A DNA stretch of 30,786 nucleotides from positions 1 through 30,786 of the IMG/VR virus record IMGVR_UViG_3300032073_000146. One strand, written 5' to 3'. Below are positions 1 through 30,786 of the stretch, piece after piece. A model generated the notes under the pieces. It searched no databases. It was given only the letters and a program-made list of their open reading frames with translations, and was not told where the DNA came from. A program made the translations under genes and the position numbers. The DNA is from a virus. How positions within the stretch are numbered: position 1 is the first letter of the stretch; the number at the start of each line of letters is the position of its first letter.

Positions 1-301
1 TGAAAGAACCCGGACTTTGTGACATATCCATCTCGTCCGACAAGTGCAGAAATGTCTCCCTCTCCTGTGACCTGTGGCTCTGAGTGGTATAGCATAGCGA
101 GCTGTCTTGTCACTTGCTCAATCGCACAGGACGAAAGATCAGAGGGCCCGAGAGCCTCCCGTCTGTCTGTGGGGAGATGTCGCAGGAGCTCCTCTTCGAG
201 GTCTTGCTCCCATAGTCCTGTCAAGAGGCGTCTACGGAGTGCAGAGTGCTCCCATCGTCTCTCGTCTGTGTTGCTCGGTGCTTGTGGCTTTGGTGGTACG
301 T
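1..301. repeat. Terminal overlap, left copy (circular map)
   Basis: Bases 1-301 match 30486-30786 without gaps and with six substitutions, at window positions 9, 24, 51, 90, 92 and 174. The overlap lies inside the portal gene and joining the ends restores that reading frame, so this is assembly overlap of a circular or circularly permuted genome, not a duplicated gene. Unit length is about 30,485 bp. Confidence 0.93.
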
Positions 302-314
302 TGTTCAAATGCAT
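1..314 (-). CDS. Portal protein, N-terminal part (cut by window end)
   Basis: This is the first 104 residues of the portal protein, which forms the dodecameric DNA entry ring at the capsid vertex. The ATG at 314-312 lies one base after the terminase stop codon (TAA, 318-316). The start is MHLNNVPPKP and the frame runs without a stop to base 1. The same residues are encoded by the right-hand copy, where the protein continues to its C-terminus at 29339. Full length across the junction is 486 residues, normal for a siphovirus portal. The Shine-Dalgarno is weak (AAGG inside the terminase end), which suggests translational coupling to the terminase. The truncation comes from where the circle was cut and is not a broken gene. 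Confidence 0.9.
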   Translation of the reverse strand, partial: MHLNNVPPKPQAPSNTDERRWEHSALRRRLLTGLWEQDLEEELLRHLPTDRREALGPSDLSSCAIEQVTRQLAMLYHSEPQVTGEGDISALVGRDGYVTKSGFF

Positions 315-315
315 A

Positions 316-1737
316 TTAGTAAACCTTGATTTTAGTAGGTATGTTCGGTCTATAGTCTAGCACAGGAAGGAGTCCGTATCTGAGGGCGTCTATCGCATGG
401 CCGTATGGATCTCGACTTCGTGCTGATTGTGTTCTCTTCATTGTCCAACTCTGGATACTTTTAATTGTCTGTGTACATTCCGGACGAATCCAGAAATGTT
501 TTCTTGACATAGTCGCATGCAGTATACTAGCACCAAAATAGACGGAGTGGCGCGCCTTTCTTGCTCGTCTGAGTGTAAACGGTAGACCTCTGGGAGGATA
601 GCCTAGGATACTCTCAAAGGCTCTCATAAGCATAATGTTGCTCATCCGATACTGATCCCGTCCTCTGTGCTCTCCGTCTCCTGTCCATAGTGCAAGATTC
701 GGATCAACTCCGTACTTTTTGAGCATCTCGAGGATTGCCTGCGCATGATGCTCCGGGGGAGCTTGTCCGGATGTGTATTCTCCGAGTACAAAGATTCTCG
801 GGTTTTGTGGATCTCTCATGTCTACACATGACACGATTGCAACCTGTGACCCTGGATTACTACCATGATCAATACCAACACAAAAGCGATAGTCTCCCCC
901 TCTCGGTACAGGTTGCGAAGAGATCATGTCCTGCTCGAAGTTCTCAAATACAACTCCGATCGGTGCAACATCAAAAGAGCCATTGATTCGAGCCTCCCTG
1001 TCGTATGGAAGATATGCCTCTGTGATTTTGTCGATCTGCTGCTGACTGAGGAGGAATCCTTTCGGGAGTCCGAGAGGAGTCGTTGCGTCTACCGTCAAGG
1101 GCGCGCGATGGGAAGAGATCAGACCTCGATCGATCATCTCCTTGATATACATAACGTCCACTCCTCCAACAGGAGTAAGACTGATTGCTACTGTGCCTCT
1201 CTTTCCTCCTGCTCCTCCTCGAGAGGTACGAGCTACGAGCTCATTAAATGTCGACTGATCGACAGGCTCATCTATGCAGACAAGCCCTGCTGTAGCACTG
1301 GCCAATCCTAGCCCTTGACCTGCTGTTTTTATTCGGATCAGACTGCCGTTACGGAATCTGACCAAGGGCGCGAGACCTCGAAAGCCGCGGCCCCGGACGA
1401 ACTCACAAGACGGATGCAGTTCATCCTTCGGGATCATGTCGTAGAGTTTCTGTTGTATCGTCCTGCTCTGTTCGTGCGAGTGTGTAATGAGCCATGCTTC
1501 AATCGGAGGAGGATCTGTTTTGTAGTACGGATGTCGACCGAGACAATGATAGAGAAGCAGTGCACATGTCGCTAGTGTCTTGCCGACTTGGTTTCCTCCG
1601 ATAAGTGCTTTTATCGGTGCCTTGTCTGCAAGATAGTCTCTCTGTGGTGGTGTCGGAGAGAAGAACCGTAGAGGATCATTCTCTGCTCTCTTTCGTAACC
1701 ATGAGAGACGCTGTGCCATTCCTCCGAGGCTGTTCAT
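316..1737 (-). CDS. terL: Terminase large subunit (ATPase/nuclease)
   Basis: The packaging motor cuts concatemeric DNA and pumps it into the prohead through the portal. The 473-residue protein has a Walker A motif GGNQVGKT (residues 47-54) and a Walker B VCIDEP (D156, E157). A C-terminal RNase H-like nuclease shows candidate metal ligands D290 (VGIDHG), D354 (TGDGEH) and D450 (HAIDALRYG). Length and domain order are normal. The start overlaps the preceding stop as ATGA and has GGAGAC eight bases upstream. Portal follows after one base and TerS lies three genes upstream, the usual packaging cluster. It is transcribed leftward in the late operon. Confidence 0.95.
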   Translation of the reverse strand: MNSLGGMAQRLSWLRKRAENDPLRFFSPTPPQRDYLADKAPIKALIGGNQVGKTLATCALLLYHCLGRHPYYKTDPPPIEAWLITHSHEQSRTIQQKLYDMIPKDELHPSCEFVRGRGFRGLAPLVRFRNGSLIRIKTAGQGLGLASATAGLVCIDEPVDQSTFNELVARTSRGGAGGKRGTVAISLTPVGGVDVMYIKEMIDRGLISSHRAPLTVDATTPLGLPKGFLLSQQQIDKITEAYLPYDREARINGSFDVAPIGVVFENFEQDMISSQPVPRGGDYRFCVGIDHGSNPGSQVAIVSCVDMRDPQNPRIFVLGEYTSGQAPPEHHAQAILEMLKKYGVDPNLALWTGDGEHRGRDQYRMSNIMLMRAFESILGYPPRGLPFTLRRARKARHSVYFGASILHATMSRKHFWIRPECTQTIKSIQSWTMKRTQSARSRDPYGHAIDALRYGLLPVLDYRPNIPTKIKVY

Positions 1738-2099
1738 TTTCGTCTCCAGAAAAGATCAGTACAAAGAGAGCCGTCTCCCTGCTCATTACAGTATTCAATC
1801 ATTGAGATTGTATTCTGTATATTGCTGATCTCCTCGCACTGCTTCCCGGATGTCTGCGAGTCGATCCCTCTCGAGTAGACAAGACACGTCATCTCACGAC
1901 AGAGCAGGAGGCCGTCTTTTGTCTGCGTCTGCTCTGGATTACACAGCTCTTTAATCACGTCAAGATCTGTCAGCTGTTGGATAACTTCCTGCTGCTTTGT
2001 TGCTGTCTTATCTTCCGCCGGCGCTCTTTGTTCTATCGCCTTTGCTCCTCCGATTCCGAGGAGTACTCCGATCAGTCCTGCAAGAATAATCTCTGTCAT
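1734..2099 (-). CDS. Small single-pass membrane protein with six cysteines
   Basis: The 121-residue protein begins MTEIILAGLI and has one N-terminal hydrophobic helix (about residues 3-22). A charged linker follows, then a domain with cysteines at 53, 67, 72, 88, 104 and 113. An even number of cysteines after an N-terminal anchor suggests a periplasmic disulfide-bonded domain if the host is Gram-negative. I chose the ATG at 2099 because it forms an ATGA overlap with the preceding gene and has GAGAC upstream. It ends in another ATGA overlap with the terminase. Proteins of this layout occur beside terminase genes in marine phages, from memory, without an assigned role. A spanin-like lysis role is possible but no lipobox or proline-rich partner is seen. 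Confidence 0.82.
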   Translation of the reverse strand: MTEIILAGLIGVLLGIGGAKAIEQRAPAEDKTATKQQEVIQQLTDLDVIKELCNPEQTQTKDGLLLCREMTCLVYSRGIDSQTSGKQCEEISNIQNTISMIEYCNEQGDGSLCTDLFWRRK

Positions 2100-2407
2100 A
2101 ACTTTGTCTCGTTTCTTTGGTTGATCCTGTATACGCATTCTTTCCATTTGGTGATATTGAGATCAAAAGCAAATTGTATCTCTGTCTGGGGGAGGACTTC
2201 GTCTGCAATGATCGCAGCAATCAAGTCGTCAATCTCCGCCTCTGACTTTTTGCCTCTGTATATATTAATGTAATTCCTAAGACGTACTCTGTCTCTCTCC
2301 AGTTGGATAGAGATCTCCTCTGCTTTGCTCAGGTTGACAGAGACTTTGTTGAGGTTGTACAGGATCTGTCCCTCTAGTGTACTGTCGTCTAAATCACAAA
2401 GTATCAT
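2096..2407 (-). CDS. Hypothetical protein in packaging cluster
   Basis: I do not recognise this 103-residue, mostly helical and charged protein. It starts MILCDLDDST one base after the TerS stop and overlaps the next gene by four bases (ATGA), so it sits tightly within the TerS-TerL operon. It has a central heptad-like region (about residues 15-45) that could form a short coiled coil, and no cysteine-rich or catalytic motif. The position between terminase subunits suggests a packaging or head role, but this is context only. Confidence 0.8.
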   Translation of the reverse strand: MILCDLDDSTLEGQILYNLNKVSVNLSKAEEISIQLERDRVRLRNYINIYRGKKSEAEIDDLIAAIIADEVLPQTEIQFAFDLNITKWKECVYRINQRNETKL

Positions 2408-2408
2408 A

Positions 2409-3068
2409 TCAAGAGCCCTTTTTCAGTGCGACTACATTCGATCCGACAAGACTATGCAGATCGGCTTGCACTCTTTGTCTGAGGATCGGAGGGAGTGCGA
2501 TAATGGTATTAACAATCTCGTTCATGAGTTGCTCGTCTGTCATTCTATCATGCGCATCTATTGCTCCTTCTTCTGCATCGAGTGCTCGGAGCTCCTGCAT
2601 CAAAGACACGAGTTGTCTTTGCAGTGCTGCATATGCCTGCCATGATCCCGATTCCTTTGCTTTGTTCATCGCAAGACGTAACTCTGAGATCTGCGTATTC
2701 AAAAGATCTCTGTAGTCTACCTGCTCGGGCTTTGCGCTCGTCTCCTCTGCTGTCGGGATTGTGTGCTGTGCATCGTTCTTGTATCCATGTCTCCGGGATA
2801 GCAACCACATCGCACTTTTTACGTCTCCTTTAAATACTGCGTCTTGTATTGTTGCGAGTGCGTCAAGGGCTCCGAGAGATTCTGCTTCTCTGACTTTTTT
2901 TGCGAATGTCTTGAATGGTTCTTTGGCTCTTGTCTGCTCTCCTCTGTTGATCCATTTGTAAATCGTTGATCTTCCGACTCCGGAGATCTCCGCAGCGATC
3001 GCCATCGTTGCGCCCGTCCGAAGGGCTTTGCAGATTTTTTCTTGCGTCTCCTGTAATTTCTTGCTCAT
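2409..3068 (-). CDS. terS: Terminase small subunit
   Basis: This is the DNA-recognition subunit of the packaging terminase, predicted to bind the packaging site and stimulate TerL. The 219-residue protein has a clear N-terminal helix-turn-helix (about residues 16-44), with AAEISGVGRSTIYKWINRGE as the turn and recognition helix. A long helical middle follows (about 100-190) that would form the oligomer core. I chose the ATG at 3068 because it is preceded by AAGGAGACTACAAC; the frame opens further upstream, but without an ATG or a ribosome site. Neighbours are TerL and portal. The 98-bp gap upstream is the most likely packaging signal. Confidence 0.85.
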   Translation of the reverse strand: MSKKLQETQEKICKALRTGATMAIAAEISGVGRSTIYKWINRGEQTRAKEPFKTFAKKVREAESLGALDALATIQDAVFKGDVKSAMWLLSRRHGYKNDAQHTIPTAEETSAKPEQVDYRDLLNTQISELRLAMNKAKESGSWQAYAALQRQLVSLMQELRALDAEEGAIDAHDRMTDEQLMNEIVNTIIALPPILRQRVQADLHSLVGSNVVALKKGS

Positions 3069-3166
3069 GTTGTAGTCTCCTTGTTTTTTTTTTGAAAAAA
3101 ATAAATACGTTTCTCTAAAAGAGGTCGGTACGCGCAGTGCGGGGGGGGTTAGCCTAGACACATGGC
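3069..3166. other. Intergenic gap before terS, candidate pac/cos site
   Basis: This 98-bp gap is long for this compact genome. It holds a run of eight G at about 3141-3148 next to a GC-rich core (cgcgcagtgcg). Beyond that is a T/A-tract stretch (about 3083-3105) of the kind that bends DNA. A gap directly upstream of terS with a GC-rich core beside A-tracts is a common layout for terminase recognition sites. There is no direct proof of cutting here. It could instead be a 5' leader only. Confidence 0.35.
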
Positions 3167-3574
3167 CTATATCTGTCTGCGTCTCAGAGATTCGATCGTC
3201 CTTGCAATCGGCTCTGTTCTCAGTCTCTTCTGCTGATCCTGTACGCTCTCCGGCTCTCCGGTTCTCTTCGCTTCTATCCTGGCTCTTCGTGCGAGTATCT
3301 CTGCTCTTGCTAGTCGTCTCTTCTGTCGTTCTTGCTTTTGTCTGAGTGCTGTCGCTGCAGCAATAACTGCCTTCTCGATTGCTACCTGCTGGGATGTCTT
3401 GCGCGCTACTCCTCTCTCGTTTGCAATCTTGATCGTCAGCTCTCCTTGCGAGAACATCCGGAAGGCTGCGGCTGTTGCTCTGTCTTTGCGGATACCCTGC
3501 ATCCTGAGCTCATCGATCTTCTGGCTGATCGCTCTGTTCTCAGATATGTTTCGGTTCTTCTTGGCTCTGCTCAT
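3167..3574 (-). CDS. Basic, arginine-rich hypothetical protein
   Basis: The 135-residue protein is very rich in Arg, Lys, Gln and Ala. A long helical segment (about residues 60-105) contains runs such as RQKQERQKRRLARAEILARR. Such composition suits a nucleic-acid-binding or coiled-coil protein. The start MSRAKKNRN overlaps the upstream stop as ATGA. It is the second gene after the late promoter and precedes terS. No known fold or catalytic motif is visible and I do not recognise the family. Confidence 0.75.
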   Translation of the reverse strand: MSRAKKNRNISENRAISQKIDELRMQGIRKDRATAAAFRMFSQGELTIKIANERGVARKTSQQVAIEKAVIAAATALRQKQERQKRRLARAEILARRARIEAKRTGEPESVQDQQKRLRTEPIARTIESLRRRQI

Positions 3575-3690
3575 CAGGACTTCTTCTTCTTGTTCGTAGC
3601 TGTTCTGCTTCCTCGTTTCGGTTTGCTCGGGCTCTTCTTGGGTCTCTTGATCATCTTCTTGATCATCTTCTTTTGTGCTGACTTTGGCAT
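3574..3690 (-). CDS. Tiny lysine-rich protein, first gene of late operon
   Basis: This is a 38-residue protein, MPKSAQKKMIKKMIKRPKKS at the N-terminus and KKKKS at the C-terminus, with about half of the residues Lys or Arg. The ATG at 3690 has GAGAGGAATC immediately upstream, and the stop overlaps the next start as ATGA. It begins about 18 bases after the predicted transcription start of the late promoter. The charge suggests DNA or RNA binding, or a condensation peptide. No family is recognised. The frame stays open further upstream over the divergent promoter, but only the short form has a ribosome site. Confidence 0.7.
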   Translation of the reverse strand: MPKSAQKKMIKKMIKRPKKSPSKPKRGSRTATNKKKKS

Positions 3691-3714
3691 GATTCCTCTC
3701 CGATCTGTAGTATA

Positions 3715-3743
3715 ATTATACTGATATGATATACATTGTGCAA
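3715..3743 (-). promoter_or_regulatory. Strong leftward promoter of the packaging operon
   Basis: On the minus strand TTGCAC (3743-3738) is followed by a 17-base spacer and a perfect TATAAT (3720-3715). The predicted start is about 3708, just before the 38-residue gene. The -10 lies in a perfect 14-bp palindrome, AGTATAATTATACT (3709-3722). The upstream sequence TTGTTGCACA recurs exactly at the capsid promoter (25783-25774). Confidence 0.75.
3722..3730 (+). promoter_or_regulatory. Divergent rightward promoter (extended -10)
   Basis: TGATATGAT is an extended -10 (TGn plus TATGAT), 29 bases before the ATG of the plus-strand gene. A second -10, TATAAT at 3711-3716, is the other face of the palindrome used by the leftward promoter. 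No good -35 is seen. The two promoters overlap and probably compete. Confidence 0.5.
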
Positions 3744-3758
3744 CAAAAGGAGCAAAAT

Positions 3759-4130
3759 ATGCCAAAGTACAAAGTCCCGAAGAACATCGTAAAGATTGCA
3801 CAACGAGCGATCGACTACAATCTATCCTTTCCACTGTCACAAAGAGCAGCATATAAGGACGAAGGAAAGAAGAGAGTACCCGGAACAGGCATGCGAACTG
3901 CTCGAAGGATTGCAAGTGGATCGATCGATGAGCAACAGATGATCTTGATGAGGGCATGGTTTGCTCGTCATGGCGAGTCACCGAAGGAGTCAGAAGCACG
4001 AAGAGATCGTACGAGTAAGGCAGCGCGATCTTGGGCTCTTTGGGGAGGCTCTCCTGCTGAACGTTGGGTCAAGTCTCGTCTTCGTGAGTTTGAACGAGCA
4101 AGAGAAAACAAGAAGAGCCGAGAGGATTAG
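3759..4130 (+). CDS. Small WGG-motif phage protein
   Basis: The 123-residue protein starts MPKYKVPKNI after AAAGGAG. It carries helix-rich segments ending in MRAWFARHGE (about residues 67-76) and the signature SWALWGGSPAERW near the C-terminus. From memory, a small domain of this layout (helices, then an FARH element, then A..LWGG..G..W) recurs in many phage proteins, alone or attached to head proteins, with no settled function. It is one of only three plus-strand genes and is transcribed divergently from the packaging operon by its own promoter. Its stop codon lies in the loop of its own terminator. Role unknown. Confidence 0.8.
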   Translation: MPKYKVPKNIVKIAQRAIDYNLSFPLSQRAAYKDEGKKRVPGTGMRTARRIASGSIDEQQMILMRAWFARHGESPKESEARRDRTSKAARSWALWGGSPAERWVKSRLREFERARENKKSRED

Positions 4131-4142
4131 TCTCGGCTCTTT
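4113..4142 (+). terminator. Rho-independent terminator after WGG gene, possibly two-way
   Basis: The arms AAGAGCCGAGA (4113-4123) and TCTCGGCTCTT (4131-4141) form a perfect 11-bp stem with a 7-base loop. The loop holds the TAG stop of the gene, and TTTAGATT follows. The convergent gene ending at 4146 may use the same stem in the other direction. Confidence 0.85.
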
Positions 4143-4145
4143 AGA

Positions 4146-4385
4146 TTAGCATCGAATCTCTTCGACTTCTTCGAAGTGATCCCAGAAAGATTCTGCATAG
4201 ATAATATATCCTTCTGATGTTATCGGTGCATATTTATACATATATCCTAGACCTCTTCCGAGTATCTTGCTATCGATTCTTACAAGGACAGCAGGGCCTG
4301 CCTCGTAATCATCTTGAAAGTCTCTCATTACTCTGTAACATTTTGCATTGTCGTCAGCTTTTGAGAAGATAGGGGAAATTTGCAT
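4146..4385 (-). CDS. Hypothetical small protein under operator-controlled promoter
   Basis: The 79-residue protein starts MQISPIFSKA directly after GGAGACTACA and ends EEVEEIRC. It is acidic and aromatic, with YMYKYAPITSEGYIIYAESFWDHF in its second half split by turns, so it is probably a small beta-rich domain. It resembles short SH3-like or barrel proteins only in composition, and no family is recognised. It is a single-gene unit with its own TTGACA promoter, and convergent to the WGG gene. The promoter carries the 20-bp inverted repeat shared with the promoter at 5501-5529, so the two are likely co-regulated early functions. Confidence 0.75.
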   Translation of the reverse strand: MQISPIFSKADDNAKCYRVMRDFQDDYEAGPAVLVRIDSKILGRGLGYMYKYAPITSEGYIIYAESFWDHFEEVEEIRC

Positions 4386-4440
4386 TGTAGTCTCCGTTTT
4401 TTGTTTAGTGATGTAAAAGAGCAAAGATGAATGTTTTCAT

Positions 4441-4460
4441 CATGTAAACAATATGACATG
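4441..4460. promoter_or_regulatory. Candidate operator, site 1
   Basis: CATGTAAACAATATGACATG is an inverted repeat (CATGT-N10-ACATG). It is identical at 17 of 20 positions to site 2 at 5522-5541, including the non-symmetric core AACAAT. It covers the -10 and start of the promoter for the gene at 4146-4385, where a bound protein would repress. A second imperfect palindrome, GTTTnCATnATGnAAAC, overlaps it at 4433-4449. Confidence 0.6.
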
Positions 4461-4478
4461 CTCTGATTATGTTGTCAA
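4450..4478 (-). promoter_or_regulatory. Leftward sigma-70-like promoter P1
   Basis: A perfect TTGACA (4478-4473), a 17-base spacer and CATATT (4455-4450) precede the gene at 4146-4385. The predicted start is near 4443. The -10 lies inside candidate operator site 1. Confidence 0.7.
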
Positions 4479-4528
4479 GCTGAAAACATAAAATAAATTG
4501 GATTATTTTTACAGAACAACGCACAGAC

Positions 4529-4562
4529 AAAAAAAAAAGACCTCGATAGTATCGAAGTCTTT
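4529..4562 (-). terminator. Terminator of the small-gene operon
   Basis: On the minus strand, arms 4562-4551 and 4547-4536 form a 12-bp stem with one G-U pair and a 3-base loop, followed by about ten T. It lies 50 bases after the last small gene and upstream of promoter P1, separating the two units. Confidence 0.88.
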
Positions 4563-4611
4563 TAGAGGATTATTATGGAGAGTGTCAAAGTCTCCCCTCC
4601 TATATATTCAC

Positions 4612-4725
4612 CTATCTCTTTTTGTCAATCCGTAAAATAACAGGAAGAGCAAGAAGTGCACCGGCTGTCATCATCCAGAATATGATCGGCTTTGCAATCT
4701 GTCCGAGTTCGATCATTATCTGCAT
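4612..4725 (-). CDS. 37-residue single-span membrane protein
   Basis: The tiny protein starts MQIMIELGQI and has one hydrophobic stretch (about residues 13-32, IIFWMMTAGALLALPVIL), with a positively charged RIDKKR tail. The ATG at 4725 has GGAG nine bases upstream and the gene overlaps the end of the preceding gene by ten bases. It is the last gene of the five-gene small operon. It could be an early host-takeover membrane peptide or a small holin/antiholin. The early position argues against a main lysis role, which sits at 12535-13508. No family recognised. Confidence 0.65.
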   Translation of the reverse strand: MQIMIELGQIAKPIIFWMMTAGALLALPVILRIDKKR

Positions 4726-4850
4726 TGTCTTGCTCCGTCCTTGAGTAGTTGTGCTGTTGTGACCTTGCCATATCGAGAGACGAGGGCTCTGTATGCTCTC
4801 TCGTCTCCTTGTAGTGCCTTGTTTACGAGTGTCTTTACGTTTATCATCAT
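4716..4850 (-). CDS. 44-residue helical protein, sigma-like motif
   Basis: The ATG at 4850 follows GGAGACTACA directly, the strongest local start signal. The 44-residue product begins MMINVKTLVN and contains ALQGDERAYRALVSRYG. This resembles the start of sigma-factor region 2, where a GDE.AF..LV.RY pattern is typical, though the protein is far too short to be a sigma factor. It might mimic a piece of sigma or simply be a two-helix peptide. It overlaps the next gene by ten bases and belongs to the small early operon. Confidence 0.65.
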   Translation of the reverse strand: MMINVKTLVNKALQGDERAYRALVSRYGKVTTAQLLKDGARQCR

Positions 4851-4868
4851 TGTAGTCTCCTGTTGTTG

Positions 4869-5129
4869 TTATTTGCTGATGTCTGCTGTGTTGTCGTATA
4901 CCTCAAAGAGTGCCTCTCCTCCTTGAGAGAGGATCTGCTTTGCGAGAGAATCTGTGCATTGTATCAATACAAGAGATCCGTCTGCTGCTGAGTCATAATG
5001 CTGTGTATACTCAATCATGTCTGCGTCTGTCTCATCTGTCCACTCGAGAGAGTCTTGCAGAGCTTCGTCTGCTGTGGCTCCGAGTCCGAGAATGCAGTAT
5101 CCTTTTTGTATTAATGTATATTGTTTCAT
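4869..5129 (-). CDS. Hypothetical acidic early protein
   Basis: The 86-residue acidic protein starts MKQYTLIQKG after GGAGACTACA. It has a pattern of a short strand region (QKGYCILGLG), an acidic helix (ADEALQDSLEW), then alternating strands and helices. It resembles small host-modifying phage proteins in size and charge but no family is recognised. It is the third gene of the operon that starts at 5476. Its frame continues open upstream over the previous small gene, but the leader and spacing fix the start at 5129. Confidence 0.75.
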   Translation of the reverse strand: MKQYTLIQKGYCILGLGATADEALQDSLEWTDETDADMIEYTQHYDSAADGSLVLIQCTDSLAKQILSQGGEALFEVYDNTADISK

Positions 5130-5146
5130 TGTAGTCTCCGTTGTTG

Positions 5147-5284
5147 TTATCGTTGGTTTTTGTATGTGTGTAGTGTCTGCCAGCAATAGAAGCAGGCATA
5201 TCCTTCTTCTGTCTTGTGGAATGAGAAGCAATCCGGATTCTCTTTTTGTGCTGCATATCTTGTCTGTGCTGTTGAGTGTCTCAT
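5147..5284 (-). CDS. 45-residue cysteine-containing small protein
   Basis: The ATG at 5284 follows GGAGACTACA exactly, as in its neighbours, and the frame encodes 45 residues starting MRHSTAQTRY. It has C19 and a CFYCW element (C31, C34), which looks like half of a zinc knuckle, plus two histidines that could complete a metal site. It is the second gene of the small operon, followed after 17 bases by the next one. Function is not recognised. Confidence 0.65.
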   Translation of the reverse strand: MRHSTAQTRYAAQKENPDCFSFHKTEEGYACFYCWQTLHTYKNQR

Positions 5285-5305
5285 TGTAGTCTCCTGTTGT
5301 TGTTA

Positions 5306-5476
5306 TTATTTTGCTGAGAAGTATCTCTTCCACTTGATAGCCTTTGTCTTTGCTTTTGATCTAGTCTGACATGTTCCGATCTTTTCGATTGTTGTAATTG
5401 TATCTGTAACTTTTTTTACAATGTATGAATAAGTATTGTTTTGATTCTTCTTTGTGTTCCAAGTGTAGAATGTCAT
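5306..5476 (-). CDS. 56-residue basic protein, first gene of small early operon
   Basis: The ATG at 5476 has AAGGA nine bases upstream and lies about 18 bases after the predicted transcription start. The product starts MTFYTWNTKK, is predicted to form a short beta sheet (about residues 15-34) and then a basic helix (RSKAKTKAIKWKRYF). This is the layout of several small phage DNA-binding or host-modifying proteins. The frame is open a little upstream, but only this start has a ribosome site. No family assigned. Confidence 0.7.
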   Translation of the reverse strand: MTFYTWNTKKNQNNTYSYIVKKVTDTITTIEKIGTCQTRSKAKTKAIKWKRYFSAK

Positions 5477-5500
5477 GTTGTTGTCCTTATTTGGTTGTTG

Positions 5501-5529
5501 TTTATGTTGTTTTGTTTTCAACATGTCAA
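5501..5529 (-). promoter_or_regulatory. Leftward promoter P2 of the small early operon
   Basis: A perfect TTGACA (5529-5524), a 17-base spacer and CATAAA (5506-5501) lie just before the gene at 5476. The TTGACA is inside candidate operator site 2. An alternative start (TTGTCG 5561-5556, TACATT 5536-5531) would place the operator on the -10 as in P1, but with a 19-base spacer. Confidence 0.65.
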
Positions 5530-5541
5530 CAATGTAACATG
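5522..5541. promoter_or_regulatory. Candidate operator, site 2
   Basis: CATGTCAACAATGTAACATG matches site 1 (4441-4460) at 17 of 20 positions and has the same CATGT...ACATG symmetry. It overlaps the -35 of promoter P2. Two copies in front of two separate early leftward promoters suggest one phage or host regulator. The helix-turn-helix proteins at 10514-11114 are candidates. Confidence 0.6.
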
Positions 5542-5588
5542 TTTTGTTTACTGTGCGACAACTTTTTCATGTTTTTTTTGTAGAAAGT

Positions 5589-5824
5589 TGGACATGTCCA
5601 CGAAGTCCACCCTGCGTCCACTATTTTCATCTTGCAATAATCTACTTACAACCTGCCTTTTCGCTCTGCGTCCACGAAGTCCACTCTTTTTTCTCAAATC
5701 TTTCTGAGAAAAATAAATATATATAGTTAGTAAAAAAACCTTGGACTTCGTGGACGGCATAAAAAAAGCTAGGATAAACCTAGCATATAGACAGAATCAA
5801 AACGTGGACGTAAAGTGGACGTCC
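5589..5824. other. Repeat-rich AT-rich region, candidate replication origin
   Basis: This lies in the longest stretch without a gene (5542-5827). GTCCACGAAGTCCAC occurs exactly at 5596-5610 and 5670-5684, and inverted with one mismatch at 5741-5755. Related GTGGAC pairs lie at 5804-5820, a single GCGTCCAC at 5614-5621, and palindromes TGGACATGTCCA (5589-5600) and GGACGTCC (5817-5824). Between the repeats is a very AT-rich run (about 5705-5740) suited to unwinding. It directly follows the primase/VapE block. Origin function is inferred from layout. Confidence 0.55.
5761..5784 (-). terminator. Terminator of the replication operon
   Basis: On the minus strand GCTAGG (5784-5779) and CCTAGC (5773-5768) form a 6-bp stem with a 5-base loop, followed by seven T (5767-5761). 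It lies 44 bases past the last gene of the replication operon and inside the repeat region. Confidence 0.75.
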
Positions 5825-5827
5825 AAA

Positions 5828-6190
5828 TTACGAAGGCCACCATCCCCGGACTCTATCGTCTGATTGATCATGTAATCGTCTCCGAGCATAGACGTAGCCC
5901 GCTCCTCTGAGGATGTCAGATATAATATTGTGATTCTGTCGTGTGCTCTTGTCGAGATGCTTATGATTCTCTTTTGTGGGATCGGTAGACTTATATAAAT
6001 GCTCAATGATCTGAGCAGTCGTGATCGGAGCAGGGAGGAACTCTGCCGCCTCTATGACTGCATCTGTCAGAGGATGAGGATCAGTAAAGTCTCGCGCAGA
6101 CTCAATCCGGAGCAGCTCCTCTTTGTCTGTGAGATACCATTGACCGCGATCTATTATCTGCTGTAATTGTTGGTTTGATAAATGTTTCAT
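5828..6190 (-). CDS. Detached C-terminal DNA-binding domain of VapE-type protein
   Basis: The 120-residue protein has the sequence features normally found at the C-terminus of VapE/VirE-family P-loop proteins. These are a GQWYLTDKEE element (residues 16-25), a DPHP turn, then a winged-helix-like domain with ITTAQIIEHL, NIISDILRGAGY and a basic end (ARRR...RVRGW). In the fused family these follow the ATPase core; here they are a separate gene eight bases downstream of it. TAGGAGACAAC sits directly before the ATG at 6190, so it is translated on its own. It probably binds DNA and works with the core. It is the last gene before the origin candidate. Confidence 0.78.
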   Translation of the reverse strand: MKHLSNQQLQQIIDRGQWYLTDKEELLRIESARDFTDPHPLTDAVIEAAEFLPAPITTAQIIEHLYKSTDPTKENHKHLDKSTRQNHNIISDILRGAGYVYARRRLHDQSDDRVRGWWPS

Positions 6191-6198
6191 GTTGTCTC

Positions 6199-7248
6199 CT
6201 ATTTGCGTTTTTTAGATGTTGCTCGCTCTTTTAGTATTTTGCTCGCTTCTTCCCGTTGATCGTAGTAGTACAAGACCTCAGACCATATCAAAGAGAGATC
6301 CTCCTTGATCTTCGCTGTGTCGATCTTCTTGCTTCCCAAGTCTACACACCAGAACCTCCGAGAGCCTGTAGCATCGTGCAGCACGTTCTTTTTGTTCGTT
6401 GTCGCACAGAATACAGTCCTACGAGGGAATTTTTGATTGCTGCGCTTGTATGGGAGTCTGACATCGTCGATCTTGCGCGTGAGAAATGCCTTCTCCGTCT
6501 CTACGCTCTTCGATCTCTTTGCGAGCTCTTGGATCTCATAGATGAGTTTGCCCTGTATCGTCTGCACTGCTTCCTTGTATTTATCCATGCTGATCTCTGA
6601 GTCTCCAAAGTATCGATTCCCAAAGATCCCGGAGAAGCAGAGAGCCTCAAGTGCTGTACTCTTCCCGATTCCCTGTCCACCGTACAGTACAAGAGTCGTG
6701 TCCACCTTGACCGGATTCTGTAGTGTTGCGTGTGCACGTGCAACGATTGAGAGTAGCCATCGCAGAGAATAGGCTCTGTTAATCGGAGTGTCCTTTGCTC
6801 CCATGTAGTCGATCAGAAACATCTCTGCTCTCTTGATCTGCTTCTTCTCTTGCTTCCATAGTCCACGCAACGTCTCGAAGTGCTGCAACAAAGGATTGCG
6901 TCTGTTCTCTTTGGCTACAATCTCGACAGCACTCCATACTTTGTCCTGTGTGAATGCTACCCCCCATCGATCCTCACAATGATAACGAATCATATCTATG
7001 TGATAATCGTCAACTCTCTCCGGCTCTCCTTGCTCGTTCTCCCAGATCACCTCCTGAGCGAACTCATCATAATGAGCACGTCCTGCAAATAGAGGATGAT
7101 GTCTGAGGAGCTGTGTCACATTAAACAGAGACGAGATTACTCTGTCTCCTGAGTCTGATCTCCGTATCCGTATCTCGAATCCGATGTTGCGCAGCACTTC
7201 GATCCGAGCATCTCGAGATGCATGTAGCTGCTGTGTGTTGTTTGTCAT
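6199..7248 (-). CDS. VapE/VirE-family P-loop ATPase, likely replicative helicase
   Basis: The 349-residue protein has Walker A GGQGIGKS (190-197) and a KLIYEIQEL segment with acidic E241. It also has the family block KAFLTRKIDDVRLPY (253-267), the sensor CATTN (281-285) and ATGSRRFW (293-300). These are diagnostic of the VapE family, which in phages and satellites accompanies or replaces replicative helicase-primase. The ATG at 7248 has GGAGACTATTAA upstream. The protein ends in a lysine-rich tail (TSKKRK), and the usual C-terminal DNA-binding part is encoded by the next gene. The primase that such proteins are often fused to is encoded upstream at 7967. Together they form the replication initiation set. 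Confidence 0.88.
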   Translation of the reverse strand: MTNNTQQLHASRDARIEVLRNIGFEIRIRRSDSGDRVISSLFNVTQLLRHHPLFAGRAHYDEFAQEVIWENEQGEPERVDDYHIDMIRYHCEDRWGVAFTQDKVWSAVEIVAKENRRNPLLQHFETLRGLWKQEKKQIKRAEMFLIDYMGAKDTPINRAYSLRWLLSIVARAHATLQNPVKVDTTLVLYGGQGIGKSTALEALCFSGIFGNRYFGDSEISMDKYKEAVQTIQGKLIYEIQELAKRSKSVETEKAFLTRKIDDVRLPYKRSNQKFPRRTVFCATTNKKNVLHDATGSRRFWCVDLGSKKIDTAKIKEDLSLIWSEVLYYYDQREEASKILKERATSKKRK

Positions 7249-7282
7249 TTAATAGTCTCCTGTGTGTGTGTTTTGTTGTTGT

Positions 7283-7957
7283 TTAAAATAGTTCTAATTG
7301 TTCGTATTGTGCAGAGATAGCTGCTTTTGTCCATTGTTCTGCTATAGCTTTTGCCATTCCCGGAAAGGTTTTGCTCCTCTGAGTTTGTCTGCTCTCGTTT
7401 GTTGTGCGATCCACAGTATCAAGCCATGCCGCCCTTTTTTTCATAGTGCCAGATTTAGGGGAAAAATACTCTTTCATTTCTCCCTTTGAGACTACAGATG
7501 TACTCCTCAAAGGAGGCAAGTTTTTTAACCACCAGCATGTAGTTTTTTGCGCCTCGTCTCCGAAGTGATACGGCTGCACAATACAGTCAGGCTTTCGGAT
7601 CTCTGTGCTAATACAAGATACAGGATTTTCTATTGCTATAAATCTAATCGGTGCATTCATCAAGTCTCTGACAAAGTCAAGAGCCTTTCTCCTGTTCTCC
7701 CATCTCTTAATGTTTTTTGTTTTGTCCTTATTATACAAATGAGCTGCACCAGAGACCGCAAGATAAGTACAAGGAGGGTGAGCGATCATCATGTCATATC
7801 TCCCATTATAGGCTTGTTCAAGTGCATCTCCGATTATATGCCATTCCGGATAATCTCCAGAGCATTGTTTTATATCGCAAGAAAAAGCCTCAAAACCTAA
7901 GAGCCTTATTTCTTTTGTGATCGTTTGCGACTCTTCGCATGCTACTAATATTCTCAT
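7283..7957 (-). CDS. Phage DNA cytosine methyltransferase-like protein with clamp-binding tail
   Basis: The 224-residue protein matches a phage family related to C5 cytosine methyltransferases. It starts MRILVACEESQ (cofactor-site region), has SCD (residues 26-28), the catalytic loop HPPCTYL (60-66, cysteine 63) and the ENP motif (110-112). It is shorter than full methyltransferases, with no obvious target-recognition domain. Its last five residues, QLELF (220-224), match the consensus for binding the bacterial sliding clamp, so it may act at the replication fork. GGAGACAATT precedes the ATG. It sits between primase and VapE genes. Likely role is modifying phage DNA against restriction; activity and target are unknown. 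Confidence 0.83.
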   Translation of the reverse strand: MRILVACEESQTITKEIRLLGFEAFSCDIKQCSGDYPEWHIIGDALEQAYNGRYDMMIAHPPCTYLAVSGAAHLYNKDKTKNIKRWENRRKALDFVRDLMNAPIRFIAIENPVSCISTEIRKPDCIVQPYHFGDEAQKTTCWWLKNLPPLRSTSVVSKGEMKEYFSPKSGTMKKRAAWLDTVDRTTNESRQTQRSKTFPGMAKAIAEQWTKAAISAQYEQLELF

Positions 7958-7966
7958 AATTGTCTC

Positions 7967-8887
7967 CTATAGTTGATAGCCGTTAATCTCTGCAAGGTAT
8001 CCGACCCCTTCCTTCCATCCGCAGTTATTGCGATGATTGCAGTATGCAGAAGGGTATCGAGTTGGGTCAATGTAGAAGAATGTGCAGTCGTCTTTTGTGC
8101 ATCCCGGACAGCTCCATCTCGTAGCGCGTCTGCTGCTTCCGTCTCCGGTTATTGTTGCTCCCAAGTATCGAGCAAATTGCTCTCGTGCTGTCGGATCGTT
8201 TCGCAGCATTGTATACATATATCGTCTTTTGTCAGAATAGCTTTGCACTCTACCGAGTCTCTCCTGCTTTTGCTTTGCCTCCCTCAGTCTCTGCTCCTGC
8301 TCTTCTCGTCTGCGTCTCATCTCTGCAATATGGGCTCTCTTCGCATCCTGTGCGCGTCCTTTCCAGTCGATGATCTTGCCCTTGATATGATGCTCTCTCC
8401 AGTCCTCCGTCCTGTACCCAACAAAGTACATTCTGCTCGGGTCTTTGGTCTTTGGATCAAAAGAGTTCTCTTTCCTGCAGAGGTTGATCCACCACGTCCC
8501 CATAGCAGAGTGATAGTGAGACCACTCAGAGACGGGAGCATCCTCTGCAAGTGGTAGAATGACTCTGTACTTGTTGACTCCGTCGTGACTGTGACTGATT
8601 GACGAGTGCAGATAGCTCTGTGTACTACTGATGTATAGATTTGCGATTGCAGAAGAGAACGTCAGTCCCTCGTCTATATCCAGAACCATACAAGAGATCG
8701 ATGTCACATTCTCATCGCACCGAGCCCCGGAGAATGTCGCAGGAGACCACAGTCCCCCCTTCATCTTTTCGACTGGCTCCCGAGCGTGTCCGAGGAATCG
8801 ACAGAGATTTGTCCATGAGTAACGGAGCCTAATTTGCTCGTCTTTGTTGTATACATTTTTAAATGCAGTTATACTGTATGTGCGCAT
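7967..8887 (-). CDS. Archaeo-eukaryotic-type DNA primase with zinc ribbon
   Basis: The 306-residue protein carries primase motifs of the archaeo-eukaryotic type: MVLDIDEG with metal-binding D70 and D72, SHSHDG (98-103) as the nucleotide-binding histidine motif, and DPSRMYFVGY (149-158). A basic coiled-coil linker spans about 180-215. A C-terminal zinc ribbon has CPGC (260-263), C268, C283 and C289. It should make primers for host polymerase, since the phage encodes no DNA polymerase. The ATG at 8887 has AAAGGA upstream. It is followed by a methyltransferase and the VapE protein, a functional group that is often fused in other phages. Confidence 0.85.
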   Translation of the reverse strand: MRTYSITAFKNVYNKDEQIRLRYSWTNLCRFLGHAREPVEKMKGGLWSPATFSGARCDENVTSISCMVLDIDEGLTFSSAIANLYISSTQSYLHSSISHSHDGVNKYRVILPLAEDAPVSEWSHYHSAMGTWWINLCRKENSFDPKTKDPSRMYFVGYRTEDWREHHIKGKIIDWKGRAQDAKRAHIAEMRRRREEQEQRLREAKQKQERLGRVQSYSDKRRYMYTMLRNDPTAREQFARYLGATITGDGSSRRATRWSCPGCTKDDCTFFYIDPTRYPSAYCNHRNNCGWKEGVGYLAEINGYQL

Positions 8888-8925
8888 TTTTTTTCCTTTG
8901 CGTGTGTTGTTTCATAGTTGTTTTG

Positions 8926-8964
8926 ATACTCCGATAATTAGTACTTATCGGAGTATTTTTTTTT
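8926..8964 (+). terminator. Perfect hairpin with T-tract, facing against the operon
   Basis: ATACTCCGATAA (8926-8937) and TTATCGGAGTAT (8945-8956) form a perfect 12-bp stem with a 7-base loop, followed by eight T on the plus strand. The minus-strand reading has no T-tract. The stop codon of the RusA gene is in the stem. No plus-strand gene lies upstream for about 4.8 kb, so it may stop antisense transcription, or act in the minus transcript as a pause or stability hairpin before the primase gene. Confidence 0.75.
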
Positions 8965-9325
8965 CGGCTGAGATTACATGCAGCTCGATACTGGGTTCCT
9001 CGTCTGATGCTGCATAATACTTTGATGCCGATAGACTACAGACGACAGCATCGTCTTTTATAGGCAGAGCGTCAAGGACAGCCTTTATCATGTTGTCGAG
9101 ATCCGGGCGTTTGCTGTGGATCACTCGCTCTCCCTTCTTAAGTCTCTTTGGTCTTTTGACCACAAAGACGAGATCGACATGCAGTGCGCCCTCCGGGATG
9201 TGCATATCCGAAAGTCTCTCCCTCATGTCCTTGATCCAGATCTTATAATTCATCGGGTAGTATGTCCGTCCTTGTCTTGTCACTCTTGGACGTGGACACG
9301 CTATAGGGGGGATGTTGACTATCAT
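8945..9325 (-). CDS. RusA-family Holliday junction resolvase
   Basis: The 126-residue protein carries the RusA signature KRPDLDNMIKAVLDAL (72-87) with aspartates D75, D77 and D85, and a further pair at 91-92 (IKDDAVV). Length is close to the 120 residues of RusA. It would cut branched recombination or replication intermediates before packaging. I chose ATG 9325, which overlaps the upstream stop as ATGA and has AGGAG six bases before. An in-frame ATG eight codons earlier is less well placed. The stop lies in the hairpin at 8926-8956. Neighbours are a SWIM zinc-finger gene and the primase. Confidence 0.9.
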   Translation of the reverse strand: MIVNIPPIACPRPRVTRQGRTYYPMNYKIWIKDMRERLSDMHIPEGALHVDLVFVVKRPKRLKKGERVIHSKRPDLDNMIKAVLDALPIKDDAVVCSLSASKYYAASDEEPSIELHVISAEKKILR

Positions 9326-9600
9326 ACATGCTCCTGTCTTGACTTGCAAATGACTGCATGGATATGCTTACAATTACCCGTAAATAATGCACCTTGACAA
9401 ACACACGTAGCATGACTGCGCGAAGGATGAGGGAGTCTGCGCACGATTACTCTGTACACTCCGCCTCTCGTCTTGCTACGTACGTCTGCGAGTGTGACGA
9501 TACAGTCATAGCCTGCAATAACTTGCTTCTGTGTCTTGATATGGACGATCTCCACAGTCTCCGATCCTTTGATAATCTTGTCGCTGCTTCGTCTGATCAT
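9322..9600 (-). CDS. SWIM-type zinc-finger protein
   Basis: The 92-residue protein has a SWIM zinc motif, C66-x-C68-x8-C77-x-H79 (CVCQGALFTGNCKHIHAV), after a small beta-rich N-terminal part. SWIM fingers bind DNA or proteins and are found in recombination factors. Here it is placed directly before the RusA resolvase, so a role in recombination is likely. The ATG at 9600 overlaps the methyltransferase stop as ATGA and has GGAGG seven bases upstream, which decides against a longer form inside the methyltransferase. Confidence 0.85.
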   Translation of the reverse strand: MIRRSSDKIIKGSETVEIVHIKTQKQVIAGYDCIVTLADVRSKTRGGVYRVIVRRLPHPSRSHATCVCQGALFTGNCKHIHAVICKSRQEHV

Positions 9601-10517
9601 AGCAAGTCCTCCAATAATCCCGACTTGACAATCTGCTGTCCTACCCATTCGGAGCACTGAGGAACAATCGCATTTCCTAGGGCTCTAAGTCTGTCCAGCC
9701 TATTGGAAATCCCATCATCCACTCCACAAAGAGGGGAGACAGGACTTGTCTTTCCCCAGTATCTTTCTTTTTGAAATGAGTTATTAGAGTTGGAGTCTTT
9801 CTTGTATACTCCGCAGGATAGCCTCCCTCTTTCGCAAGATACGCTGTCGGAGTTGGCAGATTTCTGTGATCTCCCGCGCTGTATTTCATTCCCTTCTCGA
9901 CAAGGCGGACGAGTCCGCCCGTCCCCTGTTTGTCCGGGTCTGATGCTGTCGGAGTCGGCAGAAGAGCGCAGAGAAGATTTCTTCCTCCTTGCGCGTATGG
10001 TGTCCTTCTTTCGTCTCTTGTCGGAGTCGGCAGAATAAGCGACTGCAAACCATCGCCTGCGCAAATGCGGAGCTCCAAGGTCTCGAGCGGAAATAATTGT
10101 CCACTCTGTACAATACCCGATTTCGGCAAGCGATCCAACGACCTGACATCCTCCTCGAATAGAGATAGCTGCGACATTCTCCAACACGATAATTCTTGGT
10201 CGTAACTCGCTAATGATTCGTAACATTTCCCACCAAAGACCCGATTTCTTTCCATGTAATCCCTCTCCTTTTCCTGCTAATGATATATCTTGACAGGGAA
10301 ATCCTCCGCAAAGGATGTCTACTGCCTCGACTTTGTCTGCTGTTATATTTTTCACATCGTTGTATATTTTTGCTTTCGGCCAGTGCTTCGATAATACCTT
10401 CTGACAAAAAGGATTCTGCTCAGCTTGCCATACTGTTTCTGCTCCGGGGATTGCTCTCTCTAATCCGAGTTCAAAGCCTCCGATTCCGGAGAATAAAGAT
10501 CCTATTTTCACACTCAT
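9597..10517 (-). CDS. C5 cytosine DNA methyltransferase
   Basis: The 306-residue enzyme has the ordered C5 motifs: motif I GSLFSGIGGFELGLE (6-20), catalytic loop GGFPCQDIS with C75 (71-79), ENV (113-115), motif VIII HLRRRWF (151-157) and motif X RALGNAIVPQ near the C-terminus. The region between VIII and X (about 160-275), which should recognise the target, is low-complexity and rich in Ser, Arg and Asp. It is overlapped in another frame by a second gene. No restriction partner is present, so it is an orphan enzyme protecting phage DNA. ATG 10517 forms an ATGA overlap and has GGGGGA just upstream. Confidence 0.92.
   Translation of the reverse strand: MSVKIGSLFSGIGGFELGLERAIPGAETVWQAEQNPFCQKVLSKHWPKAKIYNDVKNITADKVEAVDILCGGFPCQDISLAGKGEGLHGKKSGLWWEMLRIISELRPRIIVLENVAAISIRGGCQVVGSLAEIGYCTEWTIISARDLGAPHLRRRWFAVAYSADSDKRRKKDTIRARRKKSSLRSSADSDSIRPGQTGDGRTRPPCREGNEIQRGRSQKSANSDSVSCERGRLSCGVYKKDSNSNNSFQKERYWGKTSPVSPLCGVDDGISNRLDRLRALGNAIVPQCSEWVGQQIVKSGLLEDLL
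9677..10255 (-). CDS. Nested out-of-frame gene inside the methyltransferase
   Basis: This 192-residue frame lies wholly inside the methyltransferase gene, same strand, different frame. Its ATG (10255) is preceded by AAAAGGAGAGGGATTAC, one of the strongest ribosome sites in the window. The protein has YESLASYDQELSCWRMSQLS near its start, then LPKSG, GQLFPLETLELR, three PTPT repeats and a C-terminus SPLFVEWMMGFPIGWTDLEP. From memory this combination is the hallmark of a phage protein family found next to or fused with C5 methyltransferases, not a chance frame. It stops just before methyltransferase motif X. QLSLF (29-33) also fits a sliding-clamp motif. It may act as a methyltransferase partner; function unproven. 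Confidence 0.78.
   Translation of the reverse strand: MERNRVFGGKCYESLASYDQELSCWRMSQLSLFEEDVRSLDRLPKSGIVQSGQLFPLETLELRICAGDGLQSLILPTPTRDERRTPYAQGGRNLLCALLPTPTASDPDKQGTGGLVRLVEKGMKYSAGDHRNLPTPTAYLAKEGGYPAEYTRKTPTLITHFKKKDTGERQVLSPLFVEWMMGFPIGWTDLEP
9845..10035. repeat. Short direct repeats in methyltransferase variable region
   Basis: TGTCGGAGTCGGCAGAA occurs exactly at 9947-9963 and 10019-10035, with a near copy at 9845-9860. In the minus-strand frames it encodes SADSD in the methyltransferase and LPTPT in the nested gene, so both proteins share the repeat expansion. Confidence 0.8.
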
Positions 10518-10843
10518 CTCGTCCCCCATGCATTCTCAATCGCAATCAATATGTCTTTGTATCTCCTTGGGATGCGCTCGCAGAAGTACCCTGCTACAAG
10601 CGTATGGCTCAGTCTGCCCATCGGTTTACCGTAGATCCATCCCGTGATCGTCGACTCCTTGACATAGCATGCTTTAGCTAAATCCTCTTTTGAATAAGCC
10701 TCTCCGGCTTCCTTTATGAGTTGCTTCATGAGCTTCGTAGTCTCTGGAGATTTTCGAGGAGGTCGTCTGTTCTTGGCCTTCTGTATCTTGTATTTCTCTG
10801 GGGCTTTGTCAGGGAGCAGACTCTGATTAAACTGTCTACGCAT
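10514..10843 (-). CDS. Helix-turn-helix DNA-binding protein
   Basis: The 109-residue protein has a basic N-terminus (about 1-35) and a helix-turn-helix at about residues 50-75 (KEDLAKACYVKESTITGWIY), then a hydrophobic C-terminal part. It is probably a transcription regulator or a DNA-binding replication factor. GGAGCGAGA precedes the ATG at 10843. It overlaps the upstream regulator by eight bases and the methyltransferase by four (ATGA). It may bind the operators at 4441 and 5522, but nothing in the sequence proves which protein does. Confidence 0.8.
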   Translation of the reverse strand: MRRQFNQSLLPDKAPEKYKIQKAKNRRPPRKSPETTKLMKQLIKEAGEAYSKEDLAKACYVKESTITGWIYGKPMGRLSHTLVAGYFCERIPRRYKDILIAIENAWGTR

Positions 10844-11114
10844 TCTCGCTCCTCCACTCTGACACGTGGACTCTCCAGAGGATCTCTCGTATCAAGTGGT
10901 TGAAGCAGTCAATCTCCTGCTCTGCGAGATGCTCTGCAAGTCGTACCCGGAGCGCACAGCTCGGAAGTCTCTGCCCACTCCTCCATAGACTGATCGTGCT
11001 CCTGTTGACGTGGATCTCTCTCGATAGAGAGGATGCTGTTATCTCGTATGTCTCGCATATATTGCAGAGCCACTCCGCGAAGTTCTCTTCATTGTTTTGT
11101 ACGTAATCATTCAT
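10836..11114 (-). CDS. XRE/Cro-type regulator
   Basis: The 92-residue protein has a classical XRE-type helix-turn-helix (about residues 24-62): ITASSLSREIHVNRSTISLW with a following GQRLPSCALRVRLAEHL. This is the size and layout of small phage repressors or Cro. GGAGACAAAGAA precedes the ATG, which overlaps the upstream stop as ATGA. Sitting early in the replication operon, it may switch off early promoters. It is a prime candidate for binding the paired 20-bp inverted repeats or the ACAGGTT repeats at its own operon promoter. No integrase is present, so it need not be a lysogeny repressor. Confidence 0.85.
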   Translation of the reverse strand: MNDYVQNNEENFAEWLCNICETYEITASSLSREIHVNRSTISLWRSGQRLPSCALRVRLAEHLAEQEIDCFNHLIREILWRVHVSEWRSENA

Positions 11115-11305
11115 TTCTTTGTCTCCTGTTGTTGTTGTTTACTCTCTTGTACTTTCTTCTTATGAATCTCGTTCTTGATCCATCCTATCTGATACGGATG
11201 TGCGTATCTCTCGACCAGTTGCAGAATGTTTCTAATGTCGTCTGCTGTGTCGCATCCCTTGACGATCTGTGCGATCATCTCGGGAGTTATATATATTTTG
11301 CTCAT
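11111..11305 (-). CDS. Hypothetical 64-residue protein
   Basis: The product begins MSKIYITPEM and is helical, with a C-terminal basic and glutamine-rich tail (KKKVQESKQQQQETKK). ATG 11305 overlaps the previous stop as ATGA and has GGAGACAGT directly upstream. It sits between an unknown early gene and the XRE-type regulator. No family recognised. Confidence 0.75.
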   Translation of the reverse strand: MSKIYITPEMIAQIVKGCDTADDIRNILQLVERYAHPYQIGWIKNEIHKKKVQESKQQQQETKK

Positions 11306-11877
11306 ACTGTCTCCTCTGCTTGTTCTATTTTTGTACTCCATACATACTCGGAGCAGTGATTCATGCAGATCTCTTTTGCTTGTTCGATTGTGAGAGAGCC
11401 GTCTGCAATCAGCTTCTTGATATTTGGATAAACATCGTCACAGTCGAATTGACCTCCGAGAGGTTTCTTGTATCGTGAGCTACAATGTACAGTGAAGAGG
11501 AAGTCAATGATTGCCTCTGCTTCCTCAAGAGATACTTTGTCTCCAGAGTACTTCAGAACAGTCTTGCGTACTGGCTTGACAACTAGACTATAAGAGACAT
11601 GCTTAGGAAGCTCGAGAGCCTTCTGCTTCTTCTTTGGTTGTGCTTTTGCCTGTGGAGCAGAGAACAGTCCTTGCTTTGTTGATTCGTGGTATTCAATAAT
11701 ATCCGCTGTATTTTCGACTGCGTCTGTCATTGCTTCATAAGTATTCTCGTATGCTCCTGATAATGTCTCTCCTTTGTACGCAAGAAAGACTCCTGTCTCT
11801 GTTCCGATTGTATGAAAGTCTCCGAGCATTTCAAACTCTTCTGCAATCATATTGTATTGTTGTATTGTATAATCCAT
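11302..11877 (-). CDS. Hypothetical early protein, first gene of replication operon
   Basis: The 191-residue protein starts MDYTIQQYNM after GGAGACAAC. The N-terminal third (1-66) looks like a small mixed domain ending in an acidic helix (AMTDAVENTADIIEYHES). A lysine-rich linker (about 77-87) follows, then a C-terminal helical domain with cysteines (VHCSSRYK, FDCDD, ICMNHC). The N-terminal part echoes the acidic protein at 4869-5129 in layout (EAL..., then IIEY versus MIEY), but similarity is slight. It is the first gene after the promoter at 11920-11946. Function unknown. Confidence 0.8.
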   Translation of the reverse strand: MDYTIQQYNMIAEEFEMLGDFHTIGTETGVFLAYKGETLSGAYENTYEAMTDAVENTADIIEYHESTKQGLFSAPQAKAQPKKKQKALELPKHVSYSLVVKPVRKTVLKYSGDKVSLEEAEAIIDFLFTVHCSSRYKKPLGGQFDCDDVYPNIKKLIADGSLTIEQAKEICMNHCSEYVWSTKIEQAEETV

Positions 11878-11915
11878 GTTGTCTCCTTTTTGTGTCCTTT
11901 CCTTATCGGACTCTA

Positions 11916-11946
11916 ACAGGTTATAGGACTGGTTACAGGTTGTCAA
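11916..11946 (-). promoter_or_regulatory. Replication-operon promoter with ACAGGTT direct repeats
   Basis: On the minus strand a perfect TTGACA (11946-11941) is followed by TATAAC (11925-11920). The spacer is only 15 bases, which suggests a weak or activated promoter. ACAGGTT occurs at 11916-11922 and 11935-11941, one copy on the -10 and one touching the -35, a plausible regulator site. The gap 11878-11973 also separates this operon from the divergent exonuclease gene, for which no clear promoter is seen. Confidence 0.55.
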
Positions 11947-11973
11947 CAAAATAAATAATAAATAGGAATCATC

Positions 11974-12549
11974 ATGAAAAAACCTCTCTGCTTTATAGAC
12001 ATCGAAACGACAGGACTCAACTCTGCAATACATGAGATCATAGAGATCGCAATAATCAAGATCTGTCCGAAAGAAGGCACGTCCACTTATACGACAAAAA
12101 TACAGCCCGAGAATATACAGCATGCATCTCCGGAGGCTTTAGAGATAAACGGATATAGCCAAAAAGAATGGGAGCATGCACCTGCAGCTCAGTCTGTTGT
12201 ACACTATATCTCTGACATCTTGGCAGGCTCGATGCTCGTAGGACACAACGTACGATTTGACGAGGAGTTTATCGCGGAGCTCCTGCATCTTTACGGAGCA
12301 AAGAAACGGTACAGCCGGAGGATGATTGATACAATCACACTCGCACATGAACAGCTCCCAAGGCTGCACAGTCTCTCTATGGATTCGATCCGGGATTATT
12401 TCTTCTGGGATAAGAGCAGAGCGCATACTGCATATGTTGACGCAATGGACTGCATGCGATTGTACTATAAACTACTTCGAGCAAATTCATTTAAGCGCAC
12501 ATACTGGAGGATGAGAAACAGAGTCTTGTCTCTGCTATGGAGACGCTAG
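11974..12549 (+). CDS. DEDDh-family 3'-5' exonuclease (DnaQ-like)
   Basis: The 191-residue protein has the three exonuclease motifs: FIDIETTGL with D9 and E11, GHNVRFDEEF with D96, and AHTAYVDAMD with H151 and D156. It is therefore the DEDDh type, like the proofreading subunit of DNA polymerase III. It removes nucleotides from DNA or RNA 3' ends. The phage has no polymerase, so it may trim primers, process recombination ends or work with host replisome. AGGA precedes the ATG by six bases. It is a plus-strand gene divergent from the replication operon; its 3' end overlaps the holin-like gene by 15 bases. Confidence 0.92.
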   Translation: MKKPLCFIDIETTGLNSAIHEIIEIAIIKICPKEGTSTYTTKIQPENIQHASPEALEINGYSQKEWEHAPAAQSVVHYISDILAGSMLVGHNVRFDEEFIAELLHLYGAKKRYSRRMIDTITLAHEQLPRLHSLSMDSIRDYFFWDKSRAHTAYVDAMDCMRLYYKLLRANSFKRTYWRMRNRVLSLLWRR

Positions 12550-12903
12550 TTTCTCCTTGACCTGCTCTTTGATTCGGATCTCTTGTATCTGCTCTTTGAG
12601 TGGTTCGAGTATTGCAAAGAGTTTTCTCTGTCCCCTCTCGAGTGAGTCGATACGTCCAGAGAATCCCTCTACAAGTTGCTTCCGATCTTGATTGAGTCCT
12701 TCGATCACCTTCTCGAACTTCGCGCGGATTTCTGCTTCTTCAATCTTGCCCTCGTGCCTGAGCTCCTTCATCTCTGCTTTACTCTCTTCTCTGGTGCGAT
12801 CTAGGGCTTTGTTTGTCTGCATGTAGCTGTAAATCATCCATCCGAGGAAGGGACTATTTGTTGCAAGGTTTACCCAGAGATCATGATATGTTGACGGATC
12901 CAT
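12535..12903 (-). CDS. Holin-like protein with coiled-coil tail
   Basis: The 122-residue protein has one hydrophobic segment near the N-terminus (about residues 9-28, WVNLATNSPFLGWMIYSYM), then charged helix (NKALDRTREES) and a long coiled coil to the end. This resembles the BhlA/UviB type of small holin-like protein, where one membrane span is followed by a charged helix, but here the cytoplasmic tail is longer. It directly follows the lysin candidate (stop and start share TAATG) and is the last gene of the late operon. The function as holin rests on topology and context. Confidence 0.6.
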   Translation of the reverse strand: MDPSTYHDLWVNLATNSPFLGWMIYSYMQTNKALDRTREESKAEMKELRHEGKIEEAEIRAKFEKVIEGLNQDRKQLVEGFSGRIDSLERGQRKLFAILEPLKEQIQEIRIKEQVKEKLASP

Positions 12904-13508
12904 TATTCCAGCTCCTTAAAATCGATCTCAATCAGAGTATACGTAAATGTCTTGTATCCCTGACCGATCTGTAGTTTTGCGAGTGCGATAAGTCGAGCAA
13001 AGTCTGCGGGGTTTTGGATCACTTGACAACCATGTGAATAATACTGTGTAGAGGATACAATCTTTTTGTTGTGTGCTCTGTGTATATTGATTCCGTAGCC
13101 AGACTCCTCGTTAATATGGTCTGATCTATCATCTCTATTGTTATCTCTGTATACGGTTACTTCTCCTCCTCTCTGACACAAAGCTTCATATGAGCCTCTG
13201 TGCATGTCTAGCTTATACACTCCTCTGTACTGACCAGCCTTTAGGATTGCAACCCCTTTTTTATTGTCTGGATTGAGATGCTGCTCCATACTCGGATCTG
13301 TAGTGCAGACATATCTCTCTTCTATCCAATCAAAACCATTCTTGTAACAGACTCGGAACTCATCATCGAAGAGTCCGGGCCGTCTGCTTTTGCTACGCAA
13401 CCCGATCAGATTCAGATCGAAGTCTCCACTCTCAAACGTCTTGTATCCCATAGCTGAGACTTTGCGCAGGATAGGAGGAAGATTCAGTCCCCAGTTAATA
13501 AATTTCAT
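12903..13508 (-). CDS. L,D-transpeptidase-fold lysin candidate
   Basis: The 201-residue protein has NIHR with H143, followed 14 residues later by SHGC (158-161). This fits the YkuD catalytic signature H-x14-17-[ST]HG with nucleophile C161. YkuD-fold enzymes act on peptidoglycan stem peptides. In a phage at the end of the tail genes and directly before a holin-like gene, the likely role is an endolysin, cleaving or exchanging L,D-bonds. The C-terminal FTYTLIEIDF is typical of small phage proteins with this core. The start overlaps the tail gene by four bases. No amidase, muramidase or other lysin is present in the genome. Confidence 0.65.
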   Translation of the reverse strand: MKFINWGLNLPPILRKVSAMGYKTFESGDFDLNLIGLRSKSRRPGLFDDEFRVCYKNGFDWIEERYVCTTDPSMEQHLNPDNKKGVAILKAGQYRGVYKLDMHRGSYEALCQRGGEVTVYRDNNRDDRSDHINEESGYGINIHRAHNKKIVSSTQYYSHGCQVIQNPADFARLIALAKLQIGQGYKTFTYTLIEIDFKELE

Positions 13509-15277
13509 TGCGTTACTCTGATGTTATCGATCGGATTCTCTTGGTACATTATATCATATAGCCAGCTAGCCCCGTCGTATTGCTTCCCGACAATCTGTAC
13601 TGTTGAACTTGATAGTGATATATCGAGGTCTGTCAGCTCAATAACATCTCCGATCATCAGGTATCCGTAAGAAAATGCAGCTCTGTATGTGCAGACTTTT
13701 TCGGGTAGAGATTTGCGTCTCACATAATCAAGTCCGATCTTGATTGCTGTCTCTCTGTCGTGTACATAATCAAGAGCAATCGAAGAGCTCTGCACTCCGT
13801 ATCTCTGCTGTGAGATTATACAATATGGAGATACGATCTCATACGGAGCATTAACCCCCTCAAGTCTCTCTGCTCTGATCTGTATGATCCCTTTGTATTC
13901 GTTGCCTTCTACACTTGCACCATATCCCCAGCTATTTAATTGCACAGTCTGAGCAAAGCCCGAGGCATATTGTACAACAAGATCATTAACAATCTCCGAG
14001 TCTCTCGGAGTGACTGGAGTAATCCGCTCGAAGAGTGCGTCTGCGGTTATTATTGCTCTCGGATTGAGAAACAATTCTGTGTTACGATGATCGATCACAG
14101 GATAGATCCCTCTCGCACCTGTCGACAGAGTGACGGGTAAAAATGGAATGACATATTTCTGCAAGAATTCGTATGTCTTGATCGAGATGTCGTTGATATA
14201 TCCTGCAAATACATACTCGTTTAGCACAGGACGGACGGCTGCAAATGCTTCCTTATCGTAGTCGATCCGCAAAGACTCGAGAGCCCATGTAATCAAGTCT
14301 CCTCCTCTCTCAAGTGCGCCTCCGGAGAAGGGAGAGATCGATCCTCCTCCGTCAACCCATCTTACAAAATACTGCACACTGTTATTATTTGGATCAAAGT
14401 CGATCACTGTATTGTTAAAAAACACATACGCGAAGATCTCGCCCTTCTGTCCTACTCCATTATAAACCGTCTTGCCTGTTAATTTGTTGCCTCTGTTGTC
14501 TTGTACTGTGACTGTCGGAGCGTCTACAGTATGCCCTGCAATGATTAAAAATACATTCGGATTCGGGCCGACGAAGAAATCGACTGCTGCGACATATCCC
14601 GGAGTCGCTGCATAGTCTACTGCTGTGCCATCGATCCGATCTGTCTTGCCCGGAGATCCAATAACTGCAGGAACTGTCTTGCCCTGATGGTAATCATTTG
14701 CAAGCATTAATCCGTCTGTGTTTACAACGTCCTCGATCGGGCCGCCTCCGAGAAAAAACTCTCTTGAATATTGGAAGTTGTCGAAGAGGGTAAGATCTCC
14801 ATTTAGAGCTCTGAGCATGCTCGTATCATTGACATATATCTCGTTCTCGATTGAGAACTCTACGTATCCCTCGTCTGCATTTGGGTGTCCGTATACAGGC
14901 TCTCTGATCACTCCGCGAAAAAATGCGATCCGCTCCTCATATGTCTGCTCAGGTCTCCCTCTTTTGATCGTTACAAAATACATCGTGACGAGTGCATTAT
15001 CAATACCTACTCCGAGCATTTGTTTTCCAGCAACATTAAACGGGAATACCAAACCCATAGACATAGAGTTACTCGATAGTTTTATCTGTCCGATCTCGAG
15101 GAGCTCCTGTCGAAAGTCGGGATCGCTCAGTCTACCCTCATAAAAAGTCTGTCCTCCTCCGTTATTGTCTAGCTCAATTGGGAAGGAGGAGAACTTGTAT
15201 ATCGTGCCTTTGATGTCGACCTCTGCAAGGAAGCAGATCTCCGTCTCGAGGAAGTCGATCACAGGATAGACTCTCAT
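13505..15277 (-). CDS. Tail-tip/baseplate-type protein
   Basis: The 590-residue protein is beta-rich throughout, with no coiled coil. Sequence stretches such as RIAFFRGVIREP and VYGHPNADEGYVEF, and a C-terminal part with TDLDISLSSSTVQIVGKQYD, suggest a hub or tail-tip protein that begins the baseplate. It follows the large 1088-residue tail protein and precedes the lysin, the typical place for a tail-tip component. The start overlaps the previous gene as ATGA. Family not certain; it could also be a central fibre component. Confidence 0.7.
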   Translation of the reverse strand: MRVYPVIDFLETEICFLAEVDIKGTIYKFSSFPIELDNNGGGQTFYEGRLSDPDFRQELLEIGQIKLSSNSMSMGLVFPFNVAGKQMLGVGIDNALVTMYFVTIKRGRPEQTYEERIAFFRGVIREPVYGHPNADEGYVEFSIENEIYVNDTSMLRALNGDLTLFDNFQYSREFFLGGGPIEDVVNTDGLMLANDYHQGKTVPAVIGSPGKTDRIDGTAVDYAATPGYVAAVDFFVGPNPNVFLIIAGHTVDAPTVTVQDNRGNKLTGKTVYNGVGQKGEIFAYVFFNNTVIDFDPNNNSVQYFVRWVDGGGSISPFSGGALERGGDLITWALESLRIDYDKEAFAAVRPVLNEYVFAGYINDISIKTYEFLQKYVIPFLPVTLSTGARGIYPVIDHRNTELFLNPRAIITADALFERITPVTPRDSEIVNDLVVQYASGFAQTVQLNSWGYGASVEGNEYKGIIQIRAERLEGVNAPYEIVSPYCIISQQRYGVQSSSIALDYVHDRETAIKIGLDYVRRKSLPEKVCTYRAAFSYGYLMIGDVIELTDLDISLSSSTVQIVGKQYDGASWLYDIMYQENPIDNIRVTQ

Positions 15278-18200
15278 ATGACCTCCTGCAGAGTGAGTGT
15301 TGCGACTCTGGTTAGCTCTCCGGATACATTGACATTCTCATCTCCGAGGATGTTTTCGACTTGTACCTCTCCGGTTAGCATGACAAGAGCCTGCTCGTAC
15401 TCTCTCAAGAGCTCTCTGTAGTCTGAGTTCTGCACGATCAGAGGAATATATACGATCGGAGTCTTTGCGCCCTGTAGATAATCGAGCAATCCCTGCAGCA
15501 GATCGGGTACATCGTTCGCGATTGCAATGGGCTCTCCTGATGAAACATTTGCAATCCAATAGTCGGGATCTGGATTGTTGCCCTGTAGATCTGTTATGTC
15601 GATCCCTTCTGTCCATGCGATCCGGAACGTCCTGCGAGACGGTCGATAGTTGCGTGAGTACATAACCCCGGACTGAGTCTCTGTGCTCTCTGTACCCGAG
15701 TCGATACTGATCGTTCTCCCTCGTTGGTACTGCTTCCCCGGAATCAACACAGAGCCGATACTCATAAGTCCAATCCGTACATCGTTCTCGAGTGTGTCCT
15801 GTGCGATCACTCGCAATCCGAGAGCCTCTACTCTTTGACCGTTGAGATTTACGAGAAGCGTCATGTTGTTAGGTATCAACTCAATCGCTGTATTTGTTAT
15901 CCCGGAGATTGTGACTGCATCATCCAATAGGAGGACAGCCTGCTTTGTCGTTGTTGCTGTGCCTCCGAAGACTCCTTCTGAGTTACTAACGACAGTTCGC
16001 CATGCGTAATTCTCTCCTGTGCCCTGTATCCTGACTCTCCATCCTGCGCATTCATTGTATCTAAAATAGGGCTTATTGGATGCAGAAGTCTCTCCTCTCA
16101 CAGTTCTACCGGCTACGTTACATTTTGAGTTAATCGCTGTTTTAAAGGTGTCCAGTACAGACCACGTACCAGAGCTGTAGTACTCAAGTTTTGCGTCTCT
16201 GAAGTTATACCCGGAGAGATGGATTCCAACAATATCATTAGGGAGGCTCTCGTCTACATGTATTGTTACGTCTGAGTCTAACTTTACAGCAATAAACTGC
16301 TCCGGAACATTCCCAGAACCAACAGCAACACTCTTCCAATAAACCCGAGGAGTCGGAGATACTGCATACAGTGTATTATTAATCGTGAATTGACTGTCCG
16401 GAGTTATCGTGTACTCGTCCCCTCTGTATGTCTGTCCGTCTCCTGTCGAGATAGATACATTGTCTGCAACATATGCGAATCTTTCGATCGTTGGATATGC
16501 TCTGTGCATGAGGTCGTCAGGATTGGAGAAGGTGTGCAATTGCTGCGAGATTTGGAAGCCCTGCGCAAAAGAGATCGAGCTCCATACAGTCTCGAATGTC
16601 CCGCCTGTAGTCTGTAGGTTACCCCACTTGATTCTCTGCTGAGAACTTCCTCCGCCTCCTCCGTCTGTCAGAGAAGAACTTGTCCCTGCGTCAACCCATG
16701 CACGAGTGTTACCGTCTGCGTCTACATCTCGATAGTATACAGATATTGTATCGTTCGATATGCATACAAGAAGCTCTACTGTATTTAGAGATAGAGATCC
16801 GATTGTGATCAGGTCTGCACTGCCATTCATGTCTCGGACTTTGATCGTAGTCGGAGAGACTCTTACCTCTGCTTCGTAGTCTTCTGTCGTATCGTCGATC
16901 TTGAGATTAATCCCTCGGAATGTGTTTATTGTGTTGCCTCCTACCATCGAAGAGATCCGAGCATGCACAATCAATCCCTTCCCGATAATGTCTGCTGTCG
17001 GTAGACCGATCAGAGTAGGAGTTACAGTAAAGTATTCTTGGTTTTGTATGAATACTCCCTCAGAATGTAAAGCCTCTCCGCCCGATATGGCTGTCTTTGT
17101 TACTCCTGTAAAATTCGAAAATAGATCCACAGCAGGATAATTATATCCGTATGCTAGTCTATTCCATTCGCTGTTCGAGCTGTTTTCTTGGATAGCAGGA
17201 GGAAGAGTTACAGAGCTGTATCCGCCCATTGACAGCATACATATACTTCTGTTTGTGGCAGTTGATACAGGTTCGCACAATATGACAGTCTTGCCTGCCC
17301 ACGAGAGAGCATAACTATTCTCGATCATGCTGTTGTTATCTCCTGTTCTGAGTGCTCTCCCTGCTCCGTTTATGTCTGCACCCATAACTCGCCACTGTAT
17401 CGCATCCTCTGACCATGAGATCCGATACTCTCCGCCTCCTGCGCTATTTCTGGCGAGTACATGATGAGAGGCTCCCTCGTCTGTCCAGATCGACAGGTCT
17501 CCGTCTGTCATGACATCATTTGTCCCGGAGCAGGTTGCTCCTGCGATCTCAATAAGTGCTCCTGCTGTCCTGAGTGTGTGTACACTTGTAAAGGCAGAGG
17601 GAAGAGTCATATAGCTAGGTTTCTTGTCTCCATAAAAACCAAATCGAAAGATTCCCTTGTTCGCATACAGGTCGATACTGTGAAAAGAATGATCATCGAT
17701 CTGATCTGCTGTGGTGATCTGCACAAAAGATCCTCCGAGATCGGAAGAGGCATATTGTATAACCCTGTTTCTTTTTGTTGCGCCTGTATTGTTCCATAGG
17801 GATTCTATCAACAATAAGACGACACCATTTGTCTGTGCAAGTCTTACTCTTTTTATGTTGTGCGTGTCTCCAACCAAAAGACCAACAGGAAGAGAATCAG
17901 CTAAGGCTTTTTTCGCTCTGAGTGTCCACGTGCTCCCATTTTGCGAAGTGTATGTTCTCAAGTTTACCGATGTAGTAGAGCCTGCTAGATGACACAGCAA
18001 ATAACTCCCATCAGGTAAAATACACATATCTGACAATAGATTGTAATTTGTAGTTAATGACGTATCCGAAAAGACTGTCGTATCTGTTATCGTCCCGTTT
18101 ACCTGTAATTTAGAAACAACACAAAGCTTAGACACAGCAGTACGTTTCTGATGAGAGATCAATAGATTATTGCTCAGTGTATTTAGTCCTGCAGGGAACT

Positions 18201-18540
18201 GATAATTTGTTGCTGTTGTATCCGAAAACTTTATATTTTGGAATCTCGAAAGAGCATTCTGCGGATCTCGTCCGTATGTTGTACTTGTCTGATTGTCTGT
18301 GAATACAAACCCTGCTGTATATCCTGCGTACCCTGCTCTCTGTGTCTTGATTGTCAAAGACGAAGAGCCACTCTGTGCTCCCTTTGCAACAATCTGCATA
18401 GGACTATTTTGAGATGGAATAGGGTCGCCGGCTCTCTCGTCTGCTGTTGTAAAAGTGCTCTGTGCTGTCCATACGTTATTTATCCCTACCGACAAAGGGA
18501 CAAGAAACCCTCTTAGATATGGTGGTGTAACATTCGCCAT
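15274..18540 (-). CDS. Large distal tail/receptor-interacting protein
   Basis: The 1088-residue protein is beta-rich. From about residue 100 to 450 there are repeated blade-like elements (for example SDMCILPDGSYLLCHLAG and YRISWSEDAIQWRVMG) that resemble beta-propeller or BNR-type repeats. A middle lectin-like segment (about 480-680) and a C-terminal part with strand and Ig-like elements follow. The size and position directly after the tape measure point to a tail-tip protein that contacts the host, perhaps glycan-binding. TAATG overlaps the tape measure stop. No catalytic motif is clear. Confidence 0.7.
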   Translation of the reverse strand: MANVTPPYLRGFLVPLSVGINNVWTAQSTFTTADERAGDPIPSQNSPMQIVAKGAQSGSSSLTIKTQRAGYAGYTAGFVFTDNQTSTTYGRDPQNALSRFQNIKFSDTTATNYQFPAGLNTLSNNLLISHQKRTAVSKLCVVSKLQVNGTITDTTVFSDTSLTTNYNLLSDMCILPDGSYLLCHLAGSTTSVNLRTYTSQNGSTWTLRAKKALADSLPVGLLVGDTHNIKRVRLAQTNGVVLLLIESLWNNTGATKRNRVIQYASSDLGGSFVQITTADQIDDHSFHSIDLYANKGIFRFGFYGDKKPSYMTLPSAFTSVHTLRTAGALIEIAGATCSGTNDVMTDGDLSIWTDEGASHHVLARNSAGGGEYRISWSEDAIQWRVMGADINGAGRALRTGDNNSMIENSYALSWAGKTVILCEPVSTATNRSICMLSMGGYSSVTLPPAIQENSSNSEWNRLAYGYNYPAVDLFSNFTGVTKTAISGGEALHSEGVFIQNQEYFTVTPTLIGLPTADIIGKGLIVHARISSMVGGNTINTFRGINLKIDDTTEDYEAEVRVSPTTIKVRDMNGSADLITIGSLSLNTVELLVCISNDTISVYYRDVDADGNTRAWVDAGTSSSLTDGGGGGSSQQRIKWGNLQTTGGTFETVWSSISFAQGFQISQQLHTFSNPDDLMHRAYPTIERFAYVADNVSISTGDGQTYRGDEYTITPDSQFTINNTLYAVSPTPRVYWKSVAVGSGNVPEQFIAVKLDSDVTIHVDESLPNDIVGIHLSGYNFRDAKLEYYSSGTWSVLDTFKTAINSKCNVAGRTVRGETSASNKPYFRYNECAGWRVRIQGTGENYAWRTVVSNSEGVFGGTATTTKQAVLLLDDAVTISGITNTAIELIPNNMTLLVNLNGQRVEALGLRVIAQDTLENDVRIGLMSIGSVLIPGKQYQRGRTISIDSGTESTETQSGVMYSRNYRPSRRTFRIAWTEGIDITDLQGNNPDPDYWIANVSSGEPIAIANDVPDLLQGLLDYLQGAKTPIVYIPLIVQNSDYRELLREYEQALVMLTGEVQVENILGDENVNVSGELTRVATLTLQEVI

Positions 18541-20624
18541 TAGTAACCCCTCCGAGCGGATCTGCTCGATATGCCTGCTCTATTTCTGTCCGTCATAAAT
18601 CTATCAAAATGCTTATACGGATTCGTAACTATAACCTCTGGAGAGCCTCCCGTCTGACCGTTCTGTAGTCGATTGACTCCCTGCTGTCCTCCGAGATTGT
18701 TTACTGTTGCTCTGTCTAGTACAGCCTCTCCGGACTTGACGATTGCGATACTCTCGTCTGGTGTCATACCCCCCATATGGAACTCGGGAGGAGATTGCGC
18801 GAGTACAGATGCTGTCTGTGCTGCACCTGCTGCGACTGCTCCTGCAATCATTACTCCGTTGAGTGGAGGAGGGTATGCACTTGCTGCGGTTATACCCTTT
18901 GCAACATTAAACACAATTTCTCCGAGAGCTGCTACTCTCTGCATCTCAAAAAGAGAACGAACAAGATTTGCATTCTCAATCCCTGCTGTTTTTGATAATG
19001 TGCCGATTGTTTCAACTGTATTTTTGAAGATCCCCATTGTGAGATCTCCAAGCTCTCCGATAGCGTTAGCCTCGTCTCTTATTGTGTTCATTTTTTCTTG
19101 AGCAGTCTTTGCAATTCGATCTTTCTTTTTCTGATCTAACTCTGTCTCAAGTTCGTCTAGCTCAATCAGTGCTTCTTGCTCTGTGAGAGATTGCAATGTT
19201 TTGAGCTCTGCGATTGTCTCGATTGCCTGCTCTTCTGCGAGTGATAACTGCAGTTTCTCCTCTTCTGTCTTTGCTGTGAGCTGCATTAATAGCAGTCTTG
19301 ATTCAAGCTGTTTTATCTGTCCGTCTAGTGCATCAGTCTGCTCTTTTGCGCGTATAGAGATCTGCTCATCCATCGGAATAACAGATATCATTATGTCTTT
19401 GCTCTTTTGTCTTGCTGCTGTTGCCTGCTCTGTAAAGGAGAGGATCGCATCGTTATTCCCCTTGATCCTTTCCTGCAGAGACGCCTGTGCTTCTTGGGCT
19501 CTGTTGATTCTGTGCTGTGCTTTGACTAGCTTTTCTTTTGCGTCAAAAGATGCAGAGATTTGCTGTGTAAATTTGAACTCCTCCATATTGCTATTTTGTA
19601 TTGCTTTTGTCAGAGTGCTTTGTGATTCGTCTATCTCTTTGTATTGTTTCGAGATCTCTTTGAGTCTGTGCTCTGCCTTCTCCTTCTCAACTGTATCCGC
19701 TTGGCTATTTCTCAAGATTGCAAAGAGGAGAAACTTCTCCTCTGTGAGTGCTTCTCTCTTCTTTTTCAGATCGTTGATACTGTCCTGAGCTGTCTTTCTT
19801 GCTGCTCTTTGTGTATCATGCACTTCATTTATTGTATCTCTTTCTTCCCTTCTCAGTTTATTGAGATCAAATTGTCTCTTTGTTATTTGTCCTGTAGCAA
19901 GGAGGATCTCTTGATTTATCTCAAAAGTTGTCCGTCGCTCTTCTCGGATAGATCGTGCTAAGTCTACACGTTGGGATTGTTCGAATTGCTGTGCTGACTT
20001 TGTCGCTTTGTCGATCTCTACAGATAACTCTTCGAAGCCCTCCAACTGCTTTTTCGTAGCCTTTAAACTCTCTCGAGATGCTTTTGTCATGAGTTGATAT
20101 GCTGCTGTCCCTGCAACGACTGCGGCAGTTAGTGCCATTGTCGCAGGGCCGCCTTTGATCGCCTGCTCTGCTGCGGTTGCGAGTCCGTCTGCCATGTCGA
20201 GAGCCTGCTTTGCTCCTTCGTCTAGTCCCGGAATAAGTTTATCTACTGCGAGAGTTGCTGCTCCCATAGATGTACCGATCGCCTCTGCTCCTTCTTCGAG
20301 CATCCCTGTCGAACTTGCTGCATCTTCAAAGGATACTTTGATCTCGTCTGCTGCTGCTGATGCCTTCTGCGCTGCATGATCAAAAGACGCTCCGACTTTT
20401 TTGCTGCTCTGCTCATACGCTGCACTCGTTGCCTTTGCTGCTTTCTTGCTTTCTTCTGCTGCCTTCTTGGCTGCCTTCTGGGCCTTGTTGAACTCAGAAG
20501 ACAGGGCTCTCGTCATAGCCTGCGCTTCTTTCTTGGTCATGTTCGGGATGTTCTCAAGAGACTGCTGTAGCTGCTTGAGATTTGCCTTCATCGTGATCTC
20601 AATTGTCTTGTTTACGTCTGCCAT
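18540..20624 (-). CDS. Tape measure protein
   Basis: The 694-residue protein is long, helical and Lys/Glu/Ala/Gln-rich. Coiled-coil segments lie at about 1-80 and 195-520, a hydrophobic Ala/Gly stretch at about 570-620 (TAASAYPPPLNGVMIAGAVA), and a short basic C-terminus. This is the classical tape measure layout, fixing tail length; by the usual 0.15 nm per residue it predicts a tail of about 100 nm. It follows the frameshifted chaperone pair and a gp10-like gene, and precedes the tail-tip genes. The start is three bases after the previous gene. Confidence 0.92.
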   Translation of the reverse strand: MADVNKTIEITMKANLKQLQQSLENIPNMTKKEAQAMTRALSSEFNKAQKAAKKAAEESKKAAKATSAAYEQSSKKVGASFDHAAQKASAAADEIKVSFEDAASSTGMLEEGAEAIGTSMGAATLAVDKLIPGLDEGAKQALDMADGLATAAEQAIKGGPATMALTAAVVAGTAAYQLMTKASRESLKATKKQLEGFEELSVEIDKATKSAQQFEQSQRVDLARSIREERRTTFEINQEILLATGQITKRQFDLNKLRREERDTINEVHDTQRAARKTAQDSINDLKKKREALTEEKFLLFAILRNSQADTVEKEKAEHRLKEISKQYKEIDESQSTLTKAIQNSNMEEFKFTQQISASFDAKEKLVKAQHRINRAQEAQASLQERIKGNNDAILSFTEQATAARQKSKDIMISVIPMDEQISIRAKEQTDALDGQIKQLESRLLLMQLTAKTEEEKLQLSLAEEQAIETIAELKTLQSLTEQEALIELDELETELDQKKKDRIAKTAQEKMNTIRDEANAIGELGDLTMGIFKNTVETIGTLSKTAGIENANLVRSLFEMQRVAALGEIVFNVAKGITAASAYPPPLNGVMIAGAVAAGAAQTASVLAQSPPEFHMGGMTPDESIAIVKSGEAVLDRATVNNLGGQQGVNRLQNGQTGGSPEVIVTNPYKHFDRFMTDRNRAGISSRSARRGY

Positions 20625-20626
20625 GA

Positions 20627-21193
20627 TTAGCCCTTCTTTGATTGATTGATAAGTTCTTTTGCAAGTTCTCGAACAAGCTTATTCCCTGCTTTCTTCATCG
20701 GCTTCCACAACAGCTCATTACTCGTCCGGGTATTGTACGAAAGATCATTCGTTGTATATCGTCCTGTCCTGATAGCCCATGCATACGGAGACGTATTGCG
20801 TACAAAAGCAATGATATCCTCTCCGTCTATCATTATACCTCTCTCAAGTTTATTCTTTGAGTCTTGACTCTTTGGAGAGATCTTTGCTTTCTTATCACTT
20901 TTAAATCTGCCTTTATTATCTAAGGACTTAACAATTGCAGCAGCGTCTTTTTTTGTTTTGCCTGAAGAGTTAGCAATAGCGAAAAATGTCGCTTCTTTCT
21001 TTTGTTCTGCACTCTTCGGAGGCTCAACTCTGACGGGCCACTCTTGATATGCTTCTTTGTAGATCTCCTCTACTGCATCAGACATCGTCCTTTTTATGAT
21101 CGGATTCGCATCTAGTAGATTATTGACAAGACGCTCCAACTCGTCAGAGACTCCGACTGCTGCATTTCCTTGCTTATAAAAAACCTTAGCCAT
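20627..21193 (-). CDS. HK97 gp10-like tail/neck protein
   Basis: The 188-residue basic protein starts MAKVFYKQGN after GGGAGAGATATAAAG. It has a helical N-terminus (about 15-45) and the segment DIIAFVRNTSPYAWAIRTGR near the end, resembling the HK97 gp10 family (head-tail or tail completion proteins). The position between the tail chaperones and tape measure is unusual for that family, which normally precedes the tail tube. It overlaps the end of the frameshifted chaperone product by eight bases. The frame is open further upstream but lacks a ribosome site. Confidence 0.65.
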   Translation of the reverse strand: MAKVFYKQGNAAVGVSDELERLVNNLLDANPIIKRTMSDAVEEIYKEAYQEWPVRVEPPKSAEQKKEATFFAIANSSGKTKKDAAAIVKSLDNKGRFKSDKKAKISPKSQDSKNKLERGIMIDGEDIIAFVRNTSPYAWAIRTGRYTTNDLSYNTRTSNELLWKPMKKAGNKLVRELAKELINQSKKG

Positions 21194-21751
21194 CTTTATA
21201 TCTCTCCCGGAGTCTCCTCGCTTGCTGTACATTATACTTCTTTTTGCGCTCGTCTCTGTCTTTTTGTGATTCTTGATCCAGTATATAGTCTGCAATAAGA
21301 TCTGTCTGTGTCTGTGCGTCAAGGGAAAGAAACCATTTTGGATGCTGTGACCAGTACCGAGAGATCCTGAGTGCTAGTCTGTCGAGATGGCCTGCTCTTC
21401 CGTAGAGGAAAAATTTGCTCTTTCATCGACCTCTTTCTCCGTCGGGATTTTCTGCGACATGAACGAGAGACATTTAACTCCCTGCTCATATATGACAGAC
21501 GGAGTTACTCCGATCTCGAGTAATCGATCAAGACAATTATAGCCGTAGTCTGTAGCACTATGACGTACAGGTCTATATTTTGGTAATCTAGCCAAATGAT
21601 CAACACACACACCTATTGCACCCGCGCAAAGACGAGCTAATTGTGCATTGTCTGACTCCGAACTCCAAAGAGAAACGAACTCAAAACATGCAGCGAGGGA
21701 AGGAGAGGAGATCTCCGTCTCCCCTCCCAATTGTTTTATACTTATCTTCAT
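21186..21751 (-). CDS. Tail assembly chaperone, frameshift product (GT-type)
   Basis: A -1 shift at the slippery site 21416-21410 joins the first 114 residues of the upstream frame to 74 residues of the -1 frame, making a 188-residue fusion. The junction reads ERANF-FLYGRAGHLD. The extension has HPKWFLSL and a basic helical tail (DRDERKKKYN, ARRLRERYKDG) and ends at 21186, eight bases into the next gene. It has no start codon or ribosome site of its own. Gene order (tail tube, chaperones, tape measure) is the classic lambda G/GT layout. The long product would bind the tape measure and tail tube protein. Confidence 0.85.
21374..21751 (-). CDS. Tail assembly chaperone, short form (G-type)
   Basis: The 125-residue zero-frame product starts MKISIKQLGG after GGAGACTACTACA. 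It is helical with several cysteines and ends shortly after the slippery site (NFSSTEEQAISTD). It follows the major tail protein and is the more abundant of the two chaperone forms in known phages. It helps guide tail tube assembly around the tape measure and is normally absent from the virion. Confidence 0.85.
   Translation of the reverse strand: MKISIKQLGGETEISSPSLAACFEFVSLWSSESDNAQLARLCAGAIGVCVDHLARLPKYRPVRHSATDYGYNCLDRLLEIGVTPSVIYEQGVKCLSFMSQKIPTEKEVDERANFSSTEEQAISTD
21410..21416 (-). other. Programmed -1 ribosomal slippery site A AAT TTT
   Basis: On the minus strand the heptamer A AAT TTT sits in the zero frame as X XXY YYZ, with GCA AAT TTT as codons. It lies 12 codons before the zero-frame stop and opens the 74-codon -1 frame. 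No obvious strong downstream stem was seen by eye. Established parallels are the lambda G/GT site and its relatives. Confidence 0.85.
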
Positions 21752-21774
21752 TGTAGTAGTCTCCTAAGTTATGC

Positions 21775-22275
21775 CTATGTATATGCTATTGCACCATAGC
21801 TGGTAAAGTTGATCGTAAATGAGCTAGGATCGCCTTCGGTGAATGAAGCAGTACATACACATTTTGTAAGTGTTGCTGTTGTTGCAGATGCATCTCCGAG
21901 AGCTGTCGCGTCTATTACGTACTCAAGAGATACACAGTAGAACTCAACAAAGGGAGTACCTGTTAATCCTGTGGAGATGTTACTCACATAGTGTCCTGTC
22001 TTGTTTACAAAATCAAGTATAGATCCTGCCTCTGCTCCGTCTGTAAATTGACGGAAGTATGCAGTAAATGATCCACTGGCTACAGGCTCATCGTCTCCTT
22101 TGCGAATCGTGCTGATCACTCCTCGATCTCGGATAACAGTCTGCGCGGCTTTCGGAGTATCAAATGTAAGATTCCCTTCTTCGTATGCGATGATAAGCTC
22201 AACAGGGGTTCCTGTTCCATCTTTTAAAGTTATGACACCGTCTCTTCGTGTCTTTGGTAGTGTAGAGTAGGCCAT
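21775..22275 (-). CDS. Major tail (tube) protein
   Basis: The 166-residue beta-rich protein starts MAYSTLPKTR after AGGAGCATATC. It has the alternating strand pattern of tail tube proteins: TRRDGVITLKDGTG at the N-terminus, GDDEPVASGSFTAYFRQFTD in the middle, and a C-terminal strand set ending INFTSYGAIAYT. Its location directly upstream of the chaperone pair and tape measure is the best support. It would polymerise into hexameric rings to form the tail tube. Confidence 0.82.
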   Translation of the reverse strand: MAYSTLPKTRRDGVITLKDGTGTPVELIIAYEEGNLTFDTPKAAQTVIRDRGVISTIRKGDDEPVASGSFTAYFRQFTDGAEAGSILDFVNKTGHYVSNISTGLTGTPFVEFYCVSLEYVIDATALGDASATTATLTKCVCTASFTEGDPSSFTINFTSYGAIAYT

Positions 22276-22287
22276 GATATGCTCCTG

Positions 22288-22719
22288 TTATGATAGTGAT
22301 ATAGTGTGCAGAGCCTGTAGCTCTATTTCTGAAATAAGATACTCTTGTGAGTCTGGGGTTCTCCGGGTTGCTCGTACGAAACGAATCTCTATACCCTTTG
22401 AAAAGTTGCGATCCATTACTGCAGCAATGATCAATTGCTCTTTATCCAGAGCATTACCATAGTCTAGTATTAGATCGTGAGGTCTGAGGCGATATGCATA
22501 TTTAATCCGGACAGTAGTATTAGCATAGAGTCCGACTGGGATCCTTTGCCTCTCGTTGGTTTGCGATGTTGTCGATACCTCAACAGCAAAACCAAGGTGC
22601 GCAATTGTGTTTTGCGTCCGTCCGAACAGCTCCGGAAGTTGTCGGACTTCTCGGAATCCACTCAAGCCGGCGACCTTTGTAGCGATCGCCCTTTGTAACT
22701 CTTTGACAGATACAGACAT
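22288..22719 (-). CDS. Tail terminator-like protein
   Basis: The 143-residue protein starts MSVSVKELQRAI, with an N-terminal helix and then strand-rich sequence (RIKYAYRLRP, YLISEIELQALH). Its place just upstream of the tail tube gene is where siphoviruses encode the tail terminator or connector. The stop of the preceding gene and this start share TGATG. The assignment is by position and size only. Confidence 0.65.
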   Translation of the reverse strand: MSVSVKELQRAIATKVAGLSGFREVRQLPELFGRTQNTIAHLGFAVEVSTTSQTNERQRIPVGLYANTTVRIKYAYRLRPHDLILDYGNALDKEQLIIAAVMDRNFSKGIEIRFVRATRRTPDSQEYLISEIELQALHTISLS

Positions 22720-23486
22720 CAGTATCTCCGTCTCCGATAATACTGCCCCGGACGATTGAGGAAGATTGTAGGTTGCCCTCTCGTGCGCTTGTCGGGATCG
22801 TCTGCTTCTCCATCATGATCTTCATCGTAGATAAAATTCAATGAATCGAACTCATCACGATAGAGTTTATAATGCTCGTTTGCGAGGTCAAGGTATCGCC
22901 CATTTGACTGTCCGAGAGATGAGTGAAAGTCTCGGAAGATCAAGTATAGAGAGAGATGTCTGTGCGTCTCAAAGAATGCCTCCGGAGACATCATGAGATA
23001 CTCGTATCCCATCCCTCTATTTCTGATCCGTCTCAGTATTTGATACCATGCATCATCTATATATTGCTGATACGATGTCAAAGACGAAGGACGCACATTC
23101 TCGAGATCCGAATATGTTGCCGTCAGATCAATGTCTGAGACAACAGGATAGAGTCTGCGTCTGACAAGTGCAGCCATTCTACGGAAGAGAAACTCCTCTC
23201 CTCCGATCGTGACCGTCCACTCCTGCACATATCCCTCTCCGAGAGCCTCTGTACTAGACAGCTGTTCTGCTGTGTGCGCATAGGACACAGTCCCACCTAA
23301 CGAGATTGTTGCAGTTGCTCCTGTGAGCAAGTCTGTCCCTGTTGGCTTTGTGAGAGTGTATGTTGCTGCAGTCGGTACGAGTTGCGCATTGTCTCGATAG
23401 AGTTTGATCTCAGTAGTCTGAGCCTTTTCTCTTTCGAGCAATTCAATCGCTCGTATCTGTGCTGCGTATGGAGTAGACGATGACAT
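22719..23486 (-). CDS. Head-tail connector/adaptor-like protein
   Basis: The 255-residue protein has a beta-rich N-terminal half (about 20-115: strands around ATYTLTKPTGT and YVQEWTVTIGGEEFLF) and a helical C-terminal half (about 125-220), ending in a basic tail RRRRY. The two-part layout fits a head-tail joining protein. The neighbours are a capsid-associated protein and the tail terminator. No known signature was recognised, so the role is by context. Confidence 0.6.
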   Translation of the reverse strand: MSSSTPYAAQIRAIELLEREKAQTTEIKLYRDNAQLVPTAATYTLTKPTGTDLLTGATATISLGGTVSYAHTAEQLSSTEALGEGYVQEWTVTIGGEEFLFRRMAALVRRRLYPVVSDIDLTATYSDLENVRPSSLTSYQQYIDDAWYQILRRIRNRGMGYEYLMMSPEAFFETHRHLSLYLIFRDFHSSLGQSNGRYLDLANEHYKLYRDEFDSLNFIYDEDHDGEADDPDKRTRGQPTIFLNRPGQYYRRRRY

Positions 23487-23492
23487 CTGCTA

Positions 23493-23819
23493 TTATCCTT
23501 TGATTACATCCCACCACGCAGTTGCAGTAGAGACACAGAGAACAGCTTGTCCTGCTGTAAGAGTTGCGATTGTATTCCCGTCTGCATCCTTTACGACTAC
23601 ATTATGAGTTGAGGAGGATCGGCTCTTGATCCAAAAAGAAGCCCCGTCTTTGTACGCAGGTAGGATACAATCAAGAGCACCTGTAGCATTTTTCAGCAGT
23701 TGATATTGTGCGTCCTTGTAGGTCAAAGTCTTATTGACTGTGATCGTCTCAGGATTTACTGATCCCGGTTGCACGATGTGACGAGGGATTTTAAATTCTG
23801 CTTTGTCTGAGAATGCCAT
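23493..23819 (-). CDS. Small beta-rich virion protein
   Basis: The 108-residue protein starts MAFSDKAEFKIP and is beta-rich (TITVNKTLTYKDAQYQLL, then GTALDCILPAYKDGASFWIK-type strands and HNVVVKDADGNTIATL). The C-terminal part resembles small capsid decoration or fibre-tip domains seen in phage virion proteins. GGAGCTAATC precedes the ATG. It lies downstream of the capsid, where decoration or connector proteins are typical. Not confirmed. Confidence 0.6.
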   Translation of the reverse strand: MAFSDKAEFKIPRHIVQPGSVNPETITVNKTLTYKDAQYQLLKNATGALDCILPAYKDGASFWIKSRSSSTHNVVVKDADGNTIATLTAGQAVLCVSTATAWWDVIKG

Positions 23820-23821
23820 GA

Positions 23822-23959
23822 TTAGCTCCGTTTCTTTTGTTCTGCGCGGGTGATATGTTTTACAACTATGCTCCGCGCCTTGTGGTGAGAGATGTTTTCT
23901 TGTTTAGAGATTCGTGCAGCCATTCGATCTACTGCGTCTCTTTTGCTGTTAGTACTCAT
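23822..23959 (-). CDS. 45-residue basic head-region protein
   Basis: The ATG at 23959 follows GGGAGACTAGCGT and encodes 45 residues starting MSTNSKRDAV, all helical and basic (RMAARISKQE, HHKARSIVVK, EQKKRS). The gene overlaps the previous one by 11 bases and ends two bases before the next. Composition suggests DNA or RNA binding or an internal head peptide. No family recognised. Confidence 0.65.
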   Translation of the reverse strand: MSTNSKRDAVDRMAARISKQENISHHKARSIVVKHITRAEQKKRS

Positions 23960-24608
23960 ACGCTAGTCTCCCGAGCTTCTCTACTCGTGCGATTGCTGCT
24001 TTTGTGTTTTTGAGTTCGGTCTGCTTTGTCTTGAGTCTATTCGCGATCTCTGGGATGTGCTGATCTCTTTCGAGTCTGCTCATTGCGCGATTCATCGAGA
24101 TCAGTCTGAGGGCTGCGATCTGCGGATGAGGAGGATTTAGCACTCCGCTCTTCATGATCTCGATTCTCCACTGATCGAAAGAGTCTGCATCAAAATGCTC
24201 TATAACTCTTCGTCCGACCTTCTCAAGTCTTATCCATTTGGACGTATGATAATTCCCTTTGTGCGCAGGGTATACGCGGATATAGTCATGCTTAATTGGG
24301 TCGATGATTGTCCAACCCTGATCCAATAAGTTTGTTCTCATGATAGAGGAGTCGATCCTGCTTCCGACTGCTCTTGTCCCATTGACTCCGGGGACTTCGT
24401 GGATCGAAGAAAGCACAGGAAGGAGCATAGGAGTCTTTTGTTTTTTTCGTTTGCCCTCCTCTGTCATGCTGTACCCCTCTATCATTTTGAGCTCCCAGTT
24501 TTCTGGGTTGTGTGCGAAGAAAAAACGACTGTTCGCCTTCTTCGGTATTCTTGTCTGTACCTCGGTCTTTTGCTCCCAAGGTTGAGCATATCTGCTGTAG
24601 TCTGTCAT
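23949..24608 (-). CDS. Hypothetical protein after the capsid gene
   Basis: The 219-residue protein starts MTDYSRYAQP after GGAGACTACTACA. It has a mixed N-terminal part (RFFFAHNPENWELKMIEGYS, about 28-47) with a strand-turn pattern, a middle with WTIIDPIKHDYIRVYPAHKG (about 99-118), and a helical coiled-coil end (about 165-219). It resembles no family I can name. From memory, proteins of this size and position appear in marine siphovirus genomes after the major capsid. Its start lies just below the capsid terminator, so it depends on readthrough. Confidence 0.75.
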   Translation of the reverse strand: MTDYSRYAQPWEQKTEVQTRIPKKANSRFFFAHNPENWELKMIEGYSMTEEGKRKKQKTPMLLPVLSSIHEVPGVNGTRAVGSRIDSSIMRTNLLDQGWTIIDPIKHDYIRVYPAHKGNYHTSKWIRLEKVGRRVIEHFDADSFDQWRIEIMKSGVLNPPHPQIAALRLISMNRAMSRLERDQHIPEIANRLKTKQTELKNTKAAIARVEKLGRLAYEY

Positions 24609-24626
24609 TGTAGTAGTCTCCTGTTT

Positions 24627-24687
24627 AAAAAAAGAGTCGGGAGACCGCAGAGCCGGAGACTACAAGAAAGTCCTGCAGCCTCCCGAC
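24627..24687 (-). terminator. Terminator after capsid gene with leader-complementary loop
   Basis: On the minus strand GTCGGGAG (24687-24680) pairs with CTCCCGAC (24643-24636), and CTGCAG/CTGCGG segments inside can extend the stem. TCTTTTTTT follows (T-tract 24633-24627). The loop contains CTTGTAGTCTCC (24666-24655), complementary to the GGAGACTACAA leader found before many genes, including the one starting 28 bases further on. It sits 9 bases after the capsid stop, so capsid transcripts mostly end here and the tail genes get readthrough. Confidence 0.82.
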
Positions 24688-24695
24688 AAAGCGAT

Positions 24696-25664
24696 CTATC
24701 GTTTGGATAGCAATTTTACTCCGCGAGCATCTTCGATGATCCCGAGGCCTAAATATGCATGGCCGCAGATGAAAGTGCTTGCACTCATCGGACGACGATC
24801 AAATTCGACGACAACCTTACCCATAGACATAAGATCTGCTGATCCTTGTACACCTGCAGGAATGCCGTCTACATATCCGAGAGCCATCGGAGAGATAACA
24901 AAATTATCATATCCTGAAGAAGCATTCTCGTTTACGTGTGCGCTTCTGTATACGTCTACACCGAAGAGATTACCTGCGTAATTCTCTCCCTTGGCAGAGA
25001 GCATATCCATAGAGGATTGCATACGACTAACTGCATTTCCGGTCTCGTTGCGGAGAGAGTCTTGGAGTTCAGTCAAAGCTTTAGGTGCGAGAACTGCAGC
25101 ATATGGCCCCGGAGCACCAGAACCAGAAGACGCTTGCTCAAGAGCAAAGATGGCATCAAAGAAGTCGTCTACAGAGAGAGTTGTAGTGTTGAGGCCCGCT
25201 GTAGTACCGAAAGACGCTGCAGCTGCTCCTGTGAGCTCTGCAAAACGAGTCTCGTAACTTCCTGCGATACTTTGAGCGATACGGAAAGGATCGATATCAG
25301 ATCCACCGAATCCGGTCATAGAGGCAAGATCGTCCATCTCGTAAATGATGAATTGTCTAGCGGCTACAAGATCTGCGCTGTTAATTGTCAATGCTGTAGT
25401 GTTACTTGATTCGTCTGAATTTTCAGAGGTGGCTGCAGCCATAGAATCGTAGCCGTCAAGGCCTGCAAGACGTACGCGGACTGTATCTGATCCGCTGCCG
25501 TTAATGCTTCCTTGATAGCTTAGAAGGGCGGTATTGCGAAGGTTGGCATTGTCTCTCAAGAGGAGATTTATCTCCTGAGAGATCATTGCAGAGAGACGTA
25601 ATTTATCGACTAGTCCACCTGATAAAGCGACATTGTCAAACGTAATTGGCTTAGTTGTGGCCAT
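24696..25664 (-). CDS. Major capsid protein (HK97 fold)
   Basis: The 322-residue protein starts MATTKPITFD after CAGGAGCCAGTC. It has an N-terminal helix (LVDKLRLSAMISQEINLLLR), an Ala/Gly-rich middle, a spine helix region (FRIAQSIAGSYETRFAELTG), and a C-terminal segment (YDNFVISPMALGYVDGIPAG, FICGHAYLGLGIIEDARG) typical of HK97-fold capsids. It is alone between its own promoter and terminator, which fits the need for high expression. No prohead protease gene was seen, so the capsid may mature without cleavage. Confidence 0.9.
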   Translation of the reverse strand: MATTKPITFDNVALSGGLVDKLRLSAMISQEINLLLRDNANLRNTALLSYQGSINGSGSDTVRVRLAGLDGYDSMAAATSENSDESSNTTALTINSADLVAARQFIIYEMDDLASMTGFGGSDIDPFRIAQSIAGSYETRFAELTGAAAASFGTTAGLNTTTLSVDDFFDAIFALEQASSGSGAPGPYAAVLAPKALTELQDSLRNETGNAVSRMQSSMDMLSAKGENYAGNLFGVDVYRSAHVNENASSGYDNFVISPMALGYVDGIPAGVQGSADLMSMGKVVVEFDRRPMSASTFICGHAYLGLGIIEDARGVKLLSKR

Positions 25665-25716
25665 GACTGGCTCCTGTTCGTTAGGGTTTGGTGAGTGCTG
25701 ATGGGCTGCTCTGCTG

Positions 25717-25746
25717 TTGACCGGTGCGACCGTACCCTGCTATATT
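25717..25746 (+). promoter_or_regulatory. Rightward promoter for the 67-residue gene
   Basis: TTGACC (25717-25722), an 18-base spacer and TATATT (25741-25746) lie 37 bases before the ATG at 25783. The predicted start is near 25753. It overlaps the leftward capsid promoter, so the two transcripts would be divergent and overlapping. Confidence 0.6.
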
Positions 25747-25753
25747 CTCTCTT

Positions 25754-25780
25754 AGTATAGCATAAAAAAGGAGTGTGCAA
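25754..25780 (-). promoter_or_regulatory. Leftward capsid promoter (extended -10)
   Basis: TGCTATACT (25762-25754) is an extended -10 with one mismatch to TATAAT. TTGCAC (25780-25775) lies 15 bases upstream; the short spacer is compensated by the TGn element. The sequence TTGTTGCACA (25783-25774) is identical to that at the packaging promoter (3746-3737), which suggests one class of late promoter. About 90 bases separate the predicted start from the capsid ATG. Confidence 0.6.
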
Positions 25781-25782
25781 CA

Positions 25783-25986
25783 ATGATCGATATTTTTGCT
25801 CGTTGGGTAGACGGAAAATTAGTCTGTGAGCCAAAGAAAAGACGAGGAATGACGAAGGGAGAGTATCTGCGCGCTGTCTATGCATGCGAACAAATGAACA
25901 AGCAAGACGAAAAAAAACCCGACCGGACAGAATCCGATCGGGCTAAGAGTCACAGCACGAGAGCGATTAGTGCCAGTACCAAATGA
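25783..25986 (+). CDS. Small plus-strand protein between fibre and capsid genes
   Basis: The 67-residue protein starts MIDIFARWVDG after AAAAAAGGAGTGTGCAACA and has its own promoter. It is basic, with RGMTKGEYLRAVYACEQMN as a likely helix. Its last third overlaps the terminator of the fibre gene (25910-25942) and the last 20 bases of that gene. The C-terminal residues may therefore be a by-product of convergent packing. No family recognised. Confidence 0.6.
   Translation: MIDIFARWVDGKLVCEPKKRRGMTKGEYLRAVYACEQMNKQDEKKPDRTESDRAKSHSTRAISASTK
25910..25942 (-). terminator. Terminator of the decapeptide-repeat fibre gene
   Basis: On the minus strand CCCGATCGGA (25942-25933) and TCCGGTCGGG (25927-25918) form a 10-bp stem with one mismatch and a 5-base loop, followed by eight T (25917-25910). 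It is 24 bases past the fibre stop and within the plus-strand gene. Confidence 0.85.
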
Positions 25987-27694
25987 TGAGATTGTCTGCA
26001 TTCTCGAGAGCAGCACCGAATGTCAAGCGCGCTTTTGAGTTTGCTCCTCCGTTGCCAGAGACGGAGAATTCATCGTTGTCTGATGCGGTATCACCGAGAG
26101 CAGTCATATTCTTGAGAGCCAAACCATTTTTAAATACAAGGATTGCTTTTGTCTCGTTGGTTCCGAGAGTCTGGAGGAGATCGATTGTAGTGGTAGATCC
26201 GCCTGAGATCGCTTTTGCTTCTTGAGCAAATGTGATTCCCAATTTACCAGCAGTAACAGATCCGTCTGCGAGTTTGTCGGAAGTGACAGAAGTACCTGCG
26301 AGAGCAGTTGTACCAACAGCACCAGAGGCAATCTTTGCAGAGGTTACTGCAGCAGATGCGATCTTGTTTTGAGTTACTGCATTAGAAGCAATCTTCGCTT
26401 CGATAACAGAGTTGGCTGCAAGCTCCGCAGAGTCTACAGAATCGTCTGCCATTTTTGCGTTAGTGATCGCATCGTCTGCAATCTTGTCTGTAGAGACAGC
26501 AGTACCTGCAATCTTTGCAGTCGTAATCGCAGAGTCTGCAATCTTCGCAGTAGATACGGCAGCGTTTGCGATCTTGGCTTGGATTACAGCATCGGCAGCA
26601 AGAGCAGCAGATCCGACAGAAGCATCGATCAACTCGGCAGCTCCGACAGAATCATCTGCCATCTTGGCGTTAGAGATTGCGTTGTCTGCAATCTTTGCGC
26701 CTGTAACGTTTGCGTCGACAATCTTTTGAGATGTGACAGAACCGTCTGCAAGTTTTGCTGTGCTCACTCCTCCATTTGCGATACTGATATCATCGCCCGC
26801 TTTCTGCAATCCTCCGGATACAGTTACAGATCCGAGACCGGTAAATCTTTGGAAGGAAATATTTGTATTTCCAAGAGTGGGAGCAACATCATTAATACAA
26901 ACGAAACCAGCGTTATCGAAACTACCTTCGAGTGCGAAGAGAAACGCTCCGGGGAAGTCTGCTCCATTGTCCATGTCTGAAGATCGAGACATAGCAGATC
27001 CGCTACTTGTGTATACATATACACCATTCTCAGATTGTGTAGTCTGACCGAAGAGGAGAACACGATCACCTGCAGACATACTTACAGAATCTATGCTTGC
27101 AGGAATGTCTGTAATATCTACATTCGCAGAACTAGCTACCTTGACATTAGCCTTTACAGAGAGACCTGCAGCGACTGTATCGACATAGCTTTTATTCGCT
27201 GCGTCGTTTGCGTTTGCTGGTGTGCCTGTCTGAAGAGTACCACTTGAGAAATCGTATGTTGCAGTCAAGTCTAATTTTGACGCGTTGACGGCATCGGCTG
27301 CGATCTTGGCTGTGGTTACAGCGAGATCATTAATCTTTGCGGTTTCGACTGCGCTAGAAGCGAGTTTACCTGCAGAGACTGCTCCGTCTGCGATCTTGGC
27401 AGAGCTGACGGCAAGAGATGCGAGCTGACTTGTATCAACTGCACCGGCGGCAAGTTTTGCAGTAGTAACGGCAGCGTCTGCGAGTTTATCCGCTGTTACT
27501 GCTGTACCTGCGATCTTTGCGCTTGTTACTGCGTTGTCGTTGAGTGCTGCTGTCAATACTGCAGAGGCTCCGATCTTGGCAGATATAATCGCACCTGATG
27601 CGATCTTTACTGATGTGACGGAGTCTGATGCGAGTTTGGCTGCGACGATGGCTGAGTCAACTATCTGACCGCCTTTAATTTGTACTGATCCCAT
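25967..27694 (-). CDS. Fibre protein with perfect decapeptide repeats
   Basis: The 575-residue protein has two long blocks of ten-residue repeats of the type A-V-T-T-A-K-I-A-D-x: residues 11-140 (13 units) and 310-485 (about 18 units), with no insertion or deletion in either block. Between them is a beta domain (about 170-285) with ANKSYVDTVAAGLSVKANVK and FQRFTG, seen in phage tail fibres. A C-terminal domain ends FKNGLALKNM...LIIWYWH. AGGAGAATCTCAAC precedes the ATG. It has its own promoter and terminator and lies among head genes, so it may be a head fibre rather than a tail fibre. Confidence 0.85.
   Translation of the reverse strand: MGSVQIKGGQIVDSAIVAAKLASDSVTSVKIASGAIISAKIGASAVLTAALNDNAVTSAKIAGTAVTADKLADAAVTTAKLAAGAVDTSQLASLAVSSAKIADGAVSAGKLASSAVETAKINDLAVTTAKIAADAVNASKLDLTATYDFSSGTLQTGTPANANDAANKSYVDTVAAGLSVKANVKVASSANVDITDIPASIDSVSMSAGDRVLLFGQTTQSENGVYVYTSSGSAMSRSSDMDNGADFPGAFLFALEGSFDNAGFVCINDVAPTLGNTNISFQRFTGLGSVTVSGGLQKAGDDISIANGGVSTAKLADGSVTSQKIVDANVTGAKIADNAISNAKMADDSVGAAELIDASVGSAALAADAVIQAKIANAAVSTAKIADSAITTAKIAGTAVSTDKIADDAITNAKMADDSVDSAELAANSVIEAKIASNAVTQNKIASAAVTSAKIASGAVGTTALAGTSVTSDKLADGSVTAGKLGITFAQEAKAISGGSTTTIDLLQTLGTNETKAILVFKNGLALKNMTALGDTASDNDEFSVSGNGGANSKARLTFGAALENADNLIIWYWH
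26240..26764 (-). repeat. Decapeptide repeat block 2
   Basis: About eighteen 30-bp units encode ten-residue repeats (for example TTAKIAGTAV, TNAKMADDSV). DNA copies differ by point changes, but the 30-base period is kept. Such blocks probably form a repetitive trimeric shaft. Confidence 0.85.
27275..27664 (-). repeat. Decapeptide repeat block 1
   Basis: Thirteen 30-bp units encode residues 11-140 of the fibre (for example IADGAVSAGK, LASSAVETAK). Each unit ends in a K, except two ending A and Q. Period is exact through the block. Confidence 0.85.
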
Positions 27695-27721
27695 GTTGAG
27701 ATTCTCCTATATAGATTGATG

Positions 27722-27751
27722 ATTATACACGTGTTTGTAGTCTCCGGTAAA
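27722..27751 (-). promoter_or_regulatory. Internal leftward promoter before the fibre gene
   Basis: On the minus strand TTTACC (27751-27746), an 18-base spacer and a perfect TATAAT (27727-27722) precede the fibre gene. The spacer holds GGAGACTACAA (27745-27735), the usual ribosome leader of this phage, here without a gene directly after it. Confidence 0.55.
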
Positions 27752-27753
27752 AT

Positions 27754-28068
27754 CTAAATAATCTCTTCCATCACGATAATTATATTATCAGAGGAGGAGT
27801 TGCTCTCAAAGAAAAGAGACCGAGCTCTGTTTCGTCCTTTTCCAATTTTAAAAGTGAAAGATCCATTCTGTGCAACAGGAACAGCATGAGTTGTCAGGGC
27901 TTGTCCTTCTGTCTGTCCTTGTTGACCTACAAAAAATTTATGTGACTCGCTCAAAACCTTGACTTGATTACAGTCGTTTGGAATTTGTACTTCGACGCAC
28001 GTTGCTCCATTAATTGCGAATTTTTTTATTGCTGGGAACGTATCGAGCCCTCTATAATCTTGTGGCAT
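27754..28068 (-). CDS. Small beta-sandwich virion-type protein B (paralogue)
   Basis: The 104-residue protein starts MPQDYRGLDTFPAIKKF after AGGATATAAAC. It is clearly related to the protein at 28346-28654: both read (D)xRGL..(F/Y)PA...F, then I-P-x-x-C, then VxxxGxTxG-A, then KIGKGRNRARSLF versus RLGRGINRPSSVF, and end II.MEEII/IILEEM. It is beta-rich with no catalytic residues, and probably a virion attachment or fibre adaptor protein. It precedes the fibre gene. Confidence 0.75.
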   Translation of the reverse strand: MPQDYRGLDTFPAIKKFAINGATCVEVQIPNDCNQVKVLSESHKFFVGQQGQTEGQALTTHAVPVAQNGSFTFKIGKGRNRARSLFFESNSSSDNIIIVMEEII

Positions 28069-28077
28069 GTTTATATC

Positions 28078-28341
28078 CTATGTTTGTATTGAGTAGTCTA
28101 TCGTGAGATAGTCTCCTGTCACTGGGGTAAATCCTGTTACTTGGAAGGTCGTATTGTTGTACTCTGTAAACGTCTCGCCCTCCACTTGTCGGACTCCATT
28201 ATAGTACACTCGTAGAGATCCCGCTTTATAATTTTCGGGTACATTAAAAGACTGATTTTCTCCGTTACATTGAGACGAAAGATCGGCTTGTTTCATCTCG
28301 TCCACTCCTCCGGAATCGATAGAAAAAAGAAAGAAAGCCAT
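28078..28341 (-). CDS. Short fibre/appendage-type protein
   Basis: The 87-residue protein has DLSSQCNGENQSFNVPENYK followed by AGSLRVYYNGVRQ, TFTEYNNTTFQVTG and GDYLTIDYSIQT. This is a small beta domain (vNGVRQ...F.E) common at the ends of phage fibre or appendage proteins. I list the start at 28341, four bases after the previous stop. A second ATG at 28296 has a stronger ribosome site (GGAGGAG, eight bases) and would give 72 residues. It sits between the two paralogues. Confidence 0.75.
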   Translation of the reverse strand: MAFFLFSIDSGGVDEMKQADLSSQCNGENQSFNVPENYKAGSLRVYYNGVRQVEGETFTEYNNTTFQVTGFTPVTGDYLTIDYSIQT

Positions 28342-28345
28342 AGCA

Positions 28346-28654
28346 TTACATCTCCTCTAATATGATGGAGATCTCTGCTGTTCCGGTCTTTGCTGCGACA
28401 AAAACAGAGGACGGTCTGTTGATCCCTCGACCGAGTCGAACCTGTATATAATTACTGCTGGGTACTGTGGCTCTTCCTGTCGGTACTGCTCCTCCGTCTG
28501 TTGCTCCATTGTTGCAGACATAGATCTCCTTTCCGACTGCTCCGAGAGAGATGCGAGTACATGCAGACGGCAAAAGAATCTCTGTTACTGTGACGTCTGC
28601 TGTAAAGTTGTAGAAGGCAGGATATGCGTTTAGTCCTCTCAGATCCTCGCTCAT
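28346..28654 (-). CDS. Small beta-sandwich virion-type protein A (paralogue)
   Basis: The 102-residue protein starts MSEDLRGLNAYPAFYNF. The ATG at 28654 overlaps the scaffold-like gene stop as ATGA and has GGAGGCAGTC directly before it. It shares its whole length with the protein at 27754-28068, with the same landmarks in the same order. It is probably a head-associated or fibre-adaptor protein. It follows the scaffold-like gene. Confidence 0.75.
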   Translation of the reverse strand: MSEDLRGLNAYPAFYNFTADVTVTEILLPSACTRISLGAVGKEIYVCNNGATDGGAVPTGRATVPSSNYIQVRLGRGINRPSSVFVAAKTGTAEISIILEEM

Positions 28655-29322
28655 GACTGCCTCCGGTTTCGACTCTTCCATGCCTGTACAACCTTCTCGC
28701 GATTCGCTGCATAAAACTCTGGATCTTTCAGAGCTCTGTCAAGGAATCCCGGAGAGTCAGGAGCAGGGATCGCTCCGACATTTGCACGAGGAGCAGGAGT
28801 GCTCGGATTAAAAGATTCTCCGAGAGCCTGTAGCTGTTCTGCTTCTGGTGAGATCGTCTGCTGTGGCTCTTGTCCTGCTGGTGCATCGTCTAGCATGCTC
28901 AGAGCTTGCAGATGAGGACGGATTGTGATCGGTGCTTTCTCTGGATTCTCTACCTGCTGATCTAGCCATTCGGAGAGAGTTACTCTGTCTTTGTCTGTGG
29001 TGTTTTTTTGTGACCGCTCATAACTCCACTCGATAGCCTCTACGAGATCGGGATCTGTTAATCCATGTTTTGAGATTGACTGATATCTGTGGAATCTCTG
29101 CTCGCTGTGCTGTAGCTTTTTGTTCATGTCGGTTAATTGTTGATTGAGTATATCGACAGAAGACATTGCTTTCTCTGCTTTGTCGAGTCTGCGCTGTGCT
29201 TCCTCAAGAGCTGACTCTGCCGTCTTTGCTCGGCTTGCAACCTTGCCGATCCGCTCTTTGATTATGTTCTCCATCTCTGTTTTTAATACGAAGGTTCGGC
29301 CCTCGTGCTCTATTTCGATCAT
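28651..29322 (-). CDS. Scaffold-like protein
   Basis: The 223-residue protein has a coiled-coil N-terminal half (about 15-80, RIGKVASRAKTAESALEEAQ), an acidic and proline/glutamine-rich middle (about 110-175), and a basic C-terminus (KVVQAWKSRNRRQS). This matches phage scaffolding proteins, which sit between portal and capsid genes and are charged, helical and basic at the capsid-binding end. GGAGACTACA precedes the ATG. No protease signature is seen. Confidence 0.8.
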   Translation of the reverse strand: MIEIEHEGRTFVLKTEMENIIKERIGKVASRAKTAESALEEAQRRLDKAEKAMSSVDILNQQLTDMNKKLQHSEQRFHRYQSISKHGLTDPDLVEAIEWSYERSQKNTTDKDRVTLSEWLDQQVENPEKAPITIRPHLQALSMLDDAPAGQEPQQTISPEAEQLQALGESFNPSTPAPRANVGAIPAPDSPGFLDRALKDPEFYAANREKVVQAWKSRNRRQS

Positions 29323-29338
29323 TGTAGTCTCCTATTTT

Positions 29339-30786
29339 TTAGATTGAATATTGCGCTCTTTCTGCTCGGATACGCTCGAGTTCTTGTTTTGCTTCTATGG
29401 GATCAAGGTCTGGATTCATGATCTGCATAGCGTCTACAGGAGAGATTAATCCTGCCTGTAATTTCTGTATGATGTCTTCTCGCTGGGCTCTCATCTCCTC
29501 GGGAGATAGTCCGAGAGGAGTATATACAACTCTGTATCCTGACTCGGGAAGAGATGCACCTAAGAAACGATTTGCAAGCATAGCGCATTTACTCATCATT
29601 TCCTCGTCTGCTCTTCGGAATACAGGAGCATATCTGCGCTGTGCTTCTCGTTGTCCATCTCGTGAGATTGACAGTGCATATCCTGATCTCGGATCTCCGC
29701 TCTGTCTCAATACCTCGGACGAGATGCCTGCTGCTGTGGCTACACGATACTCGTATTTGCTGATTGATTCGAGGAGCTTCTCCGGGTCTGCATAGGTAAA
29801 AGATCCGATCAAAGGCTGTCCCTGCATATCGGGCTCTGTCTGGAACATAAGGATGGAACTCGGATCAGTAGAGATCGCGGATCTTCTGCCGGTGAGGTCT
29901 CCCTGTAATTGTGACAAACCGGCCAAAGAGAGCCCTGCAACGTACTTCTGAGGCCATGAATTATCGCGTACACAATGAACGTAGAACGAAAAAAGCACTG
30001 CTGCTGTTAAACTTCCATAAGCCAGTTGAGAGGCATCAAAAGCGTTAAATAGCTGTCCTGTTTTCTCCGCATGATATAAGACGACAGGCAAGAAAGGTAC
30101 TCCGTCTTTGCTGCGATATGGATAAGCATCTCCTCGCATTGTTGCGTGTCCCATGTATGCCTCTGACATCTCCGCTCCGATTCCTCCTGCAGGAGTTGCT
30201 TCGTACATTCCGAAGAGAGGATCGTTTGGATTGCGTATGTCGATCACGTCCCAAACCCAAATAGCCTCTCCGGATTCCGGATGCATTCTGAGTCTGAGCT
30301 CTTGATAGTACAGAGGTATATCGGGAGCATCCTCGGACGCAGTAGCAATCACAAAATCAGGAGAGACTGCTCTATATGACAATCCCGGAACTCGTGCGAC
30401 TCCTCCCGGATGATGAGGAGCAACATCAACGCGTACAAACATCTCTCGGATTCCGAGTGTCATCTGTTGCACTTTCTGCATCAGTTGAAAGAAACCGGAC
30501 TTTGTGACGTATCCATCTCGTCCGACAAGTGCAGAGATGTCTCCCTCTCCTGTGACCTGTGGCTCTGAGTGGTACAACATAGCGAGCTGTCTTGTCACTT
30601 GCTCAATCGCACAGGACGAAAGATCAGAGGGCCCGAGAGCCTCCCGTCTGTCTGTGGGAAGATGTCGCAGGAGCTCCTCTTCGAGGTCTTGCTCCCATAG
30701 TCCTGTCAAGAGGCGTCTACGGAGTGCAGAGTGCTCCCATCGTCTCTCGTCTGTGTTGCTCGGTGCTTGTGGCTTTGGTGGTACGT
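29339..30786 (-). CDS. Portal protein, main part (cut by window end)
   Basis: This piece encodes residues 5-486 of the portal protein; only the first 13 bases (ATG to the fifth codon) lie beyond the window. It is helical at the stem and clip region, with long helices near the C-terminus (EEMRAQREDIIQKLQAGLIS and IEAKQELERI). The central beta-rich part includes AIWVWDVIDI. It follows TerL and precedes the scaffold-like gene, the normal order. A TTG at 30709 is inside the gene and is not its start; the true ATG is seen in the left copy at 314. Confidence 0.92.
   Translation of the reverse strand, partial: VPPKPQAPSNTDERRWEHSALRRRLLTGLWEQDLEEELLRHLPTDRREALGPSDLSSCAIEQVTRQLAMLYHSEPQVTGEGDISALVGRDGYVTKSGFFQLMQKVQQMTLGIREMFVRVDVAPHHPGGVARVPGLSYRAVSPDFVIATASEDAPDIPLYYQELRLRMHPESGEAIWVWDVIDIRNPNDPLFGMYEATPAGGIGAEMSEAYMGHATMRGDAYPYRSKDGVPFLPVVLYHAEKTGQLFNAFDASQLAYGSLTAAVLFSFYVHCVRDNSWPQKYVAGLSLAGLSQLQGDLTGRRSAISTDPSSILMFQTEPDMQGQPLIGSFTYADPEKLLESISKYEYRVATAAGISSEVLRQSGDPRSGYALSISRDGQREAQRRYAPVFRRADEEMMSKCAMLANRFLGASLPESGYRVVYTPLGLSPEEMRAQREDIIQKLQAGLISPVDAMQIMNPDLDPIEAKQELERIRAERAQYSI
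30486..30786. repeat. Terminal overlap, right copy (circular map)
   Basis: This copy matches bases 1-301. The six differences between the copies all fall in portal codons and all are silent. Confidence 0.93.

Follow-up and report, generated by a model that had tools for sequence, protein, structure and literature searches.

A gene nested out of frame inside a phage-borne C5 cytosine methyltransferase gene is a real, selected gene. Together the two frames very probably encode a C5 methyltransferase made of two subunits, as M.EcoHK31I is, its parts divided between overlapping reading frames. The window analyzed is the whole stretch of 30,786 nt (IMG/VR record IMGVR_UViG_3300032073_000146, positions 1 to 30,786). 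The large subunit is called alpha and the nested protein beta. Translation of beta, its pairing with alpha into a heterodimer, the activity and DNA target of that enzyme and its biological role are what we infer from the computed features described below. The features of the locus, all on the minus strand, are as follows.

9597..10517, minus strand: alpha, C5 cytosine methyltransferase large subunit, 306 aa (PF00145, phrog_363, M.HhaI superposition)
10023..10517, minus strand: alpha motifs I-VIII (catalytic PCQ, ENV), large domain (AlphaFold pLDDT about 97; invariant columns)
9708..10022, minus strand: alpha linker (about residues 166-270), sequence not conserved, frame kept open (pLDDT about 40 over 200-265; stop avoidance)
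9600..9698, minus strand: alpha motif X (RALGNAIVPQ) and C-terminal helix (pLDDT 91-97; alpha position 3 most variable)
10256..10272, minus strand: putative ribosome-binding site AAAAGGAGAGGG and spacer before the beta ATG (sequence; ATG column kept in relatives)
9677..10255, minus strand: beta, nested 192-aa protein in the +1 frame of alpha (phrog_1008, 1.3e-20; 107 phage records; 335 genome-contig relatives)
10040..10255, minus strand: beta N-terminal part, overprinted on alpha motifs V-VIII (+1 stops 0 vs 104 expected)
9746..10039, minus strand: beta target-recognition region (TRD), three LPTPT blocks (beta position 3 most variable; in-frame LPTP in L338 and L355)
9680..9745, minus strand: beta motif IX, LSPLFVEWMMGFPIGWTDLEP (invariant residues; L338 equivalent)
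10019..10033, minus strand: repeat copy 1, LPTPT (beta) and SADSD (alpha)
9947..9961, minus strand: repeat copy 2, LPTPT (beta) and SADSD (alpha)
9845..9859, minus strand: repeat copy 3, LPTPT (beta) and SANSD (alpha)

The alpha frame runs from ATG 10517 (306 aa) or from 10529 (310 aa) to the stop at 9597. The initial annotation had placed a 192-residue frame within the methyltransferase gene in another frame, and it was found there at 10255-9677 on the minus strand, in +1. The +1 frame of the alpha gene is open over 199 codons. An open run of at least 199 codons arose in 1 of 20,000 synonymous-codon shuffles of the methyltransferase (shuffle median, 95), and +1 runs in the other large window genes checked never exceeded 114 codons. 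A 1088-aa gene elsewhere in the window (15274-18540, minus strand) has a +2 open run of 176 codons; the gene itself has no Pfam match. Next to alpha, a small gene (9322-9600, minus strand) has a start that overlaps the alpha stop codon; its CxCxnCxH pattern (CVCQ...CKHI) resembles a SWIM-type zinc finger, and its phrog_29279 match is weak (0.005).

A profile search, proposed when the 192-residue protein was first noted, matched beta to phrog_1008 (1.3e-20), so homologues exist. tblastn located beta in 107 phage records, and relatives were found in viral contigs (162) and genome contigs (335), the best 80 of the 335 coming from Pseudomonadota, Actinomycetota, Verrucomicrobia, archaeal MAGs and others. 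Streptomyces and Mycobacterium phage records often carry two overlapping genes that are both annotated 'DNA methylase'; elsewhere the second gene usually goes unannotated, and the records examined for Leptospira, Acinetobacter phage and E. coli annotate alpha only. Beta lies in the +1 frame of an alpha in 85 of the 88 sequences of the first survey (exceptions L047, L048 and L080) and at 81 of 82 plasmid and genome loci. Because these loci had been picked by beta, a separate search was made with alpha residues 1-160 only. Beta was present in +1 in 76 of the 77 loci from this search that were long enough to judge, and in the 77th (L210) by eye.

Several loci stand apart. The viral contigs L047 and L048 have a 1-nt shift relative to L046 that disrupts both frames, either a degraded copy or a sequencing error. 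The nested pair of E. coli PCP07014 (L173, 2498-3259, plus strand) is annotated as a pseudogene with an internal stop; its alpha and beta frames each have a stop, the two lying near each other. An E. coli PT62 prophage (L255, 232-1218 and 575-1156, plus strand) encodes a lambdoid-type C5 methyltransferase (MIHAAYYN... family) with a beta-like +1 protein that is unannotated in the record, matches phrog_31772 and phrog_1008, and contains GWPTPVAND and LNPAHSRWLMGLPRAW. The same family and its beta-like +1 protein recur in L256-L335. The lambdoid-type methyltransferase had been considered as a negative control and was dropped when the beta-like protein was found there; the single-chain relatives L338 and L355 were used instead.

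Stop codons were counted in 64 non-redundant loci of the alpha-only set, with expectations taken from synonymous shuffles. Over alpha motifs V-VIII there were 0 stops in +1 against 104.2 expected and 152 stops in +2 against 168.4 expected, and in the non-overlapping N-terminal region of alpha +1 stops numbered 187 against 195.8 expected. The per-frame synonymous constraint that the initial annotation had named as a check is thus present in the nested frame. With the beta protein held fixed, the alpha frame of the linker has 33 stops where 513.5 were expected (184 loci). The valine of VEWxMG is coded GTT, which would place TGA in alpha, in only 1 of 151 cases.

Codon-phase counts were made on independent pairs whose alphas are at least 80% identical. 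Before the overlap, alpha positions 1, 2 and 3 showed 0.088, 0.046 and 0.254 differences per site. Position 3 is lower within motifs V-VIII (0.182-0.202), and judged from these counts the motifs are under dual constraint. Alignments guided by beta could bias the counts toward beta, and the linker was therefore recounted on a frame-neutral DNA alignment. There alpha position 1, which is beta position 3, reached 0.362 against 0.136 and 0.123 at the other positions, and beta position 3 was the most variable in 13 of 14 pairs. Variation follows the beta frame through the motif IX stretch and returns to the alpha frame at motif X (0.165, 0.122 and 0.357 at positions 1-3). These codon-phase flips indicate that the coding frame is that of beta across the TRD and motif IX, and that of alpha across motifs I-VIII and motif X.

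The chance that the nested frame is a by-product of the alpha amino-acid sequence and codon bias is negligible. Some beta motifs (SWKTSQ, LPxSGM) do overlie conserved alpha motifs VI-VIII, but the explanation is contradicted by the synonymous-shuffle tests and by the codon-phase flips, and the single-chain relatives do not keep +1 open downstream. The linker of L338 and L355, a small control of two loci, has 11 stops in +1 against 9.1 expected, which is no constraint. The overlap does qualify the protein hallmarks that had been read in the nested frame: LPTPT and FVEWMMGFP are independent of alpha, whereas WRMSQ and LPKSGxxxxGxLF coincide with conserved alpha motifs VI-VIII, which in part determine them.

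Alpha has the PCQ, ENV and RxR motifs and the large-domain fold of a C5 methyltransferase, and it matches phrog_363 (7.9e-76). The PCQ, EN and motif VIII A/H/R/R columns are invariant in the alpha alignment. The PF00145 match (4e-45) covers residues 4-173 only (profile positions 2-173 of 324), and because it stops at profile position 173 the C-terminal half of alpha is unaccounted for. An AlphaFold model built with 73 sequences has a pLDDT of about 97 over residues 1-165, about 40 over residues 200-265 and above 90 at motif X. The model can be superposed on residues 10-325 of M.HhaI (198 residues, rmsd 2.3 A, Z 24.9), which is consistent with an alpha that would lack the small domain only. By DNA position the TRD and motif IX are present between motifs VIII and X, but in the +1 frame.

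Beta is poorly predicted alone (pLDDT 56.5). No relevant match to beta was found in Pfam or NCBIfam, its profile gave only chance matches among PDB sequences, and a fold search with the predicted beta structure matched no solved structure. The negative fold search does not point to a new fold, since half of a split domain is not expected to fold alone. Identification of the TRD therefore rests on fusion relatives and motif position. The viral contig L338 encodes a single chain in which motifs I-VIII, the LLPTPAARD and LPPTPRATDG blocks, SPAFTEWMMGLPGGW and LKALGNGVVPQQA all occupy one frame. Its equivalent of beta motif IX, SPAFTEWMMGLP, lies directly before motif X in the same frame, and the L338 +1 frame is interrupted by stops downstream. 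A second viral contig, L355, is of the same kind; in both, the frame of motifs I-VIII also carries LPTP blocks, an EWMMGLP-type motif and LGNGVVP. As the single-chain relatives carry the LPTP and EWMMG-type motifs in frame, the LPTPT region and FVEWMMGFP of beta are the TRD and motif IX. E178, M181 and G182 of beta are invariant in 62 sequences, and the actinophage betas match the methyltransferase profiles phrog_116 and phrog_363 in their C-terminal parts. The TRD is hypervariable in length and sequence between conserved flanks, which fits a specificity domain.

The 17-bp repeat occurs in three copies inside the nested frame (10033-10019, 9961-9947 and 9859-9845). It encodes peptides in both frames, as originally described, but the proposal that the repeats shaped both proteins does not stand, LPTPT being a conserved TRD motif and not a local expansion. 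The idea of overprinting in the target-recognition region is correct in that a second selected protein is encoded there; the C-terminal half of beta is instead the enzyme's own TRD and motif IX displaced to another frame. The truly overprinted segments are the beta N-terminal part, over alpha motifs V-VIII, and the disordered alpha linker, over the TRD. The single chains have nothing that corresponds to the beta N-terminal part, whose conservation is dictated in part by the conserved motifs of alpha. Since its frame stays open, this part is presumably translated.

It is most improbable that beta is an independent overprinted protein, such as a regulator, inhibitor or anti-restriction protein, that acts outside the enzyme. 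Its N-terminal third, which overprints the catalytic domain, resembles no known fold, and one extra beta is free-standing (L135), as an independent protein might be. Yet LPTPT and EWMMGFP correspond to the TRD and motif IX of the single-chain relatives, and alpha lacks exactly those elements. The suggestion that the nested protein is a methyltransferase partner is supported by this complementarity. In the two-subunit enzyme, alpha would provide motifs I-VIII, which form the catalytic large domain, and, at the far end of the disordered linker, motif X. Beta would provide the small domain in trans: motif IX and the TRD that holds the LPTPT blocks. The beta small domain is predicted to dock on the alpha catalytic domain to form one heterodimeric enzyme. 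The assembled enzyme would methylate phage DNA, most likely against host restriction.

The beta ATG is directly preceded by AAAAGGAGAGGGATTAC, and the strong ribosome site noted initially in front of the nested ATG is present as AAGGAGAGGG. Among 15 relatives whose alpha is at least 60% identical, the ATG column is unchanged in 14, behind a purine-rich ribosome site, and the alpha residue at this column varies among His, Asp and Asn. A stop codon lies immediately 5' of the beta ATG in the beta frame in 4 of the 15 (L073, L181, L183 and L192), and L018, L026 and L029 are further cases. Beta start positions differ in distant clades. The conserved ATG, the ribosome site and the preceding stops fit internal initiation and disfavor frameshifting as the main route; translation of beta would accordingly begin at ATG 10255, in +1. 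If ribosomes instead passed from alpha into +1 by programmed frameshifting, the product would be a fused chain with motifs I-VIII, the TRD and motif IX, and there would be no separate subunit. Beta is always exactly in +1, and a fused chain would restore the motif order of single-chain L338, both as frameshifting would have it. This route is nonetheless very unlikely: a fusion needs no open +1 frame over motifs V-VIII, where every expected stop is missing, the ATG and ribosome site are conserved and in some relatives follow a stop, and the fused chain would lack motif X, which remains in alpha.

The relatives fall into four states of frame partition. In the first the enzyme is a single chain (L338, L355). 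In the second the TRD is in +1 and motifs IX and X are in alpha (L080/L337, L339, L341, L353, L354, L362, L364 and L370). In the third, found in the window and most relatives, the TRD and motif IX are in +1 and motif X is in alpha. In the fourth the TRD and motifs IX and X are all in +1 (actinophages L002, L003 and L004, plasmid L091, and L119, L139 and L250). Paired compensating frameshifts, the downstream one shifting along the gene, would explain the four states.

The Actinomycetota MAG SZAS-10 (L135) is an exception to the +1 rule, with an extra, free-standing beta. This second beta homologue (2764-3735, plus strand) lies downstream of a normal nested pair and has LPTPT-type blocks and LNPTWVEWLMGFPIGW; its overlapping frames contain no methyltransferase catalytic motif. 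It is possibly an alternative specificity subunit. A tentative joint reading, which we regard as possible without favoring it, is that the two-frame split is the rule in the clade, that the switch point moved stepwise, and that beta is an exchangeable specificity subunit, so that different betas could retarget a single alpha. If so, many database 'DNA cytosine methyltransferase' proteins would be half-enzymes without the specificity part.

Automatic annotation names alpha a complete methyltransferase and overlooks the subunit that would read the DNA. If the two-subunit reading holds, attempts to predict phage methylation specificity, or to clone alpha alone, would fail in this clade. The locus is a widely replicated case of a protein domain displaced to another frame with both frames under selection, and the single-chain and intermediate relatives allow the steps of the displacement to be reconstructed. 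The arrangement is of a known kind, that of M.EcoHK31I, and the pair is already annotated in many actinobacteriophages. No general description of the nested family was found in the literature searched, and there its near-universality in the clade, the consistent +1 phase, the placement of the TRD and the series of partitions appear undescribed.

The closest parallel in arrangement is M.EcoHK31I (YGGCCR), a two-polypeptide C5 methyltransferase (Lee, Kam and Shaw 1995). Its beta subunit is about 176 aa long and comes from a different reading frame within an alpha of roughly 309 aa; the window small polypeptide is likewise read from another frame inside the large gene. The large subunit of M.EcoHK31I contains motifs I-VIII and X and the predicted TRD, and the small subunit only motif IX (PMC3404938). 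Window alpha similarly holds motifs I-VIII and X, and window beta motif IX. The two differ in that the M.EcoHK31I TRD was predicted in the large subunit and the window TRD is placed in the small one by selection and by the fusion relatives, and in that the window locus is phage-borne. No restriction enzyme was recognized among the window genes checked. If the families are homologous, the comparison, made with M.EcoHK31I by description, suggests that the TRD of M.EcoHK31I-type enzymes may lie in the small subunit.

M.AquI (CYCGRG) is also divided into two polypeptides between motif VIII and the end of the enzyme, with motifs IX-X in its small subunit (PMC3404938). Motif X of the window enzyme is in alpha, unlike that of M.AquI, and the M.AquI-like cut is present in the relatives of the fourth state. 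A Picosynechococcus plasmid match, considered with M.AquI in mind, is not obviously a split enzyme. Homologous +1 betas, annotated as a second DNA methylase, are found in Streptomyces phage Sebastisaurus (genes 34/35) and in mycobacteriophages Catalina and Phanphagia (65/66; phrog_1008). In these actinophage pairs alpha ends short of motif X and the genes as annotated overlap only in part, whereas window beta is fully nested. The ShiLan domain likewise places a second protein within a phage DNA methylase gene, out of frame; it is a patchy homing insertion that encodes an HNH endonuclease (PMC11855218). No HNH endonuclease was recognized in the nested frame by Pfam, and beta matches phrog_1008 instead. 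In contrast to the ShiLan domain, window beta is near-universal in its clade and would be part of the enzyme itself.

Follow-up and report, generated by a model that had tools for sequence, protein, structure and literature searches.

Phage-encoded regulatory RNAs include sar of P22, OOP of lambda, PreS, VpdS and 24B_1, and both sar and c4 repress the translation of a phage gene (PMC12197685). The c4 RNA of P1 and P7, encoded by the phage, has loops complementary to the surroundings of the ribosome-binding site in a phage mRNA, whose translation is blocked (PMC12197685). Regulatory RNAs can also come from the 3' ends of mRNAs, as with the Vibrio cholerae sRNAs OppZ and CarZ, which pair with their own transcripts and inhibit translation (PMC7398697).

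The element described here resembles c4 in that a phage-encoded RNA would carry a loop complementary to the phage's own ribosome-binding site region. In groups A, B, C, D, H, H2 and X (introduced below) it also resembles OppZ and CarZ, being located in the 3' UTR of an mRNA that codes for a protein. It differs from c4, which acts on the ant mRNA in immunity, in matching at least 3–4 conserved assembly-region genes from a position next to the capsid gene; from OppZ and CarZ, which belong to bacterial operons and are processed by RNase E, in being a phage element with its seed in the terminator loop; and from sar, OOP, PreS, VpdS and 24B_1 in that their described roles are in lysogeny, in replication or on host genes. 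Nowhere in the text of the phage-RNA review cited above does the word capsid occur. We rejected identification of the element as a c4 antisense RNA, the matched genes being four that we call T1–T4 (Table 1) and lineage-specific small ORFs, with no ant antirepressor mRNA among them.

In staphylococci, hairpin loops of the RNAIII type are C-rich and pair with the Shine-Dalgarno sequences of several mRNAs; these loops are host-encoded and carry a generic UCCC, whereas the loop considered here has a lineage-specific extension that is matched by its tags. The papers listed by searches of open-access PubMed Central include none on a phage RNA that is linked to the capsid gene and complementary to several assembly genes of the same phage. 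Phage antisense RNAs at ribosome sites and autorepressors derived from 3' UTRs are thus already known, and such a capsid-linked RNA appears to be new as far as open-access PubMed Central shows, which is not proof of novelty.

The hairpin, its seed and the tagged leaders

Within the 30,786-nt window (the whole stretch of viral DNA analysed), a minus-strand ORF resembling a major capsid protein gene is followed by a hairpin whose loop holds an antisense seed (Table 1). The 11-mer GGAGACTACAA has eight exact copies in the window, seven on the coding (minus) strand and one on the plus strand; the sole plus-strand copy (24655–24665) is within the minus-strand hairpin. A first-order Markov estimate predicts ~0.003 plus-strand copies for the entire window. 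The antisense match of the loop to the leader is not due to chance. The earlier note had reported this pairing and a single antisense copy, and both are borne out: the loop carries CTTGTAGTCTCC, the exact antisense of GGAGACTACAA(G), and the plus strand has one occurrence. The tag, as we call the leader motif, is present at eight start codons. As that note had it, the tag is exact and abuts the ATG at 4385, 4850, 5129, 5284 and 29322; the slight variant that it gave for three further starts is real at 21751 and 24608, where the leader reads GGAGACTACTACAATG, but not at 3068, which has the exact 11-mer with two extra bases before the ATG. One more exact copy, which the note had missed, is away from any start codon.

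Table 1. Positions of the capsid-linked element, the tags and the matched genes in the window
Feature	Position	Strand	Basis or remark
T run TCTTTTTTT, intrinsic terminator tail	24627..24635	-	read from the sequence, directly 3' of the hairpin
Terminator hairpin with antisense loop	24636..24687	-	8 nt 3' of the capsid stop; folds at -31.4 kcal/mol
Antisense seed CTTGTAGTCTCC, 12 nt	24655..24666	-	exact complement of leader GGAGACTACAA(G)
Major capsid protein-like ORF, 322 aa, element in its 3' UTR	24696..25664	-	gene position; weak profile match to an encapsulin (Linocin_M18) chain, E 0.024
Promoter-like sequence TTGCAC ... TGCTATACT upstream of capsid	25754..25780	-	read by eye; similar in the relatives compared
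T1, terminase small subunit-like (TerS), helix-turn-helix	2409..3068	-	Pfam HTH and Sf6_terminase (E 0.0097) matches, both below cutoff
T2, scaffold-like, between portal-like and capsid genes; putative target	28651..29322	-	position; weak Pfam Phage_scaffold match, E 0.012, below cutoff
T3, 219 aa, gene after capsid; putative target	23949..24608	-	ortholog kept in every group examined
T4, 125 aa, upstream of a tape-measure-sized ORF; putative target	21374..21751	-	orthologs in 19/29 loci scanned, several of which end before T4
Tag GGAGACTACAA before T1	3070..3080	-	exact 11-mer, 2 extra bases ahead of the ATG at 3068; weaker across groups
Tag GGAGACTACAA before T2	29322..29332	-	exact, abuts ATG
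Tag GGAGACTACTA before T3	24611..24621	-	leader of the ATG at 24608; reads GGAGACTACTACAATG
Tag GGAGACTACTA before T4	21754..21764	-	leader of the ATG at 21751; reads GGAGACTACTACAATG
Lineage-specific site, early-region small ORF	4385..4395	-	exact, abuts ATG
Lineage-specific site, early-region small ORF	4850..4860	-	exact, abuts ATG; tag of 5-8 nt in 6 relatives with an ortholog
Lineage-specific site, early-region small ORF	5129..5139	-	exact, abuts ATG
Lineage-specific site, early-region small ORF	5284..5294	-	exact, abuts ATG
Extra exact GGAGACTACAA copy, away from any start codon	27735..27745	-	in the spacer of a sigma70-like promoter match

The promoter match around this extra copy (TTTACC-18-TATAAT, 27722–27751, minus strand) is upstream of ORF 27694–25967, and similar tag copies away from start codons are found in A_L019 and A_L011. 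The idea that the tag is itself a promoter feature was rejected, because T2 and T4 start 16–23 nt past the stop of the preceding ORF with the tag abutting the ATG.

A simple terminator scan of the window does not list the capsid hairpin, because its loop exceeds the length that the scan permits. Across 26 relatives, both sides of the stem have changed at 5/10 predicted pairs (RNAalifold). The seed is predicted to be unpaired (0.46–0.92) in 13 of the 16 elements folded, with lower values for B115 (0.18), B114 (0.22) and L251 (0.34), and a fold with the seed paired is the computed optimum in 2/16, both from group B. The 5' arm of the hairpin is similar to the tag in groups A and B, and in the computed structures of 2/3 group-B elements it is paired with the seed. 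Hairpins of this group (such as those after the capsid gene in L114 and L115) have a 5' arm that can pair with either the seed or the 3' arm, and the group-B element may be bistable. The Rfam 15 covariance models gave no match at gathering score anywhere in the window, and none at E up to 1 in the region that covers the hairpin and the capsid leader (24590–25800).

Because neither PHROG nor Pfam returned a match for the capsid-like ORF, its name is provisional. Between this ORF and the promoter-like sequence, which a consensus promoter scan of the window did not return, is a conserved leader, GGGTACGGTCGCACCGGTCAACAGCAG (25703–25737, minus strand). It takes GGTYGCACC..AACAGC-like forms in groups A, B, D, E, F, H, I and K and has no Rfam match. 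With its own promoter-like sequence, a conserved leader and an end at the hairpin, a short capsid mRNA is therefore likely. Neither the capsid nor the portal gene carries a tag. Among cultured relatives, no match was found for the window capsid, the group-H capsid or the g23486 homologue, matches to cultured phages being limited to distant TerL sequences (about 22–25% identity). The window capsid had no match among genome contigs either, while TerL returned four loci there, one of which (L284) is clearly in the family.

The names of T1–T4 rest mostly on gene position; their orthology between groups is confirmed by BLASTP. The predicted structures of T3 and T4 have pLDDT values of 88, which is confident, and 85, respectively, and neither retrieved a PDB fold with E <= 0.001 or a PHROG match. 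Position suggests a role for T4 in tail assembly. T1 is located just ahead of the TerL ORF (316–1737) in relatives, and in group-B contigs a DNA methyltransferase gene adjoining it joins the matched genes. Upstream of TerS, 3095–3148 (minus strand) holds a C run and a terminator-like stretch, and the contigs of several relatives start or stop nearby, as if at a genome end.

Co-change of loop and leaders across eleven groups

An IMG/VR scan with the capsid-like protein returned 80 loci. In group A, 64 loci were followed to the capsid end, and the 62 with at least 100 nt past the stop were counted (L014 and L061 being left out). The seed core TAGTCTCC is kept in the hairpin of 61/62, the exception (L023) having one change, and a GGAGAC-type leader precedes T3 in 62/62, with mismatched T3 leaders such as GGAGACAACATG in 3/62. 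Group B, with capsids that are 54–58% identical, has the loop GTCGGTTC in 13/13 loci and TAGTCTCC in none, and its T2, T3 and T4 leaders read ACCGACA, GGAACCGACATG or near variants that are often GU-compatible (for L065, whose contig stops before the element, the group-B consensus served as the loop in this comparison). In both groups, the neighbouring genes (capsid, g22275 and g23486) have only the Shine-Dalgarno core in common with the loop.

A scan with a TerL profile reached further lineages. Nine lineages beyond A and B, down to 41–44% TerL identity, each have their own matching loop and leaders (L232 and L234, whose contigs stop in or just past the capsid gene, were left out). The element comes directly after the capsid ORF in seven groups (A, B, C, D, H, H2 and X) and upstream of it in four (E, F, I and K). 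Group H, at 41–44% TerL identity to the query, has the loop TCCCTTTGT and ACAAAGGGA-type tags at T2, T3, T4 and, in the cases where it is seen, T1. The L251 loop, CCCTGTT, faces AACAGGG tags, and that of L238, GGCCTCCCT, faces GGAGGC and AGGGAGGCC. Group D has the loop AATCTCCTGT after the capsid gene and ACAGGAGA tags at T1–T4; this loop, which reads CTCCTGTG and not CTCCTGTT, was recognised on viewing the post-capsid region. In E, F and I, no loop follows the capsid gene; upstream of it there is instead a small hairpin and, after that, a separate terminator. The hairpin loops (TTTGCCTCGG, TTGTACCTCG and TGTTACCTCA) fit the GAGGT-type leaders of the respective group. Group K, represented by L284, has ACCTCC upstream of the capsid gene and AGGAGG tags at T2–T4; the bin that holds this contig is a Rhodospirillaceae MAG, a clue to the host at best. 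A group-C contig (L183) has a second common leader, similar to TACCATCACCACCGGAGCTCC, before at least three ORFs. On the TerL tree, the loop/tag states fall on separate branches, and the tags track the tree.

To compare groups, one representative of each of the 11 was taken, and the duplex energies of its leaders were computed with its own loop and with those of the other groups. The T2–T4 leaders average -16.1 kcal/mol with their own loop versus -8.3 kcal/mol when swapped, a value equalled in 0/50,000 permutations, which take the groups as independent although one tag is common to A and C, and a GAGG core to E, F, I and K. Taken gene by gene, the observed value was reached 0 times for T2, T3 and T4 and 6 times for T1 in 50,000. 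The T3 leader pairs with its own loop in 11/11 groups, and its leader set is the best for its loop in 10/11; T1 is weaker (-12.8 versus -8.0 kcal/mol), its own leader being the best in 4/11. The pooled neighbouring genes show no effect (-7.6 versus -7.5 kcal/mol; 20,755/50,000), and the single controls were reached 27,487 (capsid), 33,952 (g22275), 42,096 (g23486), 16,174 (g22719) and, somewhat low, 1,565 (portal) times in 50,000. Part of the loop-tag match is generic because the tags contain the Shine-Dalgarno sequence, for which the loop swap corrects between groups only, and the loops of D, E, F, I and K (5/11) were located with the tags already known.

A blind version, in which the whole capsid-to-T3 region was matched to the T2 and T4 leaders, covered the seven groups with the element after the capsid gene. 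K is outside this set; its capsid had been called at 99 aa, Ns having been taken for A, which makes the post-capsid region used for it wrong. It gave 9.43 nt for own and 6.11 nt for other pairings (21/50,000; controls, 37,235/50,000). The corresponding upstream version for E, F, I and K is weaker (8.25 versus 6.58 nt; 2,159/50,000), four groups permitting no better than ~1 in 24. A reduced set of six groups reached the observed value in 26/20,000 permutations, near its floor of 1 in 720. Shuffled loops yielded 12.65 sites at ORF starts compared to 101 for the real ones, in a count where shuffling loses the anti-Shine-Dalgarno core and related genomes are pooled.

The anatomy of the element, the set of matched genes and the co-change of loop and tags can be read directly from these genomes. 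Pairing of loop and leader is well supported by the swap and blind comparisons, with complementarity that appears to be maintained by concerted change of seed and targets. The conserved set of putative targets is T2, T3, T4 and, less consistently, TerS. Early-region sites are found four times in the window, four times in the group-D contig and a few times in other contigs; the small genes at 4385, 4850, 5129 and 5284 are, on this comparison, lineage-specific extras.

Proposed action in trans and its alternatives

We think it likely that a phage-encoded antisense RNA blocks the ribosome-binding sites of T2, T3, T4 and, less consistently, TerS. The capsid mRNA would end in the terminator hairpin with the antisense seed as its loop, and the RNA, once released, would be either the 3' end of that transcript or a piece of it. 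With the loop exposed in most computed folds, it would act in trans on 9–12-nt tags overlapping the Shine-Dalgarno sequence and, in group B, the start codon as well. Ribosome entry would be stopped at T2, T3 and T4 always, at TerS often and at the lineage-specific early-region genes. When capsid transcription is high, the scaffold-like, packaging and other assembly proteins would be held down, while the untagged capsid, portal and other virion genes would be translated. A small antisense RNA is probably the means by which the phage restrains its own assembly proteins. Accumulation of the RNA, repression by pairing, and the timing and physiological purpose of the circuit are what we infer from the arrangement.

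The loop could instead act in cis alone: in a read-through RNA it would pair just downstream, forming a pseudoknot that hides the T3 start, or the 5' arm would choose between the loop and the 3' arm as a transcription attenuator for T3. T3 does directly follow the hairpin in the seven groups with the element after the capsid gene, and the tag-like 5' arm of A and B, with its computed seed pairing in 2/3 group-B elements folded, fits such a switch. In group B, moreover, a site right behind the terminator varies in step with the loop: it reads CCGACTAA in 5/5 cases with an AGTCGG loop and CGACA in 8/8 with a TGTCGG loop, which suggests either that the seed is masked within the read-through RNA or that T3 is under cis control as well. 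The seed is, however, complementary to separately placed mRNAs: T2 and T4, kilobases from the element, follow the changes of the loop no less strongly than T3 does. In E, F, I and K, the element comes before the capsid gene and is away from T3. We regard control in cis alone as rather unlikely, though a cis role may exist in addition to action in trans.

The complementarity itself is symmetrical and does not tell regulator from target, so that the tagged mRNAs might bind the 3' end of the capsid mRNA and affect its termination or stability or titrate the seed, or pairing might activate or co-localise the mRNAs. The capsid mRNA is the partner in 7/11 groups, but in E, F, I and K the element is outside the capsid 3' UTR, and one loop facing many leaders suits one regulator with many targets. 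The tag also shares bases with the Shine-Dalgarno sequence, and pairing there should prevent initiation, as is established for bacterial sRNAs. This reversal of roles seems very unlikely to us. That no RNA pairing is involved, and that the leaders simply have a preferred ribosome-binding sequence while the loop matches by coincidence or serves as a protein site, is scarcely credible: the leaders do hold a Shine-Dalgarno core of the kind often common to phages of one lineage, but an antisense 11-mer is expected only ~0.003 times, loop and leaders co-change over 11 groups where neighbouring genes do not, and the blind regional comparison gives 21/50,000.

Returning to repression in trans by the capsid-linked loop, the earlier note had proposed that the loop acts on the leaders of early small genes and terS and in cis on the next gene, shutting down early synthesis late in infection. 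Its core idea of pairing survives the co-change test, the loop being kept in related phages where the leader is kept and altered where the leader is altered. Its choice of targets does not, since the conserved ones are T2, T3 and T4 and, less consistently, TerS rather than the early small genes. Feedback from the capsid mRNA on assembly proteins would suit this set better than a late shutdown of early synthesis.

The ratio of capsid, scaffold and packaging proteins in phages is usually ascribed to gene order, ribosome-site strength and protein autoregulation. More tentatively, we suggest that this family could possess a private antisense code, in which one capsid-linked loop reads a tag found at several start sites of the same phage and balances capsid against scaffold, packaging and other assembly proteins; the code (the loop and at least three tags) would have been rewritten several times, with the circuit kept even when the RNA gene moved. 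If this is true, a single capsid-linked RNA would be a post-transcriptional answer to the capsid/scaffold/packaging ratio, detectable by comparative sequence alone. The concerted change of one loop and several targets would be a natural experiment on how a multi-target regulator switches specificity, and a loop antisense to a phage's own leaders would provide a simple signature to seek in other uncultured phages.
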